Assembly: GCF_002846395.1 (NCBI RefSeq)
Contig: NZ_PJMU01000001.1
Span: 124,001-188,000, forward strand
Source of the DNA: Pontibacter ramchanderi
Lineage (GTDB): Bacteria; Bacteroidota; Bacteroidia; Cytophagales; Hymenobacteraceae
Direction: 5' to 3'
DNA: 64,000 nucleotides
The notes under the pieces are model-generated. The model ran no database searches. It was not told where the DNA came from and saw nothing but the letters and a program-made list of their open reading frames with translations. Positions within the stretch are counted from its first letter, which is position 1, and the number at the start of each line of letters is the position of its first letter. Of the stretch, positions 1 to 64,000 are shown piece by piece. The position numbers were made by a program, and so were the translations under genes.

Positions 1-1695
1 TATTTCCTGGCCCGTCATAACCTGACCTGGCTGGTCGGCTATACCTAGCTGGCGGGCGATGGCGAAGGCGGTGATTTTGTGGTCGCCTGTGATCATGACT
101 GTGGTGATGCCTGCTTCCTTTGCCTGGTGCACCGATTCCTTTACCGTTGTGCGTGGCGGGTCCATCATGCCCACAAGGCCCAGCAAAATCAGGTCTTGCT
201 CCATCTCCGAAGCACCCAGCAGCTTATCTGTCGGCTTGTAGGCAACTCCCAGGGTGCGCAGCGCCTGCTCCGACATGCGTTGGGTCGCTTCCTGAAAGGC
301 TTGTCTATGTGCTTCTGTGAGGGGAATCACCACGCCGTTTTCCTGCACCTGGGTGGCGATCTTCAGCAAGTTGTCGATGGCGCCTTTGGTATAAACCCGA
401 TACCTGCCGTCGGCCTCTACCAGGGTCGACATCATTTTGCGGTCCGAATCAAACGCATACTCATCAAGGCGTTTGTGCCGCTGCGCCAAGGCCGCACGGT
501 CTATACCTAAGTCATCCGCCAATAGCAGCAGGGCTATTTCGGTTGGGTCGCCTGTGCCTTCGCCGTTTTGGTAGGTGGCATCCGAGCAAAGCACCATGGC
601 GCTGGCCAGTAGGGTAGCATCCGCCGTAGGCAAATTACCAGCCTTTACCGTTGTCTCCCCCTCCAGCGTAAAGTATTTCATCACCGTCATCTTGTTCTGC
701 GTGAGGGTACCCGTTTTGTCGGAGCAGATGATGTTGACGGAGCCCAGCGTTTCCACGGCTGGCAGGCGGCGGATGATGGCGTTGCGTTTGGACATGCTCG
801 TGACCCCGATCGAGAGCACAATGGCCACAATGGCGGCCAGTCCCTCGGGTATAGACGCCACGGCCAGCGACACTGAGATCAGGAACATCTCGGCCAGGTC
901 GCGGCCCTGCAGCAGCGCCACTAAGAAGATCAGCACACAGATGCCAATGGCGAACTTGCCGAGGGTTTTGCCGAGGTGGTTCAGCCTGACTTCAAGCGGT
1001 GTTTTACCTTCTTCCTCGGTTTGGATGATGGTGGCGATCTTGCCCACCTCGGTTTGCATGCCCGTGCTTACTACCACTCCCATGCCTCTGCCCGCCGTCA
1101 CGAGCGTGGACATAAAGGCCGCATTGTCGCGGTCACCGAGCGGCGTGTTGGGGGCTTCCATGGTAATGGAGGCGTCTTTAGGAGAAGGAACCGATTCACC
1201 AGTCAGGGCCGATTCCTCTATTTGCAGGTTGGCTGACTCCAGCAGGCGCAGGTCAGCGGCCACATACCTGCCTGTGTCCAGCACCAGTACATCGCCAGGC
1301 ACCACCGCTTCAGAATCAATTTCCTGCACAACCCCATCCCGTCGCACGAGTGCTTTGGGGGAGGAGATCTTTTGCAACGCTTCGATGGCATTGCCCGCTT
1401 TCACTTCCTGCACCACACCCAGCACGGCGTTTAGTATGATCACGGTCACGATGATGATGGAGTCGATGTACTCGCCCATGAACAGGGTGATCACCACGGC
1501 GGCAAACAGCACGTAGATCAGCCAGTCATTTAATTGTGCCAGGAATAGTTGGATGACGCTCTTTTTCTTCTTGGCTGTCAGTTTGTTGGGTCCGTACTTG
1601 TTCAGGCGGGTCTTAGCCTCGGCATCCGATAGGCCCTGTGTCGGGTTTACCGCGAGGTCAGTGAGAACGGTCTCGATTGGTTTGGAGAACCACAT
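1..1695 (-). CDS. P-type cation (Ca2+-type) ATPase, 3' part cut off by the window edge
   Basis: P2-type ATPase, an ATP-driven cation pump of the inner membrane. Translating the minus strand from the ATG at 1693-1695 (MWFSK...) gives about 565 residues running off the window start. Visible motifs: N-terminal cation-ATPase domain (about 1-70), actuator TGES near residue 165, the PEGL motif of transmembrane helix 4 near 283 (typical of Ca2+ pumps), the phosphorylation motif DKTGT with Asp326, the nucleotide-binding domain, and the TGDH hinge motif near 545. The C-terminal membrane helices lie outside the window. Ca2+ is the likeliest substrate from PEGL, but Na+/K+-type or Mn2+ pumps of the same subfamily cannot be excluded. 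No operon partner is visible; the next gene is divergent. Confidence 0.93.
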   Translation of the reverse strand, partial: MWFSKPIETVLTDLAVNPTQGLSDAEAKTRLNKYGPNKLTAKKKKSVIQLFLAQLNDWLIYVLFAAVVITLFMGEYIDSIIIVTVIILNAVLGVVQEVKAGNAIEALQKISSPKALVRRDGVVQEIDSEAVVPGDVLVLDTGRYVAADLRLLESANLQIEESALTGESVPSPKDASITMEAPNTPLGDRDNAAFMSTLVTAGRGMGVVVSTGMQTEVGKIATIIQTEEEGKTPLEVRLNHLGKTLGKFAIGICVLIFLVALLQGRDLAEMFLISVSLAVASIPEGLAAIVAIVLSIGVTSMSKRNAIIRRLPAVETLGSVNIICSDKTGTLTQNKMTVMKYFTLEGETTVKAGNLPTADATLLASAMVLCSDATYQNGEGTGDPTEIALLLLADDLGIDRAALAQRHKRLDEYAFDSDRKMMSTLVEADGRYRVYTKGAIDNLLKIATQVQENGVVIPLTEAHRQAFQEATQRMSEQALRTLGVAYKPTDKLLGASEMEQDLILLGLVGMMDPPRTTVKESVHQAKEAGITTVMITGDHKITAFAIARQLGIADQPGQVMTGQEI

Positions 1696-2083
1696 GGCGC
1701 TGCATCGTTAAGTTATAGCGTGATCCGAAGATCGCGAAGGTTTTGGGTATACCGGACAGGCTTGGTACAAAAGACTACAACCCGAAGGTATAGAATGGCT
1801 GGCAGTACGGCAAGCTTGATTTTGTGATCTGCTTCAGGGATAGTAAATCTGGGGAATTGGCACATTCTGTTAAACCTGTTTATGGTTAATGCTCACAAAA
1901 TTTACTAAGAACACAATGGCCACTTTCTACCTAACACAACAGATGTAGAAGGAAAGTTAAGTATAACGGTTAAGCAAATTTCTGGAAATAAAAATTTGTA
2001 TCCTTTTGTTTTTTTATGGTGTTATACGTATTTATTCTATTGCGTATGAGACCTAAGTCCCTAACTGATAGCTCCACAGCACC
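1696..2083. other. Intergenic region between divergent ATPase and epimerase genes
   Basis: About 390 bases, AT-richer than the flanking genes, which must hold the promoters of two divergent transcription units. I see two copies of the iterated GGTATA word (near 1746 and 1787) but no convincing TTG/TAnnTTTG promoter pair, hairpin or small ORF. Confidence 0.5.
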
Positions 2084-3148
2084 ATGAAGAGAAAAACACG
2101 GATATTGGTTACAGGAAGTGCTGGCTTCATCGGCCACCATGTGGTGATGGCGTTGCAGGAGAAAGAGTTGGAGGTAGTGGGACTGGATGTGATCAACCAC
2201 TATTACGACCCTGATTTGAAGTATAACCGCCTGAAAGAGCAGGGCTTTGACAGATCACAGATCGGGTACGGTACCTGTATCCGGAGTGCCACAACCCCAT
2301 TCAGCCAATTTGTGATGCTCGATCTGACAGACAGGAGCGCGCTGGAGAAGCTGTTTCAGGAAAAGCAGTTCGATGTGGTGGTGCACCTGGCTGCGCAGGC
2401 CGGTGTGCTCTATAGCCTGGAAAACCCGATGGCTTATGTGGAGAGCAATCTGGTGGGCTTTGCCAACATGCTCGAAGCGTGCCGGCAGCATCCTGTCAAG
2501 CATTTTCTGTTTGCCTCTTCCAGCTCAGTCTACGGTCAGAATGTGGAAATCCCCTTCGCCACCCACCATAAAACAGACCAGCCGATTTCGTTTTATGCCG
2601 CCACCAAAAAGGCGAACGAGGTGATGGCCCACAGTTATGCCCATTTGTACGGTATCCCGACCACAGGCATGCGCTTTTTTACGGTGTATGGTCCGTGGGG
2701 AAGACCGGATATGGCCTGCTATCAGTTTGCTAAGTGCATTGCCGAAGGGCGTACGATCAGGCTTTACAACCAGGGCAACATGTGGCGCGATTTCACTTAC
2801 ATAGACGATGTGGTGGCCGGTGTGATGAAACTCCTGACACGTGCTCCTAAAGTCACTAAAAAGAAAAAAATTACCGAAGCCCCTTTCCGCCTGTACAACA
2901 TTGGCAATAACCAGCCTGTGCAGCTGCTCGAAATGGTGGCTTTGCTGGAGCGCGGCTTGCGCAAAAAGGCCAACATTGACCTGTTGCCAATGCAACCCGG
3001 CGATGTGCCCGTGACCTATGCCGATGTGGAGTCGTTGGTGACGGCCACTGGGTATAGGCCCCGCACGACCCTGGAAGCAGGTATAGGAAAGTTCCTGGAC
3101 TGGTTTAAGGCCTACTACACCACAATGCCAACTGAAAAAGCTGCATAA
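2084..3148 (+). CDS. NAD-dependent epimerase, UDP-glucuronate 4-epimerase-like
   Basis: Short-chain dehydrogenase/reductase-type nucleotide-sugar epimerase (354 aa), probably interconverting UDP-glucuronate and UDP-galacturonate in the cytoplasm. The Rossmann motif TGSAGFIG lies at residues 10-17, the catalytic YxxxK is YAATK near residue 170, and SSSSVYG supplies the catalytic Ser/Thr. The early NHYYDPDLKYNRL segment is characteristic of UDP-GlcA epimerases rather than UDP-Glc epimerases. It is the first gene of a four-gene, same-strand cluster with only 12 bases to the next gene, so it probably supplies the sugar nucleotide used by the downstream GT2 and ArnT-like enzymes. UDP-glucose 4-epimerase activity is an alternative. 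Confidence 0.88.
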   Translation: MKRKTRILVTGSAGFIGHHVVMALQEKELEVVGLDVINHYYDPDLKYNRLKEQGFDRSQIGYGTCIRSATTPFSQFVMLDLTDRSALEKLFQEKQFDVVVHLAAQAGVLYSLENPMAYVESNLVGFANMLEACRQHPVKHFLFASSSSVYGQNVEIPFATHHKTDQPISFYAATKKANEVMAHSYAHLYGIPTTGMRFFTVYGPWGRPDMACYQFAKCIAEGRTIRLYNQGNMWRDFTYIDDVVAGVMKLLTRAPKVTKKKKITEAPFRLYNIGNNQPVQLLEMVALLERGLRKKANIDLLPMQPGDVPVTYADVESLVTATGYRPRTTLEAGIGKFLDWFKAYYTTMPTEKAA

Positions 3149-3160
3149 AAAGATAAAGGT

Positions 3161-3937
3161 ATGGTAAATGAATTCTACAGTGAAGCACCTTTAAAATCAA
3201 CCCTCACGATACTGGTGCCGGTATACAACGAAGCCGAGTGCCTGTTGCGACTCAGCGAGGCCCTGGATGCTTTCCTTCCGCAGTCGCCGATGCCTGCGCA
3301 GGTACTGTTCATCAACGATGGCTCGACAGACAACAGCCTGCACATGATGCGTGAAATATGTGCCCGACGCCAGCATTACGGCTACATTTCGCTGAGCCAG
3401 AACAAAGGGCTGAGTACGGCCATCAAGGCAGGTATAGACCATTGCCAGAGCACCTACATTGGCTACATCGACGCCGACCTGCAAACCTCACCGCTCGATT
3501 TTCTGCTATTTTTCGAGCACCTGCCGGAATACGAAATGGTGTGCGGCATCCGGATGAAGCGAAAGGACACCTTTGTGAAGAAAATCTCCTCCCGCATCGC
3601 CAACGGATTCAGACGGCGCATGATCAACGACGGCATTGTGGACACGGGCTGTCCGCTTAAAATTGTGGATGCGGCCTATGCGAAGCGGGTGCCATTTTTT
3701 GACGGCATGCACCGCTTTCTGCCTGCCCTCATTCAATTGCAGGGCGGCAGAGTAAAGCAGGTGCCGGTACAACATTTTGAGCGCTATGCGGGCACTTCCA
3801 AATACCACTTGTTTAACCGCATCTGGGGGCCGCTGAACGATACCTTCGCCTTCCGGTGGATGCGCAAACGCTACATCAGCTATACCATTGCCGAACAATC
3901 CGTGAACAAGACAGCCGCACAGCATGAGCAGGTCTGA
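3161..3937 (+). CDS. Family 2 glycosyltransferase, polyprenyl-phosphate sugar transferase type
   Basis: GT2 enzyme (258 aa) of the dolichol-phosphate-mannose-synthase/ArnC group, expected to load a sugar onto a polyprenyl phosphate at the cytoplasmic face. The N-terminal strand ILVPVYNE and the metal/nucleotide-binding DADLQ near residue 105 mark the fold. The C-terminus has no obvious paired transmembrane helices, unlike many ArnC proteins. It overlaps the next gene by 14 bases and follows the epimerase closely, indicating translational coupling within one operon. The exact sugar is not readable from sequence; context suggests a uronic acid or derivative. Confidence 0.88.
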   Translation: MVNEFYSEAPLKSTLTILVPVYNEAECLLRLSEALDAFLPQSPMPAQVLFINDGSTDNSLHMMREICARRQHYGYISLSQNKGLSTAIKAGIDHCQSTYIGYIDADLQTSPLDFLLFFEHLPEYEMVCGIRMKRKDTFVKKISSRIANGFRRRMINDGIVDTGCPLKIVDAAYAKRVPFFDGMHRFLPALIQLQGGRVKQVPVQHFERYAGTSKYHLFNRIWGPLNDTFAFRWMRKRYISYTIAEQSVNKTAAQHEQV

Positions 3938-4574
3938 AATAGGCATACTGAGTCTGGGGCTGATGGCGCAGGCGCTTTTTTCTGCGCGCATCCTGGTGCA
4001 ATGGATCAAGTCGGAGCGGGCCGGAAGGGTGCTGTCGCCTACCTCTTTCTGGACCTTCAGCCTGCTGGCCTCTTTTCTGCTGATGCTCTACGGCATGTTC
4101 CGGCAGGACCTGGTGATCATCGGTGGGCAGGTGGTCTCGTACCTGATCTATTTGCGCAACCTGCAGTTCAAAGGAGTTTGGGGTGATTTGCCCGGCTGGG
4201 TGCGCTGGCCGGCGCTGTTGTTCCCGATCGCCACATTCGTCTGGTTGCTTTTCGGGGATGCGTACAGCCTGGCGTATATCTGGAAGCACAGCAATGTGTC
4301 GGGTTTGCTCATAGCCTGGGGTGGGGCGGGACAGGTTATTTTCACGCTTCGCTTTGTGTACCAGTGGTATTACTCCGAACTGGCACAGGAGTCGATCTTG
4401 CCGAATGGTTTTTGGGTGATCAGCCTGGTGGGCAGCCTGATGATTGTGACCTATGCCGTGCTGCGCCTTGACCCGGTCTTGCTGCTCGGGCAAGTGGTGG
4501 GTGTAGTGGCCTACAGTCGAAACCTATACCTGGGCCTGCAAAAGCAGTCGGCCAGTCAACGCACCGTTTCCTGA
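3924..4574 (+). CDS. Membrane protein with two tandem LAB_N (lipid-A-disaccharide synthase N-terminal) domains
   Basis: Polytopic membrane protein (216 aa). The first half (about residues 8-80: ALFSARILVQW, SPTSFW, GQVVSYLIYLRNL) is repeated in the second half (about 138-208: FTLRFVYQWYYSE, LPNGFW, GQVVGVVAYSRNL), so the protein is an internal duplication of the LAB_N fold, which resembles PQ-loop/SWEET half-transporters. It lies between a polyprenyl-phosphate sugar transferase and an ArnT-like enzyme. A role in flipping or presenting the lipid-linked sugar is inferred from position only; the family has no firm function. It overlaps the GT2 gene by 14 bases. Confidence 0.85.
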   Translation: MSRSEIGILSLGLMAQALFSARILVQWIKSERAGRVLSPTSFWTFSLLASFLLMLYGMFRQDLVIIGGQVVSYLIYLRNLQFKGVWGDLPGWVRWPALLFPIATFVWLLFGDAYSLAYIWKHSNVSGLLIAWGGAGQVIFTLRFVYQWYYSELAQESILPNGFWVISLVGSLMIVTYAVLRLDPVLLLGQVVGVVAYSRNLYLGLQKQSASQRTVS

Positions 4575-4580
4575 CAGGCT

Positions 4581-6212
4581 ATGAAGCGAACCTTTGCAGG
4601 TATGCAGGACCATACCTTGGTGGCCGTGTTGCTTCTTGTGCTGTTACTGGCCTTGCTCTACAACCTGGGAGGCTGGGGCGTCATCGAAACGAGCGAAGCC
4701 CGCTATGCCGAGATCAGTCGCGAAATGCTGGTGCGCGGCGAATGGCTGCACCCGCGTCTGCTCGGCATTCAGCACTTCCACAAGCCACCTGTCACCTACC
4801 TGATCTCGGCGGCAGGCATGGGCCTGTTCGGGGTGAATGCGTTTGGCGTGCGTTTTTTTCTGCAGTTCTCCCTGCTGGCACAAGCCCTGCTGGTCTACCT
4901 GATCGCCAACGAATTATTTCAATCGCGCAGGATCGCCTTAACCGCCCTTGTCATTTATGTCACCATTCCGGCCGTGCTCATCGCTGCCCGTAACCTGACC
5001 ACCGATTCCTTTCTGGCGACATTTGAGTTACTGGCCATCTGGGCCTGGCTTAGGTATAAACCTGTCAAAAAAGTAGGCTGGCTATACCTGTTTTATCTAG
5101 CCCTGGCGCTAGCCTTTCTCACCAAAGGGCCGGTGGGGCTGATTTTCCCGGTGCTTGTCGCGATAGGGTATAGGCTGCCTCATGCTACCGGCAAGGCCAG
5201 CGTTTCGCACCACTTCATCGCCTTCCTGCTGTTTTTGTTGTTGAGCGCATCCTGGTACGTGTACCTCATGTGGCAGGACCGGCAATTTGTCGACTACTTT
5301 TTCCTGAACCACATCGTGAAGCGCTATACCAGTCCCGAAACCTTCAGCCGTTCCGAGCCCTGGTGGTTTTACATCGCCTATATTCCGCTCCTGAGTTTGC
5401 CCTGGTCAGCCATGCTCTTGCTATACCTGCGTAAACTCCGCCTGCTTTCAGTAAATCATAAGCGCTTGTTTTTTCTCTGGCTGCTGGTGCCTTTGCTTTT
5501 TTTCTCTTTCTCCAGTTCTAAGCTTATCCTGTATGTGCTGCCCATGCTCGCAGGTATAGCCTTGCTGGTTTCCTGGCTGTTGCACCAGCTGTCTCTCAAA
5601 GAGCTTCGCATAATCTCCATTTTCACTTTCGTATACCTGGGGTTGTTGGGGCTCGGGTTACTGTTGCTGCGCTGGCTGCCTACTGATTTAAGCGTCCCGT
5701 TGCCGCTGGTTGGCGTTGCAGCGCTGATGCTGGTGGTGCTATACCTGATCTGGCGTTTTGCAAACCCGGGGGTAGGGCAGGTGACGGGTGCAGCACTTGC
5801 CTTCACACTGCTCCTCTTGCCCTTTTCGACGCATTTATTGGGGGCTAACGGCGAGCAAATAAAATCCAGTAAAGAACTGGCCGACCTGATCAGGGAAAAA
5901 GGCCTGCAGGGCAGAACCATTGTTGTGTATGATCGCTTGCTTCCTTCGCTGGCCTTTGAGTTGAACAAGGATATCGTTTCGATTAGCGATGAGCACCACA
6001 GCCTTATCCGCGAAACACAGTTCGAGCAAAATGAAGCATGGCGCAACTACCTGCTCCGCCTTCAGGATAAACAGGATTCGGTCAGGATTCAGAATTTGCT
6101 CCAGCATCATGCGGTGCTGGTTTCCAAGAAAGCCCTTCCTATAAAAAGGAATTGGCTGAGCACGCCGTTTACCCAAAAAAAGCAGGTAGGAGTGTGGATC
6201 GTCTATTACTGA
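4581..6212 (+). CDS. ArnT-like glycosyltransferase family 39 protein
   Basis: Integral membrane glycosyltransferase (543 aa) of the PMT/ArnT (GT39/GT83) superfamily, which moves a sugar from a polyprenyl-phosphate donor to lipid A or another envelope acceptor on the periplasmic side. Typical features are the first periplasmic loop with SEARYAEISREML followed by HFHKPP, about 10-12 hydrophobic helices (including the run near residues 170-230), and a short soluble C-terminal domain from about 425. It starts 6 bases after the LAB_N gene, completing the operon. The acceptor (lipid A, capsule or protein) cannot be decided here. Confidence 0.88.
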   Translation: MKRTFAGMQDHTLVAVLLLVLLLALLYNLGGWGVIETSEARYAEISREMLVRGEWLHPRLLGIQHFHKPPVTYLISAAGMGLFGVNAFGVRFFLQFSLLAQALLVYLIANELFQSRRIALTALVIYVTIPAVLIAARNLTTDSFLATFELLAIWAWLRYKPVKKVGWLYLFYLALALAFLTKGPVGLIFPVLVAIGYRLPHATGKASVSHHFIAFLLFLLLSASWYVYLMWQDRQFVDYFFLNHIVKRYTSPETFSRSEPWWFYIAYIPLLSLPWSAMLLLYLRKLRLLSVNHKRLFFLWLLVPLLFFSFSSSKLILYVLPMLAGIALLVSWLLHQLSLKELRIISIFTFVYLGLLGLGLLLLRWLPTDLSVPLPLVGVAALMLVVLYLIWRFANPGVGQVTGAALAFTLLLLPFSTHLLGANGEQIKSSKELADLIREKGLQGRTIVVYDRLLPSLAFELNKDIVSISDEHHSLIRETQFEQNEAWRNYLLRLQDKQDSVRIQNLLQHHAVLVSKKALPIKRNWLSTPFTQKKQVGVWIVYY

Positions 6213-6253
6213 ACTAGCCGGTTGAAGTGAACTTACGAACGGCTCAGTTATTT

Positions 6254-7132
6254 TCAGGTATAGGGCACCAAGGCTTTCAGGCAGGTTTCGCGGCCCAGTT
6301 CGATCTGGCTTTTGGCTTTGTAAAACTCGAAGGTAGAGCAGGAGTTCCGGGGTATTTCCACCAGTACTTCGGGCGGGTACGTCTGCAGCATCAGGCTTGT
6401 CAGGCGGTCCTGCGTCATGTTGTAGGTCAGAAGCAGCAGTTCCCGGAGCGAGTAATCGGTGAGCGGGGATGCATGACCCGAAACACTTTCGCCATCCTGC
6501 CCGGTCAGATGCAGCCATTTCAGGAGGGCCGACACTGCTTCCGGGCTTTCATTCACCTTTTGTACCATTTTTTCCTCTGTGGCTGGTCCGTTCAGGTTAA
6601 CCGCCACCACCAGTTCATCTGGTTTTTTGCGCACCAGGTCTAGCGGAAGCGGGTTGAGCACGCCGCCATCTACCAGAAACTGGCCGTTTTCGAGCACGGG
6701 CGTGAACACACCAGGTATAGCAATGGAGGCACGGAGGGCTTTGTAGAGATCGCCGGAGGTATAAGTGACTGCTTCGTTGCGGAGCATGTCGGTGGCAACG
6801 GCCGTAAAAGGCACTTTCAGGTTTTCGATTTCCTGGTCGCCGGTTACCTCCCGCAGAAAGTTAAACACTCTTTCTCCCTTGATAAATCCCTGGCGCGTAA
6901 AGGTAAAGTCGAGTAGGTTGAAGACCATGTTTCTGGTCAGGGTGAGCATCCACTCTTTGTAGGCCTGGTTGTAGCCGGCTGCAAAGAGCCCGCCCACCAC
7001 CGCGCCCATGGAGCAGCCCGCCACGCTAACGATCTCAAAGCCATTTTCTTCGAGCACCTCAATTACGCCAATATGAGCCAAACCGCGCGCGCCGCCGCTT
7101 CCCAGCACCAGGTGTACCTTCTTTTTATTCAT
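6254..7132 (-). CDS. Patatin-like phospholipase, RssA/YchK type
   Basis: Patatin-family serine acyl hydrolase (292 aa from the chosen start). It has the oxyanion-hole motif GSGGARG, the nucleophile elbow GCSMG, and the catalytic Asp motif DGGVLNPLP, so the Ser-Asp dyad is intact. There is no signal peptide; a cytoplasmic or membrane-associated role is likely. I chose the ATG at 7130-7132 (MNKKKVHLVLG) because the catalytic fold begins there. An in-frame GTG at 7157-7159 would add nine residues. It converges on the glycosyltransferase operon and is divergent from the T9SS cargo gene. Substrate is unknown. Confidence 0.9.
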   Translation of the reverse strand: MNKKKVHLVLGSGGARGLAHIGVIEVLEENGFEIVSVAGCSMGAVVGGLFAAGYNQAYKEWMLTLTRNMVFNLLDFTFTRQGFIKGERVFNFLREVTGDQEIENLKVPFTAVATDMLRNEAVTYTSGDLYKALRASIAIPGVFTPVLENGQFLVDGGVLNPLPLDLVRKKPDELVVAVNLNGPATEEKMVQKVNESPEAVSALLKWLHLTGQDGESVSGHASPLTDYSLRELLLLTYNMTQDRLTSLMLQTYPPEVLVEIPRNSCSTFEFYKAKSQIELGRETCLKALVPYT

Positions 7133-7371
7133 GCCAGACCAAGTTAAGCTTTTTCGCACAACATCTCATGACAGGCGGTCAACTAAAGCTTCCCAGCGGT
7201 TTAGAGTCACTCTATACCTATGCTTGGCGTGCATTCCGTTCGATTAGAATGAAGTATCACTATATATTCTGGTATAATTACTCAACCCGTGCAGTCAATT
7301 TTCGTTTAGCCCTCTGAACCATCCTAATTAAAGCCTGGCTGGGCGCTTACATTCGACTCTTTTAGTATTGT

Positions 7372-10300
7372 ATGAATAAGATTTACTCTTTCGTCTATAG
7401 AGAACAAACCAGACTGACCATTTTTTTAGTACTCTTTTTAGTCTCCGCACTCACAGGCAGCACAAGCACAGCCGCTTCCAACGCTTTCTTTGCCACTGCG
7501 CCAGTTGGGGTTAAGGCGCAACCCTCGCTGGTCGGGGCCATCACCCTGCAATGGAATACCGTGACAGGCGCCACTCAATACGTGGTGGAACAGTCGCTTT
7601 CGGCCAACTCCGGATACGAAGTGCTTGCTACCGTGCCCGTGGTGAGCGGCAAAACGATCTACACCTACCGCCACACCGGCCTGGGCTATGGCGAGCGTTA
7701 TTTTTACAGGGTGAAGGCCGTTACCGGTTCCGGCGATTCGCCCTGGAGCAGTACGGTGAGTGCAACCACTCACGCGCAGAATAAGACGTTTAACATCATG
7801 CCTCTTGGCGACTCCAATACACACGGCACCCGCTTCAGCGACACCCGGCCCGATGCCCAGCGCATAGCCTACCGCAAGCAATTGTACGATCTGCTGATGG
7901 GGGCCAGCGCCCGTTTCACTTACGTGGGCAGTGAGCGCTCGGGCAGTGCTTTTCTGACCAACGACCAGCATGCTGGTTTCTCTGGTTCGCGCACCGGCGA
8001 TATTGTGAGCCTGCTCCGAACCGGCAGTTACCGCAACCAGGCAAACGAATTGGTCACATCTGGGGCCTCCGGCCTTTATCTGGATCGCTTCAACCCGGAT
8101 GTGGTGCTGCTGCACCTGGGTACAAATGGTGGGCAGTATGGTGTTTCGGACGACGATCAGACCATTTCGGAAATGGGCGCCATACTGGATGAAGTGGATG
8201 CCTACGAAGCCCGTGCGAACAAGGAGGTAACTATCGTACTGGCCCTGATCATCAACCGGGTTCGCCAGGAAAATGACCCCGCGGCAGTTGAATATACCTC
8301 CCGCTTCAATGCAAAGGTGGCCGCCATGGCCGAGAACCGCATCCGCGCCAAAAGCGACCGCCTGCTTGTAGTGGACATGGAACGCGATGCTGGGCTCATA
8401 TACCGTTTGGCCAATGAGGGAGGCGACATGGACGACAGCCTGCACCCCTCGCCATCGGGTTACCAGAAAATGGCCAACCAGTGGTTTAAAGTGCTGCAGC
8501 CGCTGCTAAAACCTGCCACGGCCAGCACCAGCGCTCCCGAAACCACCATCACCCAAAAACCGGCAGAGATATCAAAAGAGAAATCACCTACTTTTGAATT
8601 TACCAGTAACAAAAGCCCGGTATACTTTGAGGCAAGCCTGAATGACGCTGCATATGAAGTTGTCAGCAGTCCCTATACCTTGAGCAACATGCCTGATGGG
8701 CGCTATACCTTGTCAGTGCGAGCAGTAGATGCGGCCGGTAGAAAAGACGCCACGCCAGCCACCCATACCTGGACTATCATCACGGAGCCACCCACACCGC
8801 CAACTTTCACTGCCCTTACCGAAGACCGAGGGCCGGTGAACAACGACCGGATCACGTCCGATAACACCATTCGCTTGTCAGGGAAGGCGCAGAATGGGGT
8901 AGAAGTGACGGTGAGCGAGGCTGAACGCGGCGAGTTGGGAAAAGTGAAAGCTAACGACAGCGGCGACTGGACTTTTAGCTACGAAGGGACGGCCCTGCCG
9001 GCTGGCGTTTATAGTTTCACTGCCATCGCCACGGACGTAGCGGGCACTGCGAGCAAGGTAAGCAATGCCTTTGTTGTTACCATTGACCTGACGCGCCCGG
9101 AGGTAGCCATCAGCACCGAAAGCAAAGCCCCAGTGAAAGAGGCTTTTCAGGTGCAATTTAAGTTTACGGAAGAAGTCTACGGCCTTACGGCCGGCGATAT
9201 CGCGGTTACGGGTGCCACGCTGAGCGACCTGAAGGAAGTCAGTAAGTCGACTTACACGGCTACCCTCACGCCACCCGCCAACGCGCAGGGCAATATGGCC
9301 ATCAGTCTGGCTGCCGACAAAACCACCGACCTGGCCGGGAACCCGAATACCGCCTCCAACAAACTGGAACTCGCCTATGACCTGAAGCGTCCGAAAGTTG
9401 TGCTCAGCTCCGAAGCACCGCAGTTGGTAAAAGCCCCATTTACCGTGAAATTTACCTTTGACGAAGCCGTAACCGGTTTCGCTGCAGCCGATATAACGGT
9501 TAAGAATGGCACGGCTGGAAATCTACAGTCCGAAAGTGCCACGGTGTATACCGCCGTTATTAGCCCCAGTGCCGACGGAGAGGTGGTTGTCAGCCTAGCT
9601 GAGAACAAAGCAAATGATGCGGCTGGCAATGGAAACGAGGCCGCAGCTGAACTGAAGCGACTGTATGATGTGGCGCCCCCCACCGTCACGCTGGCCACGT
9701 CGGCAGGCGACCTGACCAATGCCGCTATACCTGTCACCGTTACTTTCAGTGAGCCTGTCACCGGCTTGGCGCTCAATTCATTTACCGTAACCAATGGCAA
9801 ACTCAGCAACCTGCAGAAGACCGGGGATGTCAGTTATACCTTGGTGCTCACCCCCGAAAAAGACGGGGAGGTAACTTTGCAACTGACCGCTGCCAAGGTA
9901 GAGGACCAGGCGGGTAACGGCAACACCGCCTCTAACATGCTGAAGCGCCAGTTCGATGCCACAGCCCCATCCGTCGTCCTGAGTACAGAGGCCCCGGATC
10001 TCACCAACGAACCTTTTTCAGTGCGCTTCCAATTCAGTGAGGCAGTAGCGGGTTTTGCGGCAGAGGATGTTACCGTGACCAATGGCACGGCGAGCGGATT
10101 TACAAAGACCGGCGATATGATTTATAGCGCCCAGATCAGGCCATCAGCCGATGGTGAGGTAAGGGTGCTGGTGGCGGCAGGCAAAGCCCATGACGCGGCC
10201 GGAAACCCCAATACCGCTTCCAATACCCTGCGCATCGGCTATGACGGAACAGCTCCTTCGGGGTACGCCGTGGCTTTCGGGACAGATAAAGTGGACCACA

Positions 10301-11379
10301 GCAACCAGAAGCAGGTCTCATTCAGCGTGAAGGGAGCGGAGCAGGGCGCTACCTATTTCTATACCATGGGCAGCGACAAGGGCGGCTCCAGCCTGACAGG
10401 AACCGCCACTGCCACCACTACTTCTTTTACGGTAGAAAACCTGGATCTCAGCGGATTGCATGACGGTACCCTGACGCTCACCTTTTACCAGGTGGATGCC
10501 GCCGGAAATCGGGGAGCAGATGCCAGGGCGCAGGTTGTGAAAATGACCAAAAATATTGCGGCCGTCAACAACCTGGAGGCGATCAGTGTGCCTTTCCGCA
10601 CCGGTTTCGAAAACCTGCCACTGCCCACACAGGTAGGCGTGCGCTATACGAACGGCGAAGAAGAGAACCTGGATATAAAGTGGCAGCAAGGCAACTACAA
10701 CAGTCTGGAGGCAGGTGCCTATACCTTGAAAGGAGAGCTGGTGCTTAGCCCGAACGCAACTAACCAGGACAACCGCCTGGCAACCATCACGGTCACCGTA
10801 CGGCCGAATCAACCGCCGACGGCCATTGCCAGCAGCCAGAACTCCTTTAAACCCAATGCGGCTCCACAGGAGGTATTACTCACTTTCAGCACCACCGACC
10901 CGGACGACGAAACCCATACCTACACCCTGGTGAACGGGCAAGGTGCCGAGCACAACGACTACTTCGAGTTGAGAGACAACAAGCTATACCTGAAGTCAAC
11001 CAATGCGTTGTCGGGCATCCGCAACTTCCAGATCCGGGTGCGTACTACCGATCCCTACCAGAACAGTTTTGAACAGACCTTCACCCTCAACAAAGCGGTA
11101 TACCAGCCGGCCAACCCGATCAAACTGGTCAATGCCTTCTCGCCGGACGGTGACGGCGTGAACGATACCTGGACCGTGCCGGAGTTACGCTACTATGACG
11201 AGGTGAGTATCCAGGTGTTCGATCGCGGGGGCAGAAGACTGTTCTATACCACTAATCCGGAGCAGGGCTGGGATGGTCGTAGTCAGGACGGGCAGATCAA
11301 GGAGGGCTCTTATTTCTACATCATCGAGGTAAAGGACATTGACCTGGTGCAGAAAGGCGTGTTAACCGTACTTAAGTAA
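7372..11379 (+). CDS. Giant secreted SGNH hydrolase with FN3, Ig-like repeats and T9SS type B (CHU_C) sorting domain
   Basis: Predicted surface or secreted protein (1335 aa). Order: N-terminal signal/hydrophobic segment (about 15-35); fibronectin III-like domain (about 45-135); SGNH/GDSL hydrolase with GDSN at about 145-148 and the catalytic DxxH as DSLHP near 354; Ig-like domains (about 390-575); four bacterial Ig-like repeats of about 97 aa (about 575-965), each starting P-x-V-x-L/I-S and ending near AGNxNxAxN; further Ig/cadherin-like segments; and a gliding-motility-associated C-terminal domain from about 1253 (NAFSPDGDGVNDTW, then FDRGGR and GSYFYIIEV). That tail is the type IX secretion type B sorting signal. 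The next gene is the cognate PorP/SprF protein. Probable function: polysaccharide de-acylation at the cell surface, inferred from SGNH families. Confidence 0.88.
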   Translation: MNKIYSFVYREQTRLTIFLVLFLVSALTGSTSTAASNAFFATAPVGVKAQPSLVGAITLQWNTVTGATQYVVEQSLSANSGYEVLATVPVVSGKTIYTYRHTGLGYGERYFYRVKAVTGSGDSPWSSTVSATTHAQNKTFNIMPLGDSNTHGTRFSDTRPDAQRIAYRKQLYDLLMGASARFTYVGSERSGSAFLTNDQHAGFSGSRTGDIVSLLRTGSYRNQANELVTSGASGLYLDRFNPDVVLLHLGTNGGQYGVSDDDQTISEMGAILDEVDAYEARANKEVTIVLALIINRVRQENDPAAVEYTSRFNAKVAAMAENRIRAKSDRLLVVDMERDAGLIYRLANEGGDMDDSLHPSPSGYQKMANQWFKVLQPLLKPATASTSAPETTITQKPAEISKEKSPTFEFTSNKSPVYFEASLNDAAYEVVSSPYTLSNMPDGRYTLSVRAVDAAGRKDATPATHTWTIITEPPTPPTFTALTEDRGPVNNDRITSDNTIRLSGKAQNGVEVTVSEAERGELGKVKANDSGDWTFSYEGTALPAGVYSFTAIATDVAGTASKVSNAFVVTIDLTRPEVAISTESKAPVKEAFQVQFKFTEEVYGLTAGDIAVTGATLSDLKEVSKSTYTATLTPPANAQGNMAISLAADKTTDLAGNPNTASNKLELAYDLKRPKVVLSSEAPQLVKAPFTVKFTFDEAVTGFAAADITVKNGTAGNLQSESATVYTAVISPSADGEVVVSLAENKANDAAGNGNEAAAELKRLYDVAPPTVTLATSAGDLTNAAIPVTVTFSEPVTGLALNSFTVTNGKLSNLQKTGDVSYTLVLTPEKDGEVTLQLTAAKVEDQAGNGNTASNMLKRQFDATAPSVVLSTEAPDLTNEPFSVRFQFSEAVAGFAAEDVTVTNGTASGFTKTGDMIYSAQIRPSADGEVRVLVAAGKAHDAAGNPNTASNTLRIGYDGTAPSGYAVAFGTDKVDHSNQKQVSFSVKGAEQGATYFYTMGSDKGGSSLTGTATATTTSFTVENLDLSGLHDGTLTLTFYQVDAAGNRGADARAQVVKMTKNIAAVNNLEAISVPFRTGFENLPLPTQVGVRYTNGEEENLDIKWQQGNYNSLEAGAYTLKGELVLSPNATNQDNRLATITVTVRPNQPPTAIASSQNSFKPNAAPQEVLLTFSTTDPDDETHTYTLVNGQGAEHNDYFELRDNKLYLKSTNALSGIRNFQIRVRTTDPYQNSFEQTFTLNKAVYQPANPIKLVNAFSPDGDGVNDTWTVPELRYYDEVSIQVFDRGGRRLFYTTNPEQGWDGRSQDGQIKEGSYFYIIEVKDIDLVQKGVLTVLK

Positions 11380-11385
11380 GCTTAC

Positions 11386-12381
11386 ATGAACAGATTATAT
11401 ATAACCGCATTCTTATTATTGACCATAACGGGGCTGCAGGCGCAGAACCGCAAGTTCATCAGTAATTTTTCAGCCTACCAGCACTACTACAACCCCGCGC
11501 TGACCGGCAATGAGGGCACGATGCTCAAAACATATTACCGCAACCAGTGGACGGGTTTTGAAGATGCGCCCAAAACGCTTTTCTTCTCTGGCGAGCTGGA
11601 CCTGGCGGACTTGCGCAGCACCACCGACCGCACGCGCCACTACCAGTTCCGCGACACACGCAGCAACTACACAGGCGCCCGCCACGCCTTTGGCCTGATC
11701 GCTTTCCAGGAGCGCTTTGGTCCTACGAGAGAAACGCAGGTGGGCTTGAACTATGGCACGGGCGTCAGGCTTTCGCAGTCACTCAGTCTGCGGTTTGGCA
11801 CCTCGCTCACTTATAACAATTTCCGGCTCGACGGCAGCAGCTTAGTGGTGGACAACACCGGCGACCCGCGCTTTCAGCATGTGATGAATAACCAGAATAG
11901 CATGGGCAAGTTCGATTTCAACCTTGGTTTTGCGCTTGCCTCTGCCAACTATTACCTGGGTTACGCCATGCAGGACATCACGGCGGGCCATTTTTTGAAG
12001 AGCGGCGATAGCTTTATGAAGGATGTGTACACGCGCAAGCACATTGCGCAGGCTGGTTTCCGAACTGACTTTGATAATCGGTATGGATTGATCGTGAACG
12101 GGCTCTACCATTACGACGAACAGCTGAAGGGTACCGTGGAGGGGCAGGCAAAAGTGGTATACGACGGGCTGTTATGGGCAGGAGCGGGTTACCGCAACGA
12201 TCGGGCCTTTCATGTGGCCGCAGGCCTGCACTACCGCCAGCTCCGCATCAACTACGCCTACGAGAGTCCCATCAAAGAGGCCCGCTCCATTAGCCGGTCT
12301 ACCAACGAGATCGGGCTCGCTTATACCTTGCGCCCACTGGGCACTGACCGAGCGGGTAGCACCGGGCTTCTTTTCTGGTAG
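11386..12381 (+). CDS. PorP/SprF family type IX secretion system membrane protein
   Basis: Outer-membrane protein (331 aa) with a cleavable signal peptide ending near LQA-QN. The N-terminal FSAYQHYYNPALTGNEG segment is diagnostic of PorP/SprF, followed by alternating beta-barrel-like strands ending in LLFW with a terminal aromatic residue. It begins 6 bases after the CHU_C-tailed cargo gene. Such adjacent pairs are common in Bacteroidota, where the PorP/SprF homologue is thought to anchor or help export its type B cargo. It is an accessory paralogue, not evidence for the core T9SS genes here. Confidence 0.92.
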   Translation: MNRLYITAFLLLTITGLQAQNRKFISNFSAYQHYYNPALTGNEGTMLKTYYRNQWTGFEDAPKTLFFSGELDLADLRSTTDRTRHYQFRDTRSNYTGARHAFGLIAFQERFGPTRETQVGLNYGTGVRLSQSLSLRFGTSLTYNNFRLDGSSLVVDNTGDPRFQHVMNNQNSMGKFDFNLGFALASANYYLGYAMQDITAGHFLKSGDSFMKDVYTRKHIAQAGFRTDFDNRYGLIVNGLYHYDEQLKGTVEGQAKVVYDGLLWAGAGYRNDRAFHVAAGLHYRQLRINYAYESPIKEARSISRSTNEIGLAYTLRPLGTDRAGSTGLLFW

Positions 12382-12384
12382 CCT

Positions 12385-13635
12385 TTACCCGATATGAGAG
12401 ACCGTTCCGATCGGGATGAACAATTCGAAAGCAGACCCCTGGCCAGGCGTACTCTTAATTTGCATGGTACCATGAAGGCTCTTGAGCAATTGGCGCACCA
12501 GTTGCAACCCCATTCCGTAGCCGGCTTCGCCCAGTGTGCCGGAGGTGCTCGGCGCCTGCCCCAAAACCATGGCATCCACCTGCTCCTGACTCAGGCCTAT
12601 ACCTGTGTCCTGCACCACGATGCGCAGCACACGGTTGTTTTGCGACAGCGTCAGGTCCAGGTGCACGGTAACTTCGCCTAAGGGAGGCGTGAACTTCAGC
12701 GCATTGGAAACCAGGTTGACGACAATCTGCATCAGCTTGGTTTTCGTGAAGGTGATGTCACCCAGCTTTTCATTGATGTGCACGGTAAAGCCAATGGCTT
12801 TTTCGGATGCCTGCGGCTGAAACAGCTGCTCCAGCGCTTCTTTGAACGCCGATAGCGTAATGCCGTTCTGGATGGTTGACTGGTTGGTGGCTTGTTGAGT
12901 GGGACGAAGGATCTCGTCAGCCAGGGCCAGCAGCGAAGTGGCGCTTTTGTGTACCATCTGGCTTATTTTGAGGATTTCCTCAGATCCACTTTTGCCTTCT
13001 TTTTGTATTAACCGCTGCGCTAAGCCCATAATGCCGCCAATTGGTCCGCGCACATCGTGGGCCACGCGCTTGTTCATTGCTCTGGCCTCGGTCAGTTCGC
13101 TCCGCAACTGGCGCACCTCCTTTAGCAACACCAGCCGCTGTACAACCTCATGGGCCAGTGCCTTCAGCAACTCCACCTGTTCTTCTGAAAGCGTTACCTC
13201 GTCGGTGTCCATTACGCAGAGCGCACCAATGTTGTGGCCCTCCGGCGTACGTAGCGGTACCCCGAAATAATAGCGCAGCATGGGCCCGTCTTTAATGCCG
13301 GATAAATCCTTGAAGCGTTCATCTTCCTGCAGGTTTTTCACCTCTAAATGATCTGGCTCCAGAATCGTGTACTGGCAAACAGTATTTTCGCGGGGGCACT
13401 GCTCTGTCGGGAATCCATGGCTTGCCACCGTCCACTGCGTGTAGAGGTCGATCAAGTTGATCAGGGAGATTTGGGTACCTGTAACGCGGGCGGCTAAGGC
13501 GGTAAGTGTCTTAAACTCCTTTTCCAGGGCACTATAATCCAGGTCGAAAGACATCAGGTCGAGAACCCGTGCATTTTCGTTTCCCGAATAGGGCGCTTGC
13601 TGTGGAAGGGGTTGGTGCATGGAGGCAGTAGACAT
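12385..13635 (-). CDS. GAF-domain sensor histidine kinase
   Basis: Soluble two-component kinase (416 aa) without transmembrane helices. A GAF domain spans about 40-175, then a helical linker and a HisKA domain with phospho-acceptor His193 in AHDVRGPIGG, then an HATPase_c domain (about 290-415) with N-box NLVSNALKF, G1 box DTGIGL and G2 box GYGMGLQLV. Its stimulus is unknown; GAF domains sense small molecules, redox state or light. The start lies 12 bases beyond the haem A synthase stop, so the two may be cotranscribed. No response regulator is adjacent, and the 3' end converges on the PorP/SprF gene. Confidence 0.9.
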   Translation of the reverse strand: MSTASMHQPLPQQAPYSGNENARVLDLMSFDLDYSALEKEFKTLTALAARVTGTQISLINLIDLYTQWTVASHGFPTEQCPRENTVCQYTILEPDHLEVKNLQEDERFKDLSGIKDGPMLRYYFGVPLRTPEGHNIGALCVMDTDEVTLSEEQVELLKALAHEVVQRLVLLKEVRQLRSELTEARAMNKRVAHDVRGPIGGIMGLAQRLIQKEGKSGSEEILKISQMVHKSATSLLALADEILRPTQQATNQSTIQNGITLSAFKEALEQLFQPQASEKAIGFTVHINEKLGDITFTKTKLMQIVVNLVSNALKFTPPLGEVTVHLDLTLSQNNRVLRIVVQDTGIGLSQEQVDAMVLGQAPSTSGTLGEAGYGMGLQLVRQLLKSLHGTMQIKSTPGQGSAFELFIPIGTVSHIG

Positions 13636-13647
13636 GGATGCTATCGT

Positions 13648-14715
13648 TTAAACAAGTTGGTAGGGGGCAGAAGTTGCATGGGCCGCTTTGATCGGCGCAG
13701 GTTGGCGAAGTTGGTGCACGGCCAGCACGGCCAGGGAGAACAAGGCAACTGCCACCAGCTGGTGCAGCACGCCCAGGCTAACAGGCACTACGAGCAGCAG
13801 GGTGATAATACCCAGCACAACTTGCCCTATACCTGTGAGCAGCAGCAGATTGGTAAGCTGCCTGGCGCCGCGATGCGTGGATCGCTGCCTAACCTTATAC
13901 CACAGCGCCACAATGCCGGCAAGGGCCACCAAGGCAAACCAACGATGCAGAAACTGAACCGCCACGCCATTTTTGAAATAACCGAAGACCGGAACACCTT
14001 GCAGCGTCTCCGGAAAGAATTCTCCCTGCATCAGCGGCCAGGTATTGTAAGAGAAACCTGACTTCAGGCCAGCCACAAAAGCCCCCAGCACGATCTGCAC
14101 CAGCACTGCGCCCAGAACCAGCCACGACAAGGTATAGGCTGGCCGTTTTGTTGGGGCTTTGCCATGTGCTGGAGTCATCAGGTCGGCTACCGTCCAGAGG
14201 ATAACACCCACCAGGAACAGGGCCAGCGAGAGGTGCGCGGCCAGGCGGTAGTGGCTCACGTGCGGCATTTCGCTGAGGCCGCTCATCACCATCACCCAGC
14301 CCATCAGGCCTTGCGCCATACCTAGCAGCAGGATAAAAATTAGCCGCTTCACCAGCCAGGGCGCCAGCATTTTGCGGTACAGGAAGTAAAGGAAGGGTAC
14401 AATGAAAACCACACCAATGATGCGACCCAGCAGGCGGTGCAGGTACTCCCACATAAAGATCTGCTTGAAACCCGAGAGCGTCATGCCGAAATTGAGCTTC
14501 TGGTACTCCGGAAACTGCTTGTATTTGTCGAACATTACCAGCCACTCGCTTTCAGAAAGCGGGGGCAGCGTTCCCGAAATCAAATTCCACTCGGTAATGG
14601 AAAGGCCGGAGCCGGTGAGGCGGGTGATGCCGCCAATAATAACCATGGCCACCACCAGCACAATACCGCTGATGAGCCAGATGATAACAGGTAGAGATGC
14701 AGGCTGTTGTCGCAT
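13648..14715 (-). CDS. ctaA: Haem A synthase, COX15/CtaA family
   Basis: Membrane oxidoreductase (355 aa from the chosen ATG) converting haem O to haem A for cytochrome c oxidase. About eight hydrophobic helices carry the expected conserved histidines: EYLHRLLGR, HYRLAAHLSLALF, VQFLHRWFAL and VLHQLVAVALF. The family signature GGITRLTGSGLSITEW is near the N-terminus. I chose ATG at 14713-14715 (MRQQP); a GTG five codons upstream at 14730 is the alternative. The downstream neighbour is a histidine kinase. It implies an aa3-type oxidase elsewhere, consistent with the complex I locus in this window. Confidence 0.93.
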   Translation of the reverse strand: MRQQPASLPVIIWLISGIVLVVAMVIIGGITRLTGSGLSITEWNLISGTLPPLSESEWLVMFDKYKQFPEYQKLNFGMTLSGFKQIFMWEYLHRLLGRIIGVVFIVPFLYFLYRKMLAPWLVKRLIFILLLGMAQGLMGWVMVMSGLSEMPHVSHYRLAAHLSLALFLVGVILWTVADLMTPAHGKAPTKRPAYTLSWLVLGAVLVQIVLGAFVAGLKSGFSYNTWPLMQGEFFPETLQGVPVFGYFKNGVAVQFLHRWFALVALAGIVALWYKVRQRSTHRGARQLTNLLLLTGIGQVVLGIITLLLVVPVSLGVLHQLVAVALFSLAVLAVHQLRQPAPIKAAHATSAPYQLV

Positions 14716-14790
14716 AACATGGAAAAGCACAAATATCCATGTTTTTAGCCTGCTACAAGATGATAATTGTCACCTTTTTAAAATAAACAC

Positions 14791-15249
14791 CTACGTATTT
14801 CGCACTGTGTTTAATATTTCGGTGGGGGAGCTCTTGGGTGATATGGAATCGAAATCGCCCCGTAATGCCTTCAGGGCATAGCGTTCCTCATCTATTTCGC
14901 GACGACTGCGGATGCCGAGCGCCCGCATGATGGGCAGGGGAGGGCACCAGCCCTGCAGCCCGTGCTGCAGCAGGAACATGCTCACGATGCCCGGCAAAAT
15001 AAACCAGCGCTTGTTCACAAAAGCGCCCAGCAAGGTGCCAGACAGGGCAAGGGTAGAGGCGTTTACTTCCAGTGTGCGCTCAATGCTCCATTCCTGGTCG
15101 AGTTCGCGGATGCGCTCGGATATCTCCTCGTAGCTTCGTCCTTTGTAGCGGGCAATGCTGTGGCGGATGGAGTTGTCGATCTGCTCGTTTATTGAATCAG
15201 CAGTGCTCTCGCGCACGCGTCCCTGTTCTTCCTGTTCTGTTGTTGTCAT
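14791..15249 (-). CDS. DUF2892 membrane protein
   Basis: Small membrane protein (152 aa). An N-terminal charged, probably helical region (about 1-60) is followed by two hydrophobic segments (LALSGTLLGAFVN and LPGIVSMFLLQHGLQGW) matching the DUF2892/inner-membrane YgaP-like pattern, with the typical PPLPIMRALGIRSRREIDEERYALK tail. Function is unknown; relatives often sit with rhodanese or stress genes. It is divergent from the HYC_CC_PP/copper cluster and upstream of haem A synthase. Confidence 0.75.
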   Translation of the reverse strand: MTTTEQEEQGRVRESTADSINEQIDNSIRHSIARYKGRSYEEISERIRELDQEWSIERTLEVNASTLALSGTLLGAFVNKRWFILPGIVSMFLLQHGLQGWCPPLPIMRALGIRSRREIDEERYALKALRGDFDSISPKSSPTEILNTVRNT

Positions 15250-15425
15250 CTGTGTGTTGCCGTAGTTATCTTACTATAGTGCTATACGTCGTTGCATGAA
15301 TACTTAGTTGTGCCTTAGGGGAATCATGTCGCGGGGAAGGTGCGTTTTAGCGTAAATCGGCGGCCTTTCGTCGTTTTTCGTAAGCTTTTATGGAAAATCT
15401 GTAAACACCTCTCGCTTTTACTGAC

Positions 15426-15433
15426 TACTTTTG
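15426..15433 (+). promoter_or_regulatory. Possible -7 promoter element of the copper-efflux cluster
   Basis: An exact match to the Bacteroidota -7 consensus TAnnTTTG (TACTTTTG) lies 41 bases before the HYC_CC_PP start. I do not see a well-spaced -33 TTG, so this is tentative. Confidence 0.3.
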
Positions 15434-15474
15434 CGAAAGAAATCTTATCTTCGTCTGAACGGACGTACCTGAAC

Positions 15475-15894
15475 ATGAGCCTGATTCGCACCATACTGAC
15501 CCTGACACTGGCCCTGCTGGTTGTTTTCTCCTCGGTGGGGATGACGATCACGCGCCATCTGTGCGCGGGTGAGCTGATGGCCACGTCCTTCTTCACGCAC
15601 AGCGCCGCCTGTGAGATGGAGAAACAGCGCGAAAGCCTGCCTGACTGCCACAAACCTGCTGCGGAAGACGATTGCTGCCAGGACCAGACCGTGGTGCTGG
15701 AGGTAGAGGACGAGCAGCAAGTCAGCCCGACATTCAAGCTCTCCGTTCCGGACATGACCTTTATCGCGGCCTTCGCTACGGTATGGTCAGTGCTTTTCGA
15801 ACGCTACGAGCCGGCCCATACCTTCGTACCGGACTACGGACCGCCTTTGCTTTCCCAGGACATCCCTGTGCTCGTGCAATCCTTTCTTCTATAA
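15475..15894 (+). CDS. HYC_CC_PP family small secreted/membrane protein
   Basis: Small protein (139 aa) starting at the ATG at 15475 (MSLIRTILTL), with an N-terminal hydrophobic segment. It matches the Bacteroidota HYC_CC_PP pattern: an early H-x-C (here HLC in ITRHLCAG), a central CC pair (DDCCQD) and a C-terminal PP (YGPPLLSQDIPVLVQSFLL). Extra cysteines (SAACEMEK, LPDCHKP) make it thiol-rich. Family function is unknown, but members regularly sit beside Cus-type efflux genes, as here (101 bases before cusA). A role in metal sensing or binding in the envelope is inferred from that context. The open frame extends upstream to 15340, but the hydrophobic start favours 15475. Confidence 0.8.
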   Translation: MSLIRTILTLTLALLVVFSSVGMTITRHLCAGELMATSFFTHSAACEMEKQRESLPDCHKPAAEDDCCQDQTVVLEVEDEQQVSPTFKLSVPDMTFIAAFATVWSVLFERYEPAHTFVPDYGPPLLSQDIPVLVQSFLL

Positions 15895-15995
15895 ACCTGC
15901 TCTTTCGATGATGCCCGGCCTTTCAGGTCAGGTATAGCTATTGGTATTTCCTTCCGCGAAAATGCCATTTCATTTTGCATTCAATCGAAAAGAGC

Positions 15996-18900
15996 ATGTT
16001 AAACAGCATAATCAAATTCTTTCTGGAACAGAAGCTGGTCACCGTCCTGCTACTGCTCCTTATTGTGGGCTGGGGTATTATCACAGCGCCTTTCAACTGG
16101 AACGTAAGCTTCCTACCCCGCGACCCCGTGCCCGTCGATGCCATCCCTGACATCGGCGAAAACCAACAGATCATTTTTACCGAATGGATGGGCCGCTCTC
16201 CGCAAGACGTAGAGGATCAGATCACCTATCCGTTGACAACCTCCCTTCTAGGTATGCCGGGGGTGAAGACCATTCGTTCTACCTCCATGTTCGGCTTCTC
16301 AAGCATCTACGTCATTTTTGAAGATGACGTGGAGTACTACTGGAGCCGTTCCCGCATCCTTGAAAAACTCAACTCGCTGCCCGCAGACCTACTGCCCGCT
16401 GAGACCACGCCCAAGCTGGGGCCGGATGCCACGGCCTTGGGTCAGGTATACTGGTATACCCTGGAGGGGCGCGACGAAGAAGGCAAGCCGGCCGGTGGCT
16501 GGGATATGCACGAGCTGCGCAGCATCCAGGACTTTTATGTGAAGTATGCCCTGGCCGGTGCCCAGGGTGTGGCCGAAGTAGCCTCGGTGGGCGGTTATAT
16601 AAAAGAGTACCAGGTAGACCTCGACCCGGTGGCCATGAAAGCCAACAATGTGTCGATGATGGAAGTGATGAGCGCCCTTCAAAACAGCAACCAGGAGGTG
16701 GGCGCCAGCACCGTGGAGATCAACCAGATTGAGTACCTGGTGCGCGGGCTGGGTTATGTGAAAGAGATAGGTGACATCGAGAATGCCACCGTGCGCGTGG
16801 CCAACAACGTACCCATCCGCATCCGCGACATCGGGCGGGTGAACATCGGCCCTGCCGACCGCTCCATGTTGGGCGTACTCGACAAGAGCGGCGCCGAGGC
16901 GGTGGGCGGTGTTGTAATTGCTAGGTATGGCGACAACCCGCTGGCCGTGATCAACAACGTCAAAGAAAAGCTCGATGAGATCGCCGCCGGCCTGCCATCC
17001 AAAAAACTCGCCGACGGACGCACTTCGAAAGTGACGATCGTGCCGTTCTATGACCGCACGCAGCTGATCAACGAGACACTGGGCACGCTCAACTCAGCCA
17101 TCATCCTGCAAATCCTGATCACCGTGATCGTGATCATCGTGATGGTATACAACCTGCGGGCTTCCCTGCTGATCTCGGCGCTGTTGCCGCTGGCTGTGCT
17201 GATGACCTTTATTTTGATGAAATACTTTGGGGTGGACGCCAACATTGTGGCGCTCTCAGGTATAGCCATCGCCATCGGCACCATGGTCGACCTGGGTATT
17301 ATCCTCAACGAGAACATCCTGCGGCACATGGAAGAGGCGCCGCCAGGACAATCGCTACTCAAGACTGTGTACAACGCCACCACAGAGGTGGCCACTGCTA
17401 TTCTCACGGCCGTTTCGACCACTATCATTTCGTTTATGCCGGTGTTCACACTGGAGGCGGCTGAGGGCAAACTATTTGGTCCGCTGGCCTATACCAAGAC
17501 TTTTGCCCTGGTGGCCTCGTTGATCTTCACCATTTTGATCATGCCGGCCTTTGCGCACAGCATATTCGGTTTAAGGTCGCGCAATGTAGCCTGGAGTAAA
17601 ATCCTGAACTGGGGCCTCGTTGTGCTGGGGATTGTAGCGCTATTCATCCTGCCTTTGGCGGGTATAACCCTGATCCTGATAGCGGCGAACAACCTGCTCA
17701 ATTACTACCAGCCGGAGCGGTTCGGCCGATATCACAGCCTGGTTATGGTAGGTATAGCGGTGCTGGCGGTGTCGTGGCTGTTGGCTACGGAGTGGGTGCC
17801 ATTGGGCGTCTCCGTTAGCTACTTCGTCAACTTTATCTTCATCCTGTTGATCATCGGCCTGGTGCTGGGCTTTTTCTCGTTCTTCATTCGGGTTTATCCG
17901 CGCGTGCTGGCCTGGTGTCTCGCTAACAAAGGCACTTTCCTGCTTATTCCGGCTTTTATTATGCTCCTGGGCCTTAACATCTGGATTGGCTTTAACGGGG
18001 TGTTCGGCTGGGTGGCAACCGGTTTCGACAAAGTGGGGGTGAATGTACGCACATCCGCGCCCTGGAGCAGCATGGTGCATACCTTTCCGGGTATGGGCAA
18101 GGAGTTCATGCCCTCGCTTGACGAGGGGGCTTTTTTGCTCATGCCGACTTCGATGCCACACACCGGCGTGGAGGCCAACAAACGCTACCTGCAACAACTC
18201 GACATGCTCATTACCGCCATACCTGAGGTGGAGATGGTGGTAGGCAAAGCCGGTCGTGCCGAAACCGCGCTGGACCCGGCCCCGATGTCGATGTACGAGA
18301 ACGTGATCCAGTACAAGTCCGAGTACATCACCGACGCCAACGGGTACAAGGTCCGCTTTAGAGTAGACGACGAGGGCAACTTCGTTCGCGACGCAAAAGG
18401 CAACCTGATCGAAGACGACCGGGGCGAGTACTTCCGCCAGTGGCGCGACCATATTCGCACGCCAGATGATATCTGGAACGAAATTGTGGCGGTTGCCGAA
18501 CTGCCGGGCGTTACTTCCGCGCCAAAGCTGCAACCGATCGAAACCCGACTGGTGATGCTGCAGACCGGTATGCGCGCGCCGATGGGCGTGAAGGTATACG
18601 GCCCGGACTTGCAGACCATCGAGGACTTCAGCATGCAGATGGAACGTCTGCTCAAAGAAGTACCCTCTGTGAAGCCGGAAGCAGTGTACGCAGACCGCTC
18701 TCTGGGCAAGCCGTACATGGAAATAGACCTGGACCGCCGCGCCATGGGCCGCTATGGGCTGAATGTGGCCGATGTGCAGGAGTACATTGAGGTGGCGATG
18801 GGTGGTATGGCCCTGACCACGACCGTGGAGGGCCGTGAACGCTATTCCATCCGGGCACGCTACGCCCGCGAGTACCGCAACGATCCGGAGTCCGTGAGTC

Positions 18901-19757
18901 GCATTATGATCGCCAACCCGCAGGGAGGCCAGATTCCGCTCGCGGCCATTGCCAAAGTCGAGTTCCGGCCAGGCCCGATGATGATCCGCGGAGAGGATTC
19001 CTTCCTGACCGGCTACGTATTGCTGGATAAGCGGGAAGGCTTTGCCGAGGTAACCGTAGTGGAGGACGCGCAGCGCTACCTGCAGGAGAAGATCGCTTCG
19101 GGGGAGCTGGTGGTGCCGGCAGGGGTGAGCTACAAGTTTTCGGGCAATTACGAGAACCAGGTGCGTGCCGAGGAGAGGCTGGCCTTTATCGTACCGCTCA
19201 GTTTGCTCATCATATTCCTGATCCTCTATTTCCAGTTCCGCTCCGTGAGCACCACGCTCTTTATTTTCACAGCTATTGCCATGGCTTTTGCCGGCGGTTT
19301 TATGATGCTGTGGCTCTATAGCCAGGACTGGTTCATGAACTTTTCCTTCGGCGAAACCAACATGCGGGAGCTCTTCCAGATGCGTACCTTCAACCTGAGT
19401 GTGGCCGTGTGGGTAGGCTTTATTGCGCTTTTCGGTATAGCCACCGACGATGGCGTGGTGATGGGTACTTACCTCAAGCAAAGCTTTGACAAAAGCACGC
19501 CCCAAACCAGAGGCGAGGTGCGCCAGGCGGTGATGGAGGCAGGTATACGGCGCGTGCGTCCTTGCCTCATGACCACGGCCACTACATTGCTGGCGCTCCT
19601 GCCGGTGCTCACCTCATCAGGGCGCGGCTCTGATATCATGATCCCGATGGCGATCCCTTCGTTCGGGGGTATGTTCGTTGCCCTGATCACCTTGTTTATC
19701 GTGCCGGTGCTCTATAGCTGGCGCGAAGAACTTAAAATCAAAAAAGAAACCGTATGA
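15996..19757 (+). CDS. cusA: CusA/CzcA-type heavy-metal efflux RND transporter
   Basis: Inner-membrane proton-driven pump (1253 aa) of a tripartite Cu+/Ag+ efflux complex. From the ATG at 15996 it has the N-terminal helix, porter subdomains (GADVED-type entry, PQDVEDQITYPL), helix 4 with the proton-relay motif GTMVDLGIILNENIL, and the second half with GIATDDGVVMGTYL. Methionine-rich PGMGKEFMPSLDEG and MPTSMPHTG agree with Cu/Ag-type pumps. It is about 200 residues longer than E. coli CusA: an extra hydrophobic stretch of about three helices (coding 17595-17885) and an enlarged loop (about 18300-18480). The stop codon overlaps the next start as ATGA. A start seven codons upstream (15975) is less likely. 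Confidence 0.93.
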   Translation: MLNSIIKFFLEQKLVTVLLLLLIVGWGIITAPFNWNVSFLPRDPVPVDAIPDIGENQQIIFTEWMGRSPQDVEDQITYPLTTSLLGMPGVKTIRSTSMFGFSSIYVIFEDDVEYYWSRSRILEKLNSLPADLLPAETTPKLGPDATALGQVYWYTLEGRDEEGKPAGGWDMHELRSIQDFYVKYALAGAQGVAEVASVGGYIKEYQVDLDPVAMKANNVSMMEVMSALQNSNQEVGASTVEINQIEYLVRGLGYVKEIGDIENATVRVANNVPIRIRDIGRVNIGPADRSMLGVLDKSGAEAVGGVVIARYGDNPLAVINNVKEKLDEIAAGLPSKKLADGRTSKVTIVPFYDRTQLINETLGTLNSAIILQILITVIVIIVMVYNLRASLLISALLPLAVLMTFILMKYFGVDANIVALSGIAIAIGTMVDLGIILNENILRHMEEAPPGQSLLKTVYNATTEVATAILTAVSTTIISFMPVFTLEAAEGKLFGPLAYTKTFALVASLIFTILIMPAFAHSIFGLRSRNVAWSKILNWGLVVLGIVALFILPLAGITLILIAANNLLNYYQPERFGRYHSLVMVGIAVLAVSWLLATEWVPLGVSVSYFVNFIFILLIIGLVLGFFSFFIRVYPRVLAWCLANKGTFLLIPAFIMLLGLNIWIGFNGVFGWVATGFDKVGVNVRTSAPWSSMVHTFPGMGKEFMPSLDEGAFLLMPTSMPHTGVEANKRYLQQLDMLITAIPEVEMVVGKAGRAETALDPAPMSMYENVIQYKSEYITDANGYKVRFRVDDEGNFVRDAKGNLIEDDRGEYFRQWRDHIRTPDDIWNEIVAVAELPGVTSAPKLQPIETRLVMLQTGMRAPMGVKVYGPDLQTIEDFSMQMERLLKEVPSVKPEAVYADRSLGKPYMEIDLDRRAMGRYGLNVADVQEYIEVAMGGMALTTTVEGRERYSIRARYAREYRNDPESVSRIMIANPQGGQIPLAAIAKVEFRPGPMMIRGEDSFLTGYVLLDKREGFAEVTVVEDAQRYLQEKIASGELVVPAGVSYKFSGNYENQVRAEERLAFIVPLSLLIIFLILYFQFRSVSTTLFIFTAIAMAFAGGFMMLWLYSQDWFMNFSFGETNMRELFQMRTFNLSVAVWVGFIALFGIATDDGVVMGTYLKQSFDKSTPQTRGEVRQAVMEAGIRRVRPCLMTTATTLLALLPVLTSSGRGSDIMIPMAIPSFGGMFVALITLFIVPVLYSWREELKIKKETV

Positions 19758-21187
19758 AAAAGATACTGGCATTAATTTTCGTGCTGCTGGGGGCCTTGCC
19801 CCTGGTGCAGGCGCAAACGCTGGAAGAGTACCTGATCGAAGCCGGTGAAAACAGCCCGTCGCTGAAGGCACGCTACGCCGAGTACCAGGCGGCGCTGCAG
19901 CGGGCGCCGCAGGTGGGTGCACTGCCTGATCCGGAGGCTTCCTTTAACTTCTTTTTGCAACCGATGGAACGCTACATGGGCAACCAGGTTGGCGATATGT
20001 CGGTGATGCAGATGTTTCCGTGGTTCGGCTCCAACCAGGCCGCCAGAGATGAGGCCAACTACATGGCGCAAATGAAATTCGCTTCTTTCATCGAGGCGAA
20101 AATTAACCTGTACCATGAGGTGCGCACGGTTTGGTATCAACTCTACCTCAACGACCAGGAGTCGATCCTGATGGAGAAGGAGCTCGAGATTATGAAAACC
20201 CTGGAGCGATTGGCACTGGCTAAATATACAGCTGCTCCGGCCGGGGGCGGTGCTGGTACAACCACGCCTGCCCGAAGCACAACGAGCAGCTCTGCAAGTG
20301 TGGCGGGGGGTGCCGGTAGCGGAGGCTCAGGTATGGCAGGTATGGGAGGCGCTGGCAGCAGTGCCTCAGGCAGTTCCGGCAGTGGAGCTAGTATGGCCTC
20401 CGGCGGCATGTCGGCGATGGGAAGTTCCGGCGGCTCCTCCATGGTGGATGTCATGCTGGTTCGCCTGCAGTTGAAGGAGCTGGAAAACCAGGTGCTCATT
20501 CACCACGAGGCGCGACGGCCTTTGCAGGTTCGGTTTAACCAGCTGCTGCGCCGCCGACCCAGTATGACGGTTGTCTCAGCCGACACGCTGCTGCCTGTGC
20601 CCTTGCCCGCCACGCTCTCCCTCATAGAAGACTCCATCAAGAGTAACCACCCGATGCTTAAGATGTACGAATGGGACGAAAAAGCCCGGGAGTCGCAGTT
20701 GCGGATGGCCCAGCTGATGGGGCGGCCGATGTTTGGCGTTGGGCTGAACTACATGATCTTTAAGCCCAGGCCAGAAGATGGGATGCAGATGGGCGGCGAG
20801 AACATGGTGATGCCCATGGTAACCCTGAGTTTGCCGATCTACCGTAAGAAATACAATGCGGCAAAGAAAGAAGCGGAATACGCGCAACAGGCGGCCACCT
20901 ACCAGAAAGAAGCAACCGAGCGGGAGCTATTCACGGAACTGGAGAACCTGTTGTACCAATACCAGAGCGCGGTGAGCCGGCTGAAATTACTCAAAGACCA
21001 GACTGCCCTGACTGAGCAGACCATCCGACTGCTCACGACCAACTACTCGGTGACAGGCACAGGTATAGACGAGATCATTCGTCAGCGCCAGTCCCTGCTC
21101 AGCTACCGCCAACAGCAATTGCAGGCCATCACAGACCAGAACATGGCTGTCTCGGCCATCAACCGCATGATGCAGGGAGATAATTAG
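19754..21187 (+). CDS. cusC: TolC/CusC-family outer-membrane efflux protein with a Gly/Ser/Met-rich insert
   Basis: Outer-membrane factor (477 aa) completing the RND complex, with signal peptide MKKILALIFVLLGALPLVQA. Two TolC-like halves of long helices and barrel strands are visible (first about 25-155, second about 235-470). Between them, about residues 160-232 (20233-20450) form a low-complexity Gly/Ser/Ala segment with regularly placed methionines (GMAGMGG, GASMASGGMSAMG). The insert lies within the coiled-coil region and may form a flexible or metal-binding loop. It starts inside the cusA stop (ATGA overlap), so it is translationally coupled. Confidence 0.9.
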   Translation: MKKILALIFVLLGALPLVQAQTLEEYLIEAGENSPSLKARYAEYQAALQRAPQVGALPDPEASFNFFLQPMERYMGNQVGDMSVMQMFPWFGSNQAARDEANYMAQMKFASFIEAKINLYHEVRTVWYQLYLNDQESILMEKELEIMKTLERLALAKYTAAPAGGGAGTTTPARSTTSSSASVAGGAGSGGSGMAGMGGAGSSASGSSGSGASMASGGMSAMGSSGGSSMVDVMLVRLQLKELENQVLIHHEARRPLQVRFNQLLRRRPSMTVVSADTLLPVPLPATLSLIEDSIKSNHPMLKMYEWDEKARESQLRMAQLMGRPMFGVGLNYMIFKPRPEDGMQMGGENMVMPMVTLSLPIYRKKYNAAKKEAEYAQQAATYQKEATERELFTELENLLYQYQSAVSRLKLLKDQTALTEQTIRLLTTNYSVTGTGIDEIIRQRQSLLSYRQQQLQAITDQNMAVSAINRMMQGDN

Positions 21188-21245
21188 GGACACAAGTCAC
21201 GGGATAAACACTTGTTACTGTAGAAATAACTCAGAATTCAAAAAA

Positions 21246-23018
21246 ATGACAACCAGAAATAAAAGAATTGGAACCTACCTGCTTGTAGCCCTGGGCGGAT
21301 TGCTGCTGGGCTGGCTGCTGTTTGGCGGCAGAGGCTCAGAACAAGGGCACGATCATGCCGGCGAGGTGGCTGGAGCCACAGCGTATACCTGCTCCATGCA
21401 CCCCCAGATCAGGCAGGACGGCCCCGGCAAATGCCCACTTTGCGGTATGGACCTTATACCTGTGAGCAACGGCGGAGGCAGTGGTAAGACCAGCCGCTAT
21501 GTGCTGGAGATGACGCCAGAGGCCATTGCACTTTCCAATATCCAGACGACAAAACTGGAAATGGTGAATCCGGAAAATGAGCTGACGCTCTCGGGCCGCG
21601 TGACACTCAACGAACAGAAGGTCTCTTCCATCACGGCTAAGTTTCCGGGGCGCATCGAGCGGCTGTACGTGAACTTTACAGGGCAGGAGGTGCGCCGAGG
21701 CGAACGGTTGGCATCGCTCTATTCCCCTGAGTTGATCACGGCGCAGCGTGAATTGCAGGAGGCTGCGCGCGCCAGGGACCTGATGCCGGAACTCTACGAA
21801 GCGGCCCGCGCCAAGCTTAAACTTTGGAAATTGTCCGACGCCCAGATCAAGCGCATTGAGAATGCGTCAGAGATCATAACCAACTTCGATATTTACTCCG
21901 ATGCGGCTGGCGTAGTAACAGAGCGCCTGGTGAATACAGGCGACTATGTATCCACTGGTTCGGCCTTGTTCGAAGTCGCTAATTTGTCATCGGTTTGGGT
22001 GGTGCTGGATGCCTACGAGGCCGATCTGTCGTGGATAAAGCAAGGGGGCAACATCACCTTCACGGTGCCAGGTATACCGGGCAAAGAGTTTACAGCTAAA
22101 GTTGCTTTCATTACCCCGGTGCTCGATGCCACTACTCGTGCCATAGAGGTGCGGGCAGAGGTTCAGAACCCGGGCAACCAATTAAAGCCGGGTATGTTTG
22201 CCGATGCCCGCATCAAGACCTCGACAGGAGCCAAGGGGCAGTCGCTGTCGGTGCCAGGCAGCGCCGTGCTTTGGACTGGCAAACGTTCAGTGGTGTATGT
22301 GAAGGTGAACGGAGAGGAGATGCCGGCATTTGAAATGCGTGAAGTGGTTTTGGGACCACGGACAGGCGACCGCTACGTGGTAGAGTCTGGCTTGCAGCCA
22401 GGCGAAGAAGTCGTGACAAACGGGGTGTTTGCCGTAGACGGCGCTGCCCAGCTTCGTGGCAACTACAGCATGATGTCTCCTCCGCCGGTGGGAGGCCCCA
22501 AGGCGCCTGAGGCTTTCCAGAAGCAGCTAACGGAACTTGTGGACCAATACTATACCTTGAAAAATGCGCTTGTGGCGTCTGATGTACCCGCTGCCAGACA
22601 GGCAGCGGGTAATTTCGCCATGCAACTCGGTGCCGTGGATATGAAGGAGCTGGATGGTAAGCTGCATGACCAGTGGATGGCACTTCTGCCCACGCTGAAA
22701 TCCAATGCTGAGGCCATTCAGAAAAGCCGCGATCTGGAGAAGCAGCGAGCCGCTTTCTCGCCCCTGTCAGATCACGTGATCGAAGCTGTGAAGGTATTTG
22801 GGATACAGCATGAAGTAGCCTATATCCAGTCCTGCCCGATGGCGTTGGGCGATAAAGGGGCCTTTTGGCTGAGCGAGCTGAAAGACATCCGCAATCCATA
22901 TTTCGGTGAAGCAATGTTGGCTTGTGGTGAGACGGAAGAAACTTTTAGAAGAGGGCAGGGCAGTAGCGCCGCGACTTCGGAGCAACCTGCCGCCAAGCCC
23001 CAGGGACACCAGCATTAG
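21246..23018 (+). CDS. cusB: CusB-type periplasmic adaptor with heavy-metal-binding and DUF3347 domains
   Basis: Membrane-fusion adaptor (590 aa) joining CusA and CusC. An N-terminal membrane anchor (about 10-28) is followed by the heavy-metal-binding domain with YTCSMHP at about 47-53 and CPLCGMD at about 64-70, the HlyD-like barrel/lipoyl region (about 90-400, including PGRIERLYV and SPELITAQREL), and a C-terminal DUF3347 domain (about 421-575) with CPMA, WLSELKDIRNPYFG and MLACG. The fused DUF3347 is common in Bacteroidota and thought to bind copper. It lies 58 bases after cusC and is followed by a terminator. Confidence 0.93.
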   Translation: MTTRNKRIGTYLLVALGGLLLGWLLFGGRGSEQGHDHAGEVAGATAYTCSMHPQIRQDGPGKCPLCGMDLIPVSNGGGSGKTSRYVLEMTPEAIALSNIQTTKLEMVNPENELTLSGRVTLNEQKVSSITAKFPGRIERLYVNFTGQEVRRGERLASLYSPELITAQRELQEAARARDLMPELYEAARAKLKLWKLSDAQIKRIENASEIITNFDIYSDAAGVVTERLVNTGDYVSTGSALFEVANLSSVWVVLDAYEADLSWIKQGGNITFTVPGIPGKEFTAKVAFITPVLDATTRAIEVRAEVQNPGNQLKPGMFADARIKTSTGAKGQSLSVPGSAVLWTGKRSVVYVKVNGEEMPAFEMREVVLGPRTGDRYVVESGLQPGEEVVTNGVFAVDGAAQLRGNYSMMSPPPVGGPKAPEAFQKQLTELVDQYYTLKNALVASDVPAARQAAGNFAMQLGAVDMKELDGKLHDQWMALLPTLKSNAEAIQKSRDLEKQRAAFSPLSDHVIEAVKVFGIQHEVAYIQSCPMALGDKGAFWLSELKDIRNPYFGEAMLACGETEETFRRGQGSSAATSEQPAAKPQGHQH

Positions 23019-23043
23019 TTTTTTCGATTAGGTTCATCCACAG

Positions 23044-23078
23044 ACCGCCAGTGCACTTTTGTGTTACTGGCGGTTTTG
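23044..23078 (+). terminator. Rho-independent terminator of the cus operon
   Basis: A 9-bp stem (ACCGCCAGT/ACTGGCGGT, arms 23044-23052 and 23066-23074) with a 13-base loop is followed by TTTTG, 25 bases after the cusB stop. Confidence 0.75.
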
Positions 23079-23239
23079 TTTAATGTCGGTTATAACGAGT
23101 CAAATTGGTTTTTCAGGTAGTGGTTTAGTTTTGGTTAATAGTGTAGCTGGTGTAGAGGTTGTCTTTGCAGGTATGGTAGGGCCTCTGGCCTAGCGGAGGT
23201 ATACTTAGCGTTGCTTCTGTTTTCTATACCTTAAACTGT

Positions 23240-23475
23240 ATTGTTTTATAGCTTCGCCTGTGCGGCGGGCACCTTCTTTTTGTCTTGACACAAATCGAGG
23301 GCCCCTACCCCCAGTAGGCAAAAAAATCAAGACCCTCCAAATCGAGGGCCCCTACCCCCACTCGCTGAACGCTTTTGACAGGGGGACCCCTTCACCCCCA
23401 ACAGTGGAGTGTCGTTTAGTGCACCTGGCTGAGGTGATCTGTTTCATTGCCAGCGGGGCAAGTTAGTCTTTCGAT
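23240..23475 (+). repeat. Extragenic repeat, copy 1 (homologous to 43055-43235)
   Basis: Shares ordered blocks with 43055-43235: TAGCTT.GCC, GCGGGC, CTTGA, GGCAAAAAAATCAAGAC-like, ACTCGCTGA.CGCT and GTGCACCTGGC, ending near GATGCGTG. Copy 1 has extra C-rich material inserted in the middle. Confidence 0.65.
23292..23360 (+). repeat. 22-bp direct repeat inside extragenic repeat copy 1
   Basis: The unit beginning AAATCGAGGGCCCC and ending TACCCCCA occurs exactly at 23292-23313 and again at 23339-23360. The related 43-kb copy lacks this unit. Confidence 0.85.
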
Positions 23476-23820
23476 GCGTGCCCGTGGTGTGACGCACCCT
23501 AAATGACTTATACCTGAAACTGGTAATGCCTCAAATTCCCCTCTTGAGAGGGGCGGGGGTGTGTTGAATTAGTTGGAGACTAAACCCCAAAAACTACGGA
23601 GCTATACCTGTAGAGTAAGCATCAGCAGAAATGTCCCCCTTGGGGGAAGGGGGACCTTGACAAAGAAGGGGGCAGGGGGATGTTAATCATATACATAATT
23701 ACTGTAACTATAGGAATAGAATTCCCCTTCTCAGTCTCCAATGAATTTGTGTTAAGTGATTGAGGTTTTTACTCATTGAATACCGTTGCCCACTGTCGCC
23801 AAATTCATTTTTCTCATACC

Positions 23821-24339
23821 TTAACTATACCTGATCTCCCTCACCTCAACCTCTTCTTCGTTACGGCCTAGTTTCAAGTGAAGCTTTTCGCCGACTTTTG
23901 CGCCGTTTACGGCCTGGGCAATGGGAGCGACAAAGGCGATCAGGCCCTGCATCACATCGGCTTCGTCCACGCCCACGATGGTGAACTTTCGGATGGTGCC
24001 AGGCTTACCGCCGCTAACGGTACGTAGCTTCACGGTGGCACCAAAACGGACTTCGTCGGGGCTTTGCTCTTGCGGATCGATGACGCGGGCGCTGGCGATG
24101 CGGGTGTTTAGGGCACTGAGCTTGCCATTGAGGATGGTGAGCTGGCGGGTTCGGTCGGCTTCGTTTTCGCGGTTAGCTTCTACGGCGCTTCGCTCAGCTT
24201 CCAGTTCTTCCAGTTCGGTGCGTAGCTTTTCCAATCCCTGCGGACGAACATAGTTGGGTATACCTGCAGGCAGGGCCGCTCGGGGCGGAATGATGGGCGC
24301 TTCGCCTGCGTCGTCTTCTTTAACAAATGCTCTGCTCAT
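23821..24339 (-). CDS. GreA/GreB family transcription elongation factor
   Basis: Cleavage-stimulating factor for backtracked RNA polymerase (172 aa). An N-terminal extension (about 1-30, MSRAFVKEDD..., as in many GreB-like proteins) leads into the coiled-coil domain (LRTELEELEAERSAVEANRENEADRTRQL, about 38-85) and a C-terminal FKBP-like domain with GATVKLRTV, PIAQAVNGAKVGEKLHLKL. The tip of the coiled coil keeps acidic residues (ENEAD). It lies downstream of the lytic transglycosylase gene on the same strand but 146 bases away, so it probably has its own promoter. Confidence 0.9.
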   Translation of the reverse strand: MSRAFVKEDDAGEAPIIPPRAALPAGIPNYVRPQGLEKLRTELEELEAERSAVEANRENEADRTRQLTILNGKLSALNTRIASARVIDPQEQSPDEVRFGATVKLRTVSGGKPGTIRKFTIVGVDEADVMQGLIAFVAPIAQAVNGAKVGEKLHLKLGRNEEEVEVREIRYS

Positions 24340-24354
24340 GACCCTGTATACAGC

Positions 24355-24386
24355 AAGGGAGTGCCAGATGTTTCCGGCACTCCCTT
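24355..24386. terminator. Hairpin between transglycosylase and GreA/B genes
   Basis: A perfect 11-bp stem (arms 24355-24365 and 24376-24386) with a 10-base loop and a T-run on the plus-strand side only. It may terminate the upstream minus-strand transcript or be a leader hairpin of the Gre gene; the missing U-tract on the minus strand leaves this open. Confidence 0.45.
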
Positions 24387-24441
24387 TTCCGTTGGTCAGG
24401 TATAAACTTCAGCAGTATACCTTTAAAATATCTATATAGAA

Positions 24442-24477
24442 AGTCCTTTGTCCATTATCTGAAAACTCCTTTGTCAG
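24442..24477. repeat. CTCCTTTGTC-type short repeat after the transglycosylase stop
   Basis: Two copies of (G/C)TCCTTTGTC (from 24443 and 24466) lie a few bases downstream of the stop codon. The same word occurs twice at 44127-44159 after the nuoA stop. Confidence 0.6.
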
Positions 24478-24485
24478 AAAAAGAG

Positions 24486-25406
24486 TTACATCGGCATTTG
24501 GAGCACATACTCTTTGCCAGCCGGAACGGTCAGTTTATACCCTCTGATCCAGGGGTTGTAGAGGCGCAGGGTTTTGTAGTTTATGCCTTGTTCCAGTGCA
24601 AATGCAGGCAGGTCAGGTATAGTTTCGCTCACGGCTAGCGGTTTGGTCGGCAGTGGCTTATAGCCATGTCCCTCCGCCAGGTCGAAGCCGTACTTTTGCG
24701 GGTTGCCCAGTATTTCTTTCAGGGCAAGGATGCGGAACATGTAGCGGGACGTCTCGTCGTTCAGATATAGGTCGTAGTAGTCTGTTACGCCTTGCTGTTT
24801 CATGGCGCGCTCTATACCTGCCATGCCGCGGTTGTAGGAGGCGGCGGCATTAGTCCAGTTACCGAACTTGGCTTTGGCGGTTTTGAGGTAGCGGCAGGCA
24901 GCCAGCGTAGACTTCTGGATGTGGTAGCGCTCATCCACCTCGTTGTTCACCACCATGCCATAGCCCCGGGCTGTATCGGGCATGAGTTGCCAGAAGCCGG
25001 ACGCGCCAGCCGGGGAGGTAACGTGACTCAGCAAGCTCTCTGCCAGGGCCAGGTATACAAAGTCCTCCGGTACATCGTTCTCCTGCAGCATCTGCTTGAT
25101 CTCGGGTACGTAACGCTGCATGCGCTTGAGGGCCAGTAAGGTACTGGTATGCAGGTATGAGTTGGCAAGCAGTTCGCGGTCGAGGCGCTCGGCTACGTCG
25201 GGCACATGCAGGGGCACCGGTTCTCCTGCAAAGGTAATGGCATCTGGAAGGGCAGGAGAGGTGAAAATCTGCCTGTTAGTTTCAAAGGCACGGTCGTTGC
25301 GCTCGTTCGGCGTGGCGCTCAGTTTCAGGCTGTTTTCGCCAGTGAACTGTAAGATCAGCAGGGGGGCGACCAATACCCATCCGTATTTAATAAATTGCTG
25401 TTTCAT
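24486..25406 (-). CDS. Lytic transglycosylase, MltD/SLT-domain type
   Basis: Peptidoglycan-cleaving lytic transglycosylase (306 aa) exported by an N-terminal signal segment (VLVAPLLILQF). The SLT domain (about 100-235) carries the catalytic Glu in LALAESLLS (about residue 123), then ASGFWQLMPDTARGYG and AAASYNRGMAGIERAM. A short C-terminal region with KTLRLYNPWI and LTVPAGKEY resembles a single degenerate LysM-like unit. A clear ribosome-binding site (AGGAGC, 5 bases before ATG) supports the start. Confidence 0.92.
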   Translation of the reverse strand: MKQQFIKYGWVLVAPLLILQFTGENSLKLSATPNERNDRAFETNRQIFTSPALPDAITFAGEPVPLHVPDVAERLDRELLANSYLHTSTLLALKRMQRYVPEIKQMLQENDVPEDFVYLALAESLLSHVTSPAGASGFWQLMPDTARGYGMVVNNEVDERYHIQKSTLAACRYLKTAKAKFGNWTNAAASYNRGMAGIERAMKQQGVTDYYDLYLNDETSRYMFRILALKEILGNPQKYGFDLAEGHGYKPLPTKPLAVSETIPDLPAFALEQGINYKTLRLYNPWIRGYKLTVPAGKEYVLQMPM

Positions 25407-25685
25407 AGTGTGCTCCTTTCTTATACCTATCTCTATAACCCGAAAACCAAAGGTGAATTGTGTATCAAGGTAAGGAAAAATACAACAGCATGCTAACCCA
25501 AATATTCGATTCTTATGATGAAATCAGGCGTTTGTCAGGAGTGCCCAGGTAAAAAATATGTGGCAGGGGCAAGCTAGACGAGATTTACAGCGATAAACAC
25601 CTGCTTTGAGAAGGTACATTCTGAAGTTTAAAACATATAGGTTTTACAATATTAAGAAAGCCTCCAGACATCGTTACAAAGCTCC

Positions 25686-26828
25686 CTACTTTTTGAGCAA
25701 AAAGTGGAGCGCCTGTGGCATGCGTTTGGCCCAGGCCGCTTCGTTGTGCTGTGCTTTTTCGTCGCGTACCCAGTGGTAGTCTTTTCCTTCCCGGTAGCCT
25801 TTCTGTTGTAAGGCTTGCAACATCTCGACTATACCTGGCTGCAGGCGCGCCTCCAGCTCGATGCCGCCGTTATCGATGTAAAATTTCAACTTCTTCTTTT
25901 TGCCGCTATAAGCCTGCACTTCTTTTACATAATCGATGTGCATGATCTTAAAGGCGGGCGACATACAAATGGCCTTACTAAAAACCTTCGGGTATTCCCA
26001 GGCCAGCATAAAGGCCATGATGCCACCAGCCGAGGAGCCACCCGTGAGTGTATATTTGGAGCCGGATTTTGTGCGGTAGTTCTGGTCGATGAGCGGTTTT
26101 ACGGTGTTCACCACAAAATCCATGTAAGCGCTGCCTTTGGCTCCGGGCACATATTCCTCCATACGGTCAGGTGTGTTGTAGATTCCCACAATTATAACGG
26201 GCTCAATCTGATTCGACCGGATCAGGCTGTCGGCTGTTTCGTCAAGCCGCCAGTCTACACCGAAAGAGCTGGTGGCGGGATCGAACACATTCTGGCCGTC
26301 GTGCATGTAAAGTACCGGGTAGTGCTTGTTGCCTTTTTCGTAGCCAGGCGGCAACCACACAACCAGGTCACGGGGTTTCAGGCCGTCAGCTGAGAGGTTG
26401 TGGTGGTATATGACTTTGCCGGTAATAACGCCGCTTATTTTTCGGTCTCTGCTTTTGAGCCAGTTTCTCAGTTCATGCTGCACGATGGTATCTGCTTTCA
26501 ATTGCAGATGGAAGTTGGGGAGCGGCTTGCCCGCTGTGTCGGTCGCCTCGGTATCCCAGGAACCAAGCGTGAATTTGTAGGCAACCGACGGATCCTTCAG
26601 GTATAGCGTCTTTTCCCATACCTGTTCGCCAACAAGCTGCAACTTTACCTGGTTTGGTTGCCAGTTTCCGAGTGCCGCTGTGCCACCACTCAGGTATACC
26701 TGCTGCGTAACTGGCAGGGTAGGAGCATGTACCCGGAAGGTGACACGCATGCTATCCGGCTGTGGCTGCCCTTGGGCTTTAAGGCAAAAACTGAGGGTTA
26801 AAAGTAAAAGCAACAGAAAAGGTCTCAT
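25686..26828 (-). CDS. Secreted esterase (EstD/enterochelin esterase-like) with N-terminal starch-binding-type domain
   Basis: Alpha/beta hydrolase (380 aa) of the PF00756-like esterase family. From ATG at 26826-26828 it has a signal peptide (MRPFLLLLLLTLSFCLKAQG), a CBM20/CBM48-like beta domain (about 25-120, VYLSGGTAALGNWQPN), and the esterase domain (about 140-380) with DLVVWLPPGY, LYMHDGQNVFD, the nucleophile motif GGSSAGG near residue 265, and a plausible catalytic His in EKAQHNEAAW. The open frame continues upstream for about 74 codons without protein-like composition, so I rejected the longer start. Substrate (acyl ester, glycan or siderophore) is uncertain. Confidence 0.85.
   Translation of the reverse strand: MRPFLLLLLLTLSFCLKAQGQPQPDSMRVTFRVHAPTLPVTQQVYLSGGTAALGNWQPNQVKLQLVGEQVWEKTLYLKDPSVAYKFTLGSWDTEATDTAGKPLPNFHLQLKADTIVQHELRNWLKSRDRKISGVITGKVIYHHNLSADGLKPRDLVVWLPPGYEKGNKHYPVLYMHDGQNVFDPATSSFGVDWRLDETADSLIRSNQIEPVIIVGIYNTPDRMEEYVPGAKGSAYMDFVVNTVKPLIDQNYRTKSGSKYTLTGGSSAGGIMAFMLAWEYPKVFSKAICMSPAFKIMHIDYVKEVQAYSGKKKKLKFYIDNGGIELEARLQPGIVEMLQALQQKGYREGKDYHWVRDEKAQHNEAAWAKRMPQALHFLLKK
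26691..26702. repeat. Full 12-bp palindromic form (CAGGTATACCTG) of the iterated window-wide word
   Basis: This is the complete palindrome of which most copies in the window carry one and a half arms (CAGGTATAG or CTATACCTG). It lies inside the esterase gene. See the finding on the iterated GGTATA word. Confidence 0.8.
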
Positions 26829-26871
26829 GGCCAGGCGTCGGGTGGTTGTGCTGACAAAGATAGGAGAAAAG

Positions 26872-27822
26872 TCAGAGGCAGCGCACATCGAGCGTGAGCG
26901 GCACTTCGGGGTCGAGTTGCTGTGTGCTGACGATATAATGGCTGAAGGCATTGAGCGCGCTCTTCTGCAGGGCATGGTAGATGGCATCGTTGGGCTGGCA
27001 GCAGATCTGCATGTAGTTGATGCCCTGTTTGTAAAGCTGCAGCGATACATCAGGCAAGGTATGGATGTTCTCCAGGGTGAGGTTAAAGATGGTCGTTGTC
27101 TTTAGAGTGGAACCGACCAGAGGCACATACTTGTTCGTGCGCACAAAGCGGTTCCCAAGCCACAGACCGCCGCTCAACACCGGGTTCACGGACTTCACCT
27201 TGAGTTGGTATACCTGGTGTGTGTGCCATAAGCCAATTCCGTTTTCCGTCACTTCGTAGTACTGGCTCAATTTGTCGGCATCCGAAAACAGCGAAACACC
27301 GAAAGCGGGCGCTCCCAGGGCAGTGTCCTCTACGCGCATGACCCTTGCCGTCGGGAAGGTCAGGTATAGAAATTCGTAGAGAAAGGTGTTGCGGTAAGAT
27401 TTAGAGATCAGGTGCAGCATGGTGAGGTTACCCGCCCGCAGTGTCGTGAATTGGCTCATCAGTCCTTTGGGCTCAAAAAAACGTTTCCGCAAGCAAGTTG
27501 CCAGCTCGCGCCCGATGCCTCTGTTTCGCATGCTTGGGTCGACAATCACATCAAAACCGAAGCCCGTCGCTTGCAATTCGCCGTTAATGCGCACAGGAGC
27601 CGCAGCCGCTGTTACCCCGGCCAGCACTTTATTATTTGGGTCAACGGCGACAAAAGCAGTGTGGTCCTCAAATAACTCTGCCCGGCTCAGAAATCGGGAT
27701 CGAACGGTTTCTAATTTCACCATGAAACCCTGCGACGACAGGCGCTCGATTTGCAGGAGCTCCTGTTCATGTTCAGGCAGGTAGGGCACAATTTTAAACC
27801 CTTTGTTTTTCTTCGCAATCAT
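26872..27822 (-). CDS. GNAT-family N-acetyltransferase
   Basis: Predicted acetyltransferase (316 aa). The GNAT fold is in the N-terminal half: beta strand FGFDVIVDP followed by the acetyl-CoA loop MRNRGIGREL (R-x-x-G-I-G) at about residues 95-105. The C-terminal half (about 170-316) has no motif I recognise and may be a second, degenerate GNAT-like or substrate domain. It lies 43 bases upstream of the esterase gene on the same strand, so cotranscription is possible. Acceptor unknown. Confidence 0.85.
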   Translation of the reverse strand: MIAKKNKGFKIVPYLPEHEQELLQIERLSSQGFMVKLETVRSRFLSRAELFEDHTAFVAVDPNNKVLAGVTAAAAPVRINGELQATGFGFDVIVDPSMRNRGIGRELATCLRKRFFEPKGLMSQFTTLRAGNLTMLHLISKSYRNTFLYEFLYLTFPTARVMRVEDTALGAPAFGVSLFSDADKLSQYYEVTENGIGLWHTHQVYQLKVKSVNPVLSGGLWLGNRFVRTNKYVPLVGSTLKTTTIFNLTLENIHTLPDVSLQLYKQGINYMQICCQPNDAIYHALQKSALNAFSHYIVSTQQLDPEVPLTLDVRCL

Positions 27823-28066
27823 GGTGATTTGTAGCTGCCTTTAATCGCTTAGCGAGCCGATGCGGGTGGGGCAAGTGAGTTAAATGGGAGTGTTTTGCTT
27901 ATTACTAAATACGAAATAAATTATGAATAAGTAAATATTTTTTTTGATTATATTAATTCATGTTGATTGGTGTCTTATGTATACCTTTTCTGAATGAATG
28001 GTTGAACTTCCATGTATTCCTGCGTTACACTCTCTGAATACTGTAGCGGCCGGGACAGTCGGACAG
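27823..28066. other. Intergenic region downstream of the nuo operon
   Basis: AT-rich spacer between the nuo terminator and the GNAT gene, both on the minus strand. It should hold the GNAT promoter; one TATACC copy (near 27979) is present, and I see no ORF or further hairpin. Confidence 0.4.
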
Positions 28067-28098
28067 AAAAAAAGCCCTTCAGGGTAGAAGGGCTTTTT
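28067..28098 (-). terminator. Rho-independent terminator of the nuo operon
   Basis: A perfect 10-bp stem (28071-28080 with 28087-28096) and 6-base loop, followed on the minus strand by a T7 run, 27 bases after the nuoN stop. Confidence 0.85.
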
Positions 28099-28122
28099 CC
28101 TGACACTGATTAAAGTAGCAAA

Positions 28123-29577
28123 TTAGGGTACAGCGGTTGCAATCAGTCCCTGAATCACCTGCAGCAGCCCAGAAGGGTATACACCGATGTACACCAGCAA
28201 CAGGGCCAGCACTGTCAGGGTGCCTACGCTGGCCACGTATATGGAAGGCCGTAGTTTGCCGCGCGGGTCTGCCTCAACTTCCGCCTCTGGCTGCTGGAAC
28301 ATGACAGCTACGATGCGGATGTAATAGAACAGACCGATAACACTGTTCAGCGCCAGCATCACTACCAGCAGCCACATCTGTGTGTTCACGCCCGCGGCCA
28401 GTATATAGAACTTGCCCACAAAGCCTGCTGTGAGTGGTATACCTGCCAGCGAGAGCAGCATGGCTGTGAATACCGCCGCCGTCCAGGGCCGGCGCCAGAG
28501 CAGGGCACGGTAGTCCTCGAGTTGCTCTGCATCGCGCTCCTTATCTGAGAGCATGGCTACGACGCCGAAGGCCCCGACGGTGGTGATGAAGTAAGCCACG
28601 AGGTAAAAGGTCACTGCCTCTACACCCATCTGGTTGCCCGCCAGAAAAGCCACCAGCAGATAGCCCAGGTGCGCGATGGAGGAGTAGGCGAGGATACGTT
28701 TGACGTTACGCTGCAGCAGGGCCAGCAGGTTACCCGCCAACATGGAGGCAATCGCCACGATGGTAAAAATTAACACAAGGGTCGGGTAGCGGAAACCGTC
28801 GACTTCCATGAAGAACCGAATCAGCACGCCCAGCACCCCGCCTTTGGAAACCGTGGCAATAAAAGCCGTCACCGGGGCAGGCGCTCCTTCATACACATCC
28901 GGTGCCCACATATGGAAAGGAACCACACTCAACTTGAATCCTATACCTACAAACATCATCCCGAAGCCGGTCAGGAGCAACAGCGGCTGTTCGGTGAAAT
29001 TGGCGATGGCTGCGGCTATACCTGCAAACTCCATGGTACCGGTGCTGGCGTATACCAGCGCCATCCCGAAGAGCAGGAAAGCCGAGGAGAAAGCTGCCAG
29101 GATCAGGTATTTGATGCCTGCCTCGTCGGAGCGCTCGCGGGTGCGTAAGTAGGCAATAAGGGCATAAAGCGAAACGCTCAGGATTTCCAAACCTAAGAAA
29201 AGCGAAGCAAAATGGGTGCTGATGACCAGCACACATGCCCCAATGGTCGCGAGCAGGAGCAGGAGGTAATACTCTTCCTTGCGCTCCTCCCTTTGCTCAA
29301 AATAAGCATAGGACAGCATGCTGATGAGCAGGGCCGTGAGTAGGATCATGCCGATGTAGAAGACGCCGAATCCATCCACCACCAACAGCGGCTCAATGGT
29401 ATAGCGGCCCACATCGCGCAGTTCAAACAAAGAGGCAAAAGCCGCCAGAAAAGAAACGGCCGTGATCACGTACATGATCTTGTGGTTGCGCCCCACGGCA
29501 ATCACCAGCATGGCCACCAGCACCGCGAAGGTGAGGATGAGCAGCGGCATGAGGTGTTGGAAATCAGTCAGGGTCAT
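28123..29577 (-). CDS. nuoN: NADH-quinone oxidoreductase subunit N
   Basis: Antiporter-like membrane subunit (484 aa) of respiratory complex I, about 13-14 transmembrane helices. Typical signatures: LFLGLEILSVSLYALIAY with the conserved Glu of helix 5, the SAFLLFGMALVY helix, lysine helix FKLSVVPFHMWAPDVYEGAP, and KRILAYSSIAHLGY. It is the last gene of the operon, 6 bases after nuoM, followed by a terminator. Confidence 0.96.
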   Translation of the reverse strand: MTLTDFQHLMPLLILTFAVLVAMLVIAVGRNHKIMYVITAVSFLAAFASLFELRDVGRYTIEPLLVVDGFGVFYIGMILLTALLISMLSYAYFEQREERKEEYYLLLLLATIGACVLVISTHFASLFLGLEILSVSLYALIAYLRTRERSDEAGIKYLILAAFSSAFLLFGMALVYASTGTMEFAGIAAAIANFTEQPLLLLTGFGMMFVGIGFKLSVVPFHMWAPDVYEGAPAPVTAFIATVSKGGVLGVLIRFFMEVDGFRYPTLVLIFTIVAIASMLAGNLLALLQRNVKRILAYSSIAHLGYLLVAFLAGNQMGVEAVTFYLVAYFITTVGAFGVVAMLSDKERDAEQLEDYRALLWRRPWTAAVFTAMLLSLAGIPLTAGFVGKFYILAAGVNTQMWLLVVMLALNSVIGLFYYIRIVAVMFQQPEAEVEADPRGKLRPSIYVASVGTLTVLALLLVYIGVYPSGLLQVIQGLIATAVP

Positions 29578-29580
29578 GGC

Positions 29581-29622
29581 TTGTCAATTTGAAGATTTAA
29601 AAATTTGGAGATGTGAAGATGG
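29581..29622 (-). repeat. Degenerate 8-bp tandem array across the nuoM stop codon
   Basis: On the minus strand the units read CATCTTCA, CATCTCCA, AATTTTTA, AATCTTCA, AATTGACA, with strict 8-base phase. The array overlaps the last dozen codons of nuoM. Confidence 0.6.
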
Positions 29623-31194
29623 CTTCGCTTCTTCCAGTTTTGCTGTAATTTCTTCGGCTTTGCTCTTTTCTGCACGCGCCATGTTTTTCAGTTTTATAGG
29701 GTTTTCCTCTTGCTTTACAGGAGGTTCAGTATAAGCCTGTAGTTGTTCCTGTATGCTAGGTCGGGCGGTGTCGAGCACCGGCTGTGGGTAGAGGCCCAGC
29801 CAGAGAATCATGGCAACCATCGGTATGGCAATGAGCATTTCGCGGGCATTCAAGTCAGGGAGCGGTTGCTCTAGCTTATACTCTTCAAAGAAAATTTTCT
29901 GCATGATGCGGAGCGAGTAGATGGTGGCCATCACTAAGCCGATGGTGGCGAAAACTGTAAGCCAGTTGTTCGCCTGCCACGAGCCAACCAGCGTCAGGAA
30001 TTCGGCGATGAAGTTGCCGAGTCCGGGGAGGCCGAGGGAGGCCATGACGAAGATGAGCGCGATCACACCCATTTTGGGAGCCGTGGACCAGAAACCGCCC
30101 ATCTGCCGGATGTCGCGGGTATGGAGGCGTTTGTAGAGGAAGCCGGCGATAATGAAGAGGGCTCCCGTGCTCAGCCCGTGCGTGATCATCTGCATGACCA
30201 CGCCCTGTAGTGCCCACTCGTTAAAGGCGAACACCCCCAGTATCACAAAACCCATATGGCTCACGCTGGTATAGGCCACCAATCGCTTCAGGTCAGTTTG
30301 GGAGAAAGCCAGGATGGCGCCGTAGATGATGCCCACCACACCCAGCAACATGGCCCAAGGCGCAAACTCCACGGTGGCTGTCGGGAAGAGCGGCAACACG
30401 AAACGGAGCAATCCGTAGGCCCCGGTTTTGAGCAACAGGCCCGCCAGAATCACACTGCCTGCCGTGGGCGCTTCGGAGTGCGCATCGGGGAGCCAGGAGT
30501 GGAACGGCACCACGGGCAATTTGACTAAGAAGGCCGCCAAAAAGCCGAACATCAGCAGGCGTGCCGCCTCGGGGGTAAGTGTGGTGTTCAGCAACTCGAA
30601 ATAGCTAAAGGTATAGATACCGGTTTGGTTACCGTGGATGAAGTATAGCCCGAGAATGGCCAGCAGCATGAGCAGTCCCGAAGCCTGCGTGAAGATAAAG
30701 AATTTGTAGGCGGCGTAGCGACGGTTCTCGTGTCCCCAAATGCCGATGAGGAAGTACATCGGGATGAGCATGACTTCCCAGAAAAAGTAGAACAGGAAGA
30801 GGTCCATGGTGAGGAACACACCTGTTATACCTGCCAGCACCCATAGGAGATTGAAGTGGAAGAAGCCAACTTTGTTCTGAATCTCCCGCCAAGAAATAAG
30901 TACCGCCAGGAAACCCAGGAAAAAGGTAAGCAGCAGCATGAGCAGACTCAGTCCGTCGAGCGACAAACTAAAACTTATACCCCACTGCGGAATCCAAGGC
31001 TGGTCAAAATGAACCAGCCACGCCGCACCCATCATTGGCTGCGGATTGCTGAGCCACAGGTATAGCGTCAACCCGAAAACAGCGCCCACAGAGCCTAGCG
31101 CCACCCAGCGGGGCAGGGTGCGGTTTACTTTTCCGGAAATCCAGGCCAGCACGCCGCCAGCCATCAGTATTGCAATCAGCCAGACCAGTATCAT
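29584..31194 (-). CDS. nuoM: NADH-quinone oxidoreductase subunit M
   Basis: Antiporter-like proton-pumping subunit (536 aa). Conserved stretches include FFWEVMLIPMYFLIGIWG (helix 5 Glu), KLPVVPFHSWLPDAHSEAPT (lysine helix) and KRLVAYTSVSHMGFV. The core ends near YPQPVLDTARPSIQ. About 55 hydrophilic, Lys/Glu-rich residues follow and end in a tail (SSHLQIFKSSN) encoded by an 8-bp repeat array, so the C-terminus appears extended by repeat invasion. It overlaps nuoL by 4 bases. Confidence 0.96.
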   Translation of the reverse strand: MILVWLIAILMAGGVLAWISGKVNRTLPRWVALGSVGAVFGLTLYLWLSNPQPMMGAAWLVHFDQPWIPQWGISFSLSLDGLSLLMLLLTFFLGFLAVLISWREIQNKVGFFHFNLLWVLAGITGVFLTMDLFLFYFFWEVMLIPMYFLIGIWGHENRRYAAYKFFIFTQASGLLMLLAILGLYFIHGNQTGIYTFSYFELLNTTLTPEAARLLMFGFLAAFLVKLPVVPFHSWLPDAHSEAPTAGSVILAGLLLKTGAYGLLRFVLPLFPTATVEFAPWAMLLGVVGIIYGAILAFSQTDLKRLVAYTSVSHMGFVILGVFAFNEWALQGVVMQMITHGLSTGALFIIAGFLYKRLHTRDIRQMGGFWSTAPKMGVIALIFVMASLGLPGLGNFIAEFLTLVGSWQANNWLTVFATIGLVMATIYSLRIMQKIFFEEYKLEQPLPDLNAREMLIAIPMVAMILWLGLYPQPVLDTARPSIQEQLQAYTEPPVKQEENPIKLKNMARAEKSKAEEITAKLEEAKPSSHLQIFKSSN

Positions 31195-33077
31195 AGCAGT
31201 AGACTTATGGTTAGAATCATAATCGCGCCGACCACAATGCCCGCCACGTAATTGCGCATGATGCCAGTTTGGGTGCGGGCAAAAAGCTGGTGCAGCCCTT
31301 GTGTGGCGTTGGCAATGAAGGTATAAATGGAGTCAATGAAATCGCTTTTATTCACTTTCGACAGGTATACATAAGGCCGCACAAAAAGCGCGTCGTAGAG
31401 TTGGTCGAAGCCCCAGCCGGATTGCCAGAAGCGGTGAACGGCCATGGCAAATTCAGAACGGTGAATGCTCTCGATGAGCTCCGGTTTTTTGTAGTAGAAA
31501 AGGTAGGCAATGAAGATACCGCCCAGTGATATCACAGCCGCTAATAACTGCAACATCCATTCATACTGACTAAAGTCCGGCACTACACTCACAGCCGGCA
31601 GCACGGGTCCGAGGAAGTCGGAGAACAGCACCACATGGCCGAAGTTGTGCGGCAACTCGATGAAACCGCCCGCAAAAGACAGCACCGCCAGAATAATCAG
31701 GGGAATCGTTATCGCTAAAGTCGGTTTATGCCCGACGTGTGTTCTTTCTTCACCATAAAAGGTGAGGAACACCATCCGGAACGTATAGATGGAGGTGATG
31801 AAAGCGCCCAGCAAACCCGCCAGGTATAGCCAGATGTTTCCGTTCTCCCCAGCCAACTGTAACCACAGAATCTGGTCCTTGCTGTAGAAACCCGCCGACA
31901 CCAGCGGAAAGGCCGCTAGTGAGGCCGCACCGATCAGAAAGGTATAGAACACGACAGGCAGCTTTTTACTCAGACCGCCCATTTTGCGCATGTCCTGTTC
32001 GTGGTGCAAGGCCAGAATAATGGCCCCCGCGCAAAGGAAAAGCAATGCCTTAAAGAAGCCATGAATCATAAAGTGGAACACACCCGCCGACCAGGCTCCA
32101 ACTCCCAAAGCCAGGAACATATAACCCACCTGGCTGATAGTGGAGTAGGCGAGTACCCGTTTGATATCGTACTGCGTGAGCGCCGCAAAACCCGCAATTA
32201 AAAGTGTTACAGCGCCAATCACCGCCACCGCCATCATCGCCACCGGCGACAGCTCAAAAATGACGTGCATGCGGGCCACCAGGTATACGCCAGCCGTCAC
32301 CATGGTGGCGGCGTGTATGAGCGCACTTACGGGCGTCGGACCCGCCATGGCGTCGGGCAACCACGTCTGCAGCGGCAATTGACCCGACTTGCCCACCGCG
32401 CCTCCTAGCAGGAGCAGTGCAATGATCATGGCCGTCTCGTTTCCGACACTCCATACCTGCGCCGCCTCCGTGGAAATGCTCTGAATGTGCAGCGTACCGA
32501 AATGCTGGAAGAGCATGAACAAACCGATGGCCATGGCCGTGTCGCCCACGCGGGTGATGATAAAGGCCTTCCGGGCGGCATAGCCGTTGGCGGGTTCCTT
32601 GTACCAGAAACCGATGAGCAGGTAGGAGCAGAGGCCCACGCCTTCCCAACCAAGGTATAGCAACAGCAGATTATCCGCCATCACGAGCACAAGCATGGAG
32701 CCCACGAAGAGGTTCATGCAGGCGAAGAAACGGGCGTAGTCTGTGTCCTCGGCCATGTACTCGGTGGAGTAGATGTGAATCAGAAAACCCACAAAGGTGA
32801 TGACGAATATGAAGACCATCGAGAGGGCGTCGAGGTGGAACGCGATGGACGGACTGAAGCCTGCCACATCAAACCACTGCCATAGTTCCTGCCTGATAAA
32901 TGACGGCCGCGATGTAAGATAGTCTATACCCAACACCAGCGTGATGGCCGCTGAAATGCCGACGCTGCCGACCCCAATGGCCGTGACCAGCGCGCGCGAA
33001 ATGCGGTTGCCGAAGAGCACCAGCAGGAGGGCGCCGGCAAAGGGCAGGGCGGGGATTAACCAGAGTAATTCTCCCAT
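31191..33077 (-). CDS. nuoL: NADH-quinone oxidoreductase subunit L
   Basis: Distal antiporter-like subunit (628 aa) with the long lateral helix at its C-terminus. Motifs: LLYLGWEGVGLCSYLLIGFW (Glu of helix 5), GKSGQLPLQTWLPDAMAGPTPVSALIHAATMVTAG-type lysine/histidine helices, KRVLAYSTISQVGYMF. It lies between nuoK (4 bases upstream) and nuoM (4-base overlap). Length and order match the E. coli-type operon. Confidence 0.97.
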   Translation of the reverse strand: MGELLWLIPALPFAGALLLVLFGNRISRALVTAIGVGSVGISAAITLVLGIDYLTSRPSFIRQELWQWFDVAGFSPSIAFHLDALSMVFIFVITFVGFLIHIYSTEYMAEDTDYARFFACMNLFVGSMLVLVMADNLLLLYLGWEGVGLCSYLLIGFWYKEPANGYAARKAFIITRVGDTAMAIGLFMLFQHFGTLHIQSISTEAAQVWSVGNETAMIIALLLLGGAVGKSGQLPLQTWLPDAMAGPTPVSALIHAATMVTAGVYLVARMHVIFELSPVAMMAVAVIGAVTLLIAGFAALTQYDIKRVLAYSTISQVGYMFLALGVGAWSAGVFHFMIHGFFKALLFLCAGAIILALHHEQDMRKMGGLSKKLPVVFYTFLIGAASLAAFPLVSAGFYSKDQILWLQLAGENGNIWLYLAGLLGAFITSIYTFRMVFLTFYGEERTHVGHKPTLAITIPLIILAVLSFAGGFIELPHNFGHVVLFSDFLGPVLPAVSVVPDFSQYEWMLQLLAAVISLGGIFIAYLFYYKKPELIESIHRSEFAMAVHRFWQSGWGFDQLYDALFVRPYVYLSKVNKSDFIDSIYTFIANATQGLHQLFARTQTGIMRNYVAGIVVGAIMILTISLLL

Positions 33078-33081
33078 AGCG

Positions 33082-33390
33082 TTATCCTTTCATAAAGTTA
33101 GCCGCGTCGCTGTTGAGCGTCTTCAGCTGGTGATAAATCTGCAGTATCAGCGCCAGACCAACCGACACCTCGGCTGCGGCCATCGTCAGGATGAAAATGA
33201 ACATGATTTGTCCGTCCGGCTGTGCCCAGTGGCTGCCTGCCACGATAAAGGCCAGCCCGGCGGCATTGAGCATGATCTCCACCGAAATGAGCATGAAAAT
33301 GATGTTGCGGCGAATCATCACGCTGATGAGCCCGAGCATGAACAGCACGCCCGCCAGCAGCAAACCGGTTTCTATTGGGATTGACGTCAT
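33082..33390 (-). CDS. nuoK: NADH-quinone oxidoreductase subunit K
   Basis: Small three-helix subunit (102 aa) of the E-channel/proton path. The two buried glutamates expected for NuoK are in [17 protein letters not shown] and [15 protein letters not shown]. It overlaps nuoJ by 4 bases, and a ribosome-binding site (AAAGGAGC) precedes its ATG inside the nuoJ coding end. Confidence 0.96.
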
Positions 33391-33944
33391 ATAGCAGCGC
33401 TCCTTTCTTTCTGCGGTTCCTTCTCCTGCAGGAAGCGGTGAATGACTTTCTTCTTTTGCCGCCCCAAATGGTAAGCGCCCACTATACCTGCCATCAGGAG
33501 GATACCTGCCAACTGCACCCCTAAAATATAAGGTCCATACAGTGTTAAGCCCACGGCTTTGGCGTCGACGTAACTGGCTGCGGCAGGTGCGGCGGGCATT
33601 TCGGCGATCACCAACAGGTATACCAGTTCAGCTAACAGCACAAACGAGAGTAGGGCAGGACCGACCCAGAGTTTGGGCTGGAGCCAGGCTTTTTCCTGTT
33701 CCACATCTTCGCGGGTGAGGCTCAACATCATAATCACGAAGATGATGAGCACCACGATGGCCCCGGCATACACGATGACTTCGAGAGCGGCCATAAAGGG
33801 CGCTCCCATAGTCAGGAACACCACCGCGACGGCCAGAAAAGACACCACGAGGTAGAGCAGGGCATGGATCATGTTGTAGCGTGTGATGACCATGATGGTG
33901 GCCAGCACGGCGACGGCTGCGGCTATATAAAATGCGATTTCCAT
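33387..33944 (-). CDS. nuoJ: NADH-quinone oxidoreductase subunit J
   Basis: Membrane subunit (185 aa) with about five helices. The conserved helix 3 region [20 protein letters not shown] (pi-bulge helix in known structures) is present, followed by a charged loop and a Lys-rich C-terminal tail. It lies 3 bases downstream of the nuoI stop. Confidence 0.95.
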
Positions 33945-33947
33945 AGG

Positions 33948-34463
33948 CTAGGGGATTAAGCTTTTGATGTCTACCGGAGGTGCTTCGTTTTCGGCTTCGC
34001 CCTTGCCTTTTCCGCCTATGGCCAGGCCCGCTACCTTGTAGTAGTTGTAGCCATGGTATTTGCCCTGCCCGTTGATGAGGAGGTCCTCTTTCTCGTAGAC
34101 AAGGTTCTGGCGGTTGTATTCGCCCATCTCAAAATCAGGTATGAGCTGGATGGCGTAAGTCGGGCAAGCGTCTTCGCAGAAGCCGCAGAAAATGCAGCGC
34201 GAAAAGTTGATGCGGAAGAACTCTGGATAGCGGCGGCCCGTCGGGTCCTCGGTGGCCTGCAGCGAGATGCAGTCCACGGGGCAGGCGGCGGCGCATAGGT
34301 TGCAGGCCACGCAGCGCTCACCCCCGTCAGGGTCGCGTGACAACACAATGCGGCCCCGCCAGCGCGTCGGAAGAATGGCCTTTTGCTCCGGATACTGAAT
34401 GGTTTCCCGCTTGTGAAACGCATGCAGAAACGTAAGCCACATACTGCGCAATAAACTAAACAT
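33948..34463 (-). CDS. nuoI: NADH-quinone oxidoreductase subunit I (2x[4Fe-4S])
   Basis: Ferredoxin-like subunit (171 aa) carrying clusters N6a and N6b between the peripheral and membrane arms. Two CxxCxxCxxxCP motifs are intact: [12 protein letters not shown] and [13 protein letters not shown] strong AAGGAGC site sits 6 bases before the ATG, unlike the tightly overlapping neighbours, which fits its position just after a 390-base repeat-filled gap that separates it from nuoH. Confidence 0.96.
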
Positions 34464-34854
34464 AAGTGCTCCTTTCGTTTATTTTGTCTGTTCCAACTGT
34501 CCCTTGTAGGTATAGTCGATGTAATCTCCACAACTATCCCCTTGAGGGGATTATAGGGGTGTTCACCATGCACGATTGTCATCCCCCTGCCCCCAAGGGG
34601 GACTTTTTTCTAGTATTTGCTCTCGCTCGCGTCCCGCGGGTGTGTGCTATTGGGCGGACTCTGGCCGCTTTAGTTTGTACTCGACAGCACAAGTGGCGGG
34701 ACGCCACTGGATAGCTCACACTCGCCAGAGGCGAGCGAGGGCGTGAGATGTAAGCTCTTGGTAAAAGACTTCCTAACTGGCTTTACACCCCTATGGTCCC
34801 CTCAAGGGGACAGTTTCGTGTTAGCCAATCTTTAACTCTCAAATTCCTAAACTC
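34464..34854. other. Repeat-filled spacer between nuoH and nuoI
   Basis: About 390 bases with no gene. Nearly all of it is an imperfect nested inverted repeat (34532-34815) plus an 8-bp tandem array at the nuoH stop. The nuoI ribosome-binding site lies at its nuoI end. Confidence 0.75.
34532..34815. repeat. 284-bp MITE-like nested inverted-repeat element
   Basis: Outer 31-base arms (34532-34562 and 34785-34815) are inverted copies matching at 28 of 31 positions. Inside, a second large imperfect palindrome (about 34615-34748) pairs CTCTCGCTCGCGTCCCGC with the reverse complement of the segment ending GGCGAGCGAGGGCG. No transposase or clear target duplication was seen. Confidence 0.75.
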
Positions 34855-34870
34855 CTAAACTCCTTCAAAC
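34831..34870 (-). repeat. Degenerate 8-bp tandem array across the nuoH stop codon
   Basis: Plus-strand units are TTTAACTC, TCAAATTC, CTAAACTC, CTAAACTC, CTTCAAAC. The nuoH stop codon (34855-34857) lies inside the array. Confidence 0.65.
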
Positions 34871-35832
34871 CCATCATTCATCCACAACAACACCCCCGCC
34901 GTCACCACCAGATTCAGCAAGGTCAGCGGCAGCAGATACTTCCAGCCATACTCCATCAACTGGTCATATCTTGGTCTAGGCATAGAGGCACGCAACAGGA
35001 TAAAGACCATCAGGAAGAATCCAGTCTTCAGGATGAACCACACAATAGGTGGCAGGAAATCCGGGCCTAGCCAGCCGCCGAAGAACAGGACCACCATCAT
35101 GCAGGAGATGAGCGTGATACCCATGTACTCACCGATGAAGAACATGCCGAATTTCATACCGGAATACTCGGAGTGGAAACCGGCAATCAGTTCACTTTCC
35201 GCTTCGGGAATGTCGAAAGGCAGGCGGTGTGTTTCGGCTATACCTGCAATGAAGAAGATGACGAAGCCGATGATCTGAGGCACCACGAACCACATGCCCC
35301 GCTGCGCTTCCACAATGGTACTCAAGTTGAAAGAGCCGGCCATCAGCACCACGCCCATCAGCGATAGACCCATGAACACTTCGTAGGAAATCATCTGAGC
35401 CGCACCACGCATGGCACCCAGCAAACTGTACTTGTTGTTGGATGCCCATCCACCGAGTATAATGCTGTAGGCCCCCATCGACGACATCGCCAGAAAGAAG
35501 AGCAAACCGACGTTCAGGTCTGCCACGACAATACCCGGCGCGAAGGGAATCACGACGAAGGACATCAGCACTGTGACGACCACGATTGCCGGGGCCAGAA
35601 TGAAGACGGGTTTGTCGGCGAAAGGCGGAATCCAGTCCTGTTTGAAGAACAGTTTGATGGAATCTGCGGCCACAATCAGCAAGCCGAAGGGCCCTGCGCG
35701 GTTGGGTCCGTAGCGGTCCTGCAACAAAGCCAGACCGCGTCGCTCTACCCAGATAAGCAGGGCCGCCACATTGAGCATGACGAACAATACGCCGCCGATG
35801 ATTAGTAAGTAGTTTGGGGTTGCTGTTTCCAT
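34855..35832 (-). CDS. nuoH: NADH-quinone oxidoreductase subunit H
   Basis: Membrane subunit (325 aa) forming part of the quinone-binding chamber. Conserved segments: [24 protein letters not shown]-like (here [17 protein letters not shown]), the E-channel region [15 protein letters not shown], and the loop [26 protein letters not shown] that contacts NuoB/D. It overlaps the nuoG end by 31 bases. Its last codons and stop lie inside an 8-bp repeat array. Confidence 0.96.
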
Positions 35833-38537
35833 TTAAGTTCTCGGTTAAGTATGGCCCAGGCAGGCAATTCAGCATAAGGTATACCCGGCAGTCCGGCAGG
35901 TAGACCCGCCGTGCCGCTGCGTAGTAACGGACTTATTTTCACGGGCACCTGGTAGACTTGTCCTTCGATGGTAAAGCTTAGATTCTCGCCCACCTGTAGT
36001 TTCATCAGGATGGCGTCTTCTTCGTTGAGCAACACATAAGGCTCCGGCGCCCGCTCCACAATGGGCGGGGAGTACATGCTGAGCTCTTCGGAACCGAAAA
36101 TGTGGTGGAGTGGCAGCATGTACAGGTGGCCTTCCAGCGGCTGGAATTTCTGCGGCACCGTCTGGGTAAAAGGCTTGGTGTGGCTCGTGTCCGGCTTGAT
36201 TAAGCGCAGACCCGGGTCGCCGCCTTTGAGGTGTCCGCCCACTTCCTGTTGGTACTTGTTGGTGGCTTGCGCCGAGTTCCATCCCGGTGCCCAGAAAAAA
36301 GGAATGATAGAGGATGGTGGCTGTCCGCGGTAGCCTTCCATGGTGTAGGAAAGCGGTGCGTCGGGGTCTACCGGCGGCTTGGGCTCGTTCACGTTAATGT
36401 TGGCCAGCATAGCAGTGCGGCCGCTGAAACGGTGAGGCGCCCGTGGTATCTTCTGTCCGGCAATGCGGAAATCGGTGCCCGGCGCGACGGCTTCTATACC
36501 TTTCAACTCCGGCTGTTCTTTCACCATGGCCTGCAGGATGTCGTCGAAGCCGTGCCAGTGACTGATCCGGTCGTGGGCCAGCAAAGTGCCCAGCTCCCCG
36601 AGCCAGCGCCAGCTTTCCTGCAGGTCTTCGGAAGTCGGGTATACCTGGAAGAAACGCTGTGCCCGGCCTTCGTTGTTTATCAGCGTGCCGTCAGCTTCGG
36701 CAAAGGTGCCGGCTGCGAGTAAGATGTCGGCTTCTTCAGTGGTGGCGTTATGCAGATGGTCGAGCACGATGACGTTCTTGGCGGTCTTCAGGAAGTTGGT
36801 TACCATACCGGCATTGGCCCGCCGGTAGAGGTCGTTTTCGAGGATAATGACCGTGTCGGCATAGCCGTTTAGAATCGCTTCGAAAGCTGACTCCAGTCTA
36901 TGGCCGCCAAGCTTGGCGAGGCCCATGCTGTTGCACTCGGGCAGGGTGAGTACAATGCCCGCTTCTCTTTCTTTGGCTACCAGTGCATTGGCAATGTTGG
37001 CCGTGGCCATCAGTACCCGTTCACTGCCGCAGTGCGTACCGGAAATTACCAGTGGCTTTTTCGCTGCCATCAGGGTGTCGGCAATCTGCTGTGCCAGCTG
37101 CAGTTCGTCTTCGTTGAGCCCTTGTACTTCCGGGAAATCGGCATGAATGAAGTGGGCCACGGCAAAGCCTAACCGTGCGATGGCGTCCGGGGAATCGTTA
37201 TAGGTATAGGTGGCAATTTCGTCGAGCTTGGTGTCGTGGATGGTGGCGATGAAGAGCGGGCCTTTTTCGTCCTGCATCAGCTCCCGCACAGCCGCGTCCT
37301 GCCAGACTGGTATGTTGGCTTTGGAGATATGCTCGAGGGCAGGTTGCTTGCGCACCGATTGACGTACGGCCAGCGCCAGCATGGGGGCGGTGTTGATCAG
37401 ATCTTCACCGAGTATGAATACGGCGTCCGCTTGTTCCACTTCCCGAAGCGATGGGGTGCGGGCGGCACCTTCTTTCAGGATTTTCAGCGCCAGACATACC
37501 AGGTCGTGATCCGTATCAGATACGCCGTGGTGGAAGTTGTCGTCACCGACCAAGGTCTTGAGCATGAAGTTCGATTCCAGCGAAGCCCGCGGCGAACCAA
37601 TGCCTATCACGCTGCCTGTCCGGAAAGCCGCAGCGGCAGCCTGCAGGGCGGTATACTTGTCGGTGGCTTCGGGCAGTTGCGCCCGCACGAGCGGCTTGCG
37701 TATGCGGCCGACGTGGTTGACGTGCTCGTAGCCGAAACGGCCGCGGTCGCAGAGGAAGTAGCCGTTCACTTCGCCGTTATACCGGTTGGTGATGTTGCGC
37801 AAGGTGCCGTAGCGTTCACCTGCCGAAATATTGCAACCGAGGCTGCAGTGGTGGCAAACCGACGGGGCCATGGTGAGGTCCCATTTGCGGGTATAATGTT
37901 GTTTCAGCGTCTTGTCGGTGAACACGCCAGTGGGGCAGACTTCTACCAGATTGCCGCTGAACTCGCTCTCCAGTACACCGTCTTCGTGGCGACCAAAATA
38001 CAGGTGGTTATGCGCGGCGAACACGTCGAGGTCCTTGCCGCCTGCATAGTCTTTATAGTAGCGCACACAGCGGTAGCACTGTATGCAGCGGTTCATTTCG
38101 TGGTTGATGAACGGACCGAGGTACTGGTTGATGTAGGTGCGCTTGTCGAAGCGGTAAGCCCGGTAGTTGTGGCCGGTCATCACGGTCATGTCCTGCAGGT
38201 GACAAGAGCCGCCTTCGTCGCACACGGCGCAGTCGTGCGGGTGGTTGGTCATCAACCAGCCAATGACGTGCGCCCGGAATTCTTTCGCTTCCATGTCCGC
38301 AATGGAAATGCGCATGCCGTCGCGCACCTGTTCCATACACGACATAAAGAGCTTGCCCTTGGTATCGTTTTCGTCCTTGTATACCTTCACGGCGCACTGG
38401 CGACAAGCGCCTATGGAGCCCATGGCCGGGTGCCAGCAAAAGTAGGGGAGGTCCTTGCCGAGGGTGAGGCAGGCTTCCAAGAGGTTCTTGCCGGTGGGTA
38501 CTTCGTAGGGTTTGTCGTCTATATAGATGGTTGCCAT
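35802..38537 (-). CDS. nuoG: NADH-quinone oxidoreductase subunit G
   Basis: Large iron-sulphur subunit (911 aa). N-terminal [2Fe-2S] ligands ([19 protein letters not shown]), the His-ligated cluster motif [14 protein letters not shown], a CxxCxxC motif (CIQCYRC), and the molybdopterin-oxidoreductase-like body are present. The extra N7 motif CHHCSLGC with a fourth Cys 28 residues later (FLCDRG) is intact, a feature of E. coli/Thermus-type enzymes. Length matches E. coli NuoG (about 908 aa). It overlaps nuoF by 19 and nuoH by 31 bases. Confidence 0.95.
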
Positions 38538-39820
38538 ACTTTCGCTTTGCTCCAGGGACAGTGGTGTTCGTGAATGTGTCGTTCAAAATCTTCTCTGAAG
38601 TATTTCAGAGCGCTCTGCAGGGGTTCCATGGCGCCGGGTGCGAGGGCACAAAACGTGTTGCCGGGGCCAAGGTATTTGGTATGAAAATCGAGTGTGAGGA
38701 GGTGTTCGGGTTTGCCTTCGCCTTTGTCTATCGCCAGTAGAATCTTCTCCACCCAGGGCAGCCCTTCGCGGCAAGGCGTACAGAAGCCGCAGGACTCCTG
38801 CGCAAAGAAATGCTGCAGGTTGTGCACAAAACCCACCGGGCAGGTCTGGTCGTCGAGGATAATCATCGTGCCTGTACCCATGCGACTGCCGGCTGCCTGA
38901 ATGGCAGTGTAGTCCATGGGCAAATCGAGGTGCTCTTCCACCAGAAAATCCGTGGAAGCGCCGCCCGGCAAGAGCCCCTTGAACAGGTAGCCGTCCTGCA
39001 TCCCGCCGCCGTGCTCTTCAATCAGTTCGCGGATGGTTGTGCCCATCGGCAGTTCCCAGCAACCGGGCGTTTTCACGCGGCCGCTGATACCGTAGAGTTT
39101 GGTGCCGGCGTCTCCGGTCTTGCTCAGGCCTTTGAACCACTCGGCCCCGTTGTTGATGATGTGCGGCAGACAGCAAAGCGTCTCCACGTTGTTTACGATG
39201 GTCGGCTTGCCAAACAAACCACTCACCTGCGGAAAAGGGGGCTTGGCGCGTGGGTTCGCCCGTTTGCCTTCAAGGGCATTGAGCAAGGCCGTTTCTTCGC
39301 CGCACATATAGCGACCTACACCGGTGTGCAGGTGCATGTCCAGACTAAAGCCCGAACCCAAGATATTCTCCCCCAGATAACCCGCTGCGTAAGCTTCGTC
39401 GAGCGCCTTGATGATTTCCCGTGCCGCCACCTTGTAGGCCCAGCGCATGAAGATGTAGGAAACGCTGGCGTCGATGGCATAAGCCGCGACAATCATCCCC
39501 TCGATCAGCTGGTGCGGATTTCCTTCCAGAAGCACGCGGTCTTTGAACGTGCCGGGCTCCATCTCGTCGGCGTTGGCCACGAGGTATTTTGGCTTGGCTG
39601 CCTCGGGTCCCATCGGCACGAAGCTCCATTTCAAGCCCGTGTTGAAGCCTGCACCACCTCGACCACGCAGGTCGGAGGCCTTGACCAGATTCTGCACATC
39701 GGCAGGGGCCATCTCTTTCAGGATTTTGCGCACAGACTGGTAGCCGCCCACTTTCTCGTATTCTTTGAGTGAGAGCGGGGCGCGTCCGGGGACAATGTGT
39801 TGGGTTAGGGGCTTCTCCAT
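38519..39820 (-). CDS. nuoF: NADH-quinone oxidoreductase subunit F (NADH/FMN-binding)
   Basis: Flavoprotein subunit (433 aa from the chosen start) that oxidises NADH. It has the NADH/FMN motifs GRGGAGFNTGLKWSF and NADEMEPGTFKDR, and the [4Fe-4S] cluster N3 motif SCGFCTPCREG with the distal Cys in NTFCAL. I chose ATG at 39818-39820 (MEKPLTQ), 19 bases after the nuoE stop, because the frame upstream overlaps nuoE and is not conserved-looking; the longer start is at 39877. Confidence 0.95.
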   Translation of the reverse strand: MEKPLTQHIVPGRAPLSLKEYEKVGGYQSVRKILKEMAPADVQNLVKASDLRGRGGAGFNTGLKWSFVPMGPEAAKPKYLVANADEMEPGTFKDRVLLEGNPHQLIEGMIVAAYAIDASVSYIFMRWAYKVAAREIIKALDEAYAAGYLGENILGSGFSLDMHLHTGVGRYMCGEETALLNALEGKRANPRAKPPFPQVSGLFGKPTIVNNVETLCCLPHIINNGAEWFKGLSKTGDAGTKLYGISGRVKTPGCWELPMGTTIRELIEEHGGGMQDGYLFKGLLPGGASTDFLVEEHLDLPMDYTAIQAAGSRMGTGTMIILDDQTCPVGFVHNLQHFFAQESCGFCTPCREGLPWVEKILLAIDKGEGKPEHLLTLDFHTKYLGPGNTFCALAPGAMEPLQSALKYFREDFERHIHEHHCPWSKAKVWQPSI

Positions 39821-39839
39821 GGGTGTGCCCACTTGGGTT

Positions 39840-40304
39840 TTAGGTATACTTTTCCAGAATCTCGTCCAGTTGGTCAACCGTCAGGTCACGGTACAAATCG
39901 TTGTCAATCATAAGGGCCGGGGCTCGGTCGCATGTACCGAGGCAACAGTTGGGCAGTATGGTAAAGCGGCCGTCTTCGGTGGTCTGGCCGTATTTGATGT
40001 TGAGTTTTTCGTAAAGGCGGTCGCGGATACTTTCGTATCCCATCACCCAGCAACTGATACTGTCGCACACTAGAATCACATGCCGCCCCACCGGTCTGCG
40101 GAAAATCAGGTTGTAAAACGTGGCCACACTGTCGAGCTCCGCCGGCGACATCCCCACATAATCCGCCACATCTTTCAGGCTCTCATCCGACACCCAGCCA
40201 TGGCTTTGCTGCACGATTTTCAGCGCCTCAATGCAGGCATTCTTCGGTGAGGGCACCAGGCTGATTTCATGGTCGATTTTGTGTTTTTCTTCGGTGGTCA
40301 GCAT
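39840..40304 (-). CDS. nuoE: NADH-quinone oxidoreductase subunit E (2Fe-2S)
   Basis: Thioredoxin-like [2Fe-2S] subunit (154 aa) carrying cluster N1a. The ligands are CDSISC (CxxxxC) and CLGTC (CxxxC) in PNCCLGTCDRAP. Its ATG is directly preceded by three 8-bp repeat units, and the gene follows an outer-membrane-like ORF rather than nuoCD, an unusual operon order. Confidence 0.95.
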   Translation of the reverse strand: MLTTEEKHKIDHEISLVPSPKNACIEALKIVQQSHGWVSDESLKDVADYVGMSPAELDSVATFYNLIFRRPVGRHVILVCDSISCWVMGYESIRDRLYEKLNIKYGQTTEDGRFTILPNCCLGTCDRAPALMIDNDLYRDLTVDQLDEILEKYT

Positions 40305-40328
40305 GTTGTTAAAGGGTTAAATTGTTAA
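40305..40328 (-). repeat. Three 8-bp repeat units abutting the nuoE start codon
   Basis: Plus-strand units GTTGTTAA, AGGGTTAA, ATTGTTAA occupy exactly the bases upstream of the nuoE ATG, where a ribosome-binding site would be expected. Confidence 0.6.
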
Positions 40329-40350
40329 TCCTCTCATATAGAAATCGCAA

Positions 40351-41103
40351 TTAGGCTCCCTTCCCTAGTTTGAGTCCGGCGGTGAGGCCCACGTTAAATC
40401 CGCTTATCTGCACTTTCGTTTGCCTGAATTCAGAGCGATAGTTCTCTGGTTCGGGTAAACCGATGCCTAGCTGGTGCTCAGCTACAAAGGGGCCAGTCTC
40501 CGATTTTGGGGCAATGCGACCGTTTACTTTGAAAGCCATAAACCAGCTCGACTTGTCTATCAGGTGCAGGGTATAACTAGCGTTAAAACCGGCAAGCCAT
40601 TTGGTCTGAGCATCTGTTGAATTGCTACTAGCATCATCCTTCACATGGTGCAGCAGAAGCGCAGGTCCGACGCTGAGATAGCCATTCCGGTTCTTCGAAC
40701 CGAGCATATAATTCAGTGATGCGGACCAGATGGCACTTCTCAGCGAAATGTAGTTTCCTATGCCGATGTTATCGTAGCCATTTACCTCGATGTAGTCCAC
40801 CAAACCAATTTCAAGTGATGTACCTTGCCGGCCTTTTAGCCAGTAATTACCGGTTAGATGGAGGGTCGGGATTTTACTGCTGTTCGGATGAGCTGTATTA
40901 CCGCTACTAAACCATCCTCCCGATTGTGTATCGCCCAGTCCGGAAGCACGCATTTGGTCTTCCATATTGCTTTGTGGGCCCATCAGGCCAACACCCCCCG
41001 TCGCAGACAGGTATAGCCGCTTCACCTGATTATCATCAAGCTCCTGCGCTCGTAGACCAAAGGCAACCATACAGATCAATATGCAAAACCCAACTCTAAG
41101 CAT
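40351..41103 (-). CDS. Unrecognised secreted beta-barrel-like protein inside the nuo operon
   Basis: I do not recognise this protein (250 aa). It has a signal peptide (MLRVGFCILICMVAFGLRAQ) and then alternating amphipathic strands with many Gly/Ser/aromatic residues (for example SLRSAIWSASLNYMLGSK, GYLSVGPALLLHHV, FNVGLTAGLKLG), as in small outer-membrane beta-barrels. It lies between nuoCD and nuoE on the same strand, flanked by 8-bp repeat arrays on both sides, suggesting an insertion into the ancestral nuo order. No complex I subunit similarity is visible, and no function is assigned. Confidence 0.7.
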   Translation of the reverse strand: MLRVGFCILICMVAFGLRAQELDDNQVKRLYLSATGGVGLMGPQSNMEDQMRASGLGDTQSGGWFSSGNTAHPNSSKIPTLHLTGNYWLKGRQGTSLEIGLVDYIEVNGYDNIGIGNYISLRSAIWSASLNYMLGSKNRNGYLSVGPALLLHHVKDDASSNSTDAQTKWLAGFNASYTLHLIDKSSWFMAFKVNGRIAPKSETGPFVAEHQLGIGLPEPENYRSEFRQTKVQISGFNVGLTAGLKLGKGA

Positions 41104-41110
41104 CTACATT

Positions 41111-41174
41111 CTATTTCAATCACTCATTCGCTCAATCACTCAATCACTAACTCACTAACTCACCAAATCAAAAA
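41111..41174 (-). repeat. Eight-unit 8-bp tandem array between nuoCD and the inserted gene
   Basis: Plus-strand units CTATTTCA, ATCACTCA, TTCGCTCA, ATCACTCA, ATCACTAA, CTCACTAA, CTCACCAA, ATCAAAAA keep exact 8-base phase for 64 bases and end exactly at the nuoCD stop codon (41175-41177). Confidence 0.8.
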
Positions 41175-42923
41175 TCACCTGTCTATATCTGCCAGCACAT
41201 AATCCATCGCCCCGAGTATCGAGAGCAAGTCCGCTACGGTATAGCCACGGCTGATGTAGGGGAGCATTTGCATGTGGGGGAACGAGGGAGTGCGAATCCG
41301 TACCCGGTAAGGGGATGTGTTCCCGTCACTGGTCAAATAGTAGCCGTTGGCTCCTTTTGTCGCTTCGATGCAGCTCATGGCTTCGCCTGGCGGTATCACG
41401 GGCCCCCAGGTCACACCCAGAAAGTGCGTGATCAGGGTCTCGATATCGTGCATGGTGTTTTGCTTGACGGGTGGCGTGGTGATGGGATGGTCTGACTTAT
41501 AAGGACCGGCCGGCATGTTCTTCACACACTGCTCGATGATGCGCAGACTCTGACGCATCTCAGCTACCCGCACCACGGCCCGGTCGTAGCAGTCGCCGTT
41601 GGTGGCTGTGGGCACCTCGAAGTCGAATAGTTCGTAGCCCGAGTAGGGACGCATTTTACGGAAGTCCCACTCAAAGCCGCAGGCACGCAGGTTGGCGCCT
41701 GTTACGCCCCATTCAATGGCTTCTTCTTTGGTAAAGATGCCGATACCGACCGTGCGGGCTTTGAAGATGCTGTTCTTCATCACCATCGCGTCGTACTCCT
41801 TCAGGCGTTTCGGGAAATAGTCGATGAAGCGCTGCACCAGTTGCTCCCAACCTTTGGGCAGGTCCTGTGCCACACCACCGATGCGGAACCAGTTCGGGTG
41901 CATGCGTCCGCCGCAAATGCCCTCGATGATGTCGAAGATCTTCTCGCGATCAGAGAACATATAAAACACCGGCGAGAGCTGCCCCACGTCCTGCGCAAAA
42001 GTGCCGTACCAAACGAGGTGACTGGCGATACGGAAAAGCTCGCACAACATGACGCGGATATACTTCACCCGTTCCGGCACTTCTATACCTGCGAGTTTCT
42101 CGACAGCCTGCAGGTAAGCCAGGTTATTCATCACGCCGCCGAGGTAATCCACGCGGTCGGTATAAGGGATGTAGGTATGCCAGGACTGGCGCTCACCCAT
42201 TTTCTCGGCACCACGGTGGTGAAAGCCGATATCAGGTATAGCGTCCACAATGTCTTCGCCATCCAACTGCAGAATAATGCGCAGTACACCGTGTGTGCCT
42301 GGGTGCTGCGGACCAATGTTGAGGAACATGAAATCGCTGTCGTCGCTTTGCCGCTGCAGCCCCCATTCTTCGGGTTTGAACTGCAAGGCCGATTGCTCCA
42401 GGTCTATCTTGTCGTCGTAAAGCTGGAAAGGCCCCATTTCAGTAGCGCGGGCCGGGTGCTCTTTGCGGAGCGGGTGGCCCACCCAGGTGCGGGGCATGAG
42501 GATGCGGGAAAGATGCGGATGGCCCTCGAAGCGAATGCCGAACATATCGTATACCTCGCGCTCGTACCAGTTGGCATTTTGCCAGAGTCCGCTAATGCTC
42601 GGGGCTTTCGGGAAGTCCTCGCGGAGGCCGGCCTTCAGTCGGATAAAGGTGTTGCGCTCAAACGAAAATAGGTGGTAGATGAGCGTGAAGCTGTATGGGA
42701 TATGGCCGTTCTCAGGTTTGCGGGTGCGTTCGTCTATGGCCGTCAGGTCGAAGAGGAGGGGGAAGGGCTGAGGCAGGTCGTGCTTCAGAAATTTTAGCAC
42801 TTCCGGCACGTGGTCCACAGGGAGCCAGAGGGTGATGATGTCATCCTTGGTGGTCTGCGTTTTGAACGTGTCTTCGCCGTACCGCGACTTGAGTTGCTCC
42901 AGTATGCCGCTGTTGTTGTTCAT
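41175..42923 (-). CDS. nuoCD: NADH-quinone oxidoreductase fused subunits C and D
   Basis: Fused NuoC-NuoD protein (582 aa). Residues about 1-175 are the 30-kDa subunit (signature [25 protein letters not shown]); about 195-582 are the 49-kDa subunit, with [26 protein letters not shown] (quinone-site His), [21 protein letters not shown], and the C-terminal YVLADIDR. The fusion is typical of E. coli-type operons. It is separated from nuoB upstream by a 516-base repeat region. Confidence 0.96.
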
Positions 42924-43439
42924 GGGAGGAGGCCGTTAATATTTGATGTATGCTAACTCATGTACTCTCTTTCTTTTTATGCTAAGTTTATACTTATACC
43001 TATGTCTGTTTCTTGCTAGCGTAGCAACTGCTCTGTGCTTTTGATAACCTACGTTGCTTTGTAGCTTGCCCTGGCCGGGCGGGCCTTACTTTTTTCCTTG
43101 ATGAAAAAAGTAAGCAAAAAAATCAAGACGATTTTGAACTCGCTGACCGCTCAAACAAAAAATCGTCGTTCGTGCACCTGGCACCTATATCTATTTCATA
43201 GCATCAGTGCAAGTTACCTAGCAATGCGTGACAGTGGTCTGTGTGGTCTTGGCTACGAAGTTTATACTTTTGAAATAGCCAACCACAGATTCCCCGCCTT
43301 AAATAAGGAGGGGTTAGAGGCGGTTGGACCCGGTATCTTCGAGAATCCTGTTAATCCATAAATCCTGAAAATCCTTGGGGTAGGGGCCCTATATGAAGAT
43401 TCAGACAGCCAACTCCCAAACTCCCCAACTCCTAAACTT
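42924..43439. other. Repeat-filled spacer between nuoB and nuoCD
   Basis: 516 bases with no credible gene. Contents: extragenic repeat copy 2 (43055-43235) with a perfect 12-bp-stem hairpin (43085-43114), an AATCC-type tandem stretch (about 43341-43376), and an 8-bp array at the nuoB stop (43409-43448). Open frames here (43098-43361 on +) lie within the repeats. Confidence 0.7.
43055..43235 (+). repeat. Extragenic repeat, copy 2 (homologous to 23240-23475)
   Basis: Shares blocks with the 23-kb copy in the same order. It contains a perfect inverted repeat, CTTACTTTTTTC...GAAAAAAGTAAG (43085-43114), which copy 1 has partly lost to inserted C-rich sequence. Confidence 0.65.
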
Positions 43440-43448
43440 CTATATTTC
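43409..43448 (-). repeat. Degenerate 8-bp tandem array across the nuoB stop codon
   Basis: Plus-strand units CCAACTCC, CAAACTCC, CCAACTCC, TAAACTTC, TATATTTC in exact 8-base phase. The nuoB stop (43440-43442) lies within the array. Confidence 0.7.
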
Positions 43449-44078
43449 ATCCGGCGACCGGAATTCATTCATCTGACTCCAGCGTTCTTTTTTGCCTGCT
43501 TTTACCTCGATTTTCTCTGGCCTGATCACCCCCTGCTCACCAATAGTCCAGCTTAAGGGGCGGCGTTCTTTTCCAACCCTGTCGGCTAGCAGCAGCAAAC
43601 CTTCCATGAAAGCATCGGGGCGGGGCGGGCAGCCGGGAACGTAAACATCCACTGGCAGAAACTTATCGACACCTTGCACCACGCTGTAGATGTCGTACAT
43701 GCCGCCGGAGTTGGCACATGAGCCCATGGAGATCACCCACTTAGGTTCCATCATCTGTTCGTGCAGTCGCTTGATGATCGGGGCCATTTTGATGAAGACA
43801 GTGCCGGCGATGATCATTACGTCGGCTTCGCGCGGCGTGCCCCGTATAACTTCTGCACCGAAGCGGGCGACGTCATATTTTGGGGTCATGCTGGTGGCCA
43901 TCTCTACAAAGCAGCAGCTCAGGCCGAAGTGGAATGGCCACATCGAGTTTTTGCGACCCCAGCCAATCAGGTCCTGCAGCGTAGTGAGCATGATGCTCTG
44001 TTGCACGGTTTCTTCGTAGGAGCTGGTGCCTGTCACGGCATTGGCTGGCTCATCGGGTTTGCTTAACCACCATTTCAT
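43440..44078 (-). CDS. nuoB: NADH-quinone oxidoreductase subunit B
   Basis: Subunit (212 aa) carrying the terminal [4Fe-4S] cluster N2 next to the quinone site. All ligands are present: GLSCCFVEM (tandem Cys), MGSCANSGG and PGCPPRP. The C-terminal ~45 residues are Lys/Arg-rich. It begins 87 bases after nuoA, with CTCCTTTGTC-type repeats between them, and its stop lies in an 8-bp array. Confidence 0.96.
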
Positions 44079-44124
44079 ATCGTAGGGTGTTACGTTACAC
44101 TATTCATGCAAAGGCTTTCTTCAG

Positions 44125-44160
44125 AAGTCCTTTGTCTTTTGTCAAAGCGTCCTTTGTCCG
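44125..44160. repeat. GTCCTTTGTC short repeat after the nuoA stop
   Basis: Two copies of GTCCTTTGTC (44127-44136 and 44149-44158) flank TTTTGTCAAAG, starting a few bases after the nuoA stop. The same word is found after the transglycosylase stop at 24442-24477. Confidence 0.6.
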
Positions 44161-44165
44161 ATACT

Positions 44166-44600
44166 TCAGTTCAGGCTTGGCTTGTGCAGCATCCGCTTGT
44201 AGGCGGCCAGTATCTTCTTGCCGTCCGGACCAAAGTCAAGGGCACCATTGCGCCACTCGTATACCAACACCACGACCAACATCCCAATAAAGACGAGCAC
44301 GCCGAAATAGCCATACCAGCCCAACTCAGGGAAAGCGATGGCCCAGGAAAAAATGAAGATGGTCTCCACGTCAAAAATGACAAACATCATAGCGACCATG
44401 TAGAATTGGGAGGAGAAACGGATACGGGCGCCGCCGGCACTGACGATGCCCCCTTCGTAGGGTTCGCCGGTCGCACGTGCATAGCCGCGCTGACCTAGTA
44501 CATACGACAAGCCCAGTATCAGCAATACCAGGCTGAGCACAATGGCACCATACACTACCAGAGGCCACAGGATTGTGGTTGTTTCGGCTGTTTCCTGCAT
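44166..44600 (-). CDS. nuoA: NADH-quinone oxidoreductase subunit A
   Basis: Small membrane subunit (144 aa) with three helices. Typical motifs: GEPYEGGIV (YECG-like loop; the usual Cys is Gly here), RFSSQFYMVAMMFVIFDVETIFIFSWAIAF. A strong ribosome-binding site (AGGAG, 6 bases before ATG) supports the start. It lies 30 bases after the CBS-domain gene. Confidence 0.95.
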   Translation of the reverse strand: MQETAETTTILWPLVVYGAIVLSLVLLILGLSYVLGQRGYARATGEPYEGGIVSAGGARIRFSSQFYMVAMMFVIFDVETIFIFSWAIAFPELGWYGYFGVLVFIGMLVVVLVYEWRNGALDFGPDGKKILAAYKRMLHKPSLN

Positions 44601-44630
44601 GTTTTCTCCTAATAAATGATATCCGGGCTA

Positions 44631-45068
44631 CTATTCGTGGTGCCCGGTTATATAGTGTTCGAGGTCCTCAATAATGCATTTCTGCTCGTCGATCATGCAC
44701 TTCACAATGTCGCCAATCGATACCAGTCCCACGAGTTGCTGCTTATCCATCACAGGTAGATGGCGGATGTACTTTTCCGTCATCAGGGCCATACACTGGT
44801 CGATGGTTGTATCGGGCGTTACTACCACGGGGTGCTCACTCATGATCTCCCGCACCAAGGTATCGCGCGAAGCTTTGCCTTTTAAAATGACTTTCCGTGC
44901 ATAGTCTCGTTCAGTAAACATACCTGCGAATCTGCCCTCATCCATGACAATGAGAGCCCCTACGTTCTGCGCCACCATCGTTTCTAGTGCACTGTAAACC
45001 GTGCTGTTGGGTGAGATAGAAATGACTCTGTTCCCTTTTTTTTGGAGTATGTGCCTGACAGTTCCCAT
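44631..45068 (-). CDS. CBS-domain pair protein at the head of the nuo operon
   Basis: Stand-alone Bateman module (145 aa): two CBS domains (about 8-65 and 72-130), with the typical GRFAGMFTERDYARKVI and LVGLVSIGDIVKCMI ends. CBS pairs bind adenine nucleotides or NAD(P)H and act as energy sensors. The ATG is preceded by ACAGGAGG, a near-perfect ribosome-binding site. Only 30 bases separate it from nuoA, so it may be the first gene of the complex I transcript. Its partner is unknown. Confidence 0.88.
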   Translation of the reverse strand: MGTVRHILQKKGNRVISISPNSTVYSALETMVAQNVGALIVMDEGRFAGMFTERDYARKVILKGKASRDTLVREIMSEHPVVVTPDTTIDQCMALMTEKYIRHLPVMDKQQLVGLVSIGDIVKCMIDEQKCIIEDLEHYITGHHE

Positions 45069-45380
45069 AAAACCTCCTGTGTTCTTGTAATATATAGTTG
45101 AATGTTAGGGTGTTATACGAGTATGTATAATTTAAGGCAAAGAATTATTTAAAATTTACTTAAAAATATTATAAAACAATTCGATTTGTACAAATGGGCA
45201 CTTTACTTGAACCAATGTTATGACTTGTACCGGATCAAGACTATAATTTGTGGTGCTAGTATATAAACAAGAATGCATTGCATCTAAAGGCAAACCAAGT
45301 GAAAGGGCTAACGTTATGATAGGTAACTAATTAAGGGTAATTTTCTTCTAGTAGTTAGTCCTTCCAATTATTCAGCCAGC
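45069..45380. other. AT-rich divergent promoter region between nuo cluster and ppsA
   Basis: 312 bases between divergent genes, noticeably AT-rich. It should hold the main nuo promoter (minus) and the ppsA promoter (plus). A TATAATTTG sequence (45242-45250) resembles the -7 region for ppsA but lacks a well-spaced -33 box. No ORF or hairpin seen. Confidence 0.45.
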
Positions 45381-47804
45381 ATGGAACCGTTCATCAAGCA
45401 CTTCAAAGATATTAGCTACAAAGACCTGAGCATGGTAGGAGGAAAGAATGCCTCCCTGGGCGAAATGTATAACCAACTTAACCCTGAAGGTATACTGGTT
45501 CCCGATGGTTATGCGACCACCTCAGCAGCTTACTGGCACTTTCTGGAGCAAAACAAGTTGACCGAACGCTTATCAGAGTTACTGAACAGCTTGGATACCG
45601 ACAATTTCCATAACCTCGCTGCGGTAGGTGAGCAGGCCCGAAAACTTATACTGAATGCCCGCTTACCAGACGACATCCGACAGGCAATTGCGGAAGGCTA
45701 TACCTATTTGACATCGGAGTACGGGCAAAATATCTCCCTGGCTGTAAGAAGCAGTGCCACCGCCGAAGACCTGCCCACAGCCAGTTTCGCTGGTCAATTG
45801 GAAACCTACCTGAACGTACGCGGGCTGCAGAATCTTTATAAAGCATGTCACCATAGCTATGCCTCACTCTTTACGGACCGGGCCATCAAATATCGCGTCG
45901 ACAACCGGTTTGAACACATGCAGGTGGCGCTGTCGGTAGGTATACAAACCATGGTACGGTCCGACGAAGCCTGCTCCGGCGTCATGTTCACGCTCGATCC
46001 GGACACTGGTTTTAAGAATGCCATTGTTGTTTCCGGTTCATGGGGTTTGGGGGAGAATGTGGTGCAGGGTGCTGTGAACACCGATGAGTTCATGGTGTTC
46101 AAACCGATGCTGGATAAAGCAAAACAGCCCATTATTTCGCGCAAACTCGGTAGCAAAGCAAAGACCATGGTGTATGCCGATACGACCGGTGATGAGCTGC
46201 TTAGTCCGGCAGATGCCATCGCGAACCTGGACACCCCAGCTGAGCTTCAGGAACAATTCGTGCTGCAGGATAAGGAGGTTGTGCAGTTGGCCAAATGGGG
46301 CAAGCGCATAGAGGAGCATTACCAACAACCCATGGACATTGAGTGGGCGAAAGATGGCATTTCGGGTGATCTGTTCATCGTGCAGGCCCGCCCCGAAACA
46401 GTGCAGAGTCAGCGTAAAAACGAGTCTTTTTTTACGGAGTACACCTTGAAGGAGAAAGGAAACGTGCTGTGCGCAGGTATAGGCCTGAGCAATCGCATTG
46501 TGTCAGGTATAGCGCGTGTGCTGCATAGCCCAGCCGAGAGCGACAAACTGCAGCAAGGCGAGGTGCTCGTGACGCGCAAAACCGACCCTGATTGGGACCC
46601 GATCCTGAAAAAAGCCAGCGCCATTGTAACCGATCAGGGCGGGCGCACCAGCCATGCGGCCATTGTGGCGCGGGAGGTGGGCGCGGTAGCGGTACTGGGC
46701 ACTGGCAATGCCACCCAAGTCATTCAGGATGGGCAGGAAGTAACCGTATCCACGGCAGGAGGGGAGACAGGCTATGTTTACGAAGGCAAGTTGGCGTGGA
46801 AAGAGAAAAGAACCGACATGGGCAAACTCGGGAAAACCAGTACCAAAGCCATGCTGATCCTCGGTGATCCGGAGCAGGCTTTTAAATATTCTTTTTTGCC
46901 AAACGATGGCGTAGGCCTGATGCGCATGGAGTTCATCATCAACAACTCCATTCAGATCCACCCCATGGCGCTCAAGCATTTTGATAAGGTGGAGGACGAA
47001 GGGGCACGTAAACGGATTGAGCAACTCACGCACCACTACCCCAATAAAGAAGATTATTTTGTCGACAAGCTCGCCGAAGCCACCGGGACCATAGCGGCTG
47101 CCTTCTATCCGAAGGATGTGATCGTGCGGATGAGCGATTTTAAGTCGAACGAGTACGCCAACTTAGTCGGAGGCCGGCAGTTCGAGCCTGAGGAGGCTAA
47201 CCCGATGATCGGGCTGCGGGGGGCATCGCGCTACTATCACAAGCTGTACCAGGAAGGCTTTGAGCTAGAATGCCGGGCGATGAGAAAAGTGCGCGAAGAG
47301 ATGGGGCTCACCAACGTCAAACTGATGATCCCTTTTTGCCGCACTGTGGCGGAAGGCGAAAAGGTAATCAAACTGTTGGCAGACCACGGCCTGAAGCGCG
47401 GTGAAAACGGCCTGGAGGTATACGTGATGGTAGAAATACCCAGCAATGCCTTGTTGGCCGAAGAATTTGCCCGGCACTTCGATGGCTTCTCGATCGGCTC
47501 CAACGATCTCACGCAGCTCACCCTGGGCGCCGACCGCGACTCCGGTTTGCTCAGCGATATCTTCTCGCCCTTTGACAAGGCCGTGCAGCAACTCATTGTG
47601 ATGACCTTGCAGAAAGCGAAGCGAACCGGTACCAAAGTCGGGCTGTGCGGGCAGGCTCCCAGCGACTACCCCGATTTTGCCGCTTTTTTGGTAGAGCAGG
47701 GCATCGATAGCATTTCCTTTAACCCGGATGCTTTTTTCAAAGGGCTGGAGAACATGCTGGCTGCAGAAAGCAAAAGCACTGGTCAATCTCCGGGACTAAA
47801 ATAG
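45381..47804 (+). CDS. ppsA: Phosphoenolpyruvate synthase
   Basis: Gluconeogenic enzyme (807 aa) making PEP from pyruvate and ATP. N-terminal ATP-grasp domain (GGKNASLGEMY, SLAVRSSATAEDLPTASFAGQ), the phosphohistidine domain with His near 423 in GGRTSHAAIVARE, and the C-terminal PEP/pyruvate TIM barrel with FEIDVEIPSNALLAEEF-like region, SIGSNDLTQLTLGADRD, catalytic Cys near 755 in GLCGQAPSDYP and the terminal SFNPDA. It is monocistronic by position and converges on the nuclease gene. Confidence 0.96.
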   Translation: MEPFIKHFKDISYKDLSMVGGKNASLGEMYNQLNPEGILVPDGYATTSAAYWHFLEQNKLTERLSELLNSLDTDNFHNLAAVGEQARKLILNARLPDDIRQAIAEGYTYLTSEYGQNISLAVRSSATAEDLPTASFAGQLETYLNVRGLQNLYKACHHSYASLFTDRAIKYRVDNRFEHMQVALSVGIQTMVRSDEACSGVMFTLDPDTGFKNAIVVSGSWGLGENVVQGAVNTDEFMVFKPMLDKAKQPIISRKLGSKAKTMVYADTTGDELLSPADAIANLDTPAELQEQFVLQDKEVVQLAKWGKRIEEHYQQPMDIEWAKDGISGDLFIVQARPETVQSQRKNESFFTEYTLKEKGNVLCAGIGLSNRIVSGIARVLHSPAESDKLQQGEVLVTRKTDPDWDPILKKASAIVTDQGGRTSHAAIVAREVGAVAVLGTGNATQVIQDGQEVTVSTAGGETGYVYEGKLAWKEKRTDMGKLGKTSTKAMLILGDPEQAFKYSFLPNDGVGLMRMEFIINNSIQIHPMALKHFDKVEDEGARKRIEQLTHHYPNKEDYFVDKLAEATGTIAAAFYPKDVIVRMSDFKSNEYANLVGGRQFEPEEANPMIGLRGASRYYHKLYQEGFELECRAMRKVREEMGLTNVKLMIPFCRTVAEGEKVIKLLADHGLKRGENGLEVYVMVEIPSNALLAEEFARHFDGFSIGSNDLTQLTLGADRDSGLLSDIFSPFDKAVQQLIVMTLQKAKRTGTKVGLCGQAPSDYPDFAAFLVEQGIDSISFNPDAFFKGLENMLAAESKSTGQSPGLK

Positions 47805-47835
47805 ACGCTAGAACTGAGCAGCCAGGATTCGAAGC

Positions 47836-48696
47836 TTAAAGGCGAACCGAACCGTTGCAGAGATTTTCAACTTCCTTCAGTACACGCCGGGTGCGGTCTT
47901 CGCGCAGGCCGATGCTTTGCAAGAGCTGCTCCCTGTGCAACAGCTCACTGCAAAGCACTAATTTGTGATCCAGTAACCGCTGTTTTTCTGCATTGGTAAG
48001 GGTAGTCAGGCAGGTGAGGGGGTATAGGTGATAGGAGTCCACCATATCTTTAAGGCTACCTTTGTTCGGGTAGTCCCAGCCAACCAGTTTCATCTGCATG
48101 CAGGATGCGTAACGGATGGCATCGTCGGTAAAGCGGGTGTTGGTCATGACCCATACCTCGTGGAAGCGCACTTCAAACTCGTTTTCAGATGGCCATACCT
48201 TCTCCACGTCTTTAAAACGGGAGTGAATATACATCGGCACCTTGACATCGGATTTGTTGCGGTGCAGGTTGTGGTACTTGCATTCGATCATGATCCGTCT
48301 GCTGTCTTTCACGGCCAGCACATCAATCTCGTGCCGAACACAATGGCCGTCTACAAACACACCGATGTCCGTCATGTAGCCTTGCGCGCGCAGCAGTTCC
48401 GAAACGAATTTCTCGAAAGGAAAACCCGAGGGCCCCAATTGCATGATGCCTTGCTTCAGGCTGTAGCGGGCAGCGGCTGTGTTGGAAATGCGCTTTAAAA
48501 TGCCAAAAGCCCTGCGGTAGATCTTTTTTGTAGAGATGCCCGAAGTGAGCTCGGGCAGCAGCTGGCGAATAACTTCATCCGTCTGTTGTTCATCGGCGCC
48601 AGATTTCCGAAGCGATTGCCGCAGTTTGCCGATCGAGAAAAGTACTTTTTCGCCAGAAGCTTTTGTCACGACCAGTTGGTCCAGTGTTTTCTCCAT
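47836..48696 (-). CDS. ATP-cone domain fused to an Mrr-type restriction endonuclease
   Basis: Two-domain protein (286 aa from ATG at 48694-48696). Residues about 1-95 resemble an ATP-cone (VVTKASGEKVLFSIGKL, then the YRRAFGIL helix), a nucleotide-binding module known from ribonucleotide reductases and NrdR. Residues about 110-220 form a PD-(D/E)xK nuclease of Mrr type: FEKFVSELLRAQGY, EIDVLAVKD and IECKYHN give the E...D...ExK active site. The C-terminal region is helical. No methyltransferase or partner is adjacent. A DNA-targeting nuclease gated by (d)ATP is a reasonable inference. The alternative start (TTG at 48741) is unlikely. Confidence 0.8.
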   Translation of the reverse strand: MEKTLDQLVVTKASGEKVLFSIGKLRQSLRKSGADEQQTDEVIRQLLPELTSGISTKKIYRRAFGILKRISNTAAARYSLKQGIMQLGPSGFPFEKFVSELLRAQGYMTDIGVFVDGHCVRHEIDVLAVKDSRRIMIECKYHNLHRNKSDVKVPMYIHSRFKDVEKVWPSENEFEVRFHEVWVMTNTRFTDDAIRYASCMQMKLVGWDYPNKGSLKDMVDSYHLYPLTCLTTLTNAEKQRLLDHKLVLCSELLHREQLLQSIGLREDRTRRVLKEVENLCNGSVRL

Positions 48697-48773
48697 GTTG
48701 GGATGCCGGTTTAAGGCTTCAATTTCAGGAAAGGCAGGCAAATATACAACTTATACCTGCCTTACCTGTCTAG

Positions 48774-49637
48774 CTAATCGTTGGAGATGCGCGACCAGAT
48801 TTCGTAGATTTTATTGCCGGTGCTACTTTGCCCGCTGTGGTGCCAGTTGCCGTCTTTCACCTCGTAATTGAATGAGAGCGATTGGCCAACCCGGCTGTTG
48901 TCGCGTGAAAAGAATTCGATATTCTCCGTGTATTTGCCGTTTTCGGCAGTATAAGTCCCACCACCAGTGCCCGAGAACTCAGCGGTTTCGGTGTTGAACG
49001 CGATCCATTGGAAGCGGGTGCCGGAGAGCACTTTCAGCGTTTTTCGAGGACCGGGGCGCATGGTGCTCATCTGTCCGTCGCGCTCGCGGCCCGTGATGCG
49101 CCAGGTACTCGCCAGTGGTGATGTGCTGTTGCTTTCGTTGATGCGGTTCCAGGTGTCAGTTACGCCATCCCTTTCCATTGTCCACTGGTCCTGCTGCACG
49201 TTGAAGTTTGCTGTTGTGCTGGTACCCACCTGTGTGGAGTCGAGGGTGTTAAACTCATATTTGATTTCAAACTTGCCGTTGGACACGGTATAGGTGCCTC
49301 CGGTTGTGCCCAGGAACTGCTTGTTCGCCTTGTTGAAGCGTGCAATGGTAAAGAAGCCATCCTGCACCAGCATCACCACTTCATTGCCCTGTGCGTCGGT
49401 TGTTCGCCAGGCACCTTCCAGTTCGGCGGTTTGCTGTACAGCGCTGGTGTTTTGGGTTGAAGTACTCGCCGTTGCAGATGCTGTGGTGTTGGGAGTGGAC
49501 GCCTGTGAAACGGCGCTTTGGCCGGGTGACACAATTTGGTCAGCTGAGGCAGTTGACGTAGCGTCGGACCCGGCGCAGCCCATCAGCAGGAGAAGCCCAA
49601 AGCTGGCGGTGGATGTGTTTTTCAGTAGTTTTATCAT
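48774..49637 (-). CDS. Lipoprotein with duplicated beta-rich domain
   Basis: Predicted lipoprotein (287 aa): signal peptide with lipobox LLMGC (Cys near residue 21), a Ser/Thr/Ala-rich linker (about 22-70), then two copies of a beta domain of about 100 residues (about 72-165 and 175-287), each starting L.G.W/STWR and containing (T/S)GGTYT.(S/E)NGK(F/Y) and a terminal W.RI. The repeats resemble DUF4488/lipocalin-like secreted domains of Bacteroidota. Function unknown. It lies downstream of the DUF2911 gene, separated by a terminator. Confidence 0.75.
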   Translation of the reverse strand: MIKLLKNTSTASFGLLLLMGCAGSDATSTASADQIVSPGQSAVSQASTPNTTASATASTSTQNTSAVQQTAELEGAWRTTDAQGNEVVMLVQDGFFTIARFNKANKQFLGTTGGTYTVSNGKFEIKYEFNTLDSTQVGTSTTANFNVQQDQWTMERDGVTDTWNRINESNSTSPLASTWRITGRERDGQMSTMRPGPRKTLKVLSGTRFQWIAFNTETAEFSGTGGGTYTAENGKYTENIEFFSRDNSRVGQSLSFNYEVKDGNWHHSGQSSTGNKIYEIWSRISND

Positions 49638-49660
49638 GGTTGCTTTGTGTTAGATACAAC

Positions 49661-49697
49661 AAAAAAGAGCCGCGCTATACAGGTATAGCGCGGCTCT
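49661..49697 (-). terminator. Perfect 15-bp-stem terminator containing the iterated GGTATA word
   Basis: Arms 49666-49680 and 49683-49697 pair perfectly around a 2-base loop, followed on the minus strand by T6. It terminates the DUF2911 gene. Both arms carry GCTATAC/GTATAGC, and the loop junction reads CAGGTATAG. Confidence 0.85.
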
Positions 49698-49707
49698 TAG
49701 AATGTGG

Positions 49708-50229
49708 TTACTTTATTTTGACTGGCAGCTCCAGGTTTTCCCAGCGCATCAGGATGCCATTTCGAACGACATAGTAGGTAAGCTGTTCGTGCATTTTGTT
49801 GCTCTTGCGCGGCTTAACCGTGACACGCAAGGCGTCCTGCCGTTCGTCGTACTCGGTGCCCCACTGTCCGGTGGCTTTGTTGAATATAACGATCCAGTTT
49901 GTCTCGCCAGGTATAGTATACAGGCTATACTTGCCTTTCGCCAGATGACGGCCCTCGATCAACACATCCTGGCTGAATTCGATGGTCGTCGCCTCGTTGG
50001 CGCCGGCACGCCACACTCTGCCAAAGGGTACCAGTTCTCCCCAGATCTTACGGTTCTTCACGGCTGGGCTACTGTAGTCGATCGTAACAAGGGTTTCACC
50101 TATTTTACCGGAGGCGGTGGCAGGAGGGCTCGGGCGATTGCTTCTGTTACCGTTCTGCGCCAACATCAGCAAGGGAGACAGCACCAGAATAGTTAGAAAA
50201 AGATGACGTAAATAAAAAGAAGTTTTCAT
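49708..50229 (-). CDS. DUF2911 secreted protein
   Basis: Secreted protein (173 aa) with signal peptide (FLTILVLSPLLMLAQ) and a DUF2911 domain covering most of the rest: VTIDYSSPAVKNRKIWG, WRAGANEATTIEFSQDV, GKYSLYTIPGE.NWIVIFNK and the C-terminal LR(V)TVKP. The family is abundant in Bacteroidota, without known function. It is divergent from the HExxH protein gene and followed by a strong terminator. Confidence 0.9.
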   Translation of the reverse strand: MKTSFYLRHLFLTILVLSPLLMLAQNGNRSNRPSPPATASGKIGETLVTIDYSSPAVKNRKIWGELVPFGRVWRAGANEATTIEFSQDVLIEGRHLAKGKYSLYTIPGETNWIVIFNKATGQWGTEYDERQDALRVTVKPRKSNKMHEQLTYYVVRNGILMRWENLELPVKIK

Positions 50230-50409
50230 AAAGCAAGAAAGAAAAACCTGAATGGTTAGGCTAAGATAGTCAAAATTATAGACTGCTTTGCAAAAAAATG
50301 GTTTAAAGCAGTCCCTGGTTTAGACGAACAATGCAGCCATAAATTAACTGAACGAAAAGGGATCGGGCTTCTGTTTTAGCTATACCTTCATAATCTGTAT
50401 TCCATTTTC

Positions 50410-51534
50410 ATGAAATATTTTCTCGAAGCAAAATACGTCGCCCTTGTTCCGCTCTGGTTACTGCTTGCTTGCGTTATACCGGGTAAAACAGGTATAGCCG
50501 CAACCCCTGCGGTTGCCAACACAACGCCCATCGTGCTGCGCAACGAAAAACTGCCTTTCACGCCCCGCGAGTTTTACATAGCCGATGTGATCGATGAACG
50601 AACGGATAAAAAAGCTGTAGCCTACCTGCTGCCGTTAACCGGAGTGGCCAAAGCGCAGCCTGTCGATCTGCAGGGCGGGGGCTACCAGGCTTTGCGCGTT
50701 TTCATCGACAAAGGAATACCCGCCAACAAGTTGCTGCGGCCTGTAGTAATCCGCCTGAAAGAAATGCAGGTGAGAGAAGCCCCTGCTGCGGCTGGCCGTG
50801 TGGCAGGTAGCATTGCCATAGAAATGGCTTTTGAAACGCAACAGGATGGCGAGACAGTACAGCTGCTGCAGTACAAGGGGGGGGGACGCTACGAACGCCC
50901 GATTGGCCGAAACGAGGTAACGGAGCCTGCGCTGCGGCAGTCTATCACGGAGGCTTTGCGCTACCTGAACACCTGGATGGACCGCGAAGCGAGTACTAAC
51001 CCGAAATTGGCCAAAGGTATAAACGTGACTTTTACCGACTACAATTCATCTTCCGACCAGGATACCGTGTTTTACAACCCAGGCAGACCGCTGAACTGGA
51101 ACGACTTCAAGGCAGACATCAACCGTACAAGCCGCTTTTCAGCGACTGTATTTCCAAGTTTTGCCTACGAGGGTGAGACGGAGGTGAAAGACGGCATCAT
51201 CCACCTTCACCTGAATATGAAGGTATACGTGCTGAAGAGCTCATCCTGGGTGAAGGATAACGCTAAAGATTCTTATGGTCTCAACCATGAGCAAAGGCAT
51301 TTTGATATCGTGAAACTGGTTTCAGAGCGTTTTAAGCAGAAGATAAAGCCTGATGAGCTATCGCTGACAGATTATAACAGCAATGTACAGTATCACTTCA
51401 TTGAGTCGTTCCGTGAGATGAACCGACTGCAGGAGCAGTACGACTCCGAAACCCGCCACGGCCTCGACAAAGCCGCCCAGGAACGCTGGAACCAAACCTT
51501 GGATGCGCAACTTAAGGCCATTGGAGCCAAGTGA
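50410..51534 (+). CDS. Secreted protein with C-terminal DUF922-like HExxH domain
   Basis: Exported protein (374 aa) with an N-terminal signal segment (VALVPLWLLLACVIPG). The N-terminal half (about 40-195) is a beta-rich domain I do not recognise (REFYIADVIDERTDKKAVAYL). The C-terminal half (about 225-374) resembles DUF922, a putative Zn-peptidase, with LNWNDFKAD, SATVFPSFAYE and the zinc motif HEQRH (HExxH) near residue 296 followed by FDIVKLVSERFK. Proteolytic activity is suggested by the motif only. An 8-bp repeat array follows its stop. Confidence 0.75.
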   Translation: MKYFLEAKYVALVPLWLLLACVIPGKTGIAATPAVANTTPIVLRNEKLPFTPREFYIADVIDERTDKKAVAYLLPLTGVAKAQPVDLQGGGYQALRVFIDKGIPANKLLRPVVIRLKEMQVREAPAAAGRVAGSIAIEMAFETQQDGETVQLLQYKGGGRYERPIGRNEVTEPALRQSITEALRYLNTWMDREASTNPKLAKGINVTFTDYNSSSDQDTVFYNPGRPLNWNDFKADINRTSRFSATVFPSFAYEGETEVKDGIIHLHLNMKVYVLKSSSWVKDNAKDSYGLNHEQRHFDIVKLVSERFKQKIKPDELSLTDYNSNVQYHFIESFREMNRLQEQYDSETRHGLDKAAQERWNQTLDAQLKAIGAK

Positions 51535-51540
51535 GGTTTT

Positions 51541-51580
51541 GAAGTTAGAAAGTTAAAAAGGTAGAAAGTGTAAAAGATGT
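51541..51580 (+). repeat. Degenerate 8-bp tandem array after the DUF922-like gene
   Basis: Units GAAGTTAG, AAAGTTAA, AAAGGTAG, AAAGTGTA, AAAGATGT start 6 bases after the stop codon, in exact 8-base phase. Confidence 0.7.
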
Positions 51581-51616
51581 TTCACTTGCTGCACTAACCC
51601 TTTCCATAGATAGAAG

Positions 51617-51660
51617 AAAGGGTATGACCAGACATATTGCCTGGCCATACCCTTTTTTTT
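51617..51660. terminator. Bidirectional terminator between convergent genes
   Basis: Stem arms AAAGGGTATG.CCAG (51617-51630) and CTGG.CATACCCTTT (51641-51655) with one internal mismatch and a 10-base loop, followed by T-runs on the plus side and A-rich sequence on the other. Confidence 0.8.
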
Positions 51661-51722
51661 TGTTTTGTGGTTTGCTCATCAGGAGGAATCTATAAGCTTG
51701 GTCCACTACAGGTTCAAAATCA

Positions 51723-51778
51723 TGAACTCTGAAACTTTCTACTTTTTTAACTTACAACCTCTCTAACTCAATTAACTT
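51723..51778 (-). repeat. Degenerate 8-bp tandem array across the M1 peptidase stop
   Basis: Plus-strand units TGAACTCT, GAAACTTT, CTACTTTT, TTAACTTA, CAACCTCT, CTAACTCA, ATTAACTT keep 8-base phase. The peptidase stop (51772-51774) lies in the last unit. The array is inverted relative to 51541-51580, with similar words. Confidence 0.7.
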
Positions 51779-53427
51779 TTCTTCTCCTGCACATAGAAGT
51801 TCGGGTCGATGGTCAGTTTGGTACCGGCTTTTACTTTTTTGATTTCTTTCCAGTCCGTGGTAGGCTCCAGCCATTGTTCTTCTCCGTTTAAGTATACCTT
51901 TACCGGCATATCAAAACCATCAACCGCATTGGCCCAGCGGTACGTTAGTTTTTTCTTTTCCAGCCGGTACTCCAGCGTAGGAATGCGGGTGTCGCGCAGG
52001 TATTGGTCAAAGAAGCGGCTGAGGTCGCGGCCTGTATTTTGGGAGAGGTAGTTTTCGATCTGCTCTGTGGTGACGGTCTGGTGGTAAAAATCCTTGTTGA
52101 GACCTCGCAGGATGCCGCGCCACTTTTCGTCGTCGTTCACCACCTGGCGCAGGGTGTGGAGCATATTGGCGCCTTTCGGATACATATCGCCTGAGCCGCT
52201 TTTGTTTACGTTGTAGTGACCAATGATCGGTCGGTCGTTGCGGATGTTCTGGCGTATACCGATCACGTATTCGCTGCCGGCCTGCTTGCCGTAGTGGTAC
52301 TCCACAAACAGGGGCTCTGAGTAGGTCGTGAAGCTTTCGTGGATCCACATGTCCGCCACATCCTTGTAGGTGATGTTGTTGGCAAACCACTCGTGACCGG
52401 TTTCGTGGATGATGATGTAGTCGAACTTCAAGCCCCAGCCGGATCCACTCAGGTCGCGACCTCTGTAGCCGTTTTGATAGCCGTTGCCATAGGTCACGGA
52501 ACTCTGGTGCTCCATACCCAGGTAAGGCACCTCTACGAGCTTGTAGCTGTCTTCATAAAAAGGATAGGGGCCAAACCAGTGCTCGAAGGCATCCAGCGTA
52601 CGGCGCACATCCTTGAACTGCACTTTCGCCTTTTCCAGGTTGTCGCGCAGCACCCAATAGTCGCAGTCCAGCACACCCTTCTCGCCCTGGTACTTCTCCC
52701 CGAAATGCACATAGTCGCCTATGTTGATGTTCACGCCATAGTTGTTGATCGGGTTAGTCACTGCCCAATGGAAAGTGCGGGTACCGTCCGAGTTTTCATT
52801 TACGCCACGCAAGCGGCCGTTCGACACGTCCGTCAGGTTTTTGGGAACCGTCACGCTCATCAGCATGCTGTCCGGTTCGTCGTACATGTGGTCTTTGCAA
52901 GGCCACCACAAACTGGCACCGGCTCCCTGGTTCGAGCTCGCCACAAAAGGGTTGCCCCGCTCGTCACGTTTCCAGGTGATACCGCCGCTCCAGGGTGGGT
53001 TTTTACTCACCTGCGGCTTGCCACCATAGTATACCTCTACCTCATTCTGATCGCCTGTTTGCTGCGCGCCTACCAGTTGCACGAAGTAAGCATTGCCCTC
53101 CTGTCGCACGTTTAACTGCTGACCATTTTGCGTTACCTTTTCCATACGCATAGGGGGCTGCAGGTCGATCTGCATGATCTGGTAAGGCTCCAGCACCTTG
53201 TAGCGGATGGTGTTTTTGCCGTGGATGCTGCTGTCAGCCGGGTTCACGCTGATGTCGAGGTGGTAGTGCGTGAGGTCCCACCAGGCACGCTCGGGGGTAA
53301 TGGTGCCGCGCAGGGTATCTTGCCGGGTGAAGGTGGGCGTCTGCGCCTGTGCTGATTCCAAACCAAGTGTTAGCAGTGCCATCGCAGCCGGAAGCGCGAC
53401 CTTTAGCGGTAGGGCAGGTAAGTTCAT
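51772..53427 (-). CDS. M1 family zinc metallopeptidase
   Basis: Exported gluzincin aminopeptidase (551 aa) with signal peptide (PAAMALLTLGLESAQAQ). The N-terminal beta domain (about 35-240) precedes the catalytic domain, with GMEHQS (exopeptidase motif variant of GAMEN), zinc motif HETGHEW near residue 340 and the third ligand Glu in WIHESFTTY about 19 residues later; the proton-donor Tyr region (EYVIG...) follows. The C-terminal part is a short beta domain rather than the long ARM repeats of larger M1 enzymes. Confidence 0.92.
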   Translation of the reverse strand: MNLPALPLKVALPAAMALLTLGLESAQAQTPTFTRQDTLRGTITPERAWWDLTHYHLDISVNPADSSIHGKNTIRYKVLEPYQIMQIDLQPPMRMEKVTQNGQQLNVRQEGNAYFVQLVGAQQTGDQNEVEVYYGGKPQVSKNPPWSGGITWKRDERGNPFVASSNQGAGASLWWPCKDHMYDEPDSMLMSVTVPKNLTDVSNGRLRGVNENSDGTRTFHWAVTNPINNYGVNINIGDYVHFGEKYQGEKGVLDCDYWVLRDNLEKAKVQFKDVRRTLDAFEHWFGPYPFYEDSYKLVEVPYLGMEHQSSVTYGNGYQNGYRGRDLSGSGWGLKFDYIIIHETGHEWFANNITYKDVADMWIHESFTTYSEPLFVEYHYGKQAGSEYVIGIRQNIRNDRPIIGHYNVNKSGSGDMYPKGANMLHTLRQVVNDDEKWRGILRGLNKDFYHQTVTTEQIENYLSQNTGRDLSRFFDQYLRDTRIPTLEYRLEKKKLTYRWANAVDGFDMPVKVYLNGEEQWLEPTTDWKEIKKVKAGTKLTIDPNFYVQEKKS

Positions 53428-53481
53428 AGTTTTATTTTTTAACTGATCAGGAAAGATAGCTAATTTTTGCCATTAGGCGGA

Positions 53482-54747
53482 CTATTTCAGCAGCTGATAG
53501 CTGGCCTGGTGGTAGCGGTCCGGTGAAAATGCGTCGATCAGCACACTTTCTTTGCGGTGCAGCAACTGTTCCGCGAGCAGCTTGCCGGTGGCGGGCGCCA
53601 GGCTTACGCCCATCATACTATGGCCGGTGCCGAAGAGCACATTGTTCCAGCGCCGGGTATAGCCAATGTAGGGCAGTCCATCCGGAGAGCAGGGGCGCAG
53701 TCCACTCCAAACGTCCTCTTTTTGAGGCATGTTGCATCTGAAGTTGGTGTAATAACGGCCTATGGAAGCGTGGATTCCCTGTACCCGTTTCATGTTGATG
53801 TGCCGGTTAGCAGGCGTAATTTCCATCGTGCCGCCAAAGCGCACCTTGTCCCCATAAGGCGTCACGGCAACACGCTCTTCTGTGAGGATAGTAGGTCGCT
53901 GAATAGTCGGATCATTGTCTACCACAAAGCTGTACCCTTTACCACCCAGCATGGGCAGATTGAGCTGCAGCTTGCGAGCCACTTCACCAGACCAGGACCC
54001 GGCGCATACGATGAGATGATCTGTGGCAACATCGCCTTTGTCGGTCACAACTGCCGTGATGCTTCTTCCGGCCGAAATAAAATCAAGCACTTCCAGGTGG
54101 GATACCATGGATACTCCTTTGTCGAGCAGAAGCCGGTGCAGACAGGCAGATAGCGCTGCCGGGTTCAGGTGCGCATCTCCCGGGAAGAACACAGCCCCCA
54201 GCACATCCAGGTCCAGGTTTGGCTCCAGCCGCTGCACGTCCTGCGGTGACAAAATCTCTGCCTCTAAACCCTGCTGCCGTGCCAGCAGGGCAAACTGTTT
54301 TTCTTCGTGCGCTCCTTCAGGGGTTTTGTAGAGCATCAGCAGTCCGTCTTGCTTCAGCTCAGTCTCCGGGTGATCAGCCGCAAAATCCAGGTATAGGCTT
54401 TTACTAAGCAGACTCAGGTTTTTGAGGTAGGGGATGCTGTGAGCTACATGTTGCGGGGTAGCAGCTCTGTAGAAATGCATGCACCATTGCAGCAGCCTCC
54501 TGTCCAGCCGCGGGTGGATGTAGAAAGGGCTAGTGGACGAGAGCATCCAGCGCAGCCCTTTGCTGATGATGCCGGGTGAGGCCAACGGGATAATGTGACT
54601 CGGGACGAGCATACCGGCATTGCCAATGCTGCAGTTGTCGCGCAGGTCACCTTTGTCGATGATGGTGACACTGAAACCTGCTTCGGTCAGATACCAGGCG
54701 GTGAACATCCCGATGATGCCGCCGCCAACAATAACTACTTTGCTCAT
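53482..54747 (-). CDS. FAD-dependent D-amino-acid (D-hydroxyproline) dehydrogenase, DadA type
   Basis: Flavoenzyme (421 aa) of the DAO superfamily. FAD-binding GGGIIG motif at residues 8-13, then TEAGFSVTIID, and the C-terminal FGTGHSMMGVSLAPATGKL. In this operon it most likely oxidises cis-4-hydroxy-D-proline, the product of the adjacent epimerase, to pyrroline-4-hydroxy-2-carboxylate. Generic D-amino acid dehydrogenase is the alternative. It starts 2 bases after the epimerase stop, as the last gene of the operon. Confidence 0.85.
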   Translation of the reverse strand: MSKVVIVGGGIIGMFTAWYLTEAGFSVTIIDKGDLRDNCSIGNAGMLVPSHIIPLASPGIISKGLRWMLSSTSPFYIHPRLDRRLLQWCMHFYRAATPQHVAHSIPYLKNLSLLSKSLYLDFAADHPETELKQDGLLMLYKTPEGAHEEKQFALLARQQGLEAEILSPQDVQRLEPNLDLDVLGAVFFPGDAHLNPAALSACLHRLLLDKGVSMVSHLEVLDFISAGRSITAVVTDKGDVATDHLIVCAGSWSGEVARKLQLNLPMLGGKGYSFVVDNDPTIQRPTILTEERVAVTPYGDKVRFGGTMEITPANRHINMKRVQGIHASIGRYYTNFRCNMPQKEDVWSGLRPCSPDGLPYIGYTRRWNNVLFGTGHSMMGVSLAPATGKLLAEQLLHRKESVLIDAFSPDRYHQASYQLLK

Positions 54748-54748
54748 A

Positions 54749-55750
54749 TCAGATCACCTGAAAACCGTGTACATAAGGATCCTCATCATCCAGAAAAATA
54801 GTGTTCAGCCCGGTGACCATGGCCCAGCCTTCTATACCTGGCAGTATGGCCGGCTTGCCAGCTATGGTAGTCTCACCTTCGATAATGCCCCTGAAAACGG
54901 AGCCGATGTAGCTCTCGTGAATGAATTCTTGCCCCGGCTTTAAGAGTCCCTTGGCATACCATTGCGCCATGCGGGCCGAGGTGCCGGTGCCACACGGGGA
55001 GCGGTCAATGGCTTTGTCGCCGTAAAAAACCGCGTTGCGGGCCGTGGAAGTAGCCGCAAGGGGCAGGCCTGCCCAAAGGATGTGGGAGAGACCTTTGATC
55101 GTGGGATCTTCCGGGTGCACAAAGGTATAGCGTTCGTTCATGCGTTTGCGTATTTCGCGGCTCCAGGCAATCAGTTTGTCAGCTGTGAAATGCTGTATAC
55201 CTGCGAAGTTCTCCTGCGGATCGATGATGCCATAGAAGTTGCCGCCGTAGGCCACGTCGAGCGTGATGTTGCCCAGCTCCTGGCACTCCACTGTCAGGTT
55301 CTCCGCTTCCAGGTATGAGGCCACGTTTGTTAGCTTCACGGTCTTCACTTTTTTGCCTTCCTGGGTATAACGCACCTTCACCAGTCCGGCTGGTGTTTCG
55401 AGCCGCAGCTGTCCGGGCACTTTTGGTGTGATGAGGCCTTCTTCCAGCGCAATGGTGACGGTACCGATGGTGCCGTGCCCGCACATGGGCAGGCAGCCAC
55501 TGGTTTCGATGTAGAGCACGCCGATGTCGTTTTCAGGGGCATGCGGTGGGTAGAGGATGCTGCCCGACATCATGTCGTGGCCGCGGGGCTCGAACATCAA
55601 CCCGCGCCTGATCCAGTCGTACTCGCGCAGAAAGTGCTGGCGCTTTTCGCTCATGTTGCTGCCCTGCAAAATAGGTCCGCCGCCGGCTACCAGCCGCACC
55701 GGATTGCCGCAGGTATGAGCGTCGATGCAAAAGAAAGTTTTTCGTGCCAT
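54749..55750 (-). CDS. 4-hydroxyproline 2-epimerase (proline racemase family)
   Basis: Cofactor-independent epimerase (333 aa) converting trans-4-hydroxy-L-proline to cis-4-hydroxy-D-proline. Both catalytic cysteines are present: Cys90 in CLPMCGHG and a second near 253 in RSPCGTGTSAR, so it is an epimerase/racemase and not the Thr/Cys dehydratase type. The N-terminal FFCIDAHTCGNPVRLV is the family signature. Neighbours spell out the hydroxyproline pathway. It ends 2 bases before the dehydrogenase start. Confidence 0.92.
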   Translation of the reverse strand: MARKTFFCIDAHTCGNPVRLVAGGGPILQGSNMSEKRQHFLREYDWIRRGLMFEPRGHDMMSGSILYPPHAPENDIGVLYIETSGCLPMCGHGTIGTVTIALEEGLITPKVPGQLRLETPAGLVKVRYTQEGKKVKTVKLTNVASYLEAENLTVECQELGNITLDVAYGGNFYGIIDPQENFAGIQHFTADKLIAWSREIRKRMNERYTFVHPEDPTIKGLSHILWAGLPLAATSTARNAVFYGDKAIDRSPCGTGTSARMAQWYAKGLLKPGQEFIHESYIGSVFRGIIEGETTIAGKPAILPGIEGWAMVTGLNTIFLDDEDPYVHGFQVI

Positions 55751-55753
55751 GGC

Positions 55754-57208
55754 TCAGATGCTGTCCTGCGTAAATTTCCCATTGATAGTGCGCCATACCT
55801 TGTGCGGATTGCCATCCTTCAACTCAACCGGCAGCAGTGCCTGTGGTGCCGATTGAAAGGTAACCGGCCTTGCAAAACGCTTGATCGCATAGGTGCCAAC
55901 GGATGTTGAGCGGCTGTCGGTAGTAGCCGGAAAGGGGCCGCCGTGCGTCATGGCATGGGAAACTTCCACACCGGTTGGAACACCCGAGAAGAGCAGTCGA
56001 CCGCATTTCTCACGCAACTGGTCCACGAGATGTTCTGCCTCTTTAAGTTCCTTGTCTGTACCCCAGACCGTGCAGGTCAGCTGCCCCTGCAGTTTGCCGG
56101 CCACCTGCTCCAGTTCCTCCTGGGTTTCATAGGTCACGACCATGGCATAAGGTCCGAATACCTCCTCCTGCAAGGTCGGGTGCTGCAGCCATTGCTGCGC
56201 CGTCGTTTTGGCCAGGGCCGCACCGCCTGTCAGCACATCTTCGGCCGGAGCCAGGATCATTTCCACCCCCTCGTGCGTGTGCAGGCCTATTAAGTTCTGG
56301 TAGTAATTGCTGCAGATGGTCTCGTGGAGCATCTTTTCGGCCGGAGCATCCCGGAGTTTTTCTGCGAATGTCTCCAAAAATGTATGGCTTGCCTCCGAGG
56401 CAGGGTAGAAGACCAGTCCGGGGCAGGTACAGAACTGCCCTACACCGAGCAACACCGACTGCGCCGCCTGTGTCGCCAGCTGTTCGCCATTGCCCGAAGC
56501 TTTTTCCGGAAGCACAAAGATCGGGTTCACGCTGCCCATCTCGGCAAAGACAGGTATAGGCACCGGACGCTGACAAGCCAGGTCGAAGATGGCCTTACCC
56601 CCTTTAAAGGAGCCGGTAAAAGCAACGGCCTTCGTCTGCGGGTGCTGCACCAGTTGCTGTCCCACATCCGCTCCGCCGCTCACATGCTGGAAAATGCCTT
56701 CGGGTAGTTCGCAGCGCTGCAGGGCTTTCTGGATGGCTCCGTGTACCTGCTGCGATGTTTTCGGGTGGGCGGGATGCTCTTTATAGATGACTGTACAACC
56801 GGCAGCCAGGGCAGAGGCCGTATCGCCGCCGGCGGTGGAGAAAGCCAGCGGAAAATTGCTCGCCCCAAACACCACCACCGGTCCCAGCGGAATAAGCATG
56901 CGGCGCAGGTCCGGGCGAGGTATAGGCGTGCGGTCAGGTAAAGCCGTGTCGATAGTCGCCTCCGGCCAGCTGCCTTCTTCTACCAAAGAAGCGAACAGCC
57001 GTAGCTGATTGACCGTGCGTCCCCGCTCTCCGATTAAGCGTGCAAGCGGCAGGTTTGACTCCTGGTGAGCGGTTTGCAGCAAGGCATCGCCCAGGTTTTC
57101 TATCTCTTCGGCGATGGTGCGCAGCAGTTCTGCTTTGGCGGGGGCAGGCAGCTTCTTATACCTGCTGAAGGCCATCTCGGCTTTCGTGAAAATCGCGTTA
57201 TAGGACAT
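55754..57208 (-). CDS. Aldehyde dehydrogenase, alpha-ketoglutarate semialdehyde type
   Basis: NAD(P)+-dependent aldehyde dehydrogenase (484 aa), expected to oxidise 2,5-dioxopentanoate to 2-oxoglutarate in the last step of hydroxyproline breakdown. Catalytic Cys near 261 in GQFCTCPG, general base Glu in EMGSVNP, and cofactor loop GPVVVFGASNFPLAFS. Length and the FCTCPG variant fit the 2,5-dioxovalerate dehydrogenase subgroup. It overlaps the DHDPS-like gene by 11 bases. Confidence 0.9.
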   Translation of the reverse strand: MSYNAIFTKAEMAFSRYKKLPAPAKAELLRTIAEEIENLGDALLQTAHQESNLPLARLIGERGRTVNQLRLFASLVEEGSWPEATIDTALPDRTPIPRPDLRRMLIPLGPVVVFGASNFPLAFSTAGGDTASALAAGCTVIYKEHPAHPKTSQQVHGAIQKALQRCELPEGIFQHVSGGADVGQQLVQHPQTKAVAFTGSFKGGKAIFDLACQRPVPIPVFAEMGSVNPIFVLPEKASGNGEQLATQAAQSVLLGVGQFCTCPGLVFYPASEASHTFLETFAEKLRDAPAEKMLHETICSNYYQNLIGLHTHEGVEMILAPAEDVLTGGAALAKTTAQQWLQHPTLQEEVFGPYAMVVTYETQEELEQVAGKLQGQLTCTVWGTDKELKEAEHLVDQLREKCGRLLFSGVPTGVEVSHAMTHGGPFPATTDSRSTSVGTYAIKRFARPVTFQSAPQALLPVELKDGNPHKVWRTINGKFTQDSI

Positions 57209-58118
57209 GATGCAACTCTTCTAGGTTTGGCAATGTGGGACGGCTTCGTATACCAGCCTCGATAATGGCCAGCACACGCTCTCTTTCCTCGCCGATCAGT
57301 GGCAGTCGTGGAGCCCGTACGTGTTCTGTGCCCAGCCCCACCTGCTGCTCGGCCAGCTTGATGTACTGCACGAGTTTAGGGTGTATATCTAATTCCAGCA
57401 ACGGCAAAAACCAGCGGTAGATCGCAAGCGCCTCTTCTGTTCTGCCAGCCTTTGCCAGTTTGTAGATCGCCACTGTCTCTTTCGGGAAGGCGCAGACCAA
57501 ACCGGCCACCCAGCCATGCGCCCCCATCAGCAGACTCTCCAAAGCCAGGGTATCCACGCCGCAGAGTATCTTGATGCGGTTGCCGTAGCGGCTGATCATG
57601 CGGGTAATGTTGGAGATATCGCGGGTCGATTCCTTTACTGCCTGTATGTTGTCGTGCTGCAGCAGCTCGTCAAACATCTCCAGCGTCACGAGCGTCTTGT
57701 AATCAGTCGGGTTGTTGTAGATCATGATCGGAAGCGACGTGCTCTCGGCCACCGTTCTGAAGTAGGTCACAACTTCCCGGGCATCGGCGGCATAGCGCAT
57801 GGGCGGGAGCAGCATCAGACCTTTCGCCCCGATCTCCTCGGCTTCGCGGGCCCGCTGTATGGCTTCTTTTGTAGCACCTTCCGCAATGTTCAGAATAACA
57901 GGTATTTTGCCAGCCACATGGGCAATGGTCCGTGCGGTCAGCTCCCGTTTCTCAGGTATGGTGAGCACGCTGGCCTCACCCAGGGTGCCTCCCAAAATGA
58001 TGCCATCCACGCCCGCTTCCAGTTGGGCATCCACGTTGTGCAGAAATGTATCATAGTCAATGGACCCGTCCGCATAAAATTTGGTGGTGAGGGCCGGGTA
58101 TACGCCGTTCCAGTTCAT
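57198..58118 (-). CDS. Dihydrodipicolinate synthase family protein (probable pyrroline-4-hydroxy-2-carboxylate deaminase)
   Basis: Class I aldolase-fold enzyme (306 aa from ATG at 58116-58118). Schiff-base Lys near 162 in AVKEST, the Tyr in MIYNNPTDYK, and GTLGEASVLT match the DHDPS/NAL family. In a hydroxyproline operon the expected job is deaminating pyrroline-4-hydroxy-2-carboxylate to 2-oxoglutarate semialdehyde; a general DHDPS role is unlikely here. AAGGAAAAG before the ATG supports this start over the longer frame from 58139. First gene of the operon. Confidence 0.88.
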   Translation of the reverse strand: MNWNGVYPALTTKFYADGSIDYDTFLHNVDAQLEAGVDGIILGGTLGEASVLTIPEKRELTARTIAHVAGKIPVILNIAEGATKEAIQRAREAEEIGAKGLMLLPPMRYAADAREVVTYFRTVAESTSLPIMIYNNPTDYKTLVTLEMFDELLQHDNIQAVKESTRDISNITRMISRYGNRIKILCGVDTLALESLLMGAHGWVAGLVCAFPKETVAIYKLAKAGRTEEALAIYRWFLPLLELDIHPKLVQYIKLAEQQVGLGTEHVRAPRLPLIGEERERVLAIIEAGIRSRPTLPNLEELHHVL

Positions 58119-58140
58119 AAGCTTTTCCTTTTTTATCAAA

Positions 58141-58209
58141 ACTAATTCTCTTAAAGCTCCTTTTCTTCTACAGAATTAGTCAATACTGATACTATATTGA
58201 CCTGATACT
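58141..58209. promoter_or_regulatory. Candidate operator region between hydroxyproline operon and its AraC regulator
   Basis: A perfect 9-bp inverted repeat (ACTAATTCT at 58141-58149, AGAATTAGT at 58172-58180) and a direct repeat TGATACT (58187-58193 and 58203-58209, 16-base period) lie in the 125-base divergent spacer. The direct repeat spacing fits an AraC-type dimer site; this is inference. Confidence 0.4.
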
Positions 58210-58243
58210 GGAAATTACCAGCCGAAATGATTAATATGGTACT

Positions 58244-59128
58244 ATGAAAAAGGTGATCCCGTTTAAGATTCCGAAGTCAAGTAAGGAGTTTGTGCGCTTT
58301 CAGGAGGACCGCCAACCGTATTTCTATGACAAGCTGCACCAGCATCCGGAAATTCAGCTGAGCTGCATCCTGCAGGGGGAGGGGAAGCTGATCGTGGGCG
58401 ACTACCTGGGCCGCTTTAAGCCGGGCGATATTTTCCTGCTGGGCCGCGACGTGCCGCATGTTTTCCGAAGCGATAAGGTATATTACGCAGCAGAAAGCCA
58501 AATGGAGTGCCACGACCTGATCGTATTTTTCGATACGCAGGCTTTGGGACAGGCATTTTGGGAGGCGGAAGAGCTACAGGAAGTCCGGAATTTCTTTGGG
58601 AAGCTGAAAGGCTGCTACCAGGTACAGGGCATTAACCAGGTAAGCTTTTTCCGGCAGGTGGAGCAGTTGAAGGAGACATCGGGGCTGGACAAGATGCTGG
58701 CGGGACTAGAGTTACTCCGGGTGCTGCTGCAGGATGCCCGGCTGGAGCAACTCAACCTGGACGACCGCGTACAGGACCTGTCGGAGCGGGAGGGGAGGCG
58801 CATGGACCAGGTGCTGCACTTTCTGGTAGAGCAGAGCCACCGGGCTATAGCACTGGAAGAGGCCGCTACCGTTGCCCATCTGAGCCGGGAGGCTTTCTGC
58901 CGCTTTTTCAAAGAAAGGACCCGCAAAACTTTCACGGCTTTCCTCAACGAGATCCGGGTCGGCAATGCCTGCCAACTGCTCCTGAAAGAGGACGCTACCA
59001 TTGCCAGTGTGGCCTACGGTGCGGGTTTTTCCAATCTCTCGCACTTCAACCGGGTGTTTAAAAACCAGATGGGCTGCTCGCCCAGGGTATACCGTCAGTT
59101 GGGGCGTTCGAAGCTGCAACATAGCTAA
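58244..59128 (+). CDS. AraC-family transcriptional regulator
   Basis: AraC/XylS regulator (294 aa). The N-terminal half is a cupin-like sensor domain (HQHPEIQLSCILQGEGKLIVGD, FKPGDIFLLGRDVPHVF). Two helix-turn-helix motifs lie in the C-terminal ~100 residues (AATVAHLSREAFCRFFKE and IASVAYGAGFSNLSHFNRVFK, followed by G.SPRVYR). Being divergent from the hydroxyproline genes with a shared 125-base spacer, it is the likely inducer-responsive activator of that operon. Confidence 0.9.
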   Translation: MKKVIPFKIPKSSKEFVRFQEDRQPYFYDKLHQHPEIQLSCILQGEGKLIVGDYLGRFKPGDIFLLGRDVPHVFRSDKVYYAAESQMECHDLIVFFDTQALGQAFWEAEELQEVRNFFGKLKGCYQVQGINQVSFFRQVEQLKETSGLDKMLAGLELLRVLLQDARLEQLNLDDRVQDLSEREGRRMDQVLHFLVEQSHRAIALEEAATVAHLSREAFCRFFKERTRKTFTAFLNEIRVGNACQLLLKEDATIASVAYGAGFSNLSHFNRVFKNQMGCSPRVYRQLGRSKLQHS

Positions 59129-59153
59129 GGTATAGAACAGCTGCCTTAAACGA

Positions 59154-59184
59154 CAAAGGGCCCCGCATGATGCGGAGCCCTTTG
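59154..59184. terminator. Bidirectional terminator between araC-type gene and cspA
   Basis: Stem CAAAGGG.CCGCA/TGCGG.GCCCTTTG with a 3-base loop between two convergent genes. Confidence 0.75.
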
Positions 59185-59212
59185 TTTGATTTACGCTTTT
59201 TATATCACCAGA

Positions 59213-59404
59213 CTAAGCCAGTTTCACATTTACCGCGTTTAGTCCTTTTTTGCCTTCTTTCACTTCGAATGTTACTTCGTCGTTCTCTCTGATCTCGTCG
59301 ATCAAACCTGTTACGTGTACGAAGTACTCTTCATTTGTTTCACTGTCTTTGATAAAACCGAAACCTTTGGTTTCATTAAAGAATTTTACTTTTCCGTTAC
59401 TCAT
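59213..59404 (-). CDS. Cold-shock protein, CspA family
   Basis: Single cold-shock domain (63 aa) with RNP1 KGFGFI and RNP2 YFVHVT, an RNA/ssDNA chaperone. The 5' region (59405-59570) is long and AT-rich, with runs such as TTTTTTGCAAAAAATT that could form the structured leader typical of csp genes, but I cannot define it. It converges on the AraC gene. Confidence 0.95.
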   Translation of the reverse strand: MSNGKVKFFNETKGFGFIKDSETNEEYFVHVTGLIDEIRENDEVTFEVKEGKKGLNAVNVKLA

Positions 59405-59570
59405 GATATGTTGTTGTTATTACAGGTTAGACACTCCTGAACGTTAAATCGTTCATTGTAGGTTACAATTTTTTGCAAAAAATTTCAAATAATGGTTCTG
59501 CTTCGCTTTAAGGCCTATAATTTTTTGTCAAACACCACCGCAGTATACTTATCGCGACAGGGGCGGATAT

Positions 59571-59607
59571 AAAAAAATCCGGCAGTCAGGTATAGGACTG
59601 CCGGATT
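59571..59607 (-). terminator. Terminator of the S1/P1 nuclease gene with the iterated word as its loop
   Basis: A perfect 12-bp stem (59576-59587 with 59596-59607) closes a loop that is exactly AGGTATAG (59588-59595), followed by T7 on the minus strand. Confidence 0.85.
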
Positions 59608-59632
59608 CTCTCAGGTATAAAATGGGCTATAC

Positions 59633-60400
59633 CTAGCCGTAGATCTCGTTTAGCAGACCAGCCAGACGAACTCCTGCTTGAAGGATGCGCTGCTCCACTG
59701 TGCTGAAGTTGTCGTAGCTGTAGCGGTAGCCCAGGCGACCGTCTTCCGGTATGTTGTATACCTGCTCTCTCAACTGCACAGACTCGTAAGCCCAGTCGCG
59801 TACGCCAGTGGATTGCCAGTTTTTTACCTGGCCTTTGGATGGGGTGCCCACAAACCTGGCCAGCTCCGTAAAGCTCAGGTTTTTACCATCGATCATGTCG
59901 CTGTCCCAAACACGGTGCAGGTTAGAGGGCTGTCCAAACCACTCCAGCTTCACGGCATTGCCGCCTGTGTCGCCTTCCTTGCCTACGTGTAGCGGCTGGT
60001 GCAGATCGCCTACCAGGTGAACCAGGTATTTGAGGTATTCAGCTTCCTGCTGGGCGCTCAGGTTTCCGGCTTTCAGCACGGTTACCAGTTCCTCGATCTT
60101 CATGATCACGTCACCGTTCGGGTTCTTCTCGGTCTGCTCGTATTTCATGCCGCCCGGCACAGTTACCCAATGCCAGTCATGCGTGTGGTTGTAGGCTGCG
60201 TCCGATTTAATGTCGTCCATCCAAACCGATACCTCCGCCAGCGAATTGTCGGCCAGCACTTTGTTGATCTTCTTCAACGCTTTTTTCTTTAGGTGCTGCT
60301 CTGCTATCAGCCCCACGGCGCGGTGTCCGTTTTGCCCCCAAGCCATGGCCTGCGATACGAAGAGAGGTATAAATAGCAGAATACAAACTATTTTTTTCAT
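59633..60400 (-). CDS. S1/P1 nuclease
   Basis: Secreted zinc-dependent single-strand nuclease (255 aa). After the signal peptide (VCILLFIPLFVSQAMA) the mature N-terminus starts with the zinc-ligating Trp (WGQNGHRAVG); further ligands are in HTHDWHWV and HLVGDLHQPLHVG. It belongs to the trinuclear zinc S1/P1-nuclease/phospholipase C fold. It is monocistronic by position, with its own terminator. Confidence 0.93.
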   Translation of the reverse strand: MKKIVCILLFIPLFVSQAMAWGQNGHRAVGLIAEQHLKKKALKKINKVLADNSLAEVSVWMDDIKSDAAYNHTHDWHWVTVPGGMKYEQTEKNPNGDVIMKIEELVTVLKAGNLSAQQEAEYLKYLVHLVGDLHQPLHVGKEGDTGGNAVKLEWFGQPSNLHRVWDSDMIDGKNLSFTELARFVGTPSKGQVKNWQSTGVRDWAYESVQLREQVYNIPEDGRLGYRYSYDNFSTVEQRILQAGVRLAGLLNEIYG

Positions 60401-60558
60401 CGATAAAATTATTGGATTTTAGATGCTGCAAAACAACGGCTTTTTTACTTAATTGTGTAAACCAAAGCCTACTTCTTTTCTAGAATGGCTTTTCAGGCTT
60501 TAAAGTTCAGTGGTATGTGGCTGCTGTTACTGCTCCTTTTTAGACACGGATCTCTGGT

Positions 60559-61695
60559 ATGAAGTTACTCTTGACAGGCTTACTCATGATGGCAGTAGTA
60601 CTAAATGCAAGCGGACAGGATCGCAAGCGCGCCCGAGACTATGGCATCCGGATCGGGGTGCTGCAGACGGGCAAGCATAACGCCATTACCGATGTGGTCG
60701 GTTTGCGGGTGGGGCAGACTACTTTGGTAGAGGGCAATCAGGTCCGGACAGGGATAACGGCAATTCTGCCGCACAGTGGTAATCTCTTTCAGCAAAAAGT
60801 ACCGGCTGCGGTATACGTGGGCAATGGCTTTGGTAAACTGGCCGGTAGCACGCAAGTGCAGGAGCTGGGCAATCTGGAGTCACCGATCATCCTGACCAAT
60901 ACCCTGGGAGTAGGCACGGCCCTGAACGCGGTGGTCGGCTATACCTTGCAGCAGCCCGGCAACGAAGCGGTGCAGTCTGTCAATGCGCTAGTGGGTGAGA
61001 CAAACGATGGTTTTCTGAATGATATAAGAGGCAGGCATGTGAAAGAAGAGCACGTGCTCGCAGCCATCAAGCAGGCGGCTGACGGACCGGTAGCCGAAGG
61101 CAATGTCGGCGCCGGAACCGGTACGGTCTGTTTCGGGTATAAGGGGGGAATTGGAACCGCATCGCGAAAGTTACCAGCCAGCCTTGGCGGCTATACGGTG
61201 GGGGTGCTGGTGCAAAGCAATTTTGGTGGCGTGCTGCAAATTGACGGCGTGCCTGTAGGAGAGGAGCTGGGTAAATTCTCGTTCAGCAAGCAGGTGTTGG
61301 AAAGCGCCGATGGGTCCTGCATGATCGTGGTGGCGACTGATGCGCCGGTGGATGCCCGAAACCTGGAGCGCATCGCGAAGCGGGCCATGATGGGCCTGGC
61401 CAAAACAGGCGGGATCGCTTCCAATGGCAGCGGCGATTATGTGATCGCCTTCTCCACCAACGAAGGCTTGCGTATACCTTACAGCTCAGAAGCGAAAACC
61501 CAAACGTTCACCCTGCTCCGTAACGACGAGATGTCGCCCCTGTTCATGGCCACCATTGAGGCAACCGAAGAAGCGATCATCAATTCTTTGTTCAAGGCTG
61601 AGACCATGAACGGGCGCGAGGGCAACACCATAGAAGCACTTCCTATCGAATCAGTCATCAAAACACTCAAGAAACACAATGCCATCAAACGATAA
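60559..61695 (+). CDS. P1 family peptidase (DmpA-type N-terminal nucleophile aminopeptidase)
   Basis: Exported P1-family enzyme (378 aa) with a signal peptide (MKLLLTGLLMMAVVLNASG). Signatures: NAITDVVGLRVGQTT, GTALNAVVGYTL, ETNDGFLND, GAGTGTVCFGYKGGIGTASR and GVLVQSNFGG, the region where these self-processing hydrolases are cleaved. The family includes D-aminopeptidase DmpA and beta-peptidyl aminopeptidases. It overlaps the aminotransferase gene by 17 bases. Confidence 0.92.
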   Translation: MKLLLTGLLMMAVVLNASGQDRKRARDYGIRIGVLQTGKHNAITDVVGLRVGQTTLVEGNQVRTGITAILPHSGNLFQQKVPAAVYVGNGFGKLAGSTQVQELGNLESPIILTNTLGVGTALNAVVGYTLQQPGNEAVQSVNALVGETNDGFLNDIRGRHVKEEHVLAAIKQAADGPVAEGNVGAGTGTVCFGYKGGIGTASRKLPASLGGYTVGVLVQSNFGGVLQIDGVPVGEELGKFSFSKQVLESADGSCMIVVATDAPVDARNLERIAKRAMMGLAKTGGIASNGSGDYVIAFSTNEGLRIPYSSEAKTQTFTLLRNDEMSPLFMATIEATEEAIINSLFKAETMNGREGNTIEALPIESVIKTLKKHNAIKR

Positions 61696-62536
61696 ACTTT
61701 TCGCCTATAACCTGGGCCTGATCGTTCCGCTGAGCGAGGCGACCCTGCACATCAGTGACCTGTCCGTGCAACGCGGCTACGGGGTGTTCGACTTCGTGAA
61801 AGTGCAGCAGGGCTTTCCACTGTTTCTGGATGATTACCTGGACCGGTTCTTTCAGTCCGCTCAACTGATGCACCTTTCAATGCCTTTAACAAGAGAGGAA
61901 ATCAAGCAGGTGATCGATGAACTGATAGCACGCAACCAGTTGCCGGAGGCGGGGCTGAAAATGATTTTGACCGGCGGCTATTCCGAAGACGGTTTTACAC
62001 CAATGAACCCCAACCTGCTCATCACGCAGCTCCCGCTCACGCTGCCCTCGGAAGAAAAAGTGGCAAAGGGTATTCCGATCATGACCCATGACTATGTGCG
62101 TGAGATGCCGGAAGTGAAAACGATCAACTATTCCATGGGTATACGCCTGCTGCACGAGCAGAAAGCCAACGGTACAGAAGAAGTACTTTATGTCAAAAAT
62201 GGGCTGGTGTCCGAATTTCCGCGCTGCAATTTTTTTATGGTGACGCACGACAACACAATCGTGACGCCTGCCAACAATATTCTGAGGGGAATTACCAGAA
62301 AGAATGTGCTTAGCCTGGCCGGCCGCAGGTATAAGGCCGAGGTGCGTGACATACGGTTAGAGGAAATACTACAAGCGAAAGAATGTTTCCTGACCAGTAC
62401 CACAAAGCGGATACTCCCCATCGTGCGGGTAGACGGTGTATTGGTTGGGACGGGCAAGCCAGGTGAGGTGAGCTTACAACTGCTGCAGGATCTGATGGAG
62501 CTGGAGGATTCGCAGATTGCCGCGCTTAGGGAGTAG
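61679..62536 (+). CDS. Class IV PLP-dependent aminotransferase (D-alanine/branched-chain type)
   Basis: Fold-type IV transaminase (285 aa). Catalytic Lys in VKTINYSMG near residue 145, FDFVKV-type N-terminal region (SVQRGYGVFDFVKV), and the C-terminal TSTTKRILPIVRVDG. Related to D-amino-acid transaminase, branched-chain aminotransferase and aminodeoxychorismate lyase; the family cannot be resolved by eye. Overlap with the P1 peptidase gene indicates linked use of released D- or beta-amino acids. Confidence 0.88.
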   Translation: MPSNDKLFAYNLGLIVPLSEATLHISDLSVQRGYGVFDFVKVQQGFPLFLDDYLDRFFQSAQLMHLSMPLTREEIKQVIDELIARNQLPEAGLKMILTGGYSEDGFTPMNPNLLITQLPLTLPSEEKVAKGIPIMTHDYVREMPEVKTINYSMGIRLLHEQKANGTEEVLYVKNGLVSEFPRCNFFMVTHDNTIVTPANNILRGITRKNVLSLAGRRYKAEVRDIRLEEILQAKECFLTSTTKRILPIVRVDGVLVGTGKPGEVSLQLLQDLMELEDSQIAALRE

Positions 62537-62564
62537 AACACACTGGCACACAATTAAATGCATT

Positions 62565-62600
62565 AGCCGCTGACTATCTGATAGAATGCGGCTTTTTTTT
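62565..62600 (+). terminator. Terminator of the P1 peptidase/aminotransferase operon
   Basis: Stem AGCCGC/GCGGCT (62565-62570 and 62588-62593) with an internal CTAT/ATAG pairing, followed by a T7 run. Confidence 0.75.
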
Positions 62601-62658
62601 AGTTAAAATCAGATTTTCTTCAGAATCGGGCAGTATATAGTAAGCAAAAGCCTGTCTT

Positions 62659-63480
62659 ATGAAGAAATATCTCTACTCACTGGTCCTGATTTTTTTTCTT
62701 TCAACAACAGCGTGGGCGCATCAACCGCTTGATTTAGCCTTGCAAGTGCCCGATACAGCTGTTGCCAGCCAACCAGCCGATACTACCGCACAGGTAGCTC
62801 CCTCCAATAAACTTAGCCCGCTGGCCCGAAAAGCGGCTATACCTGTCCTGTTGATCGGGCTGGGCGTTACGCACATGGATGACGAGGGATTGTTTGAAGG
62901 GAGCCGTGGCCTGAGGCGGGCTGTACAGCGCGAGTATGCCGGTTTCTATACCCACGTAGACGACTATTTATACCATGCCCCGCTGGCGCTCACTGTCGGG
63001 CTTAATCTGGGAGGCGTGAAAGGGGAGCATCACTATGTAGAGCAGGCGCTGCTGCTTGGCATGACGCATTTTGTAAACCGGGTGCTCACCAACAATCTCA
63101 AATCCATTACGGCCATCAACCGGCCCGACGGTTCAAATAACGACGCCTTTCCCTCGGCGCATACCAGTAAAGCCTTCGCCTATGCTACTTTTTTCCATAA
63201 AGAATACGGCAAGCGCAGCATCTGGTACAGTATTGCGGGCTATTCCGTGGCCACTACCACCGGTGCGCTGCGGATCCTCAACGATAAGCATTGGCTCTCA
63301 GATGTGTTGGCGGGTGCAGGTATAGGCATCCTGTCAGCGGAGGCTGTATACCTGCTATACCCTAAGATGCAGCAGATCATCGACCACAGTTTTCACAAGC
63401 GACAGCAAAGCCAAATGGTGCTGATGCCCTACTACAGTGGTGGTGCCGGTGGACTCGCCCTGGTTTGGCAGCTGCGCTAA
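62659..63480 (+). CDS. PAP2-family phosphatase
   Basis: Membrane-associated acid phosphatase of the PAP2 superfamily (273 aa) with signal peptide (SLVLIFFLSTTAWA). The three catalytic motifs are present: KSITAINRP, PSAH (a variant of PSGH) and LRILNDKHWLSDV (R-x5-H-x3-D). A disordered Ala/Thr-rich stretch follows the signal. Substrate likely undecaprenyl pyrophosphate or lipid phosphate. Confidence 0.9.
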   Translation: MKKYLYSLVLIFFLSTTAWAHQPLDLALQVPDTAVASQPADTTAQVAPSNKLSPLARKAAIPVLLIGLGVTHMDDEGLFEGSRGLRRAVQREYAGFYTHVDDYLYHAPLALTVGLNLGGVKGEHHYVEQALLLGMTHFVNRVLTNNLKSITAINRPDGSNNDAFPSAHTSKAFAYATFFHKEYGKRSIWYSIAGYSVATTTGALRILNDKHWLSDVLAGAGIGILSAEAVYLLYPKMQQIIDHSFHKRQQSQMVLMPYYSGGAGGLALVWQLR

Positions 63481-63519
63481 AGCAGATCGCCCGGCACAAG
63501 GTATGTCGGGCGAATATGT

Positions 63520-64000
63520 TTACTGAATCCCTTTGGTGTATTTCAGGATGACCCCTTTTCCTTTCTTGCCTCCTTCGCTGGCAATGTACAGTGTGCCGTC
63601 CTGATCAAAGGTAAGGCCTTCTGCCTGTCGCAGCTGCGATTCGTCGAGGTTGAGTGTCCGGTTGAGTTTCCCATCCCTTGTCATGGTGTAAAGGCGGTTG
63701 TTTACGGCATCGAGCAGGTAGAGCACGTCTTTGGTCGGATGCTTTTCGAGTGAGGAAGGTTGCAGCACATCATACTCCAGCTTCAGTTTTTTTCCTTTCC
63801 TGGGGGGCTCCACTTGTTCCAGCGGAATAGAGATGACCGGCTCTGGCAGAAATTTCTTAGAGTTCAGCGAAAAGGCGTAAATAGCTTTTTGCCCTTTCCA
63901 TTTCGGATCATAGCCTTTGGGCGCTAGCAGCAGCTGGTTCTGTTCACGGTCGTAGGCGAGCCCCTCTATGTTGATGGTGGCCGGAAAGCTAGCTTCGTAT
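63520..64000 (-). CDS. SdiA-regulated/esterase-like beta-propeller protein, 5' end cut by the window
   Basis: Partial gene whose frame stays open to the window end, so the N-terminus is missing. The visible C-terminal ~160 residues contain NIEGLAYDREQNQLLLAPKGYD, KAIYAFSL, SSLEKHPTKDVLYLLDAVNNRL and GLTFDQDGTLYIASEGG: repeated propeller blades typical of SdiA-regulated/phytase-like secreted proteins. An internal GTG at 63813 is not the start, since the homology continues upstream. Function unknown. Confidence 0.8.
   Translation of the reverse strand, partial: YEASFPATINIEGLAYDREQNQLLLAPKGYDPKWKGQKAIYAFSLNSKKFLPEPVISIPLEQVEPPRKGKKLKLEYDVLQPSSLEKHPTKDVLYLLDAVNNRLYTMTRDGKLNRTLNLDESQLRQAEGLTFDQDGTLYIASEGGKKGKGVILKYTKGIQ

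Follow-up and report, generated by a model that had tools for sequence, protein, structure and literature searches.

The intergenic DNA of Pontibacter ramchanderi bears tandem arrays of 8-bp units, together with 7-bp arrays of the same architecture, far beyond what is expected by chance, but these arrays are not a stop-codon feature. They border ORFs at starts and stops alike, often as an inverted pair of arms around one gap, and show a nearly invariant strand handedness. The arrays are, in our judgement somewhat probably, ORF-border minisatellites with 7- or 8-bp units that have been expanded by slippage, copied between gaps and tolerated up to the edge of the ORF.

Arrays at nuo genes and at a convergent gap

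The window, that is, the whole stretch of 64,000 nucleotides that was analysed, was examined together with 40 stretches of 20 kb from the same 4.43-Mb genome, giving a sample of 864 kb. Fifteen of the 40 stretches were picked at or near known matches, and the other 564 kb, window included, made up the unpicked part. Genes were called with a simple ORF model, so that starts are approximate, and several computed starts were mended by the adjoining array. Pfam identified in the window nuoM/N-type antiporter subunits, nuoH, nuoCD, nuoB, nuoE and an M1 peptidase; the DUF922 match of the gene called DUF922-like lies below the curated cut-off. A search of the window against Rfam gave no match at gathering scores, leaving the arrays without a match to a known structured RNA family. 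The arrays at the nuo genes were as follows.

29581-29621, minus strand: nuoN start-side arm inside the 3' end of nuoM (nuoN ATG at 29577)
34829-34864, minus strand: nuoH stop-side arm, GAGTTTAG family, over the last codons and the stop (period-8 score 16)
40308-40328, minus strand: nuoE start-side arm (weak), sense TTAACAATTTAACCCTTTAAC directly upstream of the ATG (period-8 score 9)
41116-41170, minus strand: nuoCD stop-side arm, GTGATTGA family (period-8 score 31)
43411-43448, minus strand: nuoB stop-side arm, GAGTTTGG/AAGTTTAG family, crossing the stop codon (period-8 score 18)

The nuoCD array, described as the clearest in an earlier note made from the sequence alone, was indeed the strongest period-8 array of the window; it begins 4 nt past the TGA (41175-41177) and takes up the greater part of the 71 bp before the next ORF. 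The weak nuoE arm was missing from that note's list. TRF gives an 8-bp row at 40306-40328, and in several Pontibacter species a similar family stands upstream of nuoE. The stop of nuoB bears arrays in many species of the genus.

The earlier note had placed arrays at six stop codons and taken them to be non-coding. The assignments to the stops of nuoCD, nuoH, nuoB and the DUF922-like gene stand. The nuoM array, in contrast, is the start-side arm of nuoN and lies within an ORF, where it is translated into the end of NuoM (...PSSHLQIFKSSN, followed by the stop). NuoM C-terminal tails past about residue 500 are array-encoded and rich in S, N, P and K (window 29581-29621; L179-L189). The DUF922-like and M1 peptidase arrays are not independent either; they are the two inverted arms of a single convergent gap (51535-51771), with these features.

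51532-51568, plus strand: left arm, GAAGTTAGAAAGTTAA family, flush with the DUF922-like stop (period-8 score 15)
51617-51663, no strand assigned: separate canonical terminator hairpin between both arms (stem 51617-51655)
51729-51771, minus strand: right arm, flush with the M1 peptidase stop, degenerate octamers complementary to the left arm

Taken alone, the M1 arm falls under the threshold for a single array, and its case is its complementarity to the partner arm (score 22, rank 4 of 56). That arms act as intrinsic terminators was considered and rejected; a separate canonical terminator was present in 6 of 11 array-bearing convergent gaps and in 45 of 69 array-less ones.

Other features were seen around these genes. 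Between arms, the gap interiors (e.g. window 34464-34828 and L158:7425-7697) contain recurring REP-like palindromes (GTAGGGACAGGTCGCGACCTGTCC, CTGTCCCCTTGAGGGGACTATAGGGGTG, GCTGGTGCGAGCTTGTAGCTCGTACC). The junction of nuoCD and nuoE is a hot spot for insertions, with a 250-aa gene (window 40351-41103) that is also found in near relatives (L035, L037), and with a different ORF, alpha/beta hydrolase-like by eye, in L050, L051 and L063. A short ORF of about 91 aa lies between nuoB and nuoCD, upstream of position 5001, in some Pontibacter species (L041, L042, L048) and was not called in others.

Abundance and unit families

Of the periods from 4 to 24, only period 8 and its multiples 16 and 24 were strongly enriched in the window. 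At an array score of at least 14, the intergenic DNA of the 864-kb sample contained 43 period-8 and 18 period-7 arrays, compared to 0.2 and 0 in shuffled intergenic DNA and to 0 and 0.23 in coding DNA scaled to equal length. The octamer periodicity described in the earlier note was thus far beyond chance, although period 7 has to be added to it. A period-8 signal away from stops, which the note had named as refuting its claim, appeared at starts but not inside genes. In the unpicked 564 kb, 17 of 316 gaps bore arrays at the per-gap cut-off (score of at least 12), which suggests a genome-wide total of roughly 100-150 array-bearing gaps.

Units in this genome include GTGATTGA, GAGTTTAG, GAAAGTTA and others. 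Octamer families recur across loci and genera, and species differ in the unit family that occupies an orthologous junction. The nuoCD array alone had 34 blastn-similar places elsewhere in the genome. A minor heptamer family is TAACTG-like (CAGTTA/TAACTG, L015:2110-2253). When 296 genomes of the phylum were scanned for three consecutive GYGANTNA units, a pattern for which the reversed-pattern control is not independent, 10 matched, with dense matches in only this genome and one of the same family and sparse ones in a few others. The flush inverted architecture was also found, with other units, in samples of other Cytophagales and Bacteroidia that are too small for rates. In a distant member of the phylum, a 2.4-kb gap carries several long period-7 and period-8 arrays, with different families side by side (L175:4400-5300).

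Flush edges, paired arms and handedness

In this genome, 35 arrays were flush with stops and 18 with starts, the start calls being less certain. In gaps of at least 150 bp, 37 flush arrays were observed against 13.0 expected under uniform placement; the corresponding values were 21 against 4.8 at Pontibacter nuo loci and 10 against 2.5 in another genome of the same family. Start-side arms (5'-...TCACTCAATCAAAA-ATG) are as flush as stop-side arms and of opposite strand composition. Arrays often form an inverted pair around the gap, with one arm at the left ORF and the reverse-complement family at the right ORF, whether the border is a stop or a start; an example is L018:10974-11131, which reads stop-TTGAATGAGTGATTGAGTGA ... 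TCACTCAATCACTCAATCAAAA-ATG. Both arms belonged to the same unit family in 17 of 18 two-armed gaps of this genome (7.8 expected) and in 6 of 6 of the same-family genome (64% GC; 2.7 expected).

The G-richer strand ran 5' to 3' away from the adjoining ORF in 92 of the 96 flush arrays with unequal G and C (46/49, 17/17 and 29/30 in the three data sets), and between convergent genes in all 17. In stop borders that lack arrays, C (0.216) and G (0.218) are balanced; the asymmetry thus comes with the arrays and is no general trait of stop borders. Start borders are poor in G even where no array is present. Two explanations of the composition were set aside. The presence of stop codons in all frames, as a reason for C-free arms, cannot be extended to the published GGGAATC family. 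Rho rut arrays were considered for the C-rich, G-poor arms with regular spacing, but YC steps are few in some period-7 families, and within operons the C-rich arm lies ahead of starts.

The partner arm in the same gap was no especially better match than arrays of the same family at other loci, which points to exchange between loci; compensatory pairing specific to the two arms of a gap was rejected on the same comparison.

Evolution at nuoM/nuoN and nuoCD-nuoE

The distance from a proline codon to the nuoN ATG was compared in 11 genomes, and was 45 bp in five, 29 bp in two, and 69, 93, 68 and 62 bp in one each; the L184 tail was counted as 45 (raw value 50), its anchor lying 5 nt early. Nine of the 11 genomes therefore fall on an 8-bp ladder with steps of -16, 0, +24 and +48, the exceptions being 62 and 68. 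The on-ladder expansions, 24 and 48 bp, both keep the frame. In more distant Pontibacter, the nuoM/nuoN junction shows either this tail array, or a start-side arm that lies behind repeats of another kind, or overlapping genes with no array.

Between nuoCD and nuoE, most Pontibacter species have arrays flush with one or both ORFs, of families that differ between species and often between the two sides, whereas four species have clean spacers of 11-18 bp without arrays. In a nuoCD tree, these four sit in a clade whose other members and outgroups bear arrays, a distribution that favours repeated array loss as the probable source of the clean spacers, although the tree leaves several forks unresolved. 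A single-octamer indel between L050 and L051, noticed by eye, was dropped, as a MAFFT alignment did not reproduce it.

Origin of the arrays

Repeated local slippage or copying, one of the causes offered in the earlier note, is supported by the NuoM-tail changes, mostly in 8-bp steps, and by the recurrence of families genome-wide. Judging from the length steps between species at one locus, slippage or unequal exchange would add whole units to the arrays and remove them, and the shared families and family-matched arms suggest that recombination or template switching may carry copies of unit families between gaps. Such copying would give both arms of a gap usually the same family and would let the families at an orthologous gap turn over between species. 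Intolerance of the arrays by coding DNA would be the main reason for their ending at ORF edges, an open C-terminal tail such as that of NuoM being the exception, and a dedicated mechanism at stop codons or 3' ends would be unnecessary. Against the minisatellite origin, slippage alone does not account for a single strand rule that applies to starts and stops alike, to either gene direction and apparently to other phyla. Furthermore, arms of different families in one gap still follow the rule, as at nuoCD-nuoE, an outcome not expected of a simple copied palindrome, and two of the 11 tails (62 and 68 bp) do not fit the 8-bp ladder, all comparisons being at the species level.

A function in the RNA is the alternative that survives best, although we regard it as unlikely. 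Paired arms would form long hairpins that serve in the protection or processing of mRNA ends and keep neighbouring genes insulated from each other, and the G-poor start-side arm would provide an unstructured leader. Consistent with this, two-armed gaps fold far better than their shuffles (mean z -5.3, with 18 of 18 below -2, vs. -1.7 for array-less gaps), start borders are G-poor even where arrays are absent, and the same nuoB stop is occupied in many species. Strong folding, however, comes automatically with inverted repeats, divergent gaps are not clearly depleted of arrays (6/92 vs. 11/80 of convergent ones, p = 0.13), separate terminators persist, the arm in the same gap is not preferred over those at other loci, and single arms and array-free clean spacers are common.

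It appears improbable that the arrays are the ends of a palindromic, MITE-like mobile element that inserts between ORFs. The genome-wide dispersal of families and the membership of inverted arms in one family would fit such an element, which, being palindromic, would also yield a fixed handedness; however, the interiors of the copies, compared by eye and not by alignment, are unlike in length and content, with no shared interior, and both single arms and gaps with arms of different families occur.

A mechanism aimed at stop codons or at the 3' ends of transcripts, as the earlier note had suggested, is very hard to uphold: flush arrays are more numerous at stops than at starts, array periodicity continues through the stop codon (61 of 105 bases vs. 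a 30% background) and TGA is overused at array-bearing stops (11/35 vs. 83/502), but the equally flush start-side arms of complementary composition, with the two arms of a gap usually of one family, largely refute the link to termination. An ORF that enters a C-poor array ends there automatically, since such arrays are rich in stop codons.

Just as little weight is given to repeat addition at broken ends followed by joining, as in fused telomeres, where G-rich repeats on the 3' ends leaving each ORF would produce G-rich left and C-rich right arms; it would account for the constant unit length and for a handedness independent of gene direction, and some arms are nearly head-to-head (e.g. L018:7330-7448), but there is no enzyme or template to point to and unrelated sequence separates the arms in most gaps.

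Relation to known repeats and implications

Short tandem repeats in intergenic DNA are familiar from the STRR repeats of Cyanobacteria. The nearest published relatives of the arrays described here are the heptamer repeats of Xanthomonas, Nostoc and Beggiatoaceae. The G-rich heptamers GGGAATC of Xanthomonas and GGGGA(C/T)T of Nostoc/Anabaena lie near ORFs, occupying the coding strand after a stop and the non-coding strand ahead of a start, whatever the orientation of the ORF, a rule that was left unexplained (Rehm et al., 2015; PMC4692102). As in those repeats, the arrays are intergenic, have short units and vary extensively in length and sequence between relatives (PMC4692102), and the Pontibacter arrays follow the same rule of strand and position (46:3, 17:0 and 29:1). 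In contrast to the Rehm heptamers, whose G runs form quadruplexes, they are mostly octamers without such regular G runs, with many families per genome and commonly with inverted arms at both gap ends; GGGAATC or GGGGA(C/T)T units with quadruplex potential were not among the units found here.

Direct repeats of the heptamer TAACTGA have been described in Beggiatoaceae, Cyanobacteria and some Bacteroidetes, where they abut start codons one way round, with one set directly past a stop codon reversed, and show 7-nt indels between strains (MacGregor, 2015; PMC4679880). They constitute a single near-invariant and mainly start-side heptamer, and the passages considered do not describe octamers or paired arms (PMC4679880); here, the main families are octamers and the TAACTG-like heptamer is only minor. 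The tandem repeats of archaeal Borg elements are intergenic or begin at the end of an ORF and encode disordered regions when inside ORFs (PMC9879509). Borg repeats are perfect, with an in-ORF unit that is a multiple of three (PMC9879509), whereas the in-frame changes in the NuoM tail correspond to three octamers, i.e. 24 bp. A literature search, with subscription papers mostly outside its reach, found no description of the two-armed octamer form in Bacteroidota.

With little confidence, we also raise a broader idea: a general process might add repeats of short units to the gaps between bacterial genes under a strict polarity, in which the G-richer strand always leaves the ORF 5' to 3', so that affected gaps resemble head-to-head fusions of repeat-capped ends, and the same process might lie behind the heptamer rules of Xanthomonas, Nostoc and Beggiatoaceae.

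Should the rule prove general, oddities reported separately in distant phyla would be one architecture, and its handedness would give genome comparison a precise question. The NuoM tail shows that such repeats can turn coding, the protein tail growing by 8 residues for every three octamers. Array edges mark the ends and starts of ORFs, and the arrays can mislead the annotation of C-termini.
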